A stretch of DNA of 49,874 nucleotides from Candidatus Methanoperedens sp. (GTDB taxonomy: Archaea > Halobacteriota > Methanosarcinia > Methanosarcinales > Methanoperedenaceae): contig VEPN01000020.1 in the NCBI GenBank assembly GCA_012026835.1, forward strand, positions 1-49,874, written 5' to 3'. This document shows, piece by piece, positions 1 through 49,874 of the stretch. The position numbers and the translations under genes are program-made. Numbering within the stretch: the stretch's first letter is position 1; every line of letters begins with the position of its first letter. A model generated the notes under the pieces. The model ran no database searches, was not told the origin of the DNA, and saw nothing but the letters and a program-made list of their open reading frames with translations.

Positions 1-94
1 TTTGAGAGTTTTATTTCTTTTACTCTTTGATAACATTTAAAAGTACATTGTTCGTATGTATACTAATAATTTCGGGTATATAGGCTATGATCGA

Positions 95-925
95 CTATAG
101 CTCAAATTTTTTCACTTCTGAAGGTAAAGCATCGATCTTTTTAATATCTTTTAAGTCAAGGTATCCATCCTGAAAATTCGCTACTCTCAAGTAAGGAACT
201 GAGACAACAGAATTGCCTGATAATTTTCTTCCCTTTGTAACTCCCGATACTATTTCGGATAAGTTTTGTAATTTGCTTATTTCCCACCCCTTCGGATTCC
301 TCACTGGGTCCCCGAACATCTCTAGAAACACGCTCTGCAACAGCCTGTCCGTAAGCTCATCCGCCTGCGCCCGCAATCTCTTTGTCTCCTCGGCTTTTTC
401 GAGGATTGATACGATGCGGCGCTGGGTTGGGAGAGGGGGGATGGGGATTTCTATATTCTTCATATCCTTAGGATATAGGTGAATACCTTTCACAATACCC
501 TTTATTTTTACTTTTAATAGATTCGAGACCAATAAAAAATGTTTAAATCTGTTATCTAACAGTTCGGAGTTACTTCTAATAATAAGCCATTCTCCAGTGG
601 GAATAACATTATTCTGGAAGTTAGAAATATAGCAACTTTTTGAGCCAACATATTCGCTATTATGGGCTGCATTCAAAATTAATGTGTCTCCTTCCATAGT
701 GCATTTAAACTTGTTATCCTCAAAAAATTTATCATTGACAAAAGAATCAAAGATGCCGATAAAGCAACCATTTTCATTAATATCTTTTATTTTTAATATT
801 GGATGCCCTTTTTCCCTCTGTTCATTCTTACTTGGAGTTTTACCATTGAAAATATTGCTATATTCTCCTAACTTAGCAATCTTCCACCCCTCCGGCAGCG
901 CCCGCTTTTCACGGAGATTATCCAT
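95..925 (-). pseudogene. hsdS: Truncated type I restriction specificity subunit (HsdS)
   Basis: HsdS selects the DNA target for type I restriction-modification enzymes through two target-recognition domains (TRDs) separated by conserved helices. Here TRD1 (residues about 11-160) opens with LPEGWKIAKLGE, the conserved linker PLPTQRRIVSILEKAEE lies at about 165-181, and a helix runs to about 203. TRD2 begins at PKGWEISKL (about 211) but stops at residue 276, so roughly half of a usual 380-450-residue HsdS is missing. The sequence after the stop does not resume the family in any frame that I can see, which suggests loss of the 3' end by recombination or insertion rather than one point mutation. 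It overlaps the ASCH gene by 8 bp. No HsdM or HsdR is in view; they could lie beyond the left edge. Confidence 0.8.
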
Positions 926-1328
926 TTACTGCGCCTCTAAAGAAATTATCATCTATATATCGGAAAGACTGCGGCGGAACAAAATCAGGAATTAAAATCC
1001 TTGGGTCGGCTGGGCTTTCAAAGATTTGTAAATCCCCTATTTCAATGGCAAAACCTTTTTTGTTAGCTCCAAAATATTTGAAAAATTCCTTCTCATCATT
1101 GATTCCAGAAAATTCCTTGAATTTCTCCCATAGAATTTTTGGATGATCTTCGATAATATTTTCTATAACAAAAGCGCCGACTATTTTTTTCACCGGGGAG
1201 GAAGAATAAATATACACCATTTCAAGTTTCTCTCTGCATCTGAAAATCGATTTGCGGAACTCATATTTTTTAGTTCCTTTCAAGATCTCCTTGACATATT
1301 TCGGTTTAATGGACAGTAAAACGTTCAT
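918..1328 (-). CDS. Small ASCH-domain protein
   Basis: This 136-residue protein is an ASCH domain, a PUA-like fold thought to bind RNA or modified nucleotides. The opening LLSIKPKYVKEILKGTKKYE followed by FR is the typical ASCH signature, where the KYEFR segment lines the putative ligand cleft. Its start lies inside the 3' end of the PIN-GNAT-PUA gene (23-bp overlap) and its end overlaps the hsdS start by 8 bp, so the three genes are probably translationally coupled. Seen: the domain and overlaps. Known: ASCH proteins occur beside restriction and toxin genes and some hydrolyse modified cytidines. Inferred: a nucleic-acid sensing or modulating role in a defence operon. Substrate unknown. Confidence 0.8.
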   Translation of the reverse strand: MNVLLSIKPKYVKEILKGTKKYEFRKSIFRCREKLEMVYIYSSSPVKKIVGAFVIENIIEDHPKILWEKFKEFSGINDEKEFFKYFGANKKGFAIEIGDLQIFESPADPRILIPDFVPPQSFRYIDDNFFRGAVNG

Positions 1329-2802
1329 CTATACCACCTTTGCTTTTTATCATGAGATATTTATCATGGGATATTAGGGTCATAGACTGCGGAGCGAAAA
1401 TATTTATCTCCTTCAAATCAGAAAGTTTTAAGGGATTCGCTAAGTGAAAATGCCATGTAAATAAAATAACCATAGTCGGCTTTTTTGCCATTTTTTCAAT
1501 TTCATAGACAGAATAAACAGTTCTTTTTCCGACATGCTTTATGATTTCATCTTTGTCCCGTAAAGCAGGGAACACATTTTCAACTACTCCCAGGGAAGTT
1601 ATCTCTTTTCTATCCACTGAACGATAAAATAATAGTATATCTCCCGGTGAAATCTTCTTATTCCTTGAATGGCTCAGGTATGCCTTTTTTATAGTGTTGC
1701 CTTCGATTATAAACTCACCAATATGCTCAGACAGGGTCGTTTGCCTTACCCTATACTCAGTAAAAAGCCTCTGGTGATATTCTGGTCGGATAGGAATTAT
1801 AAATTTATTTATTCTTGTTCCCTCATAAAAAGCCGGGTAGAACCTTTTAGATATTTCTATCGGTGGCAAAGACCGGATATTTTCCTTATCTGCGAAAAGT
1901 TCTTTAATAAAAATATCCTCGCCCCGTCTGTTTTTTGCCGCGCGATAGAATCCGTATTCTGTTATTAATCCAGCCAGATAGTCATCAGGCTTTGTAAAAT
2001 GAGTCAAATAAATCTCTGCAAGATCATTTTTGATGGAATATTCCAATGCAAGTTTTATAAACAGTTCTCCGATCTTATATCCCGTATGAGTGACTTTCAA
2101 TGTCGATATTTTGAGCCTCCGTTTTGCAGGAAAAGGTGGATTGGAGTCAATCGGCTCGTTTTCAAACTTATAAATTAATATAGCTCCGATCGAACCATCC
2201 TCTTTAAAATAAACCCAGCATTTTCTTCCTTCTCTTGAAATTTTCTTAAACCATTTCTCAAATTCCATATAATCTTCTTTTAATGAATTGAAAAACGGGT
2301 CATTCGTATTCAGGTTATATACGAATTCTTCCTTAAGAGCTGGAGGGTGAGCTACTCTTTCATCAAAAATATTTCTTCCAAAGATTTTCAAAGCTTCATC
2401 AATATGTAGAACTCGGTCCTTTATTTCCAATCTGTCGGACTTCTTTTGTAGTCCCTTATCCTCTGTAATCAGGAAATCAACTGCCTCTTTATAAACTGAA
2501 TATAGTATTATATTATCAACGTAATCGTTGGTATTTGAGGAGTTTCCAACAAGATTTAAAAAATTAATATCCACAGCTGGCTCAGGGGGCGATTCTAAAA
2601 TTGGATAGGTATTAATTTTGGATAACGCAACTTTCTTTCTATCTTCATTCAGGTCTCGTTTTAATTCTTCGACTGATTTGGGATGAATAATTAATTTTGC
2701 ATTTATAATATTTAATATTTTTAATAATTTCTCCAAATTGCCTGGGAGAACATGATCATTTTCCCTGTAAATGAAAATGTTTGTGTCTATCAAGATGCGC
2801 AT
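1306..2802 (-). CDS. PIN nuclease - GNAT acetyltransferase - PUA/ASCH-like fusion
   Basis: The protein has 498 residues when started at the ATG preceded by GTGAGGGGAATAGC; an upstream start would add nine residues without a ribosome site. Residues 1-130 are a PIN domain: ILIDTNIFIY gives Asp6, and Glu45/46, Asp93/96 and Asp115 (LITEDKGL) complete an intact acidic site. Residues about 180-305 resemble a GNAT acetyltransferase (STLKVTHTGYKIGELFIKLA as the acetyl-CoA motif). From about 330 to the end is a PUA/EVE/ASCH-like module (IPIRPEYHQRLF, ISPGDILLFYR). PIN domains usually cut RNA, GNAT toxins acetylate tRNA or proteins, and PUA modules bind RNA. The gene heads an overlapping set with ASCH and hsdS, so a self-contained toxin-like RNA effector is a reasonable inference. 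The target is unknown. Confidence 0.75.
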   Translation of the reverse strand: MRILIDTNIFIYRENDHVLPGNLEKLLKILNIINAKLIIHPKSVEELKRDLNEDRKKVALSKINTYPILESPPEPAVDINFLNLVGNSSNTNDYVDNIILYSVYKEAVDFLITEDKGLQKKSDRLEIKDRVLHIDEALKIFGRNIFDERVAHPPALKEEFVYNLNTNDPFFNSLKEDYMEFEKWFKKISREGRKCWVYFKEDGSIGAILIYKFENEPIDSNPPFPAKRRLKISTLKVTHTGYKIGELFIKLALEYSIKNDLAEIYLTHFTKPDDYLAGLITEYGFYRAAKNRRGEDIFIKELFADKENIRSLPPIEISKRFYPAFYEGTRINKFIIPIRPEYHQRLFTEYRVRQTTLSEHIGEFIIEGNTIKKAYLSHSRNKKISPGDILLFYRSVDRKEITSLGVVENVFPALRDKDEIIKHVGKRTVYSVYEIEKMAKKPTMVILFTWHFHLANPLKLSDLKEINIFAPQSMTLISHDKYLMIKSKGGIDERFTVH

Positions 2803-2852
2803 GCTATTCCCCTCACGGTAGCGTCCCACCGTTCGTTATCCACCACTCAACC

Positions 2853-3000
2853 CTCCCTTTGCGTTCTTCGCGCTCTTTGCGGTGTATATTTTAATCTCAC
2901 CGCAAAGTACGCAGAGGGCGCAGAGACCGATTTTAGGGATGAACGAGGATACCCGATTATCAAATCTGCGTTCATCCGCGTTCATCTGCGGTTCGTTGTT
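2853..3000. repeat. Dispersed repeat element with strong inverted repeat
   Basis: A perfect 10-bp inverted repeat, CTTTGCGGTG / CACCGCAAAG, occupies 2875-2884 and 2898-2907 with a 13-nt loop, inside a longer imperfect palindrome. A run of CGCAGAG and ATCCGCGTTCATCTGCGG-like words follows. Similar words (ACCGCAAAG, ATCCGTGTT) recur at 9780-9950. I treat the reading frames here as non-coding. The element fills the space between TcmP and the PIN fusion and could act as a bidirectional transcript end. Confidence 0.6.
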
Positions 3001-3059
3001 TTTCAAGAATTCGGGAAGCAAAAACCGCTCATGAAGATGAGTCATTTTTCTAAAGCCTC

Positions 3060-4049
3060 TCACATTTCATCAAAAAACATCTGTTTTTGACCTGATTTTT
3101 CGGCTTTACCCTGCTCTTTTTTCTTTTTTGAAATTGTTTCAGCACTTTTTTCCCATTCTATCTTACGCCATTCCTGGTATTTTGGAAGTTGATGTATTTT
3201 CATGACATAATGACCTGCATCGTGATCGGTACATAAAAATACAGTATAAACAATATTTCCATCAGTTGATGGAACCTCTAAGATTATTGGCTTTTTCTTA
3301 TAGAAGTTAGCTATTTTTTCTGCATACATGGAAATTAGAGCCTGTCTGGTATTGTTATCACTTTCAAGGTAATTTTCTAATTTGGCTTTCCATATATTTT
3401 CTTCCAAGCCCAAAGCAATTCCAACGTTTTCTTTTTCTTTATCCATACCAGTTAATCTCTGCAAACGACCAGTCATTAAACAAATGAATAATTCTGGCCT
3501 TCTGGTTATCTTTCTATTTCCTGCCTGGTAAGAACCTTCAAGTTTGCATATTCTTTCAACAATATCCCAGGGTAAATGTTCAGGTTGATAGGGATCAAGT
3601 ATCCAGAGGCTTGGATAATTTGGATTAGCATGTGAAATTGCGGATTCAACAGCCTTTTCGATAGGAAGATACTCTATCACTGTTCTAACTCTTTCAGGCA
3701 AATGAATATTTGATAAACCATTTTCGAGACTTTTCTTTTGCGCCTGCTGTTCTTTTTCATCAGGATGATAGGTATTTAAAAATAATAATTTCCCACTTTG
3801 ATATTTCTTGAGGCATTCAGCAGCCAAGAAAGCAGACCCCTTCCAGGTTTTTTTCTCTTCTGGACAATAACACCATCCGAATGAGGCATATAAATCAAAT
3901 ATATCTAAAGTAGGCGGCTTCGATTTTCCATCCTTTCCAACCTGTTCGGACCAGATATCCAGATACGCTTCCAAAAAAGCATGTTTTTGTCTCGAATGCC
4001 ATTTTGTTTGTTCGCATACCCGACCTTCTGGATCAATTATTTGTCCCAT
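3060..4049 (-). CDS. tcmP: Three-Cys-motif partner protein TcmP
   Basis: This 329-residue protein matches the TcmP family, named because its members are encoded beside three-Cys-motif (Gp37/Gp68-type) proteins; that neighbour is present 3 bp upstream. The family shape is visible: an N-terminal KWHSRQKHAFLEAYLDIW segment, a DLYASFGWCY region in the place of the usual DxFAGxG, a central SLWILDPY, and a family-like C-terminal helical part with lysine-rich tail. The WILDPY and fold order hint at a Rossmann or methyltransferase-like core, but I see no complete SAM site and do not claim the activity. The chemistry of the family is unknown. It ends against the repeat element at 2.85-3.0 kb. The context with PIN, ASCH and hsdS suggests a mobile or defence role. 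Confidence 0.8.
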   Translation of the reverse strand: MGQIIDPEGRVCEQTKWHSRQKHAFLEAYLDIWSEQVGKDGKSKPPTLDIFDLYASFGWCYCPEEKKTWKGSAFLAAECLKKYQSGKLLFLNTYHPDEKEQQAQKKSLENGLSNIHLPERVRTVIEYLPIEKAVESAISHANPNYPSLWILDPYQPEHLPWDIVERICKLEGSYQAGNRKITRRPELFICLMTGRLQRLTGMDKEKENVGIALGLEENIWKAKLENYLESDNNTRQALISMYAEKIANFYKKKPIILEVPSTDGNIVYTVFLCTDHDAGHYVMKIHQLPKYQEWRKIEWEKSAETISKKKKEQGKAEKSGQKQMFFDEM

Positions 4050-4052
4050 TTC

Positions 4053-4778
4053 CTAAGCCTCAATACATTTTCTTGTTTTATAGAACGACTGAGGGAATTC
4101 TTCTCGTAAAACCCATTCTGAACCCGGGTTTTTAGGTATTTGCCCTCGAATATTGGGTTTAACAAAGAGCGGTATGTCATAAGAGGAGATCAATTCAACA
4201 ACTTTGTTTACTATTTTAGGGTTTATACTTTTGGCGCCCACACCCGTTTGCGCGCCAATAATAGCCCAATCAATGCCTGCGAGGTCATCTGGTAAAAAAT
4301 TACCCAATAAAGGTTCAAATGAAATGAATTTCATTAATGCTGAAGATTTTTTAAGGGTCTCAAGCGGCTCTTGCCAATATCTTGAAGTTCCATCAATCGA
4401 AACTCCAAGCCACAAATTCTTTGGAAATTTTTCTCTAAATTCTGGTTCAATTATTTTCTGCTTTGTCAATATTTGGTAAGCATGCCATTTTGCTTTATCC
4501 ATAACTTTGTAAATGTCTTCACGCCAACTGCTTTTTATCTCAGCATCAAAAAAATCCCCCATCGAACATGTAAATATCATTGATTGTTTCGTTTTTGTTA
4601 GAGGCTGCGCTAATCTTTGTGGATGGAAAGTAGGTTTAAAAGGGGCTTCTTTATCATATCCAGAGCGACCCTTAAGGCGAGTTGCCATCTTTTTCGCATA
4701 ACAATATGGGCATCTATTATTGCAGCCTGTTATTGGATTCCAACTATAATCGGTCCATTCGATTTTTGTAATATTCAT
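4053..4778 (-). CDS. Phage Gp37/Gp68-like three-Cys-motif protein (DUF5131)
   Basis: The 241-residue protein starts with TKIEWTDYSWNPITGCNNRC and continues PYCY, placing Cys in a CxxxCxxC pattern typical of a radical-SAM [4Fe-4S] site. WNPITGC and FISFEPLLG are hallmarks of the Gp37/Gp68 family first named in phages. The reaction is not established. It is the first gene of a two-gene unit with TcmP (stop and start separated by 3 bp), an association conserved enough to have given TcmP its name. The ATG follows AGGACAAAGA. The pair stands at the edge of an accessory block next to housekeeping genes, consistent with horizontal acquisition, though codon use was not measured. Confidence 0.82.
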   Translation of the reverse strand: MNITKIEWTDYSWNPITGCNNRCPYCYAKKMATRLKGRSGYDKEAPFKPTFHPQRLAQPLTKTKQSMIFTCSMGDFFDAEIKSSWREDIYKVMDKAKWHAYQILTKQKIIEPEFREKFPKNLWLGVSIDGTSRYWQEPLETLKKSSALMKFISFEPLLGNFLPDDLAGIDWAIIGAQTGVGAKSINPKIVNKVVELISSYDIPLFVKPNIRGQIPKNPGSEWVLREEFPQSFYKTRKCIEA

Positions 4779-4955
4779 TCTTTGTCCTATAATTTTCTTC
4801 TATATTCTATTGATTTTCAAATTTCGTCTCATATAATTAATATCGTTGAATGTATTTATTCTATTGCCGAGCGATATGAAAGTAATCTATTATCACTACT
4901 TATAAATCGCAAAATCTTCTGAGGCATAAATAACACAGATAAACAAACTCATAAT

Positions 4956-5933
4956 CTACGGAACAACCACAACCTTCAAAGAGTCCTTTGCTTCCCCAGC
5001 TATCTTAAAACCCTTCTGGATATCTTCCAGTCCAACCTTATGCGTTATCATATCTTTAACATTTATCTTTCCACTTTTAATCAATTCCAGGGCCTCCTCC
5101 AGATCGACCGGAGCGGCGCCGTAGCTTGAAACAATACTCAGCTCATTCCTCCAGAAATCTTCAACAGGGATTGAAATATTTTTATTCGGGATGGCAAAGA
5201 GCATAATTACTCCTTTCCTGTCTATGTATCTGAACGCCGCCTCAAAAGCAGGCATCGCCCCGGTACACATTATAATCCTGTCCGCTTTTATTTTCAATTC
5301 TTCACCGGCGTTATATACCTCGTCAGCCCCGTAGTCCTTTGCCCTGTTCAATCTATACCCTACAACATCGGTTGCAATGACTTTTGCTTTTTTTAATTTC
5401 GCTACCCGAATATTCAACAGGCCCGAAATTCCTGAACCCATAATAAGAACGGTTTGCCCTCCGCGGACGCCGATTATTCTCTGCGCCCTCAAAACGCATG
5501 CCAGGGGCTCGACCATCGTCCCTTCTTCATAAGAAACATTTCCAGGCAGGATATAAGTCCCCTCCTCAACATTGATTTTTGGAACCCTGACAAGCTCAGA
5601 AAACCCGCCTGGATCATAATTGCCTTTATGTAATGTCTCGCAGGCAGTATGATTGCCCGCAAGGCAGTATTTGCATTCGTTACATGGGACATGATGGCTC
5701 ACAAAGACCCTCTGCCCGATTTTGAATTTATCAGACCTTGATTCAGCTATCTCCCCTGTCATCTCATGGCCCAGCACACGGGGTGCTTTCTTAATCCTGT
5801 ACCACTCCATCAGGTCAGTTCCGCAGATGCCGGAAGCTTTGACCTTAACGAGTATTTCACCATCTTTTATTTCAGGCTCAGGCCTGTCCTCTATCCTGAT
5901 ATCGTTGTTATTATAATATACGGCGGTTTTCAT
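4956..5933 (-). CDS. Zinc-dependent alcohol/polyol dehydrogenase (MDR family)
   Basis: This 325-residue medium-chain dehydrogenase oxidises or reduces an alcohol with NAD(P). Catalytic zinc ligands are Cys37 (GICGTD) and His56-Glu57 (LGHEMTGE); the structural zinc set is Cys84, Cys87, Cys90 and Cys98 (CNECKYC...C). The nucleotide-binding domain carries GSGISGLL. Sequence style is nearest threonine 3-dehydrogenase and sorbitol dehydrogenase, but the substrate cannot be read from sequence. It is the last gene of a tight operon: 8 bp separate it from the LsrF-like aldolase, which suggests it handles the aldolase substrate or product. Confidence 0.85.
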   Translation of the reverse strand: MKTAVYYNNNDIRIEDRPEPEIKDGEILVKVKASGICGTDLMEWYRIKKAPRVLGHEMTGEIAESRSDKFKIGQRVFVSHHVPCNECKYCLAGNHTACETLHKGNYDPGGFSELVRVPKINVEEGTYILPGNVSYEEGTMVEPLACVLRAQRIIGVRGGQTVLIMGSGISGLLNIRVAKLKKAKVIATDVVGYRLNRAKDYGADEVYNAGEELKIKADRIIMCTGAMPAFEAAFRYIDRKGVIMLFAIPNKNISIPVEDFWRNELSIVSSYGAAPVDLEEALELIKSGKINVKDMITHKVGLEDIQKGFKIAGEAKDSLKVVVVP

Positions 5934-5941
5934 GGATATGG

Positions 5942-6721
5942 TTATTTCGATTGTTCGTATATCTCGTAAGCTTCTTCCACGGCCTTGCCATTGTGAACTA
6001 TCGCCTTTACAGCCTCTATCATTCCCACAGGGCTGTCGCTCTGGAAGATATTCCTGCCCATATCAACACCGACCGCCCCTGCCACTACCGCGTCATAGCT
6101 CATTTGCAGGGCTTCAAGTTCAGGCAGCTTTTTGCCACCTGCAATGACAACAGGGACATTGCCGCACGCCTCAACGACCTTATTAAATTCTTCGGTGTAA
6201 TAGGTCTTGACCATATGTGCCCCGATCTCGACACATATCCTGGAGGCAAGACCGAGGTACCTTGCATCACGGACCATTTCTTTCCCGACTGCTGTCACGG
6301 CAAGGACAGGAATGCCGTATTTTTCTCCCTCATCAACAAGCTTTGAGAGATTACCTATAGTTTCTTTTTCAAATTCCCCGCCAACATATACTGAGCATGT
6401 GATGGCTGAAGCGTTGATTCTTATGGCATCTTCGATATTAGTAGTTATTATCTCATTGGATAGTTCTTTCAAAATACTCTGGCCGCCCGATACTCGCAAA
6501 ATAATTGGAATATCAACAGCAGGATCTATCCAGTTCCTGATAGCGCCTCTTGTTATCATCAATGCATCAGCGTATGGCAATAGGGGTTCAACCGTTTTTC
6601 CAAGATTCACCAGTCCCGTTGTCGGGCCCTGGAAATAACCATGATCAACAGCTAACATAACGCAACGCCCGGTTTTGGGCTTTATTATCCTTGAAATTCT
6701 GTTTTTCATTCCCCAGTTCAT
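5942..6721 (-). CDS. LsrF/DhnA-family class I aldolase or thiolase
   Basis: The 259-residue protein is a DhnA-type TIM-barrel enzyme. AVDHGYFQGPT near residue 24 and HMVKTYYTEEF with the Schiff-base lysine are diagnostic, and VIAGGKK plus VAGAVGVDMGRNIFQ form the phosphate-binding end. Relatives include archaeal fructose-bisphosphate aldolase, ADTH synthase of the archaeal shikimate route, and LsrF (3-hydroxy-5-phosphonooxypentane-2,4-dione thiolase). The sequence looks closest to LsrF in my judgement. No lsr transport or kinase gene is near, so AI-2 breakdown is not supported. It lies 2 bp after the small Cys protein gene and 8 bp before the dehydrogenase, so a short sugar-phosphate or ketose pathway is the inference. 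Confidence 0.75.
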   Translation of the reverse strand: MNWGMKNRISRIIKPKTGRCVMLAVDHGYFQGPTTGLVNLGKTVEPLLPYADALMITRGAIRNWIDPAVDIPIILRVSGGQSILKELSNEIITTNIEDAIRINASAITCSVYVGGEFEKETIGNLSKLVDEGEKYGIPVLAVTAVGKEMVRDARYLGLASRICVEIGAHMVKTYYTEEFNKVVEACGNVPVVIAGGKKLPELEALQMSYDAVVAGAVGVDMGRNIFQSDSPVGMIEAVKAIVHNGKAVEEAYEIYEQSK

Positions 6722-6723
6722 TT

Positions 6724-6954
6724 CTAATTTCCTCCTTTTATCTCAGGTCTGACAAGCGAATAACCTTTTTCGATCAGCCAATGATGGAATTCATAAGTGG
6801 TGTGAAGACACCTGCCCATGCATATTTCCCTCAGGTCATTGTAATCTGCTGAGCCCTGCGTCTTCTTATTCATTATTATCTGCACAGGACATTCAACATC
6901 GTTACAATACTCTCTTCTTTTATATTCGATAAATCCCTCGATTGGCATAATCAC
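6724..6954 (-). CDS. Small Cys-rich protein, first gene of the aldolase operon
   Basis: I do not recognise this 76-residue protein. It carries four cysteines as CNDVEC (Cx4C) and CMGRC (Cx3C), with nearby histidines (CLHTTYEFHHW), enough for a zinc or Fe-S site. The start is GTG at 6954 or ATG at 6948, two codons apart. Its stop lies 2 bp before the aldolase start, so translation is coupled. The context suggests an accessory or regulatory subunit of the aldolase/dehydrogenase pair. No signal peptide or membrane segment is present. Confidence 0.7.
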   Translation of the reverse strand: MIMPIEGFIEYKRREYCNDVECPVQIIMNKKTQGSADYNDLREICMGRCLHTTYEFHHWLIEKGYSLVRPEIKGGN

Positions 6955-7013
6955 AAAGACGATTATGGCTACTTAAAATTTACGGAAGGGCATGGAAGTT
7001 CCTCATGGATTAT

Positions 7014-8027
7014 CTAAGTTCCTTCTTCCACATCATATTCATCGAATATCTCCCCGACCAGTTCCTCCAGGATATCCTCTATCGAAACAAGCCCGATGAC
7101 TTTCATGTTATTATCCATTACGATTGAAATACTCATCTTTTTTTGCTGGAGCTCTTTCAGTATTGAAGATATTTCCCTCCCGGCTTTCACAATCAAAAGG
7201 GGGCGCAGGATTTGATATACTTTTATTCTTGAGAGTTCAAAATCCCTGAACTTTAGGAAGTCTTTTGCGTAGATCATCCCTGTAATATTATCAAAATCTT
7301 TTTGATAAACAGGTATTCTGGAGTGCCCGGACTTGTTAATTAATGCAAGCGCGGTATCAAGGGTTTCGGATTCTTCGATACAAACGATGTTCTCCCTGGG
7401 GGTCATCACCCCATGCGCTTTTTCATCTGTGAATTCAAAGACATTGCCGATTATTTCCCTTTCGTGTTTCTCGATAGTCCCCTCTTTTTCCCCTACCTTA
7501 AGCATCATGTTGATCATTTCCTCTGTGACAAAAGGATGTTTTACGCGCTCCTTTCCTCCGAAAAGCACAATCAGGGAATTTACGATAGTCGTTAAGAGCC
7601 AGACGATAGGCCTTAAGATCTTTATGACCATTATTATGGGATTCACAATTCGCATCGCGATATATTCAGCGTTTCTCGAGGCGAGCGTTTTCGGGAAAAC
7701 CTCACCGAAAACAAGGATGAATAGGGTCATTATACCGGTTGCTATCGCGATCCCCGACTCTCCAAAATATGCCAGGGCGGCGTCTGTAGCCAGTACCGAC
7801 GCGCTGATATTTACTATATTATTCCCTATCAGAATCGCTGCAAGGAAAAGTTCCGGATTTTCAAGTAGTTTAATTACTTTTTTTGCGTTTTTATTTCCTG
7901 TTTCCGCAAGGTGCCTTATCCGTATCTTACCAACTGAAAGAAGCGCTGTCTCACAAAGAGAAAAAAAAGCAGAAAATACAATCAGTATAAATATCGTTAT
8001 TATTTCAAATGTTATCCATGAATCCAT
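7014..8027 (-). CDS. CNNM/CorC-type membrane protein with CBS domains (hemolysin family)
   Basis: This 337-residue protein has an N-terminal DUF21/CNNM membrane domain (residues 1-170, about four helices, with the conserved SAFFSLCETALLS opening) and a CBS pair (from about 200, VMTPRENIVCIEE to LVGEIFDEYD). The usual C-terminal CorC_HlyC domain is absent, which is common in short archaeal members. The family takes part in magnesium and other divalent cation transport, with the CBS pair as nucleotide sensor. It is transcribed away from the Pcc1 gene across a 67-bp gap. Transport direction and ion are not readable here. Confidence 0.85.
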   Translation of the reverse strand: MDSWITFEIITIFILIVFSAFFSLCETALLSVGKIRIRHLAETGNKNAKKVIKLLENPELFLAAILIGNNIVNISASVLATDAALAYFGESGIAIATGIMTLFILVFGEVFPKTLASRNAEYIAMRIVNPIIMVIKILRPIVWLLTTIVNSLIVLFGGKERVKHPFVTEEMINMMLKVGEKEGTIEKHEREIIGNVFEFTDEKAHGVMTPRENIVCIEESETLDTALALINKSGHSRIPVYQKDFDNITGMIYAKDFLKFRDFELSRIKVYQILRPLLIVKAGREISSILKELQQKKMSISIVMDNNMKVIGLVSIEDILEELVGEIFDEYDVEEGT

Positions 8028-8060
8028 TGGGATGTTTGATCATTTCCTATAATATCGATT

Positions 8061-8073
8061 TGGTTTAAAAACT
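8061..8073 (+). promoter_or_regulatory. Putative TATA box of the Pcc1-prefoldin-DHH group
   Basis: TGGTTTAAAAACT resembles an archaeal TATA box with a short purine-flanked BRE, about 30-35 bp ahead of the GTG codon at 8095. Transcription would begin close to 8090-8095, giving a very short leader or a start at ATG 8116. Pattern only; no data on initiation. Confidence 0.45.
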
Positions 8074-8094
8074 TATCTGCAAAATTAAATATAT

Positions 8095-8370
8095 GTGTAT
8101 GTTTATCAAACATTCATGCAAGTCCTCGCAGAGTTTGAATTTGACTTCGGAAGTACTGCCCGGATAATCTATGATTCATTATTACCCGAACTTGGGGAGG
8201 ATTACCAGCGTACCAAAACAACCCTTGGAATTACGGACAATTTGCTTGCATTAAATGTTGAGGCAAATGATATTGTATCTATGAGGGCAGCATTGAACGG
8301 CTGGCTACGGCTGATCAAAATCACATATGAGATGTGTTCGATAACCCTGAATACACAAATTATAAATTAG
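8095..8370 (+). CDS. pcc1: KEOPS complex subunit Pcc1
   Basis: Pcc1 is the dimerisation subunit of KEOPS, which makes N6-threonylcarbamoyladenosine at position 37 of ANN-decoding tRNAs. The protein has 91 residues from GTG at 8095, or 84 from ATG at 8116, which better matches the family start. Family features are AEFEFDFGSTARIIYDSLLP, the central NLLALNVEANDIVSMRAALN strand-turn-helix, and a C-terminal helix WLRLIKITYEM. The gene is followed after 38 bp by prefoldin beta, a gene order common in euryarchaea. Kae1, Bud32 and Cgi121 are not in the window. Confidence 0.88.
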   Translation: MYVYQTFMQVLAEFEFDFGSTARIIYDSLLPELGEDYQRTKTTLGITDNLLALNVEANDIVSMRAALNGWLRLIKITYEMCSITLNTQIIN

Positions 8371-8408
8371 GGTCTGGCAATACTACACCAGAGTTACAGG
8401 AGAATCAG

Positions 8409-8765
8409 ATGAGTTCAGAATTACCCCCTCAAATTAAAAACCAGCTTGCACAGTTGCAGCAGATCCAGCAGCAGGCGCAGGCGATAATAGCCCAGAAGAA
8501 CCAGGTCGAAATAACATTGAAAGAGACTGAACTGGCCCTTGAAGAGCTTGAAAAACTTGATACTGACGCAGTGGTTTACAGGGCGATAGGAGACCTGCTT
8601 ATAAAAACAGAACGTGATAAAACAAAAGAAGTCCTCAAAGAGAAAAAAGATACGCTTGATTTGAGGTTGCAGACCCTTGCGCGCCAGGAAGAACGCGCAC
8701 AGACGCGATTCCAGCAGTTGCAGGAGCAACTCAAACAGGCTATCGGGACTCCATCAGCACAGTGA
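8409..8765 (+). CDS. pfdB: Prefoldin subunit beta
   Basis: Prefoldin beta forms the four outer tentacles of the hexameric chaperone that hands unfolded protein to the thermosome. From ATG 8409 (preceded by AGGAGAATCAG) the product has 118 residues, the usual size. The first coiled coil PPQIKNQLAQLQQIQQQAQA, the central hairpin LDTDAVVYRAIGDLLI and the second coil ending EEQL-like are all visible. An in-frame upstream extension to 8334 overlaps pcc1 and has no ribosome site. Its TGA overlaps a possible GTG start of the DHH gene, so the three genes are likely co-transcribed. Confidence 0.9.
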   Translation: MSSELPPQIKNQLAQLQQIQQQAQAIIAQKNQVEITLKETELALEELEKLDTDAVVYRAIGDLLIKTERDKTKEVLKEKKDTLDLRLQTLARQEERAQTRFQQLQEQLKQAIGTPSAQ

Positions 8766-8767
8766 TT

Positions 8768-9727
8768 ATGGAGTTAGACGAATCGGAATTCTATAACCAC
8801 CTGCTGGATTACCACAATATCCTTTATTTATGCCACAGGAACGCAGACCCTGATGCCCTCGCAAGTGCGTTTGCCCTGAAAGAAGCCATAGGGGGCACTA
8901 TTGGTGTCATGGACGGGTGCGACAGGGTAGCATCTGTACTTGCAAAACAGTTGAATATTGATTATGTCATAAATCCGGCGGATAATTATGACCTTGTGGT
9001 AGTAGTCGATACATCAACGCTTTCCCAGTTAAATGGATTCCAGCTTAAGAACTACGCCGTGATAGACCATCATGCCACAACATCATTGAACGAAAATGCG
9101 GCATTCTGCCTTCACAGGAATAAAAGCTCCACTGCCGAAATAGTCCTTGTGGTCTTAAATAAAATGGGTGCCCCGATAATGAGACGCGCCGCTTTTGCCC
9201 TGATAGCCGGCATCATAACCGACACCGGTAATTTCAAGCATGCTTCAGCAGATTCTTTCAAAGCTGTTGCCGAACTTATGGAACTGAGCGGTATTGAGTA
9301 CAGCGAGGTAATGGATGCCCTTTCTTCCCTGCCGCAGGATATCTCCATGCGGATAGCTTTCTTAAAGGCTGCCCAGCGTGCATCGATAGAAAGGGTTGGT
9401 GAATGGATCATAGTCACGTCCCAGGTAAGTTCCTTCGGCGGCGCTGCGGCATCAAGTTTGATCTCAACTGGCGCAGATATCGCTTTTGTAGCTTCAAAGG
9501 GTGACGATGTGGTCAAGGTGAGTGCCCGTGCAAGGAAATGTACATTGAACGCAGGTGTCAATCTTGCAAAGCTCATGGAAGAATTAAGTGCTAAATACAA
9601 TGGAACAGGCGGGGGGCATGAAGGCGCCTCAGGGATGGATGTTCATGGGGATATCGACAACATTCTTGCAAGCTGTACCGAGTATATCAAAAAATCCCTG
9701 GTGAAAACCAATCCGCCGCCGGTTTAG
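8768..9727 (+). CDS. DHH/DHHA1-family phosphoesterase
   Basis: This 319-residue protein is a DHH phosphoesterase, the superfamily of RecJ, NrnA and archaeal oligoribonucleases. Metal-binding motifs are CHRNADPDALASA (motif I), VVVDTS (II), AVIDHHATT (III, the DHH) and AGIITDTGNF (IV); a DHHA1 domain with GTGGGHEGASGM ends it. All catalytic Asp/His positions appear intact. The likely role is hydrolysis of nano-RNA, cyclic dinucleotides or pAp; sequence alone does not separate these. ATG 8768 lies 2 bp past the pfdB stop, so translation is coupled with prefoldin. Confidence 0.85.
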   Translation: MELDESEFYNHLLDYHNILYLCHRNADPDALASAFALKEAIGGTIGVMDGCDRVASVLAKQLNIDYVINPADNYDLVVVVDTSTLSQLNGFQLKNYAVIDHHATTSLNENAAFCLHRNKSSTAEIVLVVLNKMGAPIMRRAAFALIAGIITDTGNFKHASADSFKAVAELMELSGIEYSEVMDALSSLPQDISMRIAFLKAAQRASIERVGEWIIVTSQVSSFGGAAASSLISTGADIAFVASKGDDVVKVSARARKCTLNAGVNLAKLMEELSAKYNGTGGGHEGASGMDVHGDIDNILASCTEYIKKSLVKTNPPPV

Positions 9728-9779
9728 CTTGTTAGGCTTAATGTCCAGCTACCTGTTGGGGGAAAGGGCCAAACATAGA

Positions 9780-9952
9780 TACCGCAAAGTTCACGAAGAT
9801 CGCAAAGCGTAGCAGCAATATCTTTGCGAACTGATATGAAAAAAGCACAGCAATGTGGTATAGAACACGGATTTCACGGATGACACTGATGTACACGGAT
9901 TCTGAATCCGTGGGAATCCGTCAAATCCGTGTTTATCCGTGTTCCGGCTACA
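9780..9952. repeat. Dispersed repeat element with nested palindromes
   Basis: The gap between the DHH gene and the synthase gene holds ACCGCAAAG and CGCAAAGCG words, then a palindromic run of ATCCGTG units. CACGGATTC at 9894-9902 pairs with GAATCCGTG at 9904-9912 around one base, and GAACACGGAT (9863-9872) pairs with ATCCGTGTTC (9935-9944) further out. The vocabulary matches the element at 2.85-3.0 kb, so these are probably two members of one dispersed family. It separates two convergent genes. Confidence 0.6.
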
Positions 9953-9995
9953 TCGTTTTCATTTTTGTCTATTATGGATACTAACAACGTTAGGT

Positions 9996-11535
9996 TTAAT
10001 CCCGGATACTTAAAAGCTGGTTTATTGCAGCTATCAGGGCTTCCACAGATGCCATTACTATATCCTCATTAGTGGCCCGTGCAGACACCGCCCTGCCATT
10101 ATCATCCTCGACCCCGATAATTACTTCTGCAAGGGCATCCGAGCCTCCGGAAATAGCTTCGATTCTGAAATCCCGCAGTTTAACCTTATAGTCCCCAAGG
10201 ATACCTGCTACAGTGTTGAGCGCCGCATCCACAGGACCGACACCGACATTTGCGCCAAGGCGCTCTTTGCCGTTAACAATGGCTTTCACTGTCGCTGTGG
10301 GAGTGATAATATTCCCTGTCATGACCGATACTTCCTTGATAACGATCGCCTGTTCGCCTTTTGATGTTGTACCTACGATGGATTCTGCAATTGCATAGAG
10401 GTCAGCATCTGTAACACGCTTGCCTTTGTCGCCGATGTCTTTTATTCTCTTCAGTATATCATTCAACTGCGCATCCGTCGGATTCAGGCCCGCGCATTCA
10501 AGCGACTGTTTTACTGCATGTTTGCCGGCATGTTTCCCGAGTACGATGCGCCTCCTGTGACCCACCATTTCGGGCGTCATAACACCGGGTTCGAAGGTGT
10601 CTGATCTTACGAGAACACCATGTGTATGTATGCCGGACTCATGCGCGAAAGCATTCTCTCCCACGATCGGCATTGTTGCGGGCATTCGTATCTTCGTCAG
10701 TCTTTCAACAAGATGCGATGTCTCAACTATATACCGGGTATTTATGTTGGTTTTGACTCCGTAGAGAGAGTGCAGTCCCATTACGGTTTCTGCAAGGTCT
10801 GCATTTCCTGCCCGCTCGCCAAGGCCGTTAATTGTTACCTGCACCTGGCTTGCCCCTCCTTCTACAGCTGCAAGGCTATTGGCAACTGCAAGCCCGAAAT
10901 CATTATGGCAATGGACGTCTATCGGGATTTTTACATTCGCTGCTATTTCATTGATTAATTTATACATTGCTGAAGGCACGATTACTCCAACGGTATCAGG
11001 CACGTTTATTATATCGCAATGCGCAGCTTCAACACCTTTATAGATATCGATAAGGTAATCTACATCCGTCCGTGTAGCGTCCATTGCAGAGAACATACAT
11101 TTTACCCCGTGGTCTTTTATATACTCCACTGCATCTATCGCCATTCTATATACTTCATCCCTGCTCTTTTTAATGGTCGATATCCTCTGGACATCTGAGG
11201 TGGAGACAAAGGTATGAACCATATCCACACTGCACGCGAGGCATGAATCTATGTCCGATTTAATGACCCTTGCCAGCCCGCATACCTTTAAGCTGAGTCC
11301 TGCATCAGCTATACTTTTCACTGACGCCTTTTCCCCTTCTGAAGACATGGGGAAACCAGCCTCGATGATATCCACACCAAGTTTATCAAGCTGCTGTGCA
11401 ATCAGTAGCTTTTCATCCTGTGTCAGCGAGACGCCAGGGGTCTGCTCTCCATCACGGAGTGTGGTATCAAATATGCTGACTTTTTTGTTCCGAAGCGATT
11501 CAATTACGTAAAAGACGATCCCTCATATTATTCAT
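9996..11535 (-). CDS. leuA: 2-isopropylmalate/citramalate synthase, apparent frameshift near N-terminus
   Basis: The enzyme condenses acetyl-CoA with 2-oxoisovalerate (leucine) or pyruvate (citramalate route to isoleucine). The motif [34 protein letters not shown] and [15 protein letters not shown] mark the catalytic domain; the C-terminal LeuA dimer domain begins near [22 protein letters not shown] and VHTF favour LeuA over CimA. The first 49 codons of this frame have no ATG, GTG or TTG, and a TGA closes it at 11523-11525. In the next frame, ATG codons at 11535 and 11526 follow a GGTG ribosome site. Losing one base of the A run at 11510-11513 (T run in the gene) joins them into a normal N-terminus. 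Either a sequencing error or a real mutation. Confidence 0.8.
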
Positions 11536-11605
11536 ATTTATCGCACCTGAATAGCGTTCTATGGTATAAAGGTTTTTTCTTATGCCAACCAACTATCTAT
11601 CAAGA

Positions 11606-12829
11606 TTAATGATTTTCCGGATTTTTTTTCTTTATAACTTCCGGGCCCGTATTTTTTAAGGCACGGATAAGGGGGATTATTGCCGGTTCTCCTATCATTG
11701 CAAGCGCCTCAGCAGCCTTATCTCTCATCTCCTCATTCCTGTCCTTTAAAGCCACAATCAGCGGTTCCACGGAAGGGGCGCCGATTTTTATGATAATATC
11801 CTTGACATATCCATTTCTTTCCTTCAAAGCCGGGATAAGATATTTTACTGCCGGTTCCCCGATTCTTATAAGAGCCTGGGATGCTCTCTTTCTGACATCC
11901 CAGTCTTCCTCTTTTAAAGCCTGGATGAGAGGCTCTACTGCCGGTTCTCCTAATTTCACAAGAGCTTCTGATGTTTCCTCGCGCGTCTCTGAAATTATAT
12001 CCTTCATAGCCTGAATAAGAGGTTCAACCGCCCTTTGATCCCCTATCTTTCCGAGAGCTTCAGCCGCCATCTTTCTAACATCTTTGTTTCCATCTTTTAA
12101 AGCCTTAATAAGAGGTTCTATGGCATTTTTATCTCCTATCTCACCGAGGGATTCTGCCGCCGTCTTTCTGACGTATTCATTCTCATCATTCAATGCCTGG
12201 ATGAGAATTCCTTCTGTCCTTTTATCTACTATTTTTACAAGGGCCTCTCCCGCTTCTTCCCGGGTATACTTATTGCTACCCCTCAGTGCCAGAAAGAGTG
12301 GTTCAATTGCCCTTTGGTCTCCTATCTTTCCAAGAGCCCTGGCAGCTTTTTCCTGTACATACTCGTTTCCGCTCTTCATAGCCTGGATAAGAGGCTCAAC
12401 AGCTCTTTTATCCCTTATCTTACCAAGAGACTCTGCTGCTTCCTCCTGCACGTATTCACTATCATCCCCTAAGGCTGCAATGAGAGGATCAACCGCTCTC
12501 TTATCTCCTATCTTCCCAAGAGTCCTGGCAGCTTCCTCCCGTACATACTCGTTACCGGTCTTTAAAATTGTAATGAGAGGTTCGACTGCCCTTTTATCCC
12601 CAATTTCTTCAAGGGCTTCCACAGCTCTCATTCGAACTTCGTGGTCTTTATCCTTCAAAGCACCATAAAGAGGTTCAACAGCCCTTTTATCCCCTATCTT
12701 TCCAAGAGCCATAACTGCCCTTATGCGGGAATGTTTATTTTTATTTTTCAATACTTGGGCAAGGCCTTTAACATCTCTTTTTTCCTCCATTTTTTCTATA
12801 TCGATCTTGAAGAGGTCAATTAATCCCAT
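11606..12829 (-). CDS. HEAT-repeat (PBS lyase-type) protein
   Basis: The 407-residue protein is almost entirely 31-residue HEAT-like repeats with the consensus ALGKIGDKRAVEPLI, about a dozen copies, forming a right-handed helical scaffold. The N-terminus MGLIDLFKIDIEKMEEKRDV is not repetitive and there is no signal peptide, so it is probably cytosolic. Such proteins mediate protein-protein contacts; phycocyanobilin lyase function does not apply in this organism. The ATG is preceded by GATAGG. The strong internal repetition makes copy-number change between strains likely. The partner is unknown and neighbours give no clue. Confidence 0.85.
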   Translation of the reverse strand: MGLIDLFKIDIEKMEEKRDVKGLAQVLKNKNKHSRIRAVMALGKIGDKRAVEPLYGALKDKDHEVRMRAVEALEEIGDKRAVEPLITILKTGNEYVREEAARTLGKIGDKRAVDPLIAALGDDSEYVQEEAAESLGKIRDKRAVEPLIQAMKSGNEYVQEKAARALGKIGDQRAIEPLFLALRGSNKYTREEAGEALVKIVDKRTEGILIQALNDENEYVRKTAAESLGEIGDKNAIEPLIKALKDGNKDVRKMAAEALGKIGDQRAVEPLIQAMKDIISETREETSEALVKLGEPAVEPLIQALKEEDWDVRKRASQALIRIGEPAVKYLIPALKERNGYVKDIIIKIGAPSVEPLIVALKDRNEEMRDKAAEALAMIGEPAIIPLIRALKNTGPEVIKKKNPENH

Positions 12830-13079
12830 TTTCGCCTATCCTATCATTGATATTGAGTAACTTACATCCATAAATCCATTATTTAGATTAAAATAGACTT
12901 ACTGCTATATAAATTAATCAGTTTTAAAAAATAATAATCATTATTTTCATTATAATCATATTGGTGTCTTATAATTAAAGGGTAAATAGATACATTTTGA
13001 ACTATTAAATTAAACAGTTAATAGAATCCTGAACTTACCAGTAGAAATCTATATTACTCATTAAAGAATTTATTATGAC

Positions 13080-13625
13080 ATGAGGACTATGGACCAGAAA
13101 TATAAAACTCTAATCCCATTAATTATCATATTCTTTATTTTTGGGGCAGTCGTTGGGTATTTAGCTCATCAGCCGGCAACGATTGAGAAACCTGTATACA
13201 TAAACAGAACAGTCGAAGTGATCAAAGAGGTTACGCCCACTCCGGCATTAACGGCCCCAACTCCGGCACTAACGGCCCCGACTCCGGCAGCAACACCTGA
13301 AGTTCAGGGTTTTACTGTAAAAAATTACAATCCGTCAGTAGATGTCCCATCCAGGACCATCGAATTTACAAACTGGCGCGCCAATCCGGATACCTTGTCA
13401 ATTCATCCGGGAGACAGCGTTTTATTTAAGATAACTGATTCCTCATTACAATCCCGGATGACATTTATCTTAAATCAGTCATATACAAAAGATCTCGGTA
13501 CAACAGGATTTGCCTATGCTGTTTTTAATACGAAAGGAACATATAATTTTAAATCCATTATCCCTTCTTCAGACCCGACAATAAACCCGAGGACTTACGC
13601 CGAAGGTACAATAACCGTGTATTAA
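13080..13625 (+). CDS. Membrane-anchored cupredoxin-like extracellular protein
   Basis: This 181-residue protein has one N-terminal membrane segment (about residues 11-28), a coiled VYINRTVEVIKEV linker, a Thr/Pro stalk with repeated LTAPTPA, then a C-terminal beta domain. The pattern IEFTNWRANPDTLSIHPGDS and the GTYNFKSIIPSS segment resemble a cupredoxin fold. The usual Cys and His copper ligands are missing, so copper binding is unlikely. It is predicted to sit outside the membrane on a flexible stalk. ATG at 13080 or 13089 may start it. Its last 4 bp overlap the convergent HgdC-like gene. Confidence 0.65.
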   Translation: MRTMDQKYKTLIPLIIIFFIFGAVVGYLAHQPATIEKPVYINRTVEVIKEVTPTPALTAPTPALTAPTPAATPEVQGFTVKNYNPSVDVPSRTIEFTNWRANPDTLSIHPGDSVLFKITDSSLQSRMTFILNQSYTKDLGTTGFAYAVFNTKGTYNFKSIIPSSDPTINPRTYAEGTITVY

Positions 13626-14335
13626 GAAAAATATTTTAACGCACCCAGTGCGTTTATTACCTGCGGCTCCTCAGGTATCAGGATTTTTTTCTTCAGGATA
13701 TCCTTCAGTGCCATGACCATTCCCTCATTCTTTGCCGCCCCGCCTATTAAAACAATAGTTTCAGCCTCAGGGACCATGAAAGATATACGCCTTGCAAACG
13801 CGTAATGCATCCCTGCTACCACCTCTTCTTTCGAATAACCTGCCACAAGTTGCGAGATCATCTCAGAAATAGCAAATACGCCGCATGTATTATTGATATC
13901 AGGTATCCGTCCTGCTCTTCTGTGGAATAAACCCAGTTCATCCAGCCCAATACTAAAATAATTTGCCGCGAACTCAAGGAACGCACCTGTGCCTGCGCCG
14001 CATTTGTCGTTTATCAGGAAATTATTTTTCCTAATATCTACCACTTTTGTATCCTGCCCGCCAATATCGACAATCACATCGGCCTCAGGGAAATAATGCC
14101 TGACCCCGTATATAGCTGCTGTTATTTCTGTCACCGATGCTGTATGCGGGACCGAGTTCCTGAAATATCCTGTTGAAATTATATTTTCCTTAATTCCATT
14201 CACAAGGTCTTTCCAGTTGTGCGTTCCTGTTATCCTGGATTGTACCTCCCCATCCTCTATCCTGACCATTTTTGCAGTTGTGCTTCCCACATCAAGCCCG
14301 ATAGCCTCTGATACGCGCTTTTTTCTGGCAATCAT
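13622..14335 (-). CDS. BcrA/BadF/HgdC-type ATPase (2-hydroxyacyl-CoA dehydratase activator family)
   Basis: The 237-residue protein is an ASKHA-fold ATPase of the HgdC family. These homodimers hold one bridging [4Fe-4S] cluster and use ATP to push low-potential electrons into a partner. Seen: GLDVGSTTAK (phosphate 1), DIGGQDTKV, the cluster region NDKCGAGTGAFLE and second Cys in NNTCGVFAISEMI, and VLIGGAAKN. Its ATGA start overlaps the stop of the HgdB-like gene, so the pair is translationally coupled. No CoA-transferase or acyl-CoA gene is nearby, so classical fermentation is doubtful; a double-cubane-type or other reductase is possible. Confidence 0.85.
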   Translation of the reverse strand: MIARKKRVSEAIGLDVGSTTAKMVRIEDGEVQSRITGTHNWKDLVNGIKENIISTGYFRNSVPHTASVTEITAAIYGVRHYFPEADVIVDIGGQDTKVVDIRKNNFLINDKCGAGTGAFLEFAANYFSIGLDELGLFHRRAGRIPDINNTCGVFAISEMISQLVAGYSKEEVVAGMHYAFARRISFMVPEAETIVLIGGAAKNEGMVMALKDILKKKILIPEEPQVINALGALKYFS

Positions 14336-15273
14336 AATCTTTCAAGCATCTCCCTGAAAGCTTCAAGGCGTAATTTTATCTGCTGCGGTGTATTTCCTGG
14401 AAGATCGCCCTGGATGGTCAGTACAGGATAATCCAGCCTGGATCTTATTATTTCATCCTCAAGCATATGGTGGCAGGCGAACTGGGTATAATGGATGATC
14501 CCGTCAACTTTCCTTTTTTCAAGTTCCTTTTGGAGAAAATTGATCCTGAAATCAAGCGGCCTGGCAAAAGTGTATTCACGGTAATCACAGGCTATTTCCC
14601 TGATATTGGCCCCGCGGTGCCTGATAAATTCATACGGAAGCTCATCAAACACTATATGTAAACCAAGCGATTGGGCAACATCATGAAAATCACAAAATAT
14701 CGGAGGCACACCAATCAGTGCTATCCTGTTACCCGTTTTAATACTGTGCTCTTTTATCGATGCTATATTTTTCTGGAATTCTTCCAGGTTTCCACGGAGG
14801 TCGCTAAAAGATATCAGGATGTTAAAAGCCTCCCCGGATGTTATTCGTCCCCTGCTTCTTTTAATATCGATCTTTTGTCCCAGTTTTTTAAGATCATTTA
14901 TTTGCTTTATTTTTTCAGGAAATTTTATTCCTCCAAGAAACCCTGAAAGCCCATAAAGCTGGGATTCCAGATATTCGGGGTCGCCATCAAAAGGGTAAAA
15001 GAAAAAGTGAGTCGGGATACCGCTCATCGCTACTTTCTGGCCATCAACGAGAGCATTATGGCAGTCTCCGCCGGCTACCACGATGAGTGAATCTACGGAC
15101 AGTTCTCTTTCAACAAGCATTTCCTTCCAGATGGCGGTCCATGCGCACAATTTGTTCCTGGGATATTTTTTTGATGCGGGTATAATGTTATTGACATCAA
15201 CAGGTTCTCCCCCGCAGGCAAATATCAATTCAGGAGGAACGAGGGCTGTTAATCCTATTTTTGACACATGCAT
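14332..15273 (-). CDS. HgdB/FldC-family iron-sulfur protein
   Basis: This 313-residue protein belongs to the 2-hydroxyacyl-CoA dehydratase (HgdB/BcrC) family: PPELIFACGGEPVDVNN at the start, KLCAWTAIWKEML, GGDCHNALV, and a C-terminal YTQFACHHMLEDEIIR followed by TIQGDLPG. The cysteines in these motifs are candidates for Fe-S ligands. At 313 residues it is shorter than typical dehydratase subunits (about 380-430), and a second dehydratase subunit is not adjacent. It is coupled to its activator by a 4-bp overlap. The start ATG follows AAGGA. I infer an ATP-driven low-potential reductase of unknown substrate. Confidence 0.78.
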   Translation of the reverse strand: MHVSKIGLTALVPPELIFACGGEPVDVNNIIPASKKYPRNKLCAWTAIWKEMLVERELSVDSLIVVAGGDCHNALVDGQKVAMSGIPTHFFFYPFDGDPEYLESQLYGLSGFLGGIKFPEKIKQINDLKKLGQKIDIKRSRGRITSGEAFNILISFSDLRGNLEEFQKNIASIKEHSIKTGNRIALIGVPPIFCDFHDVAQSLGLHIVFDELPYEFIRHRGANIREIACDYREYTFARPLDFRINFLQKELEKRKVDGIIHYTQFACHHMLEDEIIRSRLDYPVLTIQGDLPGNTPQQIKLRLEAFREMLERL

Positions 15274-15397
15274 TCCTTGTAATTGCTGCGATTTATTCTT
15301 TTGTATTGATTATTTTTTGATACGAAAGTTTTAACATAGTAAAACATAATATATTTAGTAGGATGTGAAAACGATATCTATCGGTTGTTAAGCAGTT

Positions 15398-15718
15398 ATG
15401 GTGCAGAATATTTATTCAGAACCCACCCACAATCTTAATTGTTCTTCCCGTTTTACCTGTGGGGCGGCCGAGTGCCCTGAAGTGATTCCGGAGACAAAGC
15501 CGCCTTCCTGCCATATAGATAAGTTCAAGCGTTACCAGCCAGATACCGAAATCTGGTACAGGAAGGACTGGGATGAGGTCAACAGGATTACATGGAGGGA
15601 AGTGTTCAGTCTTCAGGCATCGTGGATATATGTTCTGTTGGCTATTATCATATTGGTTTTCGTATTCATGTCGATGATCCTGATTAAGCTCCTGTTAGAT
15701 ATCAACAGATACTATTAA
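15398..15718 (+). CDS. Small membrane protein with C-terminal anchor
   Basis: I do not recognise this 106-residue protein. Residues 1-70 are polar with four cysteines ([17 protein letters not shown]) that could form disulfides or bind metal; residues about 75-99 ([20 protein letters not shown]) form a single membrane helix. It has no signal peptide, so the Cys-rich part probably faces the cytoplasm. The gene is divergent from the HgdB-like gene and overlaps convergent mptA by 17 bp. Codon pattern and the overlap-limited length make it credible as a gene. Confidence 0.6.
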
Positions 15719-16649
15719 TTTCCTGCCTCAATTCTCCCAGTGTGGACTTGCGCTCGGCGAATGCATTATGGCGGTGGATACTCTCCTCATTAATCTGTTT
15801 GATCGTGATAATCGAATCATCAGGCAATTCCGGGAATTCCATAACTATTTTCTGTGCCATGGTCCTGACACAATCCTCCACGAATTTGGGATGTTTATGA
15901 GCCAGTTCCACTATCGCAGCTTCATCAGACCTTTTTAACAATTCGAACATCTGTGAACTCATAGAGTTCTCAATAATGTTGATGATCCTCTCAAGCGAGA
16001 CAAAATGACTGTCATAGACTTCAATCGAGATGATACCGCGCCCTCTCTGGTTATGCGTCGGCATGGGCACCGCACTCAAGAATTTCCTGATTACATCTTT
16101 CTCCACACCAAGTGCTATTAATTCCTTTTTTGCCTTATCACGCATGATTTCCTGGGCGCACGGGCATGCCGTGATACCAAGCACTTCTGCACCCACCATT
16201 TTTCTTATCTCCAGTTCTTCACCACGGATTGCCCTAGCTTCAGCAAAAATATTCACCACTTCCTGGCATTTTATTTTTGTTGCCGGGGTTTCCCTTTTGA
16301 TGATATATTCACTCTTCATCCTGACCTCGGCATTTAAAGCATACTCGTGTCTGTGAATGAGCCTTTTGGCAACTTCCCCGCACAGGTCCTCAATTTCAAA
16401 GACCGGCGCTTTTATCATTTCTTCAAGCACTTCATCTATTGCTTCAAAATTCCTTGAAAGGTTAGCCCCTTTCCTATCTGACGGCAGGTCAACGAAAATA
16501 TCAAATGTGGATACAAGTACTATAGGGCGTTTATCTCTTCTGGCCACTTCAACAAGTTTCTTAACATCAGTCACCCCGACTCTTGTAAGCGTGAGAGGGA
16601 TCTCAGGCTGGTTTGCCTGGATATCGGGGAGGTATACAACAGGAAGCTT
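15702..16649 (-). CDS. mptA: GTP cyclohydrolase MptA (archaeal FolE2 type)
   Basis: MptA converts GTP to 7,8-dihydroneopterin 2',3'-cyclic phosphate, the first step to tetrahydromethanopterin, the C1 carrier of methanogenesis and its reversal. The 315-residue product carries [10 protein letters not shown] near the start, [10 protein letters not shown] with metal-binding cysteine, [11 protein letters not shown] with the active-site His, and C-terminal [17 protein letters not shown]-type family blocks. I take ATG 16649, which is preceded by TTGGAGAAACTA; TTG at 16664 would place this ribosome site inside the gene. It is monocistronic as seen, and overlaps the convergent small membrane protein gene. 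Confidence 0.9.
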
Positions 16650-16825
16650 CATTAGTTTCTCCAAAATATTTTCACCTGCAATCTATGCAAGCTTAAATGT
16701 AACGTTATTACTCTTGAGCAATTACAGATAAAATGTAGTTTCAGGTATTTTATCTATTGGTTGCAATGAGATTATGGAAGATAAAGTTTTTCAAATTATA
16801 AACTGACTGATTACAAATAAAATAC

Positions 16826-16865
16826 TAAAAAATAAAAATCAGGGACATATTTACCGATGTCCCTG
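16826..16865 (-). terminator. Hairpin plus U-tract terminator of the haem/surface protein gene
   Basis: CAGGGACAT (16840-16848) and ATGTCCCTG (16857-16865) form a perfect 9-bp stem around an 8-nt loop. On the minus strand the stem is followed directly by a TTTTTATTTTTT-like tract. It lies 24 bp past the stop of the gene at 16890. Confidence 0.75.
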
Positions 16866-16889
16866 TTTCTCTATACTTTCTTACGATTT

Positions 16890-18827
16890 CTATACCTGCA
16901 TAGGCGGCAACAGGGCTGATATCGGTTTTACCTCGAAATCGTTGTTCATGGAGTCCTCGCCCTGTTCGAGCATTATGTTCATTACAGGTGAGGTAATTGG
17001 AATATATCCCTTTGGCAATTTCTCTATTATGATATATCTGCCTGCCGGGAGATTATTGAATTCCCACATGCCTGTAGAATCGGTCGTTGTCTCCATTTTG
17101 ATTGACCGGGTATCCATGCCCATGCCTACAATGCCTACCAGTCTGATTTCGACATTCGGTATACCCATACCTGTGGCGACATCGACCACTCTGCCTGAGA
17201 TGCTGCCGTTTTCAGTTGGTACAGGCTTTGTCAGGGCAAAGTTCACGGTAGTTGTTGTGTTGGGTGCCACAGCTACACCTGTTACTGTTTTGTCCTCGTA
17301 TCCGGCTGCGCTCGCTGTCACAGTATATGTGCCCGGGGCAATGGTTATGCTGTAGTTGCCGCTGGCATCAGTGGTTGCCATCTTGCTGTCTGCTGTTACT
17401 GTTGCTCCAGCTATTGGTAAGCCTGAAGAGGCATTGGTCACCATGCCTGCGATTGTGCCCGTTTCATTTGTTACAATCTTTGTCAGGGCAAAATTCTGGG
17501 TGGTTGTCTTGTTGGCCATCACAACTACACTTGCTGGTACGCTGCTCTGGTATCCGGCTGCGCTCGCTGTCACAGTATATGTGCCCAGGACAACGGTTAT
17601 GCTGTAGTTGCCGCTGGTATCAGTGGTTGCCGTCTTGTTATCTGCCTTTACAGTCGCTCCAGCTATTGGTGAGTTCGATGAGGCATCGGTCACCTTGCCT
17701 GCGATTGTGCCCGTTTCAACTTGTACTTTCGGTGTCAGGGCAAGGTCCTGAGTAGTTGTCTCATTGGCCATCACAACTACACTTGCTGCTTTGTCCTCGT
17801 ATCCTGTTGCGTTCGCTGTAACGGTGTAATTACCTGGTGCAATGGTTATGCTGTAATTGCCAGTGTTATCAGTGGTTGCAGTCTTGCCATCCGCTGTTAC
17901 AGTCGCTCCAACTATTGGTGAGTTTGAAGAGGCATTGGTTACCTTGCCTGCGATTGTGCCTGTTCCAGGGATTATTATAGTGGGCGTCAGGGCAAAGTCC
18001 TGGGCATTTGTTGTGTTAGCTGTTACAATCACATCAGTTACTGTTATGTTCTCGTATCCAGCAGCGCCCGCAGTTACATTATATGTACCTGGTGCAATGG
18101 TTATGCTGTAGTTACCGCTGGCATCGGTGGTTGCCGTCTTGCCGTCTGCCTTTACAGTCGCTCCGGATATTGGTAGGTTTGAAGAGGCATTGGTCACTAT
18201 GCCTGCTATTGTACCAGTTTCGGGCGGTGCCACTGTCGTCACATTCCAGTCCCATGTCTGCATTGCAGAACCGTCGCCGGCTTTCTGTGCAACTGCGGTC
18301 ACATTATGCAGGGCTGCCACACTTGTTGTTACAGCGAAATTGGATGCGCTCACGGAAATTTCGGTCTTCTGTACGTTCCCATCAAGGATCCAGGTTATAG
18401 TAGCTACAACCTGATTAGCCACGATGCTGAAAGTCCTTGTGGCCGGAGTTCCTGTGTCACTCACGGGTGTAGTTGGTGAGAAGCTGACTATCTTGGGCGG
18501 GAAGTCACTCACATTCCCGGGGAATGTCAGGTTGTGGATTTCGTCGATGTTGCTAAACCCATCTCCATCCGAGTCTAAAGGCTCTATTGTGGCAAAGTTA
18601 TGATTGTTGCTTCCGAAGGCAGCGCCATATAGATTCCTGTCTGTACTTCCTCCGATTCTGGGATCACCTTGATGGCAGAGAATGCAAGTATCGATCCTTG
18701 TGCCCACAGCAGAAGGATATGTTGTGTTGAAATTATTCAGATAGCTTGAAAGTGCCGCCGCCTGCGGTACTCCCATTATAGCTACTACTGTTAACAGCAG
18801 TAGCATATATGTTAATTTTCGGTTCAT
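16890..18827 (-). CDS. Exported monohaem protein with repeated carboxypeptidase-regulatory-like domains
   Basis: This 645-residue protein has a signal peptide (cleaved near AAALSS, residue 26), one c-type haem site CILCH at 48-52, and a calcium-binding-like DSDGDGFSN at 85-93. An Ig-like stretch follows. From about residue 205 come four beta-sandwich repeats of roughly 85 residues, each with GTIAGKVTNASSNSPIAGAT and TTDASGNYSIT, and a fifth, divergent one (GSISGRVVDV). No C-terminal membrane helix or sorting signal is seen. It is thus an extracellular haem head on an extensible stalk, perhaps in the S-layer or matrix for electron transfer. The start follows AGGAGGTAAATAG. A hairpin terminator ends it. 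Confidence 0.75.
   Translation of the reverse strand: MNRKLTYMLLLLTVVAIMGVPQAAALSSYLNNFNTTYPSAVGTRIDTCILCHQGDPRIGGSTDRNLYGAAFGSNNHNFATIEPLDSDGDGFSNIDEIHNLTFPGNVSDFPPKIVSFSPTTPVSDTGTPATRTFSIVANQVVATITWILDGNVQKTEISVSASNFAVTTSVAALHNVTAVAQKAGDGSAMQTWDWNVTTVAPPETGTIAGIVTNASSNLPISGATVKADGKTATTDASGNYSITIAPGTYNVTAGAAGYENITVTDVIVTANTTNAQDFALTPTIIIPGTGTIAGKVTNASSNSPIVGATVTADGKTATTDNTGNYSITIAPGNYTVTANATGYEDKAASVVVMANETTTQDLALTPKVQVETGTIAGKVTDASSNSPIAGATVKADNKTATTDTSGNYSITVVLGTYTVTASAAGYQSSVPASVVVMANKTTTQNFALTKIVTNETGTIAGMVTNASSGLPIAGATVTADSKMATTDASGNYSITIAPGTYTVTASAAGYEDKTVTGVAVAPNTTTTVNFALTKPVPTENGSISGRVVDVATGMGIPNVEIRLVGIVGMGMDTRSIKMETTTDSTGMWEFNNLPAGRYIIIEKLPKGYIPITSPVMNIMLEQGEDSMNNDFEVKPISALLPPMQV
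17205..18215. repeat. Tandem DNA repeats encoding beta-sandwich domains
   Basis: Four consecutive units of about 250 bp inside the haem/surface protein gene share long near-identical stretches, for example GCGCTCGCTGTCACAGTATA in two copies and GCTGTAGTTGCCGCTGG in several. Such similarity at DNA level implies recent expansion or gene conversion. Boundaries are approximate. Confidence 0.7.
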
Positions 18828-19268
18828 CTATTTACCTCCTAAATTTTATTCTTTAATCTGTTCCCCTATGCTGTACAAATCAGATTTGTAACAACATTCT
18901 TATTGAATTTGTGTCAGCATTGGTATAAACATAGCGAGATTTTTCTGAATTTTTTTGATTTTTCAGAGTTTCTTATCGTTTATTTCAGTTTTCTGTGACT
19001 TTTAATTTCTTTTTTTCAATTTTTAGCATATACTGTTTATTTATTATAGATTTTTCCAGCTATGTGTTACCGCTTGGCGCACTTGCCATGTCATATGAAG
19101 ATTACCCCCTGTGCGCCTGGATTTTTTGAACTGCAGATAAATGTTATAATCCATCCTTTAAGAAGGTTTAAGAAATAGAGGCATATGTTTTTACCATATG
19201 CCATTATCATATTGTTCTCATATTGGAATTCGTATATATTATATTAAGATTTCACCGGATTTAAAACC
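18828..19268. other. 441-bp intergenic region with promoter and structured element
   Basis: The AT-rich gap lies between two minus-strand genes. Near 18927-18935 the minus strand reads GTTTATACC, a plausible TATA box for the haem/surface gene about 100 bp ahead of its start. Further from the gene, 19035-19125 holds the third member of the inverted-repeat element described separately. I see no credible open reading frame in the rest. Confidence 0.5.
19035..19125 (-). promoter_or_regulatory. Third copy of the surface-gene inverted-repeat element (divergent, short)
   Basis: On the minus strand, GGCGCAC (19111-19117) and GTGCGCC (19076-19082) enclose a 28-nt loop opening AGGG and ending TGGCAA; AAGCG follows the stem and AAAAAATCC precedes it. 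The copies before the genes starting at 29738 and 32132 have the same skeleton with the stem GATGCAC/GTGCATC, so the stem differs by paired changes (AT to GC on both sides). On the plus strand the T6 after the stem resembles a terminator. A weaker outer pairing, CCAG/CTGG, is also present. It lies over 200 bp from the next gene start, so it need not be part of that gene's leader. Confidence 0.5.
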
Positions 19269-19934
19269 TTAATTTCCTGATATAGCAATTGAACTGGATT
19301 GAGACACTACAACCGAACTTGAGGATGAATTATTCCGGGAGGACCTGACGATTACCTGTTGCCTGGAATTATTGGTTTCAGAAATAACAGTTACATTGTT
19401 TCCATCTCTTGTAATCACGGGGTTTCCCCCTTGGGTCTCCACAGATACGTTCCCATCAACGGCACTGACTCTAATCTTGCTTTCCCCTGAAGAACTGCTT
19501 GCTTCAACAATGCTCTGCTGGATGATGCTTACTTTCCCCATGCTTTTTAGGGCTTTCGTTCTTTTTGCCTGATCCTCAATTTTTTCAGTTATATTTACAT
19601 GAATACTTCTATTCTCATCATACGCATCAGCATTAATGATACTCTGCAACTCTTCAAGCTGGCTTGTGTACTCATCCATGGCTCTTTCAAATGCCAGGGA
19701 GTTGTTCTCCATCATCTCCGCCTCTCTCAGGCGTTCATCGGCAAGATCAAGAATCCTCTGGGTTTTTTCAGTCTGGTTGGAAATAAAATTAATACTGAAC
19801 TTCTCCATCCATATTCTAAAAGAATATAAAAAATTATCAGGCCCTATTGATACAGATTCCTCTCTTGCCACCCCGGCTTGGGCTAATAGAAGCACTATGA
19901 CTATTATAGCAAAGGCTCTCATAATTTTTCTCAT
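19269..19934 (-). CDS. Secreted DUF5667-type helical protein with Ser/Asn-rich tail
   Basis: The 221-residue protein has a signal peptide (to about residue 23) and a DUF5667-like helical domain, PDNFLYSFRIWMEKFSINFI then a charged coil AERxREAE-like. The C-terminal part repeats the beta-rich pattern VSVETQGGNPVITRDGNNV and ends in SSSSSVVVSQSSSIAIS. Function is unknown; proteins of this type sit in the envelope of archaea and actinobacteria. Its ATG overlaps the last 4 bp of the 1254-residue surface protein gene, so the two are made together and may interact. Confidence 0.65.
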   Translation of the reverse strand: MRKIMRAFAIIVIVLLLAQAGVAREESVSIGPDNFLYSFRIWMEKFSINFISNQTEKTQRILDLADERLREAEMMENNSLAFERAMDEYTSQLEELQSIINADAYDENRSIHVNITEKIEDQAKRTKALKSMGKVSIIQQSIVEASSSSGESKIRVSAVDGNVSVETQGGNPVITRDGNNVTVISETNNSRQQVIVRSSRNNSSSSSVVVSQSSSIAISGN

Positions 19935-22900
19935 TTTATTTGATTTCTTATTTGTTTATTTTTAGATCTTATTTTGATATAGTAAAACAGCCCGACCATC
20001 CCGATCAGTGGTAACACTCCAAGAATAAGATTAAAACTTACAGGTGGTTTAATATCTGAACCTGATGTTGCCAGGGTACTATTTTTTGAGGATTCATTTG
20101 AGATGACAGGTGCCAGTTCAGAAGTTGAAGACACCTCTTGCTTTTTGGAACCCATAATGGCAAAGCTGCTGAAGTTTCCGACAAAGCTGGAGTAGTATGT
20201 GTGATTTGAAGCTCTTTCGGCGATTTCGGTACTCTTTTCCACCCACCCATCTTCCTGCCACTTATACAGGCTTATATCCTCAGGATTAAGACCGTTATCC
20301 TCAAGCCAGGTATTGTTGACCCTGTAAACCACCACCCCATTACGTACTTTTTTACTGAAGCCACTCGTCCCGACAAAGACATTAAAATATTTGTAGAGTG
20401 TACCCGGGGCATCAACTCCTATATTCTTTGACCTGTTCCTTAATACTTCAACTGCAACAGGTACCCAGTTCTCGCTTACGCTGCTTTCAAATGCTACAGC
20501 CATTACCGGATCTGCGGATTTGAAAACAAATGTTGAGGATGAAAATGCGAGCACGCTCGTCTCTTTTATCTCTCTGCGCTCTATGTTCTTGAAGTCCTCA
20601 CTTGGAGGTAATCCACCGCCACCTCCGCCACCACCACCGCTTGTGCTGCCGCCACCGCCATTGTTGGGCTTGACCGGGATGTTTATGAGTCTCACAAAAT
20701 CAGTATCTTTGATGACCTCATTACCCATTTTCCCTGTCAGTGTTGCCATATTCATGATACATGGATACCCTCCCTCGCATTTGAATTTAGATATATCACC
20801 TGTAGTTGCGGGATATGTATAGGTTATCTTCTGCGATTTATTGGCTTCAAGTGTTGAGATATTGAAATATCCCTGGTTTGATGGGTAAAAGGGATCATAG
20901 ATAGAGACATCTGTCAGATTAACACTGCTATTAGCTTCAAGCGTATAAGTAATGGTAGTAGCACTCCCTTCGGTAACCAGGGCAATTTCACCGTTTGCCT
21001 GTTTCATTTTGTAAATCGGGATAAGCGGGAGAGAGATGGTGGATGTATTTACATAAGAACCGCCGTTGCTATTGACAGTATAACTTAATGTATAATTGAA
21101 GAATCCATGAGTTTTGTCTTTCCAGTTAACTTTAGAGGAATTTATATCAAAGTATGGTCTTCCTTTGAAGGGCAGCTGCATGAAAGACAGGCTCTGGCCT
21201 TTTGAAAGCGTAACAGTGCAGGGCTTATCGCAATAAGTACTTGATATATCCGGACTGTCAGTTATTGTAAGGACCAGCGTATCTTCCCCATTATTCACAA
21301 AGACCCCATCAATCCCCATGAATTTTCCTATGTGTCCTGATCTGGCTTCACGCCAGGTCTCATTCCATGTTCCATTAGCAGTATCATGATTTATATATGG
21401 TTCTATAAATTTTATGTCAACTTTCAGAGGGACGATAACTTTAAAATCTTTAGAAGAAACGGAGCCGTATCCATCTTTGACACTGATACGCCAATTGTAG
21501 ATGCCGCCATCTCCGGCTCCTGGTTTCCATGAAAGTGCCCCGGTGGTATTATCAAACGTACCTTTTGTTGCAGTTGTTTCAAAAGTTCCCTTATCTAAAT
21601 CAATATCAGTATAATCGGCATTGATATAAAGAGCGGTACCTTCGTATATGAAATAACTATCAGATACATTTGTAAGTGTGATCGCATTATTATCAAGCTG
21701 GGTATTCATATATATTGAATCCGACACCAGCTGCGATGTTTCATTATATCCTGCAACAGAGATATTCACCCAGCCGTGGGGTGAGGTTGTCGTATTTATA
21801 AAATTAGTCCGGGTGTCGTTATGCCAGGTTCCATCAATATTCACATGGAATGAACTTGTATTCGCCCCGGCCAACCATGTATAGTTTACCCAGAAATTGC
21901 CCTTCTTGGAAGCAAGGCTGGTGGGAATACCGGGAGTATAGGCACTCACTGCTACGGTGAATTCCTTAGTCGAAGTAGTATACCCATCCGAGACGCTGAT
22001 GTACCAGTTATAGACACCGCCATCCTTTGGCCCTGTCTTCCATGAGATGATACCCGAGGATGAATCGATTGCAGCCTTTGCATTTGTCGAGAAAGTTCCC
22101 TCAGGGCCGTCGTCATCAATATAATCAGCATTGATGTAAAGAGTTTCACCCTGGAACAGGGTATAACCGGACGATACATTGGTCAGCGTTATCGGATTAT
22201 TAGGAATCTGGGTTTCCCGATATACAAAATCTGAAAGTGTCTGCGATGTAGCATTGTATCCAGCTACAGAGAGGTTAACCCACCCATGCGGTGAACTTTT
22301 AACATTTATATAATTGTTTGAAGTATTATACCATTTCCCATTTACGCTGACATTAAAGGAATCTGTGTTTGCGCCGGCCGACCATGTATAATTTACCCAG
22401 AAGTTAATTTTATCTGTTGTATTAGAAAGAATTGCAGGTTTTCCTGGCGTATAGGTATTTACGTTTACAGTAAATTCCTGAGAACTGCTTCCATATCCAT
22501 CGCCAACATTTATATACCACTTATAGGAACCGCGATCAGCGGCGCCTGTTTTCCATATCAGGACGCCCGTTGATGGATTAAAATCACCTTTTGCATTTGT
22601 TGAGAAATTTCCCTCAGGGCCGTCATCATCAATATAATCAGCATCGATATAAAGAGTGTCACCTACATTCAAGGAATAACTGGATGATACATTTGTCAGA
22701 GTGATTGGATTATCGCTTACCTGTCTGTCTCTTTTTACCGGAGTCAAACTTAACTGGCCGTTTCCAGAATTATTGTATGCCCAGACTGATATGTTACTCC
22801 AGCCATGGGGACCGACATTGCTGGTGTTAGATGTTTCCGTGGTTCCGTTTATCCAGTTACCATTCACACTGATGTTGTAGCTGTCGGTTTCATTGCCTGT

Positions 22901-23695
22901 TCCTGCCTTCCATGTGTATTTTATCCAGAAATTTCCTTGCGAATCAACAAAGCTGGCAGGGGCAGGCGGGATATACACTGGTATTACATCTTCGGTAACA
23001 GTTGCTTTCTTACCTGCTTCCTTATCTGCTGTCTCGTTTGTTGTCCCGTCTGCTGTTCCATTTACTGTCTCACTTGCTATCTCATTTACTATCACAATTA
23101 TTGTTTCGCTTGCAGCACCGTCATAACCATCTTTTGAACTAAATGACCATACATAAGTTCCGTTATCATTGTTATCCGGCTTCCAGGTATAATCGCCTGT
23201 TGCGGGGTCCAGATATCCTTTTGTGGCATTCGTACTATAGGTTATCGGGTCTGAATCCGCATCAGTTGAGGATACCTTAAATTTCAATTCATTGCCAGGA
23301 ATAGCAGTTTGATTTCCGATTGTAGACTGGACAGGTGCGTTATTCTTGACTTGCATACTATTCGAAACAGGGCTTGAGCTCAAACTACCGTTACCTGAAT
23401 TATTGTATCCCCAGACTGATATATTGCTCCAGCCATGCGGTCCAACAGAATTATTAGAATAGAGAAGGGTTCCATTTGTCCATAATCCATTTACGCTGAC
23501 ATTAAAAGAATCTGTGTTCGCGCCAGCCGACCATGTATAATTTACCCAGAAATTTCCCTGCGTGGCTATAAGATTCTCCGGGGGGGATGGAACATAAGCA
23601 GGTTCATCATCCGCAGAAACATCTTTTAATCCAATAGAGAAAAAAGGGATTAAGGATGCCAAAACGATTATAAGGACTTTTTTTTTAATCAGCAT
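19931..23695 (-). CDS. Large modular surface protein with PGF-pre-PGF domain
   Basis: This 1254-residue protein has a signal peptide (1-28), then four units each made of a Fn3-like domain (NFWVNYTWSAGANTDSF, SPHGWVNISV) and a cadherin-like domain (LYINADYIDDDGPEG, GIYNWRISVKDGYG). Between the first two is a Thr/Glu-rich linker. A further beta region precedes a glycine stretch (GGGGGGGGGLPP), followed by a PGF-pre-PGF domain (from SVLAFSSSTFVFKSADP) and a C-terminal membrane helix. It is heavily endowed with NxS/T sites, so an N-glycosylated, membrane-anchored S-layer or adhesin is inferred. The start follows AGGAGTTAAAAAAG. It is coupled to the DUF5667-like gene. Confidence 0.8.
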   Translation of the reverse strand: MLIKKKVLIIVLASLIPFFSIGLKDVSADDEPAYVPSPPENLIATQGNFWVNYTWSAGANTDSFNVSVNGLWTNGTLLYSNNSVGPHGWSNISVWGYNNSGNGSLSSSPVSNSMQVKNNAPVQSTIGNQTAIPGNELKFKVSSTDADSDPITYSTNATKGYLDPATGDYTWKPDNNDNGTYVWSFSSKDGYDGAASETIIVIVNEIASETVNGTADGTTNETADKEAGKKATVTEDVIPVYIPPAPASFVDSQGNFWIKYTWKAGTGNETDSYNISVNGNWINGTTETSNTSNVGPHGWSNISVWAYNNSGNGQLSLTPVKRDRQVSDNPITLTNVSSSYSLNVGDTLYIDADYIDDDGPEGNFSTNAKGDFNPSTGVLIWKTGAADRGSYKWYINVGDGYGSSSQEFTVNVNTYTPGKPAILSNTTDKINFWVNYTWSAGANTDSFNVSVNGKWYNTSNNYINVKSSPHGWVNLSVAGYNATSQTLSDFVYRETQIPNNPITLTNVSSGYTLFQGETLYINADYIDDDGPEGTFSTNAKAAIDSSSGIISWKTGPKDGGVYNWYISVSDGYTTSTKEFTVAVSAYTPGIPTSLASKKGNFWVNYTWLAGANTSSFHVNIDGTWHNDTRTNFINTTTSPHGWVNISVAGYNETSQLVSDSIYMNTQLDNNAITLTNVSDSYFIYEGTALYINADYTDIDLDKGTFETTATKGTFDNTTGALSWKPGAGDGGIYNWRISVKDGYGSVSSKDFKVIVPLKVDIKFIEPYINHDTANGTWNETWREARSGHIGKFMGIDGVFVNNGEDTLVLTITDSPDISSTYCDKPCTVTLSKGQSLSFMQLPFKGRPYFDINSSKVNWKDKTHGFFNYTLSYTVNSNGGSYVNTSTISLPLIPIYKMKQANGEIALVTEGSATTITYTLEANSSVNLTDVSIYDPFYPSNQGYFNISTLEANKSQKITYTYPATTGDISKFKCEGGYPCIMNMATLTGKMGNEVIKDTDFVRLINIPVKPNNGGGGSTSGGGGGGGGGLPPSEDFKNIERREIKETSVLAFSSSTFVFKSADPVMAVAFESSVSENWVPVAVEVLRNRSKNIGVDAPGTLYKYFNVFVGTSGFSKKVRNGVVVYRVNNTWLEDNGLNPEDISLYKWQEDGWVEKSTEIAERASNHTYYSSFVGNFSSFAIMGSKKQEVSSTSELAPVISNESSKNSTLATSGSDIKPPVSFNLILGVLPLIGMVGLFYYIKIRSKNKQIRNQIK

Positions 23696-23774
23696 CTTTT
23701 TTAACTCCTGAGTTTAAATCATGAATCTTATTTCTCAACTTGTTAATTCATGTCTCTCAAGGAAAGGAGAAAAT

Positions 23775-24758
23775 TCATTCGCTTTTCATCCTTAACCCCA
23801 GGTTCTGGATTTTCGTGCCATTGAGGGGTATTACCACCTCTGTTTCTATCCTTTTCATACTCTGAACTGTGTACCTTCCAAGCTCTTTTGATAGCTTCTC
23901 TGGCACATCCACATTAATCATATCATCCTCTGCCTTGAGCTCAATCAATTTCCCATTAGTCCCTTCGCCCTGCATTTTTTCTATGATTCCATCAAGGTTA
24001 GTAACATTAACCTTTGGTGTCATATCCAACATGAGAGTTGCATTATAAGTTTTTCTACCGAAATTCTGGGCTCTGAACTTTACAACGAGATTGTCGCCAT
24101 CTTTAGTAACATTCCATTTTGTCATTGTCACATGTGGTGTTAAATTTTCAGGAGGGTAAACATCATAATCTTCTGCCAGAATCTGGAGCAAATAAAAGTC
24201 TCGTTCTTTGGCCTTTCCATTAAACACTTTCTTCCCCATTTTCTCAGCACAGAGGGGCAGTCCCCCTTTGCCATCTACCGGACTTCCACAGAACCACCAG
24301 TTGCCGGAGTTCTCAGCCGGGGCCTTGGGATCAGGGAAAAGAATTCGCTTTAACCCTCCCATGATCTGCTTCATATATATTTTCTCAGAGTTTGTAACAG
24401 TAATTGATTGGTTTACATCCCCTTTATTCCATTCCCATGTGAAACCATCGTTTCCCACTTTATCCAGAAAAAGTGATCTCTCTTCGCGCGCCATATCACC
24501 GGATTCGCCCCATTGGATTATGTTCCCTCCGCCGACATTATCATAATAGATATTCTGGGTAACGCTGCCATCCCAGGAGTAGCCTATTTGGCTTGCACTG
24601 GCTATTTCAAAGCCAGAAATCCCAGTCTCCTGGTTTGTATCTCCCATTCTGCTTACCGCAAATTGAGCAACCGTAGCCGAACTCATATCTTCTTCGGCAG
24701 CTGCAGCTCCGGCCAATACAATCAAAGTTATTGTTAGAAGGCAAATCCAGTTTGTCAT
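23775..24758 (-). CDS. Secreted protein of unknown family with G-x-V-x-Q motifs
   Basis: I cannot assign this 327-residue protein. A signal peptide ends near AGAAAAEED (about residue 21). The N-terminal half has GSVTQNIYYD and GDVNQSITV, the motif also found in the next two genes upstream; the middle has a Cys pair (WWFCGSP, LPLCAEK); the C-terminal half looks like a beta-sandwich (VVKFRAQNFGRKTYNATLML). There is no membrane anchor after the signal. It starts 11 bp after the next gene's stop, with GAGGAGAAAAT before its ATG, so it belongs to a secreted-protein operon. Confidence 0.65.
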   Translation of the reverse strand: MTNWICLLTITLIVLAGAAAAEEDMSSATVAQFAVSRMGDTNQETGISGFEIASASQIGYSWDGSVTQNIYYDNVGGGNIIQWGESGDMAREERSLFLDKVGNDGFTWEWNKGDVNQSITVTNSEKIYMKQIMGGLKRILFPDPKAPAENSGNWWFCGSPVDGKGGLPLCAEKMGKKVFNGKAKERDFYLLQILAEDYDVYPPENLTPHVTMTKWNVTKDGDNLVVKFRAQNFGRKTYNATLMLDMTPKVNVTNLDGIIEKMQGEGTNGKLIELKAEDDMINVDVPEKLSKELGRYTVQSMKRIETEVVIPLNGTKIQNLGLRMKSE

Positions 24759-24769
24759 ATTTTCTCCTC

Positions 24770-25165
24770 TTACCCTATTACTAACACATCCTGGTCCAGG
24801 ATCTGTAAGTTACCCTCTATTACAACTTCAATTCCCTGTGAAACGTTACCAGAGGCATAATTCTGTGTATATTGAAGTAAATCGAGTCTTATTGAATTAT
24901 TTCCATTTATAGAATTGTTAATATTACCTGAATAATTATCATCAGAGATAACCACCAGACTATCCTGGTTTATTATCTGTACATTCCCGGCTGCCCGAAC
25001 AAACGCATTCTGCCTTACATCTCCATCTCCATGGTTCCATGCCATCTGGGCAACTCTTATAACTACTTTGTTATCACCATTAAGATCTGCTTTCTGATTA
25101 ATATCTGCAAGTACCGGGTATGCAGTGATGCAAATTAATACCAGTACAAGCAAAATCCTCCTCAT
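24770..25165 (-). CDS. Small secreted curlin-like repeat protein (candidate)
   Basis: From ATG 25165 (GGGTGAGTTGC before it) the product has 131 residues with a signal peptide ending at VLADIN. The mature part is a series of short strands with spaced Asn, Gln and Gly: GDVRQNAFVRAAGNVQIINQ, GNINNSINGNNS, GNVSQGIEVVIEGNLQI. This resembles the spacing in curli/CsgA-type beta-solenoids but is not a confident match. It lacks Cys. It lies between a glycine-rich secreted protein and another secreted protein with the same motif. Fibre or matrix subunit is the inference. Confidence 0.6.
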   Translation of the reverse strand: MRRILLVLVLICITAYPVLADINQKADLNGDNKVVIRVAQMAWNHGDGDVRQNAFVRAAGNVQIINQDSLVVISDDNYSGNINNSINGNNSIRLDLLQYTQNYASGNVSQGIEVVIEGNLQILDQDVLVIG

Positions 25166-25257
25166 GCAACTCACCCCTTTTTCGATGATTTCATACGTCA
25201 GCCAAATAGAAAGTAAGGGAATAGGCAAGGCCTGCTCCCCTAAACTTATAGCAACTT

Positions 25258-26076
25258 TCAGACTGGAACGACTATACCATCAGTCCATGGAACATTATCC
25301 TGTTCGGCCAATGAGTCCGAGTTGTTCTCCTGGATTATAGACTTCCAGATGTCTACTGCTGCCTCGTCATAGGCGCTGGCATCCTGCCACTCTTTTATTT
25401 TGACTTTCTGTTCGAGATTCTGCTCGTTATAGATATCTGCTTTTGCAAGCTGAACTACGGCATTTATCTGATTGACATCTCCGCTGAATCCCTCAGGGCT
25501 TCCGCCCATGTTGTCTGAAGCATCTCCAGACATAGCAGTCGCTGTGGATGATGCATCATTGTTGCAGCCGGAACCGCCCTTGCCGCCATGTCCCATGCCT
25601 TCACCATTGCCTTTGCCTGTACCTGTGCCTGTACCGGCACCTGTGCCGTCGGCACTATTGCCTGCATTGGTATTCAGGTTATCCTGAACATTGCCATTTG
25701 ATGCGCCACCGCCAGTACCTGTTCCAACACCATTTCCGGTGCCAGTTCCAGCGCCTGTGCCTGTACCTGTGCCACTGCCACCATTGCAGCCAGCCAGATT
25801 ATCAGTGTTTGCAGAATTTGCAACTGCGCCTGCAGTAGACTGTGCAGCTACATTACCGCCCATGGCAATCCCCTGCGCCCAGTTAGAAATATCACCATTG
25901 TTGATTAATTGCTGATTCACACTGTTTGTTGCCGTATTGGCCCCATTTACATCAACCCCAAGAGCCTTTTCGTTCGTTCCACCTGTTGATGTGGAAATAG
26001 CCGTCGGATTTGCCATTGCTGGCATCATTCCGATCACGGTTGCTACAATAAGTAGCATTGTTACTATTTTCTTCAT
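25258..26076 (-). CDS. Secreted Gly/Thr/Asn-rich low-complexity protein
   Basis: The 272-residue protein has a signal peptide ending at AMANPT. Its mature N-terminus is Asn/Gln-rich (VNQQLINNGDISNWAQGIAM), the centre is a GTGTGTGAGTGTGNG-type run in two blocks separated by ASNGNVQDNLNTN, and the C-terminus (from GDVNQINAVVQLAKADI) is charged and less repetitive. Two Cys flank the low-complexity part. The composition suits a flexible or amyloid-like extracellular matrix component. The start follows GAGGTGAAAAT and lies 36 bp beyond a GC-rich hairpin and the three-way-junction sequence at 26.11-26.18 kb. Confidence 0.65.
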   Translation of the reverse strand: MKKIVTMLLIVATVIGMMPAMANPTAISTSTGGTNEKALGVDVNGANTATNSVNQQLINNGDISNWAQGIAMGGNVAAQSTAGAVANSANTDNLAGCNGGSGTGTGTGAGTGTGNGVGTGTGGGASNGNVQDNLNTNAGNSADGTGAGTGTGTGKGNGEGMGHGGKGGSGCNNDASSTATAMSGDASDNMGGSPEGFSGDVNQINAVVQLAKADIYNEQNLEQKVKIKEWQDASAYDEAAVDIWKSIIQENNSDSLAEQDNVPWTDGIVVPV

Positions 26077-26111
26077 ATTTTCACCTCATTTCATACTATA
26101 TACTTAACACG

Positions 26112-26180
26112 GCCCGGTTTTTTCCGGGCAAATGTACCTCCGGGGCTTGAACCCGGTCATGTCGGCCTTCCGACAGGTAC
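26112..26180 (-). other. Perfect three-way-junction sequence plus hairpin at a gene junction
   Basis: On the minus strand GTACCT (26175-26180) pairs with AGGTAC (26134-26139). Between them sit the hairpin GTCGG-AAGG-CCGAC (26161-26174) and the hairpin CCGGG-TTCAAGC-CCCGG (26140-26156), joined by ATGA, which contains the stop codon of the lipoprotein gene. A second stem, GCCCGG-A6-CCGGGC (26112-26129), follows. TTCAAGC has the form of a tRNA T-loop, but no D or anticodon arm exists. Not followed by a U-tract, so not a standard terminator. It may be a processing or stability site between two co-transcribed genes. Confidence 0.6.
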
Positions 26181-26675
26181 TTCAAAAGTAATATTCCATG
26201 CAGCCCTCTTTACCGCAGTATTATTCTCAGAAATCTGGATATACATCCACACATAGCTGACATTTCCTTTTGGCTGTATGGTGTAATTTTGGGTCCAGGT
26301 ATTATTGACAGTCTGAATTATTTCGGTTATATCTGTCCATTCCTGTCCTATCTGAGGTTTGAATACTGTAAGCACTGTTTCATTCAATCTGGGGTTCTTT
26401 ACCTGCAATTGGACTGAAAGCCTGCCTGTACTGTTGAATTCTTTAGATAGTAAACGCAGGCGTATTTGGTTTGAATCGCTCATGTTAGCCGTACTCTGCA
26501 TAGAGACTTCCTCAACAGGGTTCTTATCGCTAATATTCTGAACAGGGAGTTCCACACCCTGTTTACTCTCCTTGCCAACGCATCCACCAAGGGCAGATAT
26601 CAATATTAGCATCCCCACAATCCTCCACGGTATGGAGACGGAAGGTAGCCCCACTGAAATTGACTTTTTATCCAA
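26157..26675 (-). CDS. Secreted lipoprotein
   Basis: The preferred start is TTG 26675, preceded by AAGGAGGAAATA; the longer frame to 26705 would include this ribosome site and also begins with TTG. The 172-residue product has a hydrophobic segment followed by ISALGGC, a lipobox with Cys at about 32, so the mature protein is probably lipid-anchored. The rest is a beta-rich domain (RLSVQLQVKNPRLNETVLTV) with several glycosylation-type NxS/T sites and no Cys. Function is unknown. It is the first gene of the secreted operon that continues to 23775. Confidence 0.65.
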   Translation of the reverse strand: MDKKSISVGLPSVSIPWRIVGMLILISALGGCVGKESKQGVELPVQNISDKNPVEEVSMQSTANMSDSNQIRLRLLSKEFNSTGRLSVQLQVKNPRLNETVLTVFKPQIGQEWTDITEIIQTVNNTWTQNYTIQPKGNVSYVWMYIQISENNTAVKRAAWNITFEVPVGRPT

Positions 26676-26790
26676 TATTTCCTCCTTTCTGAATATCCCC
26701 CACAATGCAACTCAACTCCCTCGATTCCTCAAAGAGGGTTCTGAGATATACTTTAGATTGTGGTACAATTCAATACATATACCACTTACC

Positions 26791-26822
26791 TTAAAAAACA
26801 TTAAGAAGTACTAGCATATTCT
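26791..26822. promoter_or_regulatory. Conserved surface-gene box, copy 1
   Basis: TTAAAAAACATTAAGAAGT followed by ACTAGCATATTCT. A second site at 30074 matches the first 19 bases with one difference, and one at 32571 matches 25 or so of 32. All lie upstream of minus-strand genes for exported proteins. On the minus strand TTTTTTAA could also serve as a TATA box. Proposed shared regulator site; unproved. Confidence 0.5.
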
Positions 26823-26860
26823 GTAACCCTATGAAAGAACAATATAATACTTAATTATAG

Positions 26861-26951
26861 ATTTGGCATATAGACTTGGCATATAGACTTGGCATATAGA
26901 CTTGGCATATAGACTTGGCATATAGACTTGGCATATAGACTTGGCATATAG
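26861..26951. repeat. Tandem array, seven copies of a 13-bp unit
   Basis: Seven head-to-tail copies of ACTTGGCATATAG; only the first (ATTTGGCATATAG) has a change, and a decayed eighth follows. The array stands midway between divergent genes, 76 bp before the winged-helix start. Iterated regulator binding is the simplest reading. Such arrays also occur as replication iterons, but no initiator gene is adjacent. Confidence 0.9.
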
Positions 26952-27027
26952 GCTAAGTATGTAGAATAAATAGCTAAAGTATTATAAATTATAAAACTAA
27001 AATTTAATTACGAATGAAATCAACACA

Positions 27028-27225
27028 ATGAAACCTATGGATCGAATATTAAAGCAGCTTCAAGATACCCAATGGCATAGTTTAGATGAAATAAAAAAGA
27101 GTGTCTCTTTGCCCTCTCAAACGCTAAATGCGATAATATGTTTTCTTCAAGAACAGGCATTCATTAATAAAGAAGATGAGAAGCTAAGAATAACACGTCT
27201 GGGATTAAGATATTTAGATATTTGA
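27028..27225 (+). CDS. Small winged-helix DNA-binding protein
   Basis: The 65-residue protein is a bare winged-helix domain: helix ILKQLQD, turn HSLDEIKKSV, recognition helix LPSQTLNAIICFLQEQAFI and a wing KEDEKLRITRLGLRYL. No sensor domain is attached. There is no clear ribosome site, and a TATA-like stretch lies about 35-50 bp upstream, so the message may have a short leader. Its position next to the 13-bp array suggests it binds there and controls itself and the divergent lipoprotein operon. A decayed relative lies at about 35.07-35.21 kb. Confidence 0.7.
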   Translation: MKPMDRILKQLQDTQWHSLDEIKKSVSLPSQTLNAIICFLQEQAFINKEDEKLRITRLGLRYLDI

Positions 27226-27228
27226 AAA

Positions 27229-27429
27229 TCAATCCCTTAATTCAGGTTTTGTTATAAGTAAATCCATCTCATATCTGCTCAATGGTGAAAATTCTACAGA
27301 ACCACATTTAATGCATCTTCTTTTACTATTCATGTTTATTGTTGCACATCTATCACAAACTTTAAATTGACGACCTTGTAATCTTCCAAAGTCGTCAGTA
27401 TATTTTTTGCTAATCTTCAATCTTACCAT
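27229..27429 (-). CDS. Small zinc-ribbon protein
   Basis: This 66-residue protein has two knuckles, CDRC and CIKC, 15-20 residues apart, in a basic context (RLKISKKY, SKRRC), which forms a zinc ribbon that probably binds nucleic acid or protein. Family not recognised. It is convergent with the winged-helix gene (3 bp apart). A hairpin-plus-T terminator separates it from the cytochrome gene, so it probably has its own promoter. GGGGG occurs 7 bp ahead of the ATG. Confidence 0.65.
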   Translation of the reverse strand: MVRLKISKKYTDDFGRLQGRQFKVCDRCATINMNSKRRCIKCGSVEFSPLSRYEMDLLITKPELRD

Positions 27430-27445
27430 TGCAATTCCCCCAAAT

Positions 27446-27473
27446 ATAAAAAAATACGGATTTATATATCCGT
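27446..27473 (-). terminator. Terminator of the trihaem cytochrome gene
   Basis: ACGGAT (27456-27461) and ATCCGT (27468-27473) make a 6-bp stem, followed on the minus strand by ATTTTTTTATA. It lies 8 bp past the cytochrome stop. Confidence 0.65.
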
Positions 27474-27480
27474 TAATATT

Positions 27481-28425
27481 CTACCTTTCTATTTCTTCCC
27501 TTTTCTGGGCAAGAGCTGCCGGAACATGGACCAGGTGACATTTGAAGCAGCTCTCTTCCCCGATTTCCTGACTCAGTTTCCCTACCTTATTTGAATCAAC
27601 TGGTGATTCTGAAAGAGCCTGTCCCAGTGTATCAATCCTGGCCTGCACATCTTCATCAATGTAGTATTCTCTCTTACTTGTATGGCAGTTGCCGCAAGTC
27701 CCTTTCATCGCTTGGAAAGTCATGTTGAATTCGTTGAAACGCAGCCTGGCATTTTCGATCTGGTTCTGCCCGATATCTGCACCGACTCCTACGAAGTTTG
27801 CATCAATAAGCTGCATCAACCTGGAAAAGCTTATGCTTTCATTCGCGAGGTGAACACTTATCTCTTCAAACTTCTTTCCATCAAGCGTTCTCCAGTGATA
27901 TTTCATCTGGACTTTTGGCATATTGACACTATGGCAGTTCTCGCATACCTGCCCCATATTCCCATATGCAGCCATGATTTTATTCCGATCCCCTGTTTTC
28001 AGGGCGGCTTCGAGTGAATCTGCCGGGTACATCAGGAAGAAACCTTCCCATTCAGGTACCAGCTTAGAGTTATTTTTGTACTGTGCCTTGAACTTTTTGA
28101 AATCGTCCCTTGCATTCTCCAGATCGTTCTCTGACAGGTCGGCGGCAATGCTTGCGAAGTAAGTACCCTGAGCCAGCATCCCAATGAGCCATACCGGCCT
28201 ATCAGCCTTTGGCGGAAATAAATTATCCAGGGATTTCGGAAGTGCAACATCAGGGACCGGAACATCAGGAACAGGAATCAGGGGAAAGAAAGCCGATGTA
28301 TCGATTATGTTTTCATTTGTGCCTGCCGGTTCATTTTCATTCCATACTTTGTCATTTGCTCCCAGCGCAGTGACAAGCGCAGCTGTAAAGATGCCTATTA
28401 ACAGTAGTAGAATTAATCGTTTCAT
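27481..28425 (-). CDS. Exported triheme c-type cytochrome
   Basis: This 314-residue protein has a signal peptide (1-21) and three haem sites: CENCH at 161-165, CGNCH at 244-248 and CFKCH at 293-297. Residues about 80-180 and 200-250 look like two helical units (DLENARDDFKKFKAQYK and QIENARLRFNEFNMTFQ) of cytochrome c-prime/c556 type, each closed by a haem site, with the third haem at the end. It would act outside the membrane in electron transfer. The gene has AAGGAGGTTAGTT before ATG and is bounded by terminators on both sides, so it is a single-gene unit. Confidence 0.85.
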   Translation of the reverse strand: MKRLILLLLIGIFTAALVTALGANDKVWNENEPAGTNENIIDTSAFFPLIPVPDVPVPDVALPKSLDNLFPPKADRPVWLIGMLAQGTYFASIAADLSENDLENARDDFKKFKAQYKNNSKLVPEWEGFFLMYPADSLEAALKTGDRNKIMAAYGNMGQVCENCHSVNMPKVQMKYHWRTLDGKKFEEISVHLANESISFSRLMQLIDANFVGVGADIGQNQIENARLRFNEFNMTFQAMKGTCGNCHTSKREYYIDEDVQARIDTLGQALSESPVDSNKVGKLSQEIGEESCFKCHLVHVPAALAQKREEIER

Positions 28426-28464
28426 AACTAACCTCCTTTTGATATAATATTCTGACGTTTTTAT

Positions 28465-28493
28465 TAAAAAATAAAAGAGGGACTTGATCCCTC
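28465..28493 (-). terminator. Terminator of the 408-residue surface gene
   Basis: On the minus strand GAGGG-ATCAAGT-CCCTC is followed by TTTTATTTTTT. It starts 19 bp after the stop codon and is nearly identical to the one after the 599-residue paralogue. Confidence 0.75.
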
Positions 28494-28511
28494 AAAATTT
28501 ATTTGACTGAC

Positions 28512-29738
28512 TCAGTATATGACCTGCAGATCACCTGAAGTCAGTGTGCCCGATTTATGGTAATTCTTGGCAGGGATAGAGATATCGAATGTATCTTTAC
28601 TTACATACGGTGATGCCGGTTGTCCACCATCCTTGACATTAACTACAAAGTCGTATGGACCTTCATTGTTGAACATCGCCTTTCCTTTTATCTCTCCTGT
28701 CTTCGGGTCTGCATTCTTGTTGGTCTTAACCGAGTTTATCTCTGTGGCCACGATCCTATTGCCTTCATTGTCTTCAGTCTCTACCGTGCCTTTCGGCATG
28801 AACTTGGTGAATGCAAAGATCTTAAAGGTCAGTTCCGGAGCTACCTTGTTGCCCAAGGTTCCCCATCCGACTACCTTGCAGCGGTCTTTACATCCTTCTG
28901 GCGGAATGACATTTACTGTTGTCTGTGCCATTTCGGTTGGGAACTGAGGTGGGGCAATGTCGATATCAATTATTCTGCCATCTACAATCGGGTTACCATG
29001 ACCAGTAGCCGTATTTGTGGTGTTAGCGGTTATAGCCGCTGTGCACTCATACTTCCATGATTCACCTGGATTAAGTAAACCATCGTTATTAGTATCACCG
29101 CTCTTGAAAGTTACTGGCGAACACTTATCATCATCCACTCTAACATTGGTAAGATTCACATTTCCGGTGTTTGTTTCAGTATATGTGTAGGTGACTGTTT
29201 CACCTGGCGCCACGTTAGTTTTATCCACTGTCTTTGTCAGTTTGCTGTTGGGGCTGATGAGAGTAATTTGTCTTGAGAAACTCTGTTGATCTGTTACGCC
29301 ATTTTGCGGATTGACTAATTCAAGTCTGATTACAAACTCATATATGGCATTAAGTGGAGCTGTTTCCTTAACTTTAATTGTAGTTAGTTTAGGATCTTTA
29401 TAAACATCTGCACCAAGACTTTGGAAATCTGTTTTTGGATTCACGACCTGACCATTCAACGCAAGACTATCTCGTGTTATTTCCAGATCGTTTGGATTTC
29501 CTGCTGTGATTTCTACGGTGAATTTGTAATCTAATCCTTGATCAACGTACAGTGAATTCAAATTTGCCTGAAAATTGCCTGAAATGCTGTCTCCTGGTAT
29601 TTGGATTTCGATCAATTGAACAGGGAACGGTTGATTGGTCGCTGGGTTAATTAAAACTAAATCACCTGCTGAAGCTATTCCTGTCAAAGCAACCATCACT
29701 GCAAGTAATGCAACAACAGTTGTAATTCTACGTTTCAT
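28512..29738 (-). CDS. Exported surface protein with post-COAP-like C-terminal domain
   Basis: The 408-residue protein has a signal peptide (to about residue 24), a beta-rich N-terminal region, a DUF11-like domain (LTKTVDKTNVAPGETVTYTY, TNTGNVNLTNVRVDD), and a C-terminal domain of about 120 residues beginning KVVGWGTLGNKVAPELTFKI that resembles the post-COAP type. That last domain is nearly identical to the C-terminus of the 599-residue protein at 30333, as are the terminator and the element before the start. DUF11 domains are common in archaeal surface proteins. There is no anchor, so it is secreted or held by partners. The start follows GGAGTGATAAATAAAT. Confidence 0.75.
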   Translation of the reverse strand: MKRRITTVVALLAVMVALTGIASAGDLVLINPATNQPFPVQLIEIQIPGDSISGNFQANLNSLYVDQGLDYKFTVEITAGNPNDLEITRDSLALNGQVVNPKTDFQSLGADVYKDPKLTTIKVKETAPLNAIYEFVIRLELVNPQNGVTDQQSFSRQITLISPNSKLTKTVDKTNVAPGETVTYTYTETNTGNVNLTNVRVDDDKCSPVTFKSGDTNNDGLLNPGESWKYECTAAITANTTNTATGHGNPIVDGRIIDIDIAPPQFPTEMAQTTVNVIPPEGCKDRCKVVGWGTLGNKVAPELTFKIFAFTKFMPKGTVETEDNEGNRIVATEINSVKTNKNADPKTGEIKGKAMFNNEGPYDFVVNVKDGGQPASPYVSKDTFDISIPAKNYHKSGTLTSGDLQVIY

Positions 29739-29773
29739 ATTTATTTATCACTCCTATTTTTTTAATTTATTCT

Positions 29774-29889
29774 GGTGCGTTTACCTTCCGGTAAGGCTCA
29801 CCCTCCGGCTGCCTTATATAGCGCCCACCAAGCGCTTGATGCACTTACCACCCAACCCTTACGGGCAAACCCCCATGCATCTCGGATTT
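29774..29889 (-). promoter_or_regulatory. Surface-gene inverted-repeat element, copy 2
   Basis: On the minus strand: AAAAAATCCGA, stem GATGCAT (29875-29881) with GTGCATC (29838-29844); inside it CCC-GTAA-GGG; then a hairpin AGCGC/GCGCT (29820-29836), a central TATATAAGG, a hairpin TAAGGC/GCCTTA (29792-29816), and AGGTAAAC (29779-29786), which can pair back to GTTTGCCC (29863-29870). The element ends about 36 bp before the start codon. TATATAAGG could be the actual TATA box (initiation near 29785-29790), in which case most of the dyads are DNA sites; if transcription starts further up, this is a folded leader. Confidence 0.6.
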
Positions 29890-30073
29890 TTTAATATGTG
29901 GTTTGACGAAAAAAATCTCCACGATTAGCATTATGGACATGAATCATGCAATTTGTTTCTTTTTTTATTCCTCCTTTGTGACCTCCCTCGCAAACCCTTT
30001 TGTCACAAACATATGGATCACCACTACAGAGAGATATTTTAAATTATAACAAGGATTCAAGAGATTCCATCAT

Positions 30074-30105
30074 TTAAAAAACATTAAGGAGTGACAATAT
30101 TTGCT
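30074..30105. promoter_or_regulatory. Conserved surface-gene box, copy 2
   Basis: TTAAAAAACATTAAGGAGT at 30074-30092 differs by one base from 26791-26809. It lies about 185 bp beyond the inverted-repeat element of the same gene. Confidence 0.5.
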
Positions 30106-30285
30106 ATTAATACATAGAATTAGCATGTGATACGAACATATGATTTTGTTGGTATTATAAAAAATTATAGATATTAAATATTAATTTTTAAAAAATGCAC
30201 AGAGTTATTTATTTGAGGAATATCCAGATATTTATTACAGAAAATAGGATTATCCAAAATACCTCTTTTAATTTATAGCTTTATT

Positions 30286-30314
30286 AAAAAATAAAAGAGG
30301 GATTTCTATCCCTC
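30286..30314 (-). terminator. Terminator of the 599-residue surface gene
   Basis: GAGGG-ATAGAAAT-CCCTC followed by TTTTATTTTTT on the minus strand, 19 bp after the stop codon. Near-copy of 28465-28493. Confidence 0.75.
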
Positions 30315-30332
30315 AAACTTTATTCAACTGAC

Positions 30333-32132
30333 TCATTTTATGACTTGCAGATCACCTGAGGTCGGTGTGCCCGATTTATGGTAATTCTTGGCAGGGATAG
30401 AGATATCGAATGTATCTTTGCTTGCATACGGTGATGCTGGTTCTCCGCCATCCGTGACCATAACTACGAAGTCATATGGACCTTCATTGTTGAACATCGC
30501 CTTTCCTTTTATCTCTCCCGTCATCGGGTTTACTGTCTTATCGGTTAACACCGAGTCTATCTGTGTGGCTTTTATCTTATTGCCTGCGTCGTCTTCAGCT
30601 TCTACAGTGCCTTTTGGCATGAAGTTACTATATGCCCAGATCTTGAATGTCAGTTCCGGAGCGACCTTGTTGCCCAGGGTTCCCCATCCAACTACCTTAC
30701 CTGGCTTTAATTCTTCTGGCTTTTTGTTGCCGAAGTCTATGCCTGTCACAATTTGTCCTGCTGAGAGTGTCACTGTATGGGTTCCTGGCACTGCCGGGAA
30801 GGTCTGTATCCAGCCTGCCTGCAGGGTCTCTGATACGGTATAGGTGCCTGGCGGCAGATCCTTGAATGAATAGTCGCCATTTGCGTCTGTCTGAGTCGTT
30901 TCAGTAGATCCGTCAGGTTTTGTCAGTGTGATTGTCCAGTTAGCAAGTCTTGGTTCAGTCGCACCCTTTATTCCATCACCATTGGTATCATTCCACTTCT
31001 GGCCTGAGATACTACCATTTGGTATTAGTTGATTACCGAAATCTCTATCTACTACATTCTGTCCGCCTGCGAGATTTACAGTATAAGTTCCTGGCGGTAC
31101 TGGTGTTGGTGCTGTCTGTTTCCAGCCTGCCTGCAGTGTTTCTGATACGGTATAGGTGCCTGGCAGCAAATTCGTGAATGAATAGTTGCCGTTTGTGCCT
31201 GTCTGAGTTGTCTCAGTAGATCCATCAGGCTTTGTCAGTGTGATTGTCCAGCCCGAAAGTCTTGGTTCATTTGCGTCTTTTATTGCATCACCATTGAGAT
31301 CGTTCCATTTCTGGCCTGAGATACTGCCATTCTGTATGTTGGCGAAATTCAGACCTGTGGCATCATTTGTATCTACGGTCACGGTATGTGTTCCTGGAGG
31401 CACTGGTTGAGGTCCTGTCTGTGTCCAGCCTGCCTGAAGTACCTCTTCAACAGTAAAGGTGCCTCGGAAGCCCAGGAAATCCGTCCCAATAACAGCTCCG
31501 GTGGAGTCAGTAATGTTTACCTGTTCTCCTTTGAATGAATAATTTCCATTTTGATCCGTGAGAGTCGTAGCTACTACAGTACCGTTTTCATCTCTCAAGT
31601 TGATCGTCCAACCAGCAAGTCCGGGTTCTCCTTGGCCGCATATTCCACTACCATCGAGGTCATTGCATTTCTTGCCTGTGATAATTCCACCTTGTAGTAC
31701 TATAGTTCTTGATGCTTGTGATGGAAGGTTGGGATTCAAATAAGAGACAAAATACTGATAAATTGTCCCGGCTTGTCTTGAGATAGGTGCATTAACTTCT
31801 ATCCTTGCTGAATCATCTTGGGTAGATGTTGGAGTTGAAGTTACTAAGAAAGTATCCTTGAGTGTTGTAAAGTTGACATCTGCTGCATTGCAATTAGCCG
31901 CCGGCTGACAATTAGTAAATTGTATAGCCAAAGGATAATTTGTGTTTAGCTCCGTTGAAAGAATTGAAGTTAACCTAACACCTATGTTAAATGCATCATG
32001 ATTCTTAACTAAAATTGGTTCACCCAATACTTGTCCATCTCTTAAAAGTTCTTGGCTTACCGCCGACGCTGCTCCTGTCAGCGCAACCATCGTCGCAAAT
32101 AATGCAGCAATGGTCAATAATTTATGTTTCAT
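30333..32132 (-). CDS. Exported surface protein with SdrD-B-like repeats and post-COAP-like domain
   Basis: The 599-residue protein has a signal peptide ending at ASAVSQ (about 25), a unique N-terminal beta region, three SdrD B-type repeats (GSISGQKWNDLNGDAIKD, GTYTVSETLQAGW), the first more divergent (ITGKKCNDLDGSGICGQGEP), and a C-terminal post-COAP-like domain starting KVVGWGTLGNK, shared with the 408-residue paralogue. The DxNxDG loops of the B repeats usually bind calcium and stiffen the rod. Thus the two paralogues keep the leader, signal and C-terminus and differ in the middle. The start follows AAAGGAGAGATAATAT. No membrane anchor. Confidence 0.78.
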   Translation of the reverse strand: MKHKLLTIAALFATMVALTGAASAVSQELLRDGQVLGEPILVKNHDAFNIGVRLTSILSTELNTNYPLAIQFTNCQPAANCNAADVNFTTLKDTFLVTSTPTSTQDDSARIEVNAPISRQAGTIYQYFVSYLNPNLPSQASRTIVLQGGIITGKKCNDLDGSGICGQGEPGLAGWTINLRDENGTVVATTLTDQNGNYSFKGEQVNITDSTGAVIGTDFLGFRGTFTVEEVLQAGWTQTGPQPVPPGTHTVTVDTNDATGLNFANIQNGSISGQKWNDLNGDAIKDANEPRLSGWTITLTKPDGSTETTQTGTNGNYSFTNLLPGTYTVSETLQAGWKQTAPTPVPPGTYTVNLAGGQNVVDRDFGNQLIPNGSISGQKWNDTNGDGIKGATEPRLANWTITLTKPDGSTETTQTDANGDYSFKDLPPGTYTVSETLQAGWIQTFPAVPGTHTVTLSAGQIVTGIDFGNKKPEELKPGKVVGWGTLGNKVAPELTFKIWAYSNFMPKGTVEAEDDAGNKIKATQIDSVLTDKTVNPMTGEIKGKAMFNNEGPYDFVVMVTDGGEPASPYASKDTFDISIPAKNYHKSGTPTSGDLQVIK

Positions 32133-32165
32133 ATATTATCTCTCCTTTATTTTTTATTTTATTTC

Positions 32166-32282
32166 GGTGCATTTGCCCTTCAGTAAGGCTCACCTACGGC
32201 TGCCTTATATAGCGCCCACCTGGCGCTTGATGCACTTACCACTCGACCCTTGCGGGCAAATCCCTGTGCATCTCGGATTTTT
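32166..32282 (-). promoter_or_regulatory. Surface-gene inverted-repeat element, copy 1
   Basis: On the minus strand: AAAAAATCCGA, stem GATGCAC (32266-32272) with GTGCATC (32229-32235) enclosing CCC-GCAA-GGG, hairpin AGCGCC/GGCGCT (32211-32227), TATATAAGG, hairpin TAAGGC/GCCTTA (32184-32207), and GGGCAAAT (32171-32178) that is a perfect partner of ATTTGCCC (32254-32261). The terminal ATGCAC (32167-32172) could also replace the first strand of the main stem, so two exclusive folds exist. In copy 2 the long-range pair changes from A-T to G-C at its end, keeping the pairing. It ends 34 bp before the start codon. Confidence 0.6.
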
Positions 32283-32570
32283 TAAGACGTGGTTTAAATA
32301 AAACATAATCATCAATTGTATATTAAAGATATAAATATAATAATTATAAAATATTTTTCGAGCCCATGTACCATGCAGTTCATACTCCCCATTTTCCCTT
32401 TCATTGTCTGTGCTCCCTGATGATATTCGTTTTTAATGATTAACTATGCCTTGGAAAAGATTATCTATCTTCTGCAATCGATTATTACCCGATTTTTCCT
32501 CCTTTTCCAGTTCCCATGCCTTTTTAGTATTTATTCAAACAACTTCATAGCATTATTGTAATTACATACA

Positions 32571-32644
32571 TTAAAAAGCATTATGAAGGAGGAACATATC
32601 CTAAAAACATATAGCATTGACATATAGTAGAAACATATGGTAGT
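32571..32644. promoter_or_regulatory. Conserved box copy 3 with four 13-bp-spaced CATAT motifs
   Basis: TTAAAAAGCATTATGAAGG at 32571 is followed by AACATATCCTAAA, AACATATAGCATT, GACATATAGTAGA and AACATATGGTAGT, four consecutive 13-bp units (32593-32644). Unit length and CATATAG core match the perfect array at 26861-26951. Confidence 0.55.
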
Positions 32645-32863
32645 TGTGTATAACATTTGTATGGAGATAAAAAACTGCAAATTATTAATAAAAATAGCCC
32701 ATTAATTATCTTGTTAATTAGGAGCTAAACATTTTAATCCGTAAGGCTGTAAAGCTATGTTAAAAGACCGCTAAGTATGATGATGCTTTGAATTTCAGAA
32801 TTATGCTAAAAAATAGAGGTAAGACGTCAACGAAATAATATTCGTCGACATAAACACAAAATA

Positions 32864-34000
32864 TTACTGAGGTTGCAAAGTATACGAAAGTGAAATATAT
32901 GCGGGAGGTACCATCCAATTATATATTGCTATATTTTTGGGTTGATATCCAGCTTTTGTTAATCTCAGAAACGTTGGTGATGGATAGATTTTTGGATTTA
33001 TGTAAACCGGAGTGACACCAAGATTTTGCCCGGTATTAGTTATAGTTACGGTTGCACCACTCGGGTTAGAATTTATTAAAAGTGCTCCACTGGTAGATGT
33101 TGGAACCGGGGTAGGTGCTGGTGTTTTAGTCGGAACAGGTGTTGGCGTTGGTGTCGGTGTTGAGGTTGATAAAGGTTTTAGATTATACGAAAGTGAAGTA
33201 TATCTGGGCGGCACCATCCAATTATATATTGGAAAATTGATAGATTGGTATCCTGATTTCGATAATCTAAGAAAAGTCGGCGATGGATAAGCTGCTGGAT
33301 TTATAGAATACGGGGTAACGCCAAGATTTTTACCGGTATTAGCTATAGACACAGCGGCGCCGCTCGGATTGGAATTTATTAAAAGTGTTCCACTGGTAGA
33401 TGTTGGAATTGGGGTGGGTGCTGGTGTCTTCGTAGGAACAGGTGTTGGCGTTGGTGTTGTGCCAGCATTAAAGGGCTTCACAATCTTGCTGCCAAAGTCT
33501 GTTACCCAGGCGCAATCGCCTGCATTGCAACTGCGAGAGATGCCTATCGCAACGTAGGAGCTGCCGAGCATGTTTGCCTGATGACCAGGGCTGTTTTTCC
33601 AGAGGTCAAATGCCTGTTGGGCGCTTGTCGCTCCGCCGCCATACCCCCATGCGAGGTTCTCTGCTGCCGAGGCGCTTATTCCGGCTGGATACCCAAAGGC
33701 TTGCAGGCGCTTATCGAATGTTCGCCCCGTGGAGTCTGTATGAGAACAGGTATATTTTCCCGTTACACAATATGTGAGCATATCATTGCTCATCCAGTTC
33801 GCACCGTCCTGAAGCGCTGCATCGATGCTTAGCGAAGCAAGATTATTCTGTGCTCGATAGGAGTTGATAAGGCCAAGAAAGGACTGTGCCTCGCTATCGT
33901 ACAGCGCGCTTGCACTGTTGGCGAGCAATAATACCAGTATTGGCATAATACATATTCTGAAGGCTTTCCATCGATTAATATAATTTTCCTTTATGTTCAT
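32864..34000 (-). CDS. Secreted CAP/SCP-domain protein with two PEGA domains
   Basis: This 378-residue protein has a signal peptide ending at ASALYD (about 34), a CAP (SCP/PR-1) domain at about 38-178 (LINSYRAQNNL, CSHTDSTGRTF, AENLAWG, WKNSPGHQANML), and two PEGA domains (GTLLINSNPSGAAVSI; GALLINSNPSGATVTI) joined by Thr/Pro linkers built from PTPTPVPTKTPAP. The CAP cavity His and Glu are present. PEGA domains bind surface layers or glycans in prokaryotes, so the CAP head is probably displayed on the envelope. Enzyme activity is not implied. The PEGA ends match those of the next gene. Confidence 0.85.
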   Translation of the reverse strand: MNIKENYINRWKAFRICIMPILVLLLANSASALYDSEAQSFLGLINSYRAQNNLASLSIDAALQDGANWMSNDMLTYCVTGKYTCSHTDSTGRTFDKRLQAFGYPAGISASAAENLAWGYGGGATSAQQAFDLWKNSPGHQANMLGSSYVAIGISRSCNAGDCAWVTDFGSKIVKPFNAGTTPTPTPVPTKTPAPTPIPTSTSGTLLINSNPSGAAVSIANTGKNLGVTPYSINPAAYPSPTFLRLSKSGYQSINFPIYNWMVPPRYTSLSYNLKPLSTSTPTPTPTPVPTKTPAPTPVPTSTSGALLINSNPSGATVTITNTGQNLGVTPVYINPKIYPSPTFLRLTKAGYQPKNIAIYNWMVPPAYISLSYTLQPQ

Positions 34001-34100
34001 AGTTAGTCTTCCTATGGCATCACATGTGATCGCTGAAGCCTGATGAGAAAAATTATTGATGCCACTGCTTTGATTGTCATCTATTGTTTCACAAGAAATA

Positions 34101-34136
34101 TAAAAAATAAATGCTGGCGAAGTTGTATCACCAGCA
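34101..34136 (-). terminator. Terminator of the PEGA-domain gene
   Basis: TGCTGGTGA-TACAACT-TCGCCAGCA on the minus strand (one G-T pair) followed by TTTATTTTTTA, 22 bp past the stop at 34159. Confidence 0.7.
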
Positions 34137-34158
34137 GGGTGTTTCTATTTTATATCAA

Positions 34159-34788
34159 CTAAATTGGATTTAGATAAAATATAGTATAGGTGCTAGCCAT
34201 GTTCGAATAAACAAAGCCACCGCCGTCATTATACCCTGATTTTACAGCTTTCATCCAAGTCATCCCTCCATTAAGTGTTTTGTCATAACGGAATGGAGTT
34301 CTTCCCAGATATTTACCTGCATTCACACCACTTAAAACATATACATCAGCGCCCTGTGGACTTGAATCTATGGTTATCCAACTGGATGATGGTGCTGGGG
34401 TTGGCGCTGGAGTGGGCGCCGGTGTCGGTGCTGGAGTGGGTGCCTTTGTTGGTGCGGGAGTTGGCGCTGGTGAGGTTGTAGTTGATGAAACTTGCAAATT
34501 ATACGAAAGAGAAGTATACGTGGGTGGCACCATCCAGTTATATATTGCTACGTTTTTGGATTGATATCCAGATTTGGATAATATTAAAAACGATGGCGAC
34601 GGATAAGCAGTCGGATCTATGGAGACTGGAGTGATTCCAAGACTTTTCCCGCCTAAAGTCACGGTAGCGCCACTTGGGTTTGAATTTATCTTAAGAGTTG
34701 CACTGGCCATTGCCGCGCTGGTGCTCAGGAGTAGCACAGACATTGCTATTATTCCTAACATTACATAACTTTTGTATCTTTTGTTCAT
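34159..34788 (-). CDS. Secreted protein with two PEGA-type domains
   Basis: From ATG 34788, preceded by TGGAGGAAAAAT, the product has 209 residues: signal peptide to about residue 30, a PEGA domain (ATLKINSNPSGATVTLGGK to NLQV), a proline/alanine linker (APTPAPTPAPTPAP), and a second, more divergent PEGA domain (WITIDSSPQGADVYVL). The first domain closely matches the CAP protein's PEGA domains, including IYNWMVPP and SLSYNL, so the two neighbours are recent relatives. Location outside the cell is inferred; ligand unknown. Confidence 0.78.
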   Translation of the reverse strand: MNKRYKSYVMLGIIAMSVLLLSTSAAMASATLKINSNPSGATVTLGGKSLGITPVSIDPTAYPSPSFLILSKSGYQSKNVAIYNWMVPPTYTSLSYNLQVSSTTTSPAPTPAPTKAPTPAPTPAPTPAPTPAPSSSWITIDSSPQGADVYVLSGVNAGKYLGRTPFRYDKTLNGGMTWMKAVKSGYNDGGGFVYSNMASTYTIFYLNPI

Positions 34789-35064
34789 ATTTTTCCTCCA
34801 TACGTCAATAATTGAGGCCATTAATTAAACCTTATGGTAATTATTATTATCACTGATTTAAATGCTGTGGCCATGTCATGTTTGCATAAAGAGAATATGA
34901 TTCATAATAAACGAATCGGAAGTTTATTTGAGTTTTTACGGTTTTTATCAGAGTATATTTGGGTTTTTATTGTTTTTTCCTGCTTTTAATAAAAAAATAA
35001 GTGTTATATGCCCCCAAAATGCATTAAAAAGCACATTAACATAATCTCAAGAAAAAAATATAAA

Positions 35065-35210
35065 ATTCAAACGGCTGGCGTTTAAATAATATGCTTTATA
35101 CCGGATACGCTCTATGCTTTGCTGCGCTTCCTTCAAGAGCAGACATTTATTGATATAAATATAAGGAACTAAAAATAACAGTATGATTAAGATTTCCGGA
35201 TTTTTGATTT
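35065..35210 (+). pseudogene. Decayed relative of the small winged-helix gene
   Basis: From 35131, CTTCAAGAGCAGACATTTAT tracks CTTCAAGAACAGGCATTCAT of the intact gene at 27028-27225, and the match continues raggedly to the TTTGA end. Upstream, TCAAACG and AATAATATG(C/T)TTT words also correspond, broken by an insertion. The frame carries several stops, so it is not expressed as protein. A TTAAAAAGCACATTA sequence lies before it (35024), recalling the box near the intact gene. Boundaries approximate; the first half is less certain. Confidence 0.5.
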
Positions 35211-35572
35211 CAGTGCAGCATCTCGCCAACTATTTTTATTCTTTTCAACAGTTCCCTTCCGTTATCTGTAAGTTCATAACTATCAGGTTCAGGGTTATCG
35301 CATTTTGTAACAAAACCCTCCTCCAATAAAAAATTAAAATATCTTTTGAAATTTCTCCAGTCAAGACATGCCCTTTGCATGATTCGTGTTTTTTTTGATT
35401 TTTTATCTTCGGTTAATACTGTCAGCATATCCCTGATAATTTCCCATCTGCTTCTTTCGATCCTCACTCCTTTATCTCTTCGATTTTTTGGGTCATCTAA
35501 AGCAGTACTGTCCCTTGCTTCTGCAATTGCTAATCCGTTCAAGTTTGTTCCCCTCATATCAATCTTGCACAT
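35210..35572 (-). CDS. Archaeal winged-helix transcription regulator
   Basis: The 120-residue protein has a basic winged-helix core: RSRWEIIRDMLTVLTE, TRIMQRACLDWRNFKRYFNF (recognition helix), and the wing EEGFVTKCDNPEPDSYELTD followed by GRELLKRI. This is the pattern of the archaeal single-domain regulators of the PF14947 type. An extra 35-residue N-terminus precedes it. An alternative start is M6. No ligand domain is visible. It stands alone beside the surface-protein region, so a local regulator is possible but unproved. Confidence 0.7.
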   Translation of the reverse strand: MCKIDMRGTNLNGLAIAEARDSTALDDPKNRRDKGVRIERSRWEIIRDMLTVLTEDKKSKKTRIMQRACLDWRNFKRYFNFLLEEGFVTKCDNPEPDSYELTDNGRELLKRIKIVGEMLH

Positions 35573-35734
35573 CCCGATTCAACATAAAAAGATTCCCTGA
35601 TTGTAACTGAACTAAAAGCAATCTTTTTTGAATCTTTATTAATCCTATAAATATTCACCCCACATTAACTTTACACCCTATAACCTGTTTACCATATTGG
35701 ATTAACGCTATATGAAGTTTTCCATAGGGCCAAG

Positions 35735-37018
35735 CTAAATACCACTATTATTTAACAATGCGTTTTCAAATATTTGCAGCCCATTATCGATTTCATACTT
35801 TGAGATAATTAATGGCGGCACAAATCTTATTACCGAATCACCGGCAGGCAACAGGATCAATCCACCTTCAAGCGATTTCTTTATTATCAAATCGCGTTTT
35901 TCAGCATCAGATTCTTTATTTTCCTTTACGATCTCAATTCCTATCATAAGGCCTATGCCCCGTACATCTCCTATTGCAGGATATTTTTCCCTGAAATCAT
36001 TCAGTTGCTTCATCAGGTAATTTCCTTTCTCAACAGCCTTCTCGCCAAGCTTTTTACTCTCCATGAAATCAAGTGTTGCAAGCCCGCCTGCTGAGGCAAG
36101 CAGGTTGCCGCCGAATGTGTTTGCATGCGCCCCGGCCGGCCAGTCCATTATTTCTGAAGTGGAAAGAGTCGCACCGAGGGGTATCCCGCCGCCTATGGAT
36201 TTTGACATGCATACAATGTCGGCCCTCACATCGAAATTCTCAAGGGCCATAAATTTCCCTGTCCTGAAACCGCCGCTTTGGATTTCATCAGCTATCAGCA
36301 AAATATTATTCTCGTCGCAAATCCTGCGGATTTCCTTATGGAACTCAGGCGGCGGGACTATGAACCCGCCTTCTCCCTGTATTGGTTCCACAACAATGGC
36401 AGCTGTGTCTCTGGGCGAAAGCACTCTTTTAAATATTGTCCTTTCAAGCTCCCTGGCGCATGAGATACCGCATCCCGGATAATCAAGATTAAGCGGGCAG
36501 CGGTAGCAGTAAGCATAGTGCGAGTGCACTACCCGCAGGGACGGGAAATTCTCCTTATGCCTGATCTTTGAACCCGTAAGCGAGAGAGCACCAAGCGTCC
36601 TGCCATGGAAAGCACGGTAAAATGCGACCATGCTGTTCCTTTTTGAGTACCAGAATGCAAGCTTCATCGCAGCTTCGACAGCCTCTGCTCCTGAATTTGA
36701 CAGGAACACTTTTTCATATCCTGTCATTTTGCAAAGTTTCTCTGCAAGTTTCACAGGCATTTCGGCATAAAAATCCGAAAAACCGCAGTGCACCATTTTT
36801 TCCATCTGGACGCATACTGCTTCCTTGACTTTTTTACAGTTATATCCAATGTTCATCACAGCCACACCTGAAGCGAAATCAATGTAGCTTTTGCCTTCGA
36901 TATCGAATACTGTAGAGCCATCCGCATGGTCGACCACAAGCTCATATGGCCGCGTGAGTGCTGAAATGACTTTACTATCCCTGTTTATTATTTCCCTGGA
37001 TTTTTGTCCCGGTTTCAT
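35735..37018 (-). CDS. Class III PLP-dependent aminotransferase (4-aminobutyrate/ornithine type)
   Basis: This 427-residue enzyme moves an omega- or alpha-amino group to an oxo acid using pyridoxal phosphate. Class III marks are SNSGAEAVEAAMKLA (phosphate loop), AFHGRTLGALSLTG, VEPIQGEGGFIVPP, LLIADEIQSGGFRTG (cofactor Asp) and MSKSIGGGIPLGA with the Schiff-base lysine. Substrate candidates are 4-aminobutyrate, ornithine or lysine; archaeal members also include racemases. It follows the aldehyde dehydrogenase with a 10-bp gap, which suggests the pair turns an omega-amino acid into a dicarboxylate. The start follows GAGGGAAAAAC. Confidence 0.85.
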   Translation of the reverse strand: MKPGQKSREIINRDSKVISALTRPYELVVDHADGSTVFDIEGKSYIDFASGVAVMNIGYNCKKVKEAVCVQMEKMVHCGFSDFYAEMPVKLAEKLCKMTGYEKVFLSNSGAEAVEAAMKLAFWYSKRNSMVAFYRAFHGRTLGALSLTGSKIRHKENFPSLRVVHSHYAYCYRCPLNLDYPGCGISCARELERTIFKRVLSPRDTAAIVVEPIQGEGGFIVPPPEFHKEIRRICDENNILLIADEIQSGGFRTGKFMALENFDVRADIVCMSKSIGGGIPLGATLSTSEIMDWPAGAHANTFGGNLLASAGGLATLDFMESKKLGEKAVEKGNYLMKQLNDFREKYPAIGDVRGIGLMIGIEIVKENKESDAEKRDLIIKKSLEGGLILLPAGDSVIRFVPPLIISKYEIDNGLQIFENALLNNSGI

Positions 37019-37028
37019 GTTTTTCCCT

Positions 37029-38501
37029 CTATCCTGTGTCTATCTGCGCTTTCTGAAGCTTTCCACTGTAGTCAAAATAAGCAGTTTTCAATTCCGTGAA
37101 TTCCTCCACTGCAGTAGTGCCGGCTTCACGTGTTCCGTTCCCTGTGGATTTCACTCCTCCGAAGGGAAGATGGATTTCCGAGCCTATTGTAGGGGCGTTT
37201 ATGTAAGTTATGCCTGCCTCGATTTTTTCTATGGCCCTGAAAGCATTTGTTATATTTTTTGTATAAATCGAAGATGACAGGCCATATTCAACCGAGTTTG
37301 CAATCTTTATCGCCTCATCAAAATCACAGGCACTTATCAGAGACGTCACTGGGCCAAATATTTCTTCCTGTGCTATTCTCATATCAGGAGTAACATCTGA
37401 AAATAAAGCTGGCTCAATAAAGTAACCTGGAAGAGGTTTAATGATTTTCCCGCCCTGGACAAGCTTAGCTCCTTCCTCTTTTCCAATCTCAATATATCTT
37501 GCAATCTTTTGAAGCTGTGTATTATTAATGACTGGCCCTATATCGACATTCTCATCAAGGCCATTGCCGATATTAAGTAACTCCGTCTTCTCAATAAGTC
37601 TTTTCTGGAACAATGGCAGTATTTTTTCATGCACTATCACACGGCTTGCCGCTGTGCACCGCTGCCCTGTTGTCCCGAAAGCCCCCCACAGCACACCATC
37701 TATGGCCAGGTCCATGTCTGCGTCGTCCATAACTATAATTGGATTTTTCCCTCCAAGTTCGAGGGATACGCGCTTCATATCCCTGGCTGCCTCGCCAAGT
37801 ATCCACTTCCCGGTCTCAAGCGAGCCTGTGAAAGATACAGCGCGGATTTTCCTGTTCTTAACGATCGCCCCGCCAACAGCGCTTCCCTCTCCCGTCACAA
37901 GATTCAGGACACTACGGGGGAGTCCGGCATCTGTGAGTATCTTTACAAGTTCTATTGAAAGAAGAGGCGTATCACTTGCAGGCTTGAACACAAGCGTATT
38001 CCCGGATATGAGGGCAGGCATTATTTTCCAGGCAGGAATCGCTATAGGGAAATTCCAGGGTGTGATAAGCCCCACTACTCCTATGGGCCTTCGTACAGTG
38101 AGGCAGAACTTATCCGGAAGTTCAGAGGGCGTTGTTTCACCCAGAAGCCGTCTTCCTTCACCTGCCGCGTAATACGTTATATCAATTGCCTCCTGGACAT
38201 CCCCGCGCGCTTCCTTGAGAACTTTTCCCATTTCAGTGGTCATGAGGCGGGCAAGTTCCTCTTTTCGCTCTTCAAGTATCCTGGCAGCGCGAAAAAGAAT
38301 CTTAGCGCGCCTGGGAGCCGGAGTGCTGCTCCATGCATCGAAAGCATCCTCTGCGCTGTCAGCGGCTCGCCGGACATCGTCCTCTGAAGCCTTATGCAGC
38401 CTTGCTATAAGTTCAAGAGTTGCCGGATTAAAATCATCAAAAGTCTCGCCATTACTTGATTCAATCCATTCGCCATCTATGAAAAGCTTGTATTCCTGCA
38501 C
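37029..38501 (-). CDS. NAD(P)-dependent aldehyde dehydrogenase
   Basis: The 490-residue ALDH oxidises an aldehyde to an acid. Seen: TPWNFPIAIPAWKI, GNTLVFKPAS, SFTGSLETGKWI, LELGGKNPIIV with catalytic Glu, and GQRCTAASR with nucleophilic Cys. The end IHLPFGGVKSTGNGTREAG is typical of semialdehyde and aminoadipic-semialdehyde types. It starts with GTG after GGTGAGGTTTT and leads the aminotransferase by 10 bp. Together they could form a GABA- or lysine-type degradation step; the reverse order of reaction (transamination first) is usual. Exact substrate not determined. Confidence 0.88.
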   Translation of the reverse strand: MQEYKLFIDGEWIESSNGETFDDFNPATLELIARLHKASEDDVRRAADSAEDAFDAWSSTPAPRRAKILFRAARILEERKEELARLMTTEMGKVLKEARGDVQEAIDITYYAAGEGRRLLGETTPSELPDKFCLTVRRPIGVVGLITPWNFPIAIPAWKIMPALISGNTLVFKPASDTPLLSIELVKILTDAGLPRSVLNLVTGEGSAVGGAIVKNRKIRAVSFTGSLETGKWILGEAARDMKRVSLELGGKNPIIVMDDADMDLAIDGVLWGAFGTTGQRCTAASRVIVHEKILPLFQKRLIEKTELLNIGNGLDENVDIGPVINNTQLQKIARYIEIGKEEGAKLVQGGKIIKPLPGYFIEPALFSDVTPDMRIAQEEIFGPVTSLISACDFDEAIKIANSVEYGLSSSIYTKNITNAFRAIEKIEAGITYINAPTIGSEIHLPFGGVKSTGNGTREAGTTAVEEFTELKTAYFDYSGKLQKAQIDTG

Positions 38502-38579
38502 AAAACCTCACCCTGTATTTAATTTGGGGGTGATTGTATTTTAAGGTTTTGCGTATCTGGATGCAATCCGGATGCAGCC

Positions 38580-40091
38580 TCACATGAACTTTATTCCCTC
38601 CGGGATATCCCCTACCTTTTCCCTGAAAGCATCAGGCCAGTCCTTCTGCTCAAACCCTTTCTGGGCAAAGAACGTGCTTGCCCACCTCTCAAGGCCGATG
38701 CCCGAACAGCCGCTCCATACTTCCTTTCCAGACTGCGACTTCACATTAAAGCCCTTCGGGTACTTGTCGCCATTGATGCTCAGGTTCTGGAACTCAAGCC
38801 ACTCGCCATCCTTTCCGCGATAGGGCAGCGGTGCTTCAAAATCGATGGTGCCGACATCTTTGTTCCCCGCAAGCCCGGTAAGCCCTTCCTGTGCCATGAA
38901 CCAGGGAGTGACCCATGCCATCCTCCACTCAAGGTCGAGTATATCGTTGAATATATGTTTGTAGCATTCCTGCATTTCCTTTGAGTGAGCCACGATTTGT
39001 TCCTGACTTCCTATGAAAACCAGTTCTATCCTGTGGAACTCATCCACCCTTTCCATCCCGTGTATGCCGCCGCTTTCGTACCTGTGCGATGTGCCAGAGC
39101 GGTCAAATACCTTTACAGGGAAAGAATCGTCGGCCACGGTTCTCCCCTGCATGAATGGCCAGAACGAGGGGCACTGTGCATAGCACATGGCGCCTATGGG
39201 CTTATCGATCTTTTCTGAAATCAGGTCAAGAGGGACTTCAAGCGTGACCTTGTAATGATCTATTACTTCCTCCCAGAATGCGGGGTCGCGCGTCTTTGGC
39301 GGGCTGATATAATAAATTTCAGGATATACGCCCTTTGCATGCCCTGAATGTTTCAATACTTCCCATGTATCAAGTTTCGGGAATATCATCTCAATATAGC
39401 CAAGGGGTCTGATAACTTCTTCAAGCACTATCTGCTCAAACGTCCTGAAGATGCGTGTCATCTGAGGCCCGTGTATCCACTGGCCGCGTCCCAGAGACCG
39501 CTTTATCCATCCGCGCTTTTCAGCTTCCACTGTCGGGTCGCTGCTGAATTTCATCTCTTTTTTGGGGCTTTCCCAGAGCGGACTCCAGTGTTCAGCCTTG
39601 CCGCCAAAGCCCTGCGCAGCTATCTTATCTTCGATGAGTGAGATTATCCTGTCAGGCACCTTGTTCTCAAGTTCTGCTTCCCCGACATCAAGGGAGAGCG
39701 TTATCATGCCGTCCTGGAATCCAATGGTTTTTACATGCGGTATTTTCTGTGAGCGCAGCGCCTCACCTGAAGGCATGGAAACTATGAACTCTTCTATTTC
39801 TGCACCCCTTATCCCGATCTTGTGTCCTTTTCCGAGCACGCCTGCAAGAGGCTTGCGCAGCCTGATGAACGCATCGTGAGCGCGCAGGTAACGGTCGGAT
39901 TCGATATCAAAGAAAACGCCGTTGTCCTTTATGTCCCAGCCCAGGATTTTTGCGCCTTTTCCTGCAGGGACACCTTTTTGCAGGATCGTGGTTTTTGCTT
40001 CTTTGATGAACTTTTCTATATCGGCGCGCGCTGCAGATGCGTCTGCGCTTGTTTTGAATGTGCCTTTGAGGTGAAAGTAAGGTTCTGTCAT
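38580..40091 (-). CDS. serS2: Seryl-tRNA synthetase, type 2 (methanogen type)
   Basis: SerRS2 charges tRNA-Ser in a subset of archaea, mainly methanogens, with an active-site zinc in place of the usual serine pocket. The 503-residue product has the characteristic N-terminal tRNA-binding domain (1-160) and class II core: [20 protein letters not shown], zinc ligands Cys in [12 protein letters not shown] and in [12 protein letters not shown] with the Glu between (RIELVFIG region), and the GxGxERW motif 3. Length and motifs distinguish it from the bacterial-type enzyme. Single-gene unit; the start follows AAGGGAAATAT. Confidence 0.92.
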
Positions 40092-40252
40092 ATATTTCCC
40101 TTTTAAATGATGTTACAGTTCTTATTTATACTTTTTAATTTTTACTTTGGAATCACGCTTATGCAACAATTTTGTTATGCGACATAATAGTTGCACTATT
40201 TTAATTCCTTTGTCATTCAAAAAAAAAGAGAGGCTAAATAAAAAATCTTGAA

Positions 40253-40417
40253 TTACTTCTCAATCAAATAAGCGCCTATGATTATCACAGCCAGAGCTAC
40301 AATACTTGTTAAGATAGCTATATCCCTGCTATCCAAAAACCTCATCGAAGCTCCTTCAACACCGCCTATTATCCCTATTGCGTACAACACACGACCTAAC
40401 ATTTTTTGATTGTTCAT
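40253..40417 (-). CDS. Small two-helix membrane protein (54 residues)
   Basis: This short frame starts with ATG at 40417, preceded by AAGGTGGTAAT, and reads MNNQKMLGRVLYAIGIIGGV then a polar loop EGASMRFLDSRD and a second hydrophobic helix ILTSIVALAVIIIGAYLIEK. Both helices suit membrane insertion. The strong ribosome site and amphipathic pattern favour a true gene. It lies between serS2 and the divergent Nop5 gene. Function unknown; regulatory membrane microprotein is possible. Confidence 0.6.
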   Translation of the reverse strand: MNNQKMLGRVLYAIGIIGGVEGASMRFLDSRDIAILTSIVALAVIIIGAYLIEK

Positions 40418-40508
40418 ATTACCACCTTCGGTAAATTATAATATTATATTTAATACTTATACTTTTCCTCCATAAAGGATTTTGTACTTTCAGGGAAAAG
40501 ATAAGCAC

Positions 40509-41408
40509 ATGCAGGTAAGAACATGGTTCGGGATTTTCACCCTTGAAGATGAAGTAATAGTTGAGGTTGAGTTATTCCAGAAAAATATCGATACTATCTT
40601 GAATCGCCTTGTTGAAGAACCATTGATATTAAGGGGAAAGGTTTCAGGGGCTGATCTATGCGACCTTGCAATGAGATACGGTTTCGTGAACTCAAAGAAC
40701 GAATACGATAGCCTGCTTCATGAACTCAATATCGGGCTTGCGAAAAAACAGGTTGCCCGGGCCGTGACCGCCGATACACGTATCATAGCCGCGGTAGAGG
40801 CTATTGATGATATCGATGAGACTGCCAACATTCTGGCCGAAAGATTGAAAGAATGGTACATATTGAATTCCAGTGAAACAGACCTGAAAGGAGAAGAACT
40901 TGCTCGTTATATAACCGGACTTGGGGGAATTGATCCTGAAATAAGAGCAATGCAAAGTTTTGCAGAGGCACTGCTTGGATTATACAATACGCGTCTTCTG
41001 GCAGAAGAATACCTGAAAGAAAACATGCCTGTATTAGCGCCGAATCTAACCAGCATCTCAGGGCATATTCTCGGGGCGCGTCTTTTGAGTATCGCAGGAA
41101 GTCTTGAAAGGCTTGCTTCAATGCCCTCAAGCACAGTACAGGTAATAGGGGCAGGCAGCGCCCTCTTCAAGCATCTGAAAGGTAAAGCGCCGTCCCCCAA
41201 ACACGGATTGATTTTCAGGCATCCTTTTGTGAATACAGCCCCAAAAAAGCTGCGGGGAAAGATCGCAAGGGCGGTTGCCTCAAAAATTTCCCTGGCTGCC
41301 AGATATGATTATTATTCCGGGGAACTGAAAGAAAGCCTGAAGGAGGAACTGAATAATAAGGTGCAGGGTATTAAAAAACAGCATTCCAGGCGGAAATCAA
41401 GTGGCTAA
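40509..41408 (+). CDS. nop5: Nop5 (Nop56/58-type) C/D box RNP core protein
   Basis: Nop5 bridges L7Ae on C/D guide RNA and fibrillarin for 2'-O-methylation of rRNA and tRNA. From ATG 40509 the product has 299 residues: an N-terminal fibrillarin-binding domain, a coiled coil (LLGLYNTRLLAEEYLKENMP) and the NOP domain with the signature VLAPNLTSISGHILGARLLS and APSPKHGLIFRHPFV, ending in a basic KKQHSRRKSSG tail. The frame continues to 40482 upstream without a better start. Unlike many archaea, no fibrillarin gene follows: the next gene is convergent sppA, 2 bp away. Confidence 0.9.
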   Translation: MQVRTWFGIFTLEDEVIVEVELFQKNIDTILNRLVEEPLILRGKVSGADLCDLAMRYGFVNSKNEYDSLLHELNIGLAKKQVARAVTADTRIIAAVEAIDDIDETANILAERLKEWYILNSSETDLKGEELARYITGLGGIDPEIRAMQSFAEALLGLYNTRLLAEEYLKENMPVLAPNLTSISGHILGARLLSIAGSLERLASMPSSTVQVIGAGSALFKHLKGKAPSPKHGLIFRHPFVNTAPKKLRGKIARAVASKISLAARYDYYSGELKESLKEELNNKVQGIKKQHSRRKSSG

Positions 41409-41409
41409 T

Positions 41410-42312
41410 TCACGATTTCGAAAACAGTTGTCCGTAAGGGCTCTCGTAATAATAACTTGCAACTTTTTCTGGTTCAATTTTTTCGCCAAATAACAGCCTT
41501 GAAAGCGATGGCCTGTTCGCATAGGTCACCTCAGGCTTGCCCTGTATTCCCCCAAGCGATGCGGCGACCTCGATGGCATCATCCAGGCTTCCGAAATCAT
41601 CCACAAGTCCCAGTTCCCTGGCTTTTGCCCCTGTATAAATCCTCCCGTCCGCAAGGTCTTTTACTTTGCTCACAGAGAGATTCCGCCCTGTGGCCACTTC
41701 TTTAACAAAACGGTCATAAGCTTCCAGGATTATCTGGTCTGCATACTTCTTCTCTTCATCAGACAGGCCTCTCCAGTCCCCTCCCATATCCTTGAGATCA
41801 CCTGTTTTTGCGATATAAAACGCAATCCCTTCCTCATCATAGAAAGCTGACTTATTCTGGAATTCCCATATCACCCCGATACTTCCTGTCAGGGTATCAG
41901 GATTTGCGATTATCCTGTCTGCCGGCGCACTTATATAATATGCGCCGCTTGCAGCGACATCACCCATTGAGACCACAATTGGTTTCTTGACTTTCTTCAT
42001 TGCAGCCACTATCTCTTCAGACGCAGCCGGGGAACCGCCCGGGCTGTTTATCCTCATCACGATCGCTTTAACCCCTTCGTCCTCTGATGCATCTTTCAGG
42101 CTTTTTGTGATATCCTCCGACGTTGCTATCCCGAATCCTGTAGGCAGGCTGCCTGTAAGCAGTACTCCCTGCACATATATCACATCGACCCTGTTGCCGG
42201 GCATTCCAAAATCCCTGCCTCCGAAAATCAGGAACGCACTACCAGCTATTATTACAAGCAGTATGAGAACCGCTACTAAATATATAATTAATTTCCTTGA
42301 TGAACCTGTCAT
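41410..42312 (-). CDS. sppA: Signal peptide peptidase SppA
   Basis: SppA degrades signal peptides left in the membrane after protein export, a fitting load in a genome with so many secreted proteins. The 300-residue product has one N-terminal membrane helix (about 8-30) and a single S49 protease domain. Catalytic Ser is in MGDVAASGAYYISAPAD and the general-base Lys follows in the TGDLKDMG region; DTLTGSIGVIWEFQN and LADGRIYTGAKARELGLVD are family blocks. Single-domain form as in Gram-positive bacteria and archaea. Its stop lies 2 bp from that of nop5. Confidence 0.88.
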   Translation of the reverse strand: MTGSSRKLIIYLVAVLILLVIIAGSAFLIFGGRDFGMPGNRVDVIYVQGVLLTGSLPTGFGIATSEDITKSLKDASEDEGVKAIVMRINSPGGSPAASEEIVAAMKKVKKPIVVSMGDVAASGAYYISAPADRIIANPDTLTGSIGVIWEFQNKSAFYDEEGIAFYIAKTGDLKDMGGDWRGLSDEEKKYADQIILEAYDRFVKEVATGRNLSVSKVKDLADGRIYTGAKARELGLVDDFGSLDDAIEVAASLGGIQGKPEVTYANRPSLSRLLFGEKIEPEKVASYYYESPYGQLFSKS

Positions 42313-42344
42313 TTCATGGAAAATGTAATTATATATGCAAATAG

Positions 42345-44066
42345 TTATCCTTTATTATAATCCTCAAGGCAGACATCAAGGTAGCGTGCGTTGCTCGCTT
42401 TTACAAATCCGTCGCACACTTTCTTCGGGTTCCCGTCCATGACAATATGCCCTTTATCTATCAGTATCGCCCTTTGCGCGACTTCCTTGATAAAGTCAAT
42501 ATGGTGGCTTATGAATATTATGGTCGTATTGAATGTCTTATTTATTGTCTTGAGGGAATTTGCCACGTCCCGCAGCGTTATCGGGTCAAGATCCCCAAAA
42601 GGTTCATCCAGGAGCAGGACTGAAGGTTTTGAAGACAGAGCAAGAGCAAGGGCGGCTCTCACATTCTCACCACCGCTTATCTGGTACGGCTTGACGTCAA
42701 GGACGTTCAGTGGCAGATTCACGGCCTCAAAGACCGGTTTTGCGAAATTTATCACTTCTGTAAGCGGATAGCTCGGGAAAAGCACTCCCAGTATAGCAGG
42801 AGTATAACCCATTTTTGCAAGGATCTCCTTTGAGTTATCCTCAGGCATATCCGTCATCTTGTACAGTTCATCAAGATCCTTATCCGAGATACCAAGCTCC
42901 TTGGCGCGTTTTCTTGATTCTTCTATGACATTTTGCCCTTTTACACCTAACTTATATGCAAGCTGCTGTTTTATTGTGGAATGAGGCGACAGGGCGAACT
43001 CCTGGTACATTATACTGGTCATCCTCCTGACCTCCATCCTCTTCGGGGAATATGTGGACATCTCGATCCACTCATCATCGACCAGGAACTCTATCTCACC
43101 TTCATCTGGATAAACTAAGCCGTCCATGGCATGCAAAAGCGTGGTTTTTCCTGCGCCGCTGGGGCCTATGAGCGCTACCATCTCGCCCTGTTTGAAATCG
43201 ATACTGATATTATCGAGGTCAAGCACTTCACCCTGCCTGAAAAGCCAGTATCTCTTGGAGAGGTTGGATACTTTGATCACGGTCTTATCTGACTTTAGCT
43301 CAGGCATAGGAACCGCAGGTTTCATTTTCTTAAGGAATTTACTCAATACCACTTCAGGTTCTCCCTCTTCTATTATCTCCCCATCTTCAAGCCACAGGAC
43401 GCGGTGGGCAAGATATGAATGCACTTCAGGCAGGTGGGAGACTACAAGGGTCTTGAGTTTCATTTTCTCGTTCACATTTTTTATTGTATCAAGGACTTCC
43501 TGCTTTGTCGCAGGGCAGGTCATGGTCGCAGGTTCGTCAAGAAGGAGAAGGTGGGGATTGGCAGCAAGCTGTCTTGCTATCAATAATCTCTGTTTCTCCC
43601 CGCCGCTGAGAACCGCTGAGAAATGCTCTGCTTTCTTATCAAGGTTTACGAGCTTTAAATATTCCAGGCTTTTTTCATATAATTCATCGTAATACGGCGA
43701 ATCCTTTTCAGGAAGCGCCTCATATCCGGATTTCTTAACATAAAGCCGGCGGAGCACATTCTCATAGGCAGCGCCAGGCCATAACCCGAAATTTCGCTGG
43801 AGGTGAATGGCGGTCATCGCTTGCAGCTTCTTGATATCCTCATGCGAAGCATCGGGCCTGACAGTAAACCCGTCAAGCTCAAAACTGCCGCTTGCAAACG
43901 GTTCAACGCCACGCAGGACTTTCAATATCGTGGATTTGCCGCCGCCGCTCCTCCCGATAATCCCGAGGATCTCGCCTTCTTTTATATCAAAGCTTACTCC
44001 ATTCAAGACCCTGATTTTCTCAGAATCGATTACATAGTCTTTAACCAGATTATTTACTTTCAGCAT
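42345..44066 (-). CDS. atwA: Methyl-coenzyme M reductase activation ATPase (component A2)
   Basis: AtwA supplies ATP-driven activation of methyl-coenzyme M reductase, whose nickel F430 must be reduced to Ni(I). From ATG 44066 (573 residues) two ABC domains are seen: Walker A GIIGRSGGGKST and ALIGPSGAGKTT, signatures VLSGGEKQRLLIA and ISGGENVRAALALAL, and Walker B motifs ending LLLLDEPA and LLLDEPFGDLD. The opening MLKVNNLVKDYVIDSEKIRV and the duplicated but unequal halves are specific for this family, not general transporters; no membrane domain is present. A 26-residue upstream extension is not needed. It links the organism to methane metabolism, either direction. Confidence 0.9.
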   Translation of the reverse strand: MLKVNNLVKDYVIDSEKIRVLNGVSFDIKEGEILGIIGRSGGGKSTILKVLRGVEPFASGSFELDGFTVRPDASHEDIKKLQAMTAIHLQRNFGLWPGAAYENVLRRLYVKKSGYEALPEKDSPYYDELYEKSLEYLKLVNLDKKAEHFSAVLSGGEKQRLLIARQLAANPHLLLLDEPATMTCPATKQEVLDTIKNVNEKMKLKTLVVSHLPEVHSYLAHRVLWLEDGEIIEEGEPEVVLSKFLKKMKPAVPMPELKSDKTVIKVSNLSKRYWLFRQGEVLDLDNISIDFKQGEMVALIGPSGAGKTTLLHAMDGLVYPDEGEIEFLVDDEWIEMSTYSPKRMEVRRMTSIMYQEFALSPHSTIKQQLAYKLGVKGQNVIEESRKRAKELGISDKDLDELYKMTDMPEDNSKEILAKMGYTPAILGVLFPSYPLTEVINFAKPVFEAVNLPLNVLDVKPYQISGGENVRAALALALSSKPSVLLLDEPFGDLDPITLRDVANSLKTINKTFNTTIIFISHHIDFIKEVAQRAILIDKGHIVMDGNPKKVCDGFVKASNARYLDVCLEDYNKG

Positions 44067-44154
44067 CAATGATTCTCCAGAACACGGATATTGATAATTA
44101 CAAATAATGCGAAATTCGTTAATGTTTGAGCTTCTATATATCATTATTGGTATA

Positions 44155-44168
44155 GAAAGATTTATACT
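44155..44168 (+). promoter_or_regulatory. Putative BRE/TATA of the TPR gene
   Basis: GAAAGATTTATACT fits an archaeal BRE (GAAAGA) and TATA box. Initiation would be near 44190, about 40 nt ahead of the start codon. Confidence 0.5.
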
Positions 44169-44231
44169 TTGAAAAATAGTAAAAATAGAATATACTCTGG
44201 ATGGATCGTCCTGAGATTGAGGTAACTTAAG

Positions 44232-45257
44232 ATGAAACTAGGCGGATTTTTTAAGAAACCGGAGAGAAAGGATCCGGTGCAAGAGGCGGAAGATTATAAG
44301 CTATCGGGCAAATATGATAAAGCACTTGAGGCTTACGCGAATATCCTGAAGATAGACCCTCGTAATCTTAAGGTGTGGTATGATAAGGCTTCCATCCACC
44401 TTACGCTGGAACAATATCTTCCTGCCCTCGAGGCCTATGGAAAAGTCCTTGAGATCGACCCCGGGAACATCAAGGCATGGCACGAAAAAGGATTTGTACT
44501 GGTAAATCTCGGGCGGCTTGACGAAGCGCTTCTTGCATACAATAAAGTGCTGGAAGCCCAACCCGGTAATATTAAATTGCTGTCTGAAAAGGCGGTAATA
44601 TTGAAAGAATTAAAAAGGGAACCTGAAATTCTCTTAATATACGACAAACTCCTTGATAAAGATCCGAAAAACATAAAAATCTGGTTCGAGAAAGGTTTGA
44701 TCCTTCAGGACACCGGGAAAGAAGCAGATGCACTCCGTTCTTATGAGAAAGTACTTGAGATTGACCCGAACCATGTTGGGGCTCTTGCTCGCAAGGGATT
44801 GATAATCGGGCTTAAAAGGCAATACGCCCAGAGCTTTGCGATGCTGGACAAAGCATTTGAAAAGGACCCGTCAAACTGGAACGCATTGTACGGGAAAGGT
44901 GCGGTGTGGAAGCAGAAGGGAACAGACCTTTCTTCCCTGGACAGGCGTTATGATGCGATAAAAGCATTTGATAACGCGCTCCACGCTTATGATAAAGCAA
45001 TTGAATTGAACCCGCAGAATGCGGCTCTGTGGTATGATAAAGGTGTTGTTCTCAGGGAACTCGATCACGGGAACGAGGCCATAAAGGCTTTTGAGAAAGC
45101 CATAGATATCGATCCCGGTCTCACAAGGGCCTGGTATGACAAAGGTGTAACTCTAAAATCACTGGGATGGGAAAATGAAGCAATGAAATGCTTCCAGAAA
45201 GTGCTTGAATTAGATCCCTCACATACACTGGCGCGTCATAAGTTAAAAAAAGCATAG
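44232..45257 (+). CDS. Tetratricopeptide-repeat protein
   Basis: The 341-residue protein is built from about nine TPR units of 34 residues with the consensus ALEAYxKVLEIDPxNxKAWYDKG, capped by short termini. No signal peptide or membrane segment is seen, so it is a cytosolic scaffold. The start follows GAGGTAACTTAAG. It is divergent from atwA and may be in an operon with the propeller gene 60 bp downstream. Binding partners cannot be read from sequence. Confidence 0.88.
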   Translation: MKLGGFFKKPERKDPVQEAEDYKLSGKYDKALEAYANILKIDPRNLKVWYDKASIHLTLEQYLPALEAYGKVLEIDPGNIKAWHEKGFVLVNLGRLDEALLAYNKVLEAQPGNIKLLSEKAVILKELKREPEILLIYDKLLDKDPKNIKIWFEKGLILQDTGKEADALRSYEKVLEIDPNHVGALARKGLIIGLKRQYAQSFAMLDKAFEKDPSNWNALYGKGAVWKQKGTDLSSLDRRYDAIKAFDNALHAYDKAIELNPQNAALWYDKGVVLRELDHGNEAIKAFEKAIDIDPGLTRAWYDKGVTLKSLGWENEAMKCFQKVLELDPSHTLARHKLKKA

Positions 45258-45317
45258 ATTAATAGTTAAATTCTTAAAGCTGAATGGCAATATGACGGTA
45301 AAAGTGAGAGTGATACT

Positions 45318-46589
45318 ATGAGAAGAATTATCATTTTTTCGTTGTTTGCCTTGATGTTAGTCTCTCCTGTTCTTGCGGAAGACTGGAGCATGTTCAAAAA
45401 AGATATATTACATACAGGTTTTACAACCGATGCCGCCAATCCGCCGCTTGTCCTGAAATGGAAGTCAGACATAAGGTATGATACCGACTCATCTCCCGTC
45501 GTTGTGAACGGCGTATTGTATGTCGGCTCAAATTACGGGATACACGCTCTTGATGCCGGTTCGGGAACGTCCATATGGACAACCAGGACCAATGGTTTTG
45601 TGAAATCCGTTCCTGCTGTCGTGGATGGGATATTATACGTCGGGGCTAACGACAACCGGTTCTATGCGATTGATACAAAAGATGGGGCTGTTAAATGGAT
45701 ATATAAAAATGCTACTGACGGGTACCAGTCCTCTGCGGCTGTAGTTGGTGGTCTTGCGATTGCAGGTTCAAATGACGGTTCTATCTATGCCCTCGATATA
45801 AGGACCGGTGAGCCGTCGTGGATAGGCCTGACAGCACAGAATGTCGAATCATCTCCCGCATTTTCAGATGGCCTTGCCATTGTCGGGAATAATAATGGTA
45901 TTGTTATTGCATTCGATACCTCAACCGGCAAGGAAAAATGGCGCTACCAGGCAAGCAATACTGAAATCAAATCCTCGCCTGCTGTGGCGAATGGCAAAGT
46001 GTTTGCAGGTTCAAATGACGGTTCTATATATGCTCTGACTGCGGACAGTGGTAGATTAAAATGGAAATTCTCAACACCAAATAATGTGGAGGGGTCACCC
46101 TCAATTAAAGGTAATACTTTGTTTGCGGGCTCAAAAGACAGCACGTTTTATGCAATAGACACTGAAACAGGAAGAGAAATATGGAATTTTAAGACCGCAG
46201 GTTTTGTTGACTCTTCCCCTGCTATTTCAAATAATGTTGTTTATTTCGGGTCAAGGAACAATATGATATATGCCCTTGATACAAATACGGGGAACCTGCT
46301 ATGGAAAAACTCCACAGGTACAACGGATAAGGATTACATAACATCTCCAGCAGTATCCGGGAACATGCTGTATGCAGTTACCCATAGCGGAATCGTATAT
46401 GCATACTCTTCAGAGGCGATTGCCACGCCGACCCCGACAGTAACGACAGCAGCAACCCCGACAATAGAGAAAACCACAGCTACACCAGCCGCAAGCCCGA
46501 CGCCGACCAAACCCCGGGAAACCCCGGGTTTTGAATATGCGGTACTGATACTGGTAATAGCTTTTCTGGTAAGAAGAAAACCTGGATAA
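45318..46589 (+). CDS. Exported PQQ-type beta-propeller with PGF-CTERM-like sorting end
   Basis: The 423-residue protein has a signal peptide (1-20, PVLAED) and about eight propeller blades of the form VYFGSRNNMIYALDTNTGNL with SSPAV linkers. A Thr/Pro stalk then leads to TPGFEYAVLILVIAFLVRRK, the pattern of the PGF-CTERM signal processed by archaeosortase and replaced with a lipid. It is therefore predicted to be held on the outer membrane face. Blades are of the outer-membrane BamB/PQQ repeat type; cofactor use is not implied. A hairpin terminator follows at 46604. Confidence 0.88.
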   Translation: MRRIIIFSLFALMLVSPVLAEDWSMFKKDILHTGFTTDAANPPLVLKWKSDIRYDTDSSPVVVNGVLYVGSNYGIHALDAGSGTSIWTTRTNGFVKSVPAVVDGILYVGANDNRFYAIDTKDGAVKWIYKNATDGYQSSAAVVGGLAIAGSNDGSIYALDIRTGEPSWIGLTAQNVESSPAFSDGLAIVGNNNGIVIAFDTSTGKEKWRYQASNTEIKSSPAVANGKVFAGSNDGSIYALTADSGRLKWKFSTPNNVEGSPSIKGNTLFAGSKDSTFYAIDTETGREIWNFKTAGFVDSSPAISNNVVYFGSRNNMIYALDTNTGNLLWKNSTGTTDKDYITSPAVSGNMLYAVTHSGIVYAYSSEAIATPTPTVTTAATPTIEKTTATPAASPTPTKPRETPGFEYAVLILVIAFLVRRKPG

Positions 46590-46603
46590 TTCATCCTATA
46601 AAT

Positions 46604-46648
46604 TGAGGTTGAAAAGAGACGAGCCCGTCACAACCTCATTTTTATTTC
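46604..46648 (+). terminator. Terminator after the beta-propeller gene
   Basis: TGAGGTTG (46604-46611) pairs with CAACCTCA (46631-46638), followed by TTTTTATTT. It overlaps the end of convergent cdc6. Confidence 0.6.
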
Positions 46649-47749
46649 ATTGGCCTGATACCGTAGTGTCACGACCCTACTTCTCCCGCGTGCTCCCTTG
46701 CCTGTAAAATCGGCATCGATCAGCTTAATAGAACCAAGCTTGTTCAGCGTCTCATAGAAACGTGTGTAACCCAGGGAAGTTTTTGAGTGGAATTTCTCAT
46801 AAAGTTCACCCGAATTGGCCAGGGATGAATCTGCTATGAGGCCAAGAAGGATTTTCTCATCCTTTTTCAAGGATCGCATTATGTAAGAAAGATGCACAAG
46901 CCGCGATTTCTCATACGCAAAATCTACATCCTCAGGAGCTATTATCCTGCTTGCGCGCCTTTCGGCATTAAGCCCTGAACGCTTCAAAAGGTCTATTCCC
47001 ACCCGCAGGTCTCCCAGGCTGAACGTGTGGTCCGTAATTTTCGCCAGGATATTATCCTCTACCACGTTAGGATAAAACCCCATCCTTGCACGGTTTGAAA
47101 GGATATCTTTTATTTCGTCCCTGGAATACTGAGGGAATTTTATTTCTTCGGGCAGGAATACGGATTCGACCTTGGGATCGAGTATATGCGGTACACCGGT
47201 ATCGCTAAGTATTGCGATAACACCTATCCGCGCCCCTGGATTCGTCTCATGCGCCCTGAGGAGGGAATACAGCACTTCATCGACCTCGTTCTCGTAGAAC
47301 AGGAAGTTCATATCATCAAGCGCCACGATAAGGACTTTTTCATGTTCTGCAAGATACCTGGCAACCTCGCTGAATATCTTTTTGAAAGAAATCCCGGATG
47401 AAGGGGGAGAATACCCTATCAGTTTCTTGAATATCTGGGAAAAAACCGCATACCTTGAAGAGTTGACCTGGCAGTTCACAAACACAGGGATGAGCCTGGA
47501 TGTATGTTTTTCTATCTCTTCGAATATTTTGGATACAGCAGTTGTCTTTCCCGTGCCAGGGGACCCTATACACAGGCAATTAAGGGGCCGGGAGCCGCCC
47601 AATGCCGGGCGGATACAGTACTGGAGAGCCTCTAATTGTGTTTCCCTGTGGAGAAAATGCTCAGGGATATGGTCAAGCTCGAAAAGCTCGGGGTCTTTGA
47701 AAAGCGTCTGGTCCCAGGAAAGCAGGTTCTTCATCGGTATTACTTTCAC
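46628..47749 (-). CDS. cdc6: Orc1/Cdc6-type replication initiator or paralogue
   Basis: The 373-residue AAA+ protein has Walker A GSPGTGKTT (about 63-71), a Walker B region VLIVALDDMNFLF in which the usual Asp-Glu is Asp-Asp, sensor-type segments and a C-terminal winged helix (SLGYTRFYETLNKLGSI). Archaeal Orc1/Cdc6 proteins bind origins and load MCM; paralogues may act as regulators. The start is GTG 47749 or ATG 47734. I find no origin-recognition repeats in the 86-bp gap upstream, so an origin here is not supported. Asp-Asp may weaken ATP hydrolysis. Confidence 0.85.
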   Translation of the reverse strand: MKVIPMKNLLSWDQTLFKDPELFELDHIPEHFLHRETQLEALQYCIRPALGGSRPLNCLCIGSPGTGKTTAVSKIFEEIEKHTSRLIPVFVNCQVNSSRYAVFSQIFKKLIGYSPPSSGISFKKIFSEVARYLAEHEKVLIVALDDMNFLFYENEVDEVLYSLLRAHETNPGARIGVIAILSDTGVPHILDPKVESVFLPEEIKFPQYSRDEIKDILSNRARMGFYPNVVEDNILAKITDHTFSLGDLRVGIDLLKRSGLNAERRASRIIAPEDVDFAYEKSRLVHLSYIMRSLKKDEKILLGLIADSSLANSGELYEKFHSKTSLGYTRFYETLNKLGSIKLIDADFTGKGARGRSRVVTLRYQANEIKMRL

Positions 47750-47800
47750 TTAGCTGTAAATAAGGTTTCCGAAGCTTTTCCATGAGGACATAGATATAAA

Positions 47801-47814
47801 GGAAAGTTTAAATA
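47801..47814 (+). promoter_or_regulatory. Putative BRE/TATA giving a leaderless message
   Basis: GGAAAG followed by TTTAAATA is a good archaeal promoter. Initiation about 25-30 bp later would fall at or just before ATG 47836, which has no ribosome site. Confidence 0.55.
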
Positions 47815-47835
47815 GTAAAAAATATATTTTAAATT

Positions 47836-49218
47836 ATGGTTGGTGTACTAATAAAATGCATTTTGTTATTAATTATTTTGTCCCTGCCTTCAATCGCAGC
47901 AGGACAATTGGATGAAAATGTAAATACAAGCGGAAATATTTCAAATATTGCCAATGACTTGAAGGGGAGACCGATACCCGATGCCCCCATTCAAGCCAAA
48001 ATTCCGGAGCCAATTGGTCCTGGCGAACGCATAAATACGAATTTCCATATAATAGATACGAAAAGAATTGACGTATCCGGTGCTTTTATAATTGCAGTGG
48101 ACTCGATGGGCAACCAGGTTGTGATACAAACTGATGAAAAAGGAAAAGCTTCTGCATCGGTATCCCCCGGGCGGGCCAACATAACAATTAAAGCCGGGGG
48201 ATATGAGGACTTTAATGAAAACTCTGTAAATTTGTCAGGAAATACCATTAACACGTTTGTTTTGAAGCACGATACGTTCTCAAAGACAAGCTTACTTTAC
48301 ATATTTGCCCTCATGGTACCTTTTATCCTTCTATTATTTGCAACTCTGGTTAAGTGGACCAACCCTGGTGACTATTGGTGGTATCCGTGTACATCTGTCG
48401 CAGGATGGATTATTGCATTTGTAATATTGATTTCTTTAGCCTACATTAGCGATGACTACAATATTTATTTCCTGGATCCCAGGCTCAAGGTCTCACTTTT
48501 TGTGCCCATTGCGGCCTTTTTGGGCGCCACATCCCATATCACCATGAGCAAGTTGAATAACATTAGGAGAAAACTATCTACAGAGGAGGAATGGAGTTAT
48601 GTTTATGTGGGCTACGGGAGAAGATTATTGATGGCTCCCTACGTAGCCATAATCGCCCTCTTTACGATAAAGGAAGTCGTACAGGTGGAAAACCTCTGGG
48701 CAGTATTATTTTTCGCATACTTCGTTGGTCTTTATACCAAGTCGATTGAAGGAACTTTATATGAGATAGGTAAAAAGTTCCTGACCGAAAAACAGAAAAA
48801 TGAAGCCAACGAAAAAGATATGAAAGCTCGAAAAATTGTCAGGTGGCTTGGGGTAAGCACCAGTATTGCGGCCAGGTTTGAAGCCGCAGGTATAAAAGAC
48901 ATTGAAGACCTTGTGGCTATCCAGAACCAGGACACAGAGATAAAAAAGATAGCGGATAAGGCAGGGATTGATGAAACTTATTTTAAAAGTTTGATGGATA
49001 AAGCAAAAGATCTGAATAAAAACATGGAAGAGATGAAGAGAGAGCTGGGTCTCAATCACCAAGAGATTACCGAGCTGGCGGATAAAGAAATTTATTCTAA
49101 AGCCGACCTGATCAAATTCGATAAAAAACACCCCGGTGAAATTGTAGAAAAATATTCCATTGATGAGGAAAAGCTCAAAAATTTTATTAATCCATCAGAT
49201 GGGGAGCTTCAGGACTGA
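47836..49218 (+). CDS. Membrane protein with extracellular beta domain and helical DNA/protein-binding-like tail
   Basis: This 460-residue protein has a signal peptide (to about 23), an extracellular carboxypeptidase-regulatory-like domain (about 70-150; GAFIIAVDSMGNQVVIQTDE), four predicted membrane helices (about 155-310), and a cytoplasmic tail. The tail has two helix-hairpin-like units (KIVRWLGVSTSIAARFEAAG and GLNHQEITELADKEIYSKAD), a fold that elsewhere binds DNA or protein. I do not know the family. The design suggests a link between envelope and cytoplasm. It has no ribosome site and may be leaderless. Confidence 0.65.
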   Translation: MVGVLIKCILLLIILSLPSIAAGQLDENVNTSGNISNIANDLKGRPIPDAPIQAKIPEPIGPGERINTNFHIIDTKRIDVSGAFIIAVDSMGNQVVIQTDEKGKASASVSPGRANITIKAGGYEDFNENSVNLSGNTINTFVLKHDTFSKTSLLYIFALMVPFILLLFATLVKWTNPGDYWWYPCTSVAGWIIAFVILISLAYISDDYNIYFLDPRLKVSLFVPIAAFLGATSHITMSKLNNIRRKLSTEEEWSYVYVGYGRRLLMAPYVAIIALFTIKEVVQVENLWAVLFFAYFVGLYTKSIEGTLYEIGKKFLTEKQKNEANEKDMKARKIVRWLGVSTSIAARFEAAGIKDIEDLVAIQNQDTEIKKIADKAGIDETYFKSLMDKAKDLNKNMEEMKRELGLNHQEITELADKEIYSKADLIKFDKKHPGEIVEKYSIDEEKLKNFINPSDGELQD

Positions 49219-49230
49219 AACATTTGTATC

Positions 49231-49276
49231 ACATTTGTTACAATATTGTAACACGTGTTACAAAATTATAACAAAT
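49231..49276. promoter_or_regulatory. Overlapping palindromes before the HEPN-like gene
   Basis: TGTTACAATATTGTAACA (49236-49253) and GTAACACGTGTTAC (49248-49261) are perfect palindromes sharing six bases, flanked by TTTGTTA and ATAACAAA. The repeated GTTACAA half-site suggests binding of a dimeric regulator. No U-tract follows, so it is not an obvious terminator for the gene ending at 49218. Confidence 0.6.
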
Positions 49277-49309
49277 GGAAAGTACTCAAAGTCTTTTTTG
49301 AGGACCCCA

Positions 49310-49474
49310 TGCCGAAAGATGCAGGATTTCAACTGAGAGAGATTGACAGGTTAACATTACTTGCAACGACATCCGTTTCAGTGAAGACTTTGGTGAACTC
49401 AGTAATGAATTGAAAAATAATATAATAAATGGAGTGACCATGAAAGGATATCTAAAGGTGTTCTGATGGAAGAA
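49310..49474 (+). pseudogene. Possible decayed partner gene of the HEPN-like protein
   Basis: An open frame reading SEDFGELSNELKNNIINGV to KGYLKVF ends in TGA, overlapping the ATG of the next gene (TGATG). It has no early start codon and is closed upstream by a stop; another frame opens with ATG at 49310 (MPKDAGFQLREIDRLTLLAT) and stops after 34 codons. A frameshifted small gene would explain both. The evidence is weak. Confidence 0.25.
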
Positions 49475-49780
49475 GGCTTGATAAAAACAGCTCCGAACAG
49501 GGAAAAAGCAAAATCCATCTTGAAAATTACGGTGATTTTGCTTCTGGATGGCTATAAAACTCAAGGAGAAGGGGCACATAAAAAGTTGATAGAGTATCTG
49601 GAAAAAAATTATGGAGATTTCAGAGGGCATGAAATCTCCCTCATCGATGACCTCAGAGTTATAAGAAACAAGATTGCTTATAATGGTTTTTTCGTGCAGG
49701 ACGATTATCTTGAAAGAAAAAGAAAAGATATTTTGGTGCTCATACAGAAACTGAGAGTAATTATCTATAAGAAGTTATAG
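49466..49780 (+). CDS. HEPN-like small protein, apparently shortened
   Basis: The 104-residue all-helical protein has GLIKTAPNREKAKSILK, LLLDGYKTQGEGAHKKLIEY and ISLIDDLRVIRNKIAYNGFF. The RNKIAY segment matches the HEPN RNxxxH position with Tyr in place of His. Known HEPN toxins are metal-independent RNases needing Arg and His, so this copy may be non-catalytic. From memory of the family, a helix seems missing between ILK and ITVILLLDG, implying an internal deletion; this needs alignment. It starts by TGATG overlap with a possible upstream partner. Start ATG is at 49466. Confidence 0.55.
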   Translation: MEEGLIKTAPNREKAKSILKITVILLLDGYKTQGEGAHKKLIEYLEKNYGDFRGHEISLIDDLRVIRNKIAYNGFFVQDDYLERKRKDILVLIQKLRVIIYKKL

Positions 49781-49874
49781 TCAATCATGCTATTTTCACC
49801 CGAATAAAATTGGGAAATATTTTGACAAAAGACCTTTTGATGCAGTCGATATAGCGGCTATTCCGTTCACCACA

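Follow-up and report, generated by a model that had tools for sequence, protein, structure and literature searches.

A conserved surface-protein operon of Candidatus Methanoperedens with a tRNA-like element at the border of its lipoprotein gene

The 49,874-nucleotide stretch of Candidatus Methanoperedens DNA analysed here (contig VEPN01000020.1; hereafter the window) carries a six-gene surface-protein set of a methane-eating archaeon that is undescribed and, at the junction between the lipoprotein gene LP and gene A, a 54-nt tRNA-like element that is the most testable surprise of the operon. The best explanation of the whole, to which we give a probability of about 0.5, is a cell-surface assembly operon whose message would be cut at this element. 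All six genes lie on the reverse strand. LP (26157..26705), identified as an open reading frame and by homologue alignment, codes for a lipoprotein with the lipobox LGGC and a conserved C-terminal half; A (25258..26076) for a secreted, Gly-rich protein with conserved ends and a hypervariable middle; B (24770..25165) for a secreted protein of 131 residues; and C (23775..24758) for a secreted protein that joins a motif-bearing N-terminal domain to a C-terminal Ig-like beta-sandwich. Gene D (19931..23695) encodes a large surface protein of 1254 residues with Ig-like repeats (Big_9, He_PIG), a PGF-pre-PGF domain (E 2e-28) and a C-terminal membrane segment, and gene E (19269..19934) a DUF5667 protein (E 1.2e-12) with a conserved beta/Ser-rich tail. 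The signal peptides of A, B and C, and the lipobox of LP, were judged by eye. For B, the ATG at 25165 is a more probable start of translation than the TTG at 25228, because the homologous frames align from about the former. The earlier note on this DNA had placed three motif-sharing genes behind a lipoprotein and ahead of a 1254-residue surface protein, and these positions are confirmed.

The order LP-A-B-C-D-E recurs, where contigs reach, at 13 loci in 8 of the 31 Ca. Methanoperedens genomes, strains ANME-2d and Mnv1 included. The gene group is therefore a real unit, and the lack of conservation that had been foreseen as a ground for giving it up is not what is found. B occurs in one copy in three of the genomes and in two copies in five; C is present in the same eight genomes, and LP was also located, by its reading frame, in G011. 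D follows C in most copies, G005a being an exception, and only some copies have E after D. In trees of B and C it is mainly the tips that are resolved. Outside the genus, 392 genomes of the phylum yielded no convincing relative of B and 185 genomes of the order none of C; the phylum matches for B (G092, G125) are weak and not convincing, and those for C in the order (G469, G496) are weak too, the G496 region being, by eye, a metallo-beta-lactamase-like protein. A search of viral contigs found no relatives either. Searches of Pfam, NCBIfam and the PDB sequences with A, B and C gave no credible match, the B profile having none in the PDB and the C profile chance-level matches only. Judged by sequence, A, B and C are families without described relatives in the libraries searched. 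Titles and abstracts on Methanoperedens amyloid or matrix yielded nothing relevant.

A, B and C share the short motif G-[DNS]-V-x-Q. The peptides from which it had been proposed were all found in place: GDISNWAQGI and GDVNQIN at residues 61 and 199 of A, GDVRQNA and GNVSQGI at residues 49 and 107 of B, and GSVTQNI and GDVNQSI at residues 64 and 113 of C. The three mature proteins together contain five instances of the motif in its strict form (G[DNS]V.Q), against a shuffle mean of 0.08, a count reached in none of 2000 shuffles; B and C account for the excess, A by itself being weak (1 vs 0.04, p about 0.04). Homologues of A, B and C carry 2.0, 5.8 and 5.0 motifs per 1000 residues, respectively, against a background of two in the other local ORFs (49,500 residues), of which one lies in a truncated C. 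The Gln and Gly columns of the motif show no variation across homologues, and the conserved ends of A bear the Gln pattern GDVxQxN..VQxAxA....Q.L.Q. The three proteins had been described as lacking global similarity. This needs qualifying, because the profile of B matches the N-terminal domain of C, weakly and with WNxGxGDVxQ at its centre (the match is equalled by 2 of 100 column shuffles). A shares the motif only, and its profile comparisons with the others, equalled by 7-8 of 100 column shuffles, are not clearly above shuffles.

B is an exact 58-residue tandem duplication in which the Gln, Asn and Gly positions are invariant. Its two repeats match each other at E 1.8e-16, and nine invariant residues are paired at an offset of 58, compared with a maximum of seven and a mean of 3.3 in 5000 random placements. 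The invariant Gln residues of B (40, 52 and 67; 98, 110 and 125) have spacings that alternate between 12 and 15; those of C (32, 43, 57, 68 and 82; 117 and 131) alternate between 11 and 14. Structure prediction, which the earlier note had called for, succeeded with C and failed with B. In the AlphaFold model of C, nine strands are predicted, with the motif, in the N-terminal domain (residues 27-133; block pLDDT mostly 75-95 over residues 41-140), and the C-terminal part (about residues 208-327) forms a beta-sandwich like many Ig-type domains; a fold search returned VIA (Z 9.4, 83 residues, rmsd 2.5), with mainly the C-terminal half covered. The model of B has a pLDDT of 47 and no confident fold, and was set aside.

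It is plausible, as a hypothesis, that A, B and C serve as the subunits of a fibre or matrix. LP, as a membrane-anchored lipoprotein, would be the candidate anchor, and A, B and C would be exported subunits or linkers whose Gln/Asn strand-turn-strand modules may stack into a beta-rich polymer or matrix material. The repeats of B would be the most regular of these units, and in C a module of this kind would be linked to a beta-sandwich; D may act as a membrane-held scaffold and E as an accessory protein. The low confidence of the B model speaks against such a stacked assembly, as does the little that A has in common with B and C beyond the motif, and ordinary beta-domains also hold Gln-rich strands. 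It is a real possibility, which we put somewhat below even, that the operon specifies an ordinary surface complex in which A, B and C, as S-layer-associated or adhesion proteins, bind D without polymerising, the motif being no more than a local beta-strand signature. The common beta-sandwich in which C ends, the typical Ig-repeat character of D and the failure of the B model all fit such a complex; the exact duplication in B and the Gln pattern that it has in common with C speak more for stacking than for strands placed at random. A true archaeal curli system, with A, B and C as curlin relatives forming a curli amyloid with dedicated export factors, is far less probable, and its spacing of Gln, Asn and Gly and its tandem strand-turn-strand look are what it has in its favour. 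The reminiscence of curlin noted at the outset is borne out as a strand-turn-strand Gln pattern in B and C and does not extend to a curlin profile or repeat. PF07012 has no match in this genome at E 10 and none in 237 genomes of the class at E 0.01, a search in which the E. coli control was detected; nor did a Pfam scan of all A, B and C homologues at E 10 find a curlin. The minimal curli repeat is X6-Q-X-G-X2-N-X10 (PMC3521004); Q.G..N occurs five times each in CsgA and CsgB of E. coli and not once in the homologues of A, B and C. When B was aligned to CsgA and CsgB with hhalign, 84 and 87 of 100 column shuffles, respectively, scored as high. Because there is no PF07012 match and no Q-x-G-x2-N, and the CsgA and CsgB scores are no better than those of shuffles, A, B and C are not curlins; membership of that family is largely refuted, and the resemblance, as far as sequences tell, is one of style only, with short strands that bear Gln and Asn and are separated by Gly turns.

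The tRNA-like (t-element-like) element occupies 26130..26183 on the reverse strand and was recognised by its fold, by covariation and with a covariance model. It reads GUACCU-GUCGGAAGGCCGAC-AUGA-CCGGG-UUCAAGC-CCCGG-AGGUAC-A and is composed of a stem P1 (GUACCU/AGGUAC), a hairpin P2 (GUCGG/CCGAC) and a T-arm (CCGGG-UUCAAGC-CCCGG), followed by an A; its folding energy is -22.6 kcal/mol (z -3.55). The UGA stop codon of LP ends at element position 27. The covariance model finds the element in every operon copy (13 of 13, each below E 1e-15), and in 12 of these the LP stop lies at the same position 27; in G009 the LP frame stays open across the element. Over the 13 copies, 87.4% of cells are paired, against 27-52% for slid structures, and both sides have changed in 12 cells against 3.9 in shuffles; P1 is paired in 93.6% of cells and the T-stem in 98.5%, with covariation. 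Over the 22 model matches the corresponding values are 93.2% and 99.1%, and both-side changes are seen in 11 of 16 pairs, in an alignment that leans towards the structure because the model guided its fit and two of its matches are marginal. Most weight falls on the slid controls and on the changes seen between close copies, because the shuffle controls leave sequence relatedness in. P1 occurs as GUACC/GGUAC, GCGCC/GGCGC, GUGCC/GGCAC and ACGCC/GGCGU, and the T-stem as CCGGG/CCCGG or CUGGG/CCCAG. The 5' strand of P1 is coding sequence and the 3' strand is noncoding, so protein constraint fails to explain the matching changes. The T-loop residues G-T-T/C-C-R-A-N-C are kept in 19 of 20 rows, and the A after P1, at the discriminator position, is nearly invariant. 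P2 is the weak point, being paired in only 68-75% of cells, and for two of the six elements that were folded (G009 and G011) the energies are no better than those of shuffles. ARAGORN reports no tRNA at the element, which has no full cloverleaf with an anticodon arm, and an Rfam scan over 19000-32500 returned nothing there and only a sub-threshold CPEB3 ribozyme match. Between the element and gene A lies a further hairpin, P4 (GCCCGGAAAAAACCGGGC; 26107..26130, reverse strand), predicted by folding and matched by similar hairpins in relatives. At the LP/A border of three loci (L051, L053 and L054), a larger structure with repeated AGTCCCTGCGGC units replaces the hairpin after the element.

Related elements are found elsewhere. 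Two loci in two genomes (L139 and L140) each have two of them before secreted-protein genes (covariance model, E 1e-8 to 1e-11), and another (L142) has one short form before another secreted-protein gene. The elements of L139 (6811-6867 and 8262-8320) and L140 (7714-7772 and 8753-8809) lie in a row of repetitive secreted-protein genes, where the LP frame is gone and the RNA structure remains. Weaker matches, at E about 1e-4, fall in an unrelated operon of this genome (C31) and of G017, and in two genomes from other genera of the Methanosarcinales (L144 and L147). A second element type, with the T-stem GCAGG/CCTGC, lies between genes of an unrelated conserved operon (L143:6447-6502 and L141:6819-6873), which occurs in this genome and in G017. 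ARAGORN predicts a tRNA in none of these further elements. Most other matches of the covariance model resemble true tRNAs (about 78 nt; both of the two checked are tRNA-Gly) or comprise the T-arm only.

We infer from the shape that the element shares with the t-elements of Haloferax that a cut there would part the LP message from that of A, B and C. The element lies exactly at the LP/A border of the transcript, and translation of LP ends inside it. Cutting there by RNase P and/or tRNase Z would set the message for the anchor apart from those for the subunits and let the amounts of anchor and subunits differ. The element thus probably marks where the message is cut, by analogy with the Haloferax case. 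A structure that governs stability, attenuation or translational coupling, opened for example by the translation of LP and controlling access to A, would account for the fixed position of the LP stop within the fold and for the second hairpin ahead of A; we consider it less likely than not, since a generic hairpin would need neither the T-loop identity residues nor the usual 3' A nor the stacking of acceptor stem on T-arm, and since elements are also found at borders after unrelated upstream sequence. The 3' end of tRNA genes serves many integrases, and the T-arm and 3' acceptor strand of the element resemble such an end. That it is an attachment-site fragment left over from integrase recombination at a tRNA gene is nevertheless scarcely credible, given that the 5' acceptor strand, in the coding end of LP, covaries with the 3' strand (GUACC/GGUAC, GUGCC/GGCAC, ACGCC/GGCGU) and that the element holds the same position in all operon copies. 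Extending the preferred reading of processing at the element, one may imagine an extracellular polymer, unrelated to curlin, of three motif-sharing proteins, with an anchor-to-subunit ratio tuned by t-element cutting, a device that would recur in other Methanosarcinales operons; we regard this combination as speculative and doubtful.

Upstream of the operon, TRF detects a 13-bp tandem array of 7.4 near-perfect copies of TATAGACTTGGCA (26856..26951), which is unique in the genome. Arrays of period 12, 13, 24 or 26, with units that differ from the one here, lie upstream of 8 of the 13 operon copies, compared with 9 of 108 control segments, a difference whose p of 2e-5 is merely indicative because the operon copies are related. 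A conserved, promoter-like element, CTTAATGTTTTTTAAGG (26789..26805, reverse strand), recurs at much the same place ahead of most operon copies and may function as a promoter. A conserved CTTAATGTTTTTTAA element comes after the tandem arrays, and the two together may point to a shared regulator. The promoter-like CTTAATGTTTTTTAA element also occurs at 30074-30088 (reverse strand), upstream of a post_COAP-type gene (28512-29738), hinting at shared regulation; the product of this gene and that of 30333-32132 are tandem secreted proteins with a common C-terminal post_COAP-like domain. Adjoining the operon, here and in G011 (L048:8911-9843), is a gene for a multihaem cytochrome-like secreted protein with three CxxCH (27481-28425, reverse strand).

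It is at its outer surface that Methanoperedens brings methane oxidation together with metals, electrodes and partner cells, and the matrix proteins of this surface are little described; the operon offers a defined, conserved gene set for work on this surface. Moreover, the element makes the splitting of archaeal mRNA by tRNA enzymes testable beyond the 5S rRNA case. The t-elements of Haloferax are tRNA-like structures embedded in longer transcripts, where RNase P and tRNase Z cut them (PMC4326828, PMC3296008). Like them, and in particular like that of the 5S rRNA leader of Haloferax volcanii, the element described here is a tRNA-like structure at an RNA border of a longer transcript, with an acceptor-like stem stacked on a T-arm, T-loop residues and a 3' discriminator position. 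Unlike the Haloferax elements, it is situated between genes for proteins, takes in the end of the coding sequence upstream and has been conserved within a surface-protein operon, and its cleavage is putative. In plant mitochondria, t-elements are tRNA-like structures that set mRNA ends, mainly 3' ends, via tRNA processing enzymes, in a domain of life different from that of this archaeal element. As to the proteins, the sheath protein SH/MspA of Methanospirillum is secreted, consists largely of stacked beta-strands and forms an external layer, as one protein with a helix-containing cap domain (PMC10593813). We set the present operon beside SH by description; unlike SH, it combines several small proteins and anchors. 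It shares with curli (CsgA/CsgB, PF07012) small secreted proteins built of tandem strand-turn-strand units with Gln, Asn and Gly, and the adjoining of minor and major subunits. The export factor CsgG serves in curli at an outer membrane, which archaea do not have. The unit of the Methanoperedens proteins, at about 25-29 or 58 residues and with neither the Q-x-G-x2-N pattern nor a profile match, differs from that of curli.

Follow-up and report, generated by a model that had tools for sequence, protein, structure and literature searches.

A pseudoknotted leader RNA ahead of surface-protein genes as a candidate riboswitch of methane-oxidizing archaea

Riboswitches for bacterial second messengers characteristically control scattered, outward-facing target genes, and the genes that follow the element described here are likewise scattered and outward-facing in Methanoperedens. 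To our knowledge, archaea have only a small number of known riboswitch classes, and no described RNA class has the core architecture of this element. Like the c-di-GMP-I, c-di-GMP-II and 3',3'-cGAMP riboswitches, it is a leader found ahead of a scattered set of genes for surface, adhesin-like, peptidase and haem proteins, but it has no Rfam match and GGDEF enzymes are rare in its hosts. With the preQ1-II, SAM-II, fluoride and THF riboswitches it shares a compact pseudoknot near the ribosome-binding site, yet its sequence and helix order differ and Rfam again gives no match. Archaeal protein-binding leaders, as in ribosomal protein autoregulation, are likewise structured 5' leaders controlling translation (as proposed for the element), but the element's targets are mostly unrelated secreted or surface proteins rather than the regulator's own operon. 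The TPP and fluoride (crcB) riboswitches are classes reported in archaea (PMC2864571); the element resembles them as a riboswitch-like leader in archaea but is unrelated in sequence and structure, and its targets are not thiamine or fluoride genes. Rfam 15 has no match at the gathering cut-off in the window (the whole stretch of 49,874 nucleotides analysed), and at E up to 5 none of 4227 families lies over the element in the window or in 19 loci, so that the earlier note's statement that it matches no known class holds against this database. The literature searched, which did not cover a 2017 survey of 224 candidate RNAs, contained no riboswitch study of ANME archaea or Methanoperedens and no riboswitch class described for ANME archaea. 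On these two grounds, we call the element a new RNA class, a cis-regulatory, riboswitch-like leader.

The window (contig C32) belongs to an archaeal genome of 3.3 Mb that encodes a seryl-tRNA synthetase of the archaeal/methanogen type and cytochrome-like proteins, and the same element is also found in congeneric records named Candidatus Methanoperedens. The features are as follows (CM, covariance model):

32227..32295, minus strand: copy 1, full RNA core of 69 nt (CM R2, 87.0 bits, E 1.7e-22 in the window), in the order H1 5' strand, A-rich joiner, H2, pseudoknot 5' strand in the H2 loop, H3, H1 3' strand, pseudoknot 3' strand
32212..32226, minus strand: hairpin P4 of copy 1 (GCGCC-AGGTG-GGCGC; alignment A7)
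32185..32206, minus strand: second hairpin of copy 1 (AAGGC..GCCTT), in long forms only (alignment A7)
30333..32132, minus strand: downstream gene 1, a secreted surface protein of 599 aa with SdrD_B/SpaA-like domains (Pfam, NCBIfam)
29836..29904, minus strand: copy 2, full RNA core of 69 nt (CM R2, 86.8 bits, E 2e-22 in the window)
29821..29835, minus strand: hairpin P4 of copy 2 (GCGCTTGGTGGGCGC; alignment A7)
29793..29815, minus strand: second downstream hairpin of copy 2 (alignment A7)
28512..29738, minus strand: downstream gene 2, a paralogous surface protein of 408 aa with a DUF7507/DUF11 domain (Pfam, NCBIfam)
19074..19139, minus strand: copy 3, a decayed relative (CM R2, 23.1 bits, E 5e-4 in the window, 0.033 in the whole genome; genome-wide range over the CM searches, 0.002-0.03)
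16890..18827, minus strand: gene after copy 3, 645 aa, with CarboxypepD_reg repeats and a haem-like CxxCH motif (Pfam, N-terminus read)

The two long copies that the earlier note had placed before paralogous surface genes are thus present, on the minus strand, and share 87% identity across ~140 bp (BLASTN). Both retain H2, H3 and the pseudoknot in full, together with 6/7 pairs of H1. Their earlier boundaries fell short by about 13-15 nt at the RNA 5' end (32283-32295 and 29890-29904), which is where the H1 5' strand AAACCAC lies. The gaps from core to ATG are 94 and 97 nt (ATGs at 32132 and 29738), equivalent to 34-36 nt from the boundary drawn earlier. The copies are only 2.4 kb apart, which duplication with the gene explains, as both precede paralogous genes. 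Copy 3, counted before as a short third copy, is related in sequence and keeps 7/7 pseudoknot pairs (GGCGCAC/GTGCGCC) with two compensated changes (A-U to G-C, U-A to C-G). However, the per-copy pair status shows H1, H2 and H3 mostly lost, and we therefore read it as decayed; the next ATG is 246 nt away. Outside the window, the same genome has a fourth full copy at C63:8188-8256 (BLASTN, CM).

In the 5' to 3' direction of the minus strand, the core runs AAACCAYRC-TTTAAAA-AATCCGA-GATGCAC-GGGGATTTGCC-(variable hairpin)-GGGTAGTGTGGTAA-GTGCATC. The alignments give good support to a predicted three-way junction of H1 (ACCAYRS/SYRTGGT), H2 (AAATCC/GGATTT) and the variable hairpin H3, and to a putative pseudoknot in which the H2 loop GATGCAC would pair with the 3' tail GTGCATC just past H1. 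RNAalifold recovered H1 (ACCAYRC with GYRTGGT) and H2 (AAATCC with GGATTT), and with these two helices in place the 7-bp stem becomes a pseudoknot rather than an ordinary P1. The earlier note had thus rightly seen that this stem changes in sequence while pairing is kept, but the stem is the pseudoknot, and H1 and H2 had been missed. H3 sits between H2 and the H1 3' strand and carries inserts of ~20-50 nt in several Methanophagales and other copies. At the last pair of H1, Methanoperedens mostly has C-G while most other lineages have G-C, and the single-stranded positions A13-15, G22-A23, G32 and A60 are strongly conserved. Two weak core matches stand in tandem in one genome (G039:C1:174788-174845 and 174858-174950) and might form a double-aptamer leader. 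Many Methanoperedens copies (L040, L029, L025, L170, L169) have a GGTGG(T) segment ~40-90 nt before AAACC, often followed by AAAAAACG, that could compete with H1 or mark the transcript 5' end.

The first alignment was drawn from BLASTN over 31 congeneric genomes, with matches in 19 of them and 28 usable copies. A total of 106 matches was then aligned by a CM containing the pseudoknot stem and H3 only, with H1 and H2 not used in fitting. On this alignment, the full structure pairs 92.8% of cells compared to 27-49% when slid, at least one copy has a two-sided change for 23 of the 24 pairs, and double-changed cells number 181, whereas shuffles give 57 and slid structures 24-48. Own-strand pairing exceeds whole-strand swaps across 110 distinct rows for H1 (z 12.9), H2 (11.5), the pseudoknot (9.2) and H3 (3.2); covariation support for H3 is weaker than for the other three, which exceed swaps also within Methanoperedenaceae alone and within other lineages alone. 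Seven of the top 10 covarying column pairs fall in the structure (hypergeometric p 8e-13). A home-made, R-scape-like, phylogeny-aware null that pools all column pairs, and that is conservative and takes its tree from the 69-nt element itself, leaves the top pair as the only significant one (E 0.017). The minus strand has 290 G-U cells compared to 67 A-C cells (which would be wobbles on the opposite strand), and this excess argues for selection on a minus-strand RNA, on the same strand as the downstream genes.

The covariance-model search of related genomes that the earlier note had proposed yielded further copies well beyond the genus. The core occurs in 23 of 34 genomes of the family and in 55 of 186 genomes of the order, spread over 15 of 27 genera; of the 238 genomes of the class, a second CM found it in 57, every one within the window's order. 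Carriers in the order comprise Methanoperedens, ANME-2, Argoarchaeum and relatives, and a few methanogens, and those further afield in the phylum include ANME-1 (Methanophagales) and, in an evenly drawn sample, families f10, f20 and f37. Named carrier records are Methanoperedens, ANME-2 cluster, ANME-2c, Argoarchaeum/GoM-Arc1, Methanosarcinales and Methanophagales. Exact-pattern matches in Streptomyces, Chthonomonas, Hydrogenedentes, Micrococcales and Anaerolineales fail the CM and were treated as chance. Strong copies are also found on contigs labelled Desulfobacterales and WOR-3 (L096, MAXP01000058.1; L124, JAGLZA010000136.1), which are probably mis-binned archaeal DNA.

For 85 of 116 distinct copies, a same-strand open reading frame with Shine-Dalgarno sequence and ATG begins no more than 120 nt downstream, compared to none of the 116 on the opposite side and 5.6% of random positions. 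The element is thus a conserved structured domain ahead of a gene, as expected of a riboswitch, and is presumably transcribed as a leader. Its downstream families include SdrD_B/SpaA, Big_1, choice-of-anchor L, PKD, and papain-like and subtilase peptidases, besides di-haem peroxidase/MauG, bacterial globin, DUF1326 and FMN reductase; both full-copy targets in the window end in a post-COAP-1-like domain. By a crude hydropathy test, which is not a signal-peptide predictor, a hydrophobic N-terminus is present in 41 of 47 downstream proteins of Methanoperedenaceae, and 16 of 51 elsewhere, the latter similar to the 20 of 76 among controls. The target genes point to no single metabolite, and that they are mostly unrelated fits a signal-responsive regulon. 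Truncated globins, DUF1326 proteins and di-haem peroxidase-like proteins follow several copies (L024, L170, L040, L029, L015, L033). Such targets hint that part of the regulon may respond to a signal related to redox state, NO or haem.

Distances from core to ATG cluster at about 16-28, 48-60 and 74-97 nt. The first cluster comprises the short forms, the second has a single hairpin P4 (GCGCC..GGCGC), and the third, with a further hairpin, comprises the long forms, to which copies 1 and 2 of the window belong. A downstream hairpin below -5 kcal/mol is found in 52 of 63 medium or long leaders, and in short forms the pseudoknot 3' strand ends 4-25, mostly 8-15, nt ahead of the Shine-Dalgarno sequence. 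Medium and long forms show no covarying alternative pairing between core and platform or between platform and Shine-Dalgarno sequence, and short forms gave one marginal, uncorrected p of 0.02 among nine tests. The long-range pairing ATTTGCCC/GGGCAAAT proposed earlier does exist in both window copies, but it does not covary in a set of 28 long-form relatives (own -5.39 versus swapped -5.42 kcal/mol, p=0.52), failing the same test that H1, H2, H3 and the pseudoknot pass. Partition-function folding, which does not include the pseudoknot, gives a Shine-Dalgarno accessibility of 0.48-0.58 when free versus 0.58-0.68 when constrained, with no clear shift between the two states. A TATA scan upstream of the core peaks at -100..-80 and -40..-30, with similarly high peaks in the reverse-strand control.

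We consider it almost certain that the element is a cis-acting structured RNA, and its role is probably that of a sensor-like core in a structured mRNA leader working as a riboswitch, a step that we infer. The core would be transcribed with the minus-strand genes as part of the mRNA leader, where a small molecule or ion could stabilise the junction and pseudoknot; the stabilised fold would alter ribosome access to the Shine-Dalgarno sequence and so set translation of the next gene, on or off. This sequence lies 8-15 nt downstream in most short forms and behind one or two hairpins in longer ones. Given how close the pseudoknot 3' strand comes to it in short forms, pseudoknot formation could block the ribosome. 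Only tentatively do we go further and propose the first riboswitch class found chiefly in archaea that oxidize methane anaerobically (ANME-1, ANME-2, Methanoperedens and their close relatives). Such a class would respond to a signal inside the cell, which might be a nucleotide second messenger or a redox or metal cue, and would set how far adhesin-like surface proteins, peptidases and haem/redox proteins are translated.

Among the readings that the earlier note had set side by side, a structured leader RNA is strongly supported by covariation, strand and position, although the strand is the minus one and the architecture differs from that described earlier. Very improbable is a promoter whose operator dyads flank TATATAAGG, a motif that resembles an archaeal TATA box and is present in both window copies: the motif is unconserved in relatives (TATACAAGG, TATACAGGG and others), short forms that lack it still have the core directly ahead of a Shine-Dalgarno sequence and ATG, and it would place the transcription start at or near the Shine-Dalgarno sequence, while the strand-asymmetric G-U tolerance is not expected from DNA dyads. 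Four copies in one genome, two of them close neighbours, could also recall a MITE-like mobile repeat. This is scarcely credible for copies that stand in one orientation ahead of start codons rather than independently of genes, covary at paired positions, span several families of the phylum, and were matched neither in viral contigs by exact pattern nor in plasmids or phages by BLASTN. A stem followed by TTTTTT on the plus strand had suggested a small RNA ending in T6, but this T-run simply complements the conserved A-rich joiner, G-U pairing favours the minus strand, and the element's position is tied to minus-strand gene starts, which leaves such a small RNA next to impossible.

A different question is whether the leader binds a ligand or a protein, in which case a conserved archaeal RNA-binding regulator would recognise the pseudoknotted junction and, acting in trans, repress or activate translation. 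Many unrelated targets without a common metabolite and no covarying alternative pairing speak for such a regulator, whereas the strongly conserved single-stranded positions and the compact pseudoknot resemble ligand-binding aptamers, and no candidate protein was identified. We regard a protein-binding leader as unlikely, if well short of negligible, and lean towards a ligand-binding riboswitch over it.

As to the ligand of such a riboswitch, GGDEF enzymes are found in just 4 of 186 genomes of the order compared to 55 with the core, which makes a GGDEF-made molecule (c-di-GMP or GGDEF-made cGAMP) unlikely as a general ligand. The DAC domain of c-di-AMP synthases is nearly universal (178 of 186) and does not discriminate, so that c-di-AMP gains no support either way; the element matches no c-di-AMP riboswitch model of Rfam. 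It offers a definite target for ligand hunting, and its copies in methanogen-like relatives within the order (G079, G170) may permit tests in tractable organisms. A widespread, well-conserved leader RNA provides a handle on surface-protein control, and possibly on consortium formation, in uncultured methane oxidizers, and if it is indeed a riboswitch of these archaea, their outer surface and partnerships would be tuned through RNA. Most Methanoperedenaceae genomes, G000 and other Methanoperedens genomes among them, have 2-5 DAC domains, and nearly all other Methanosarcinales have one.
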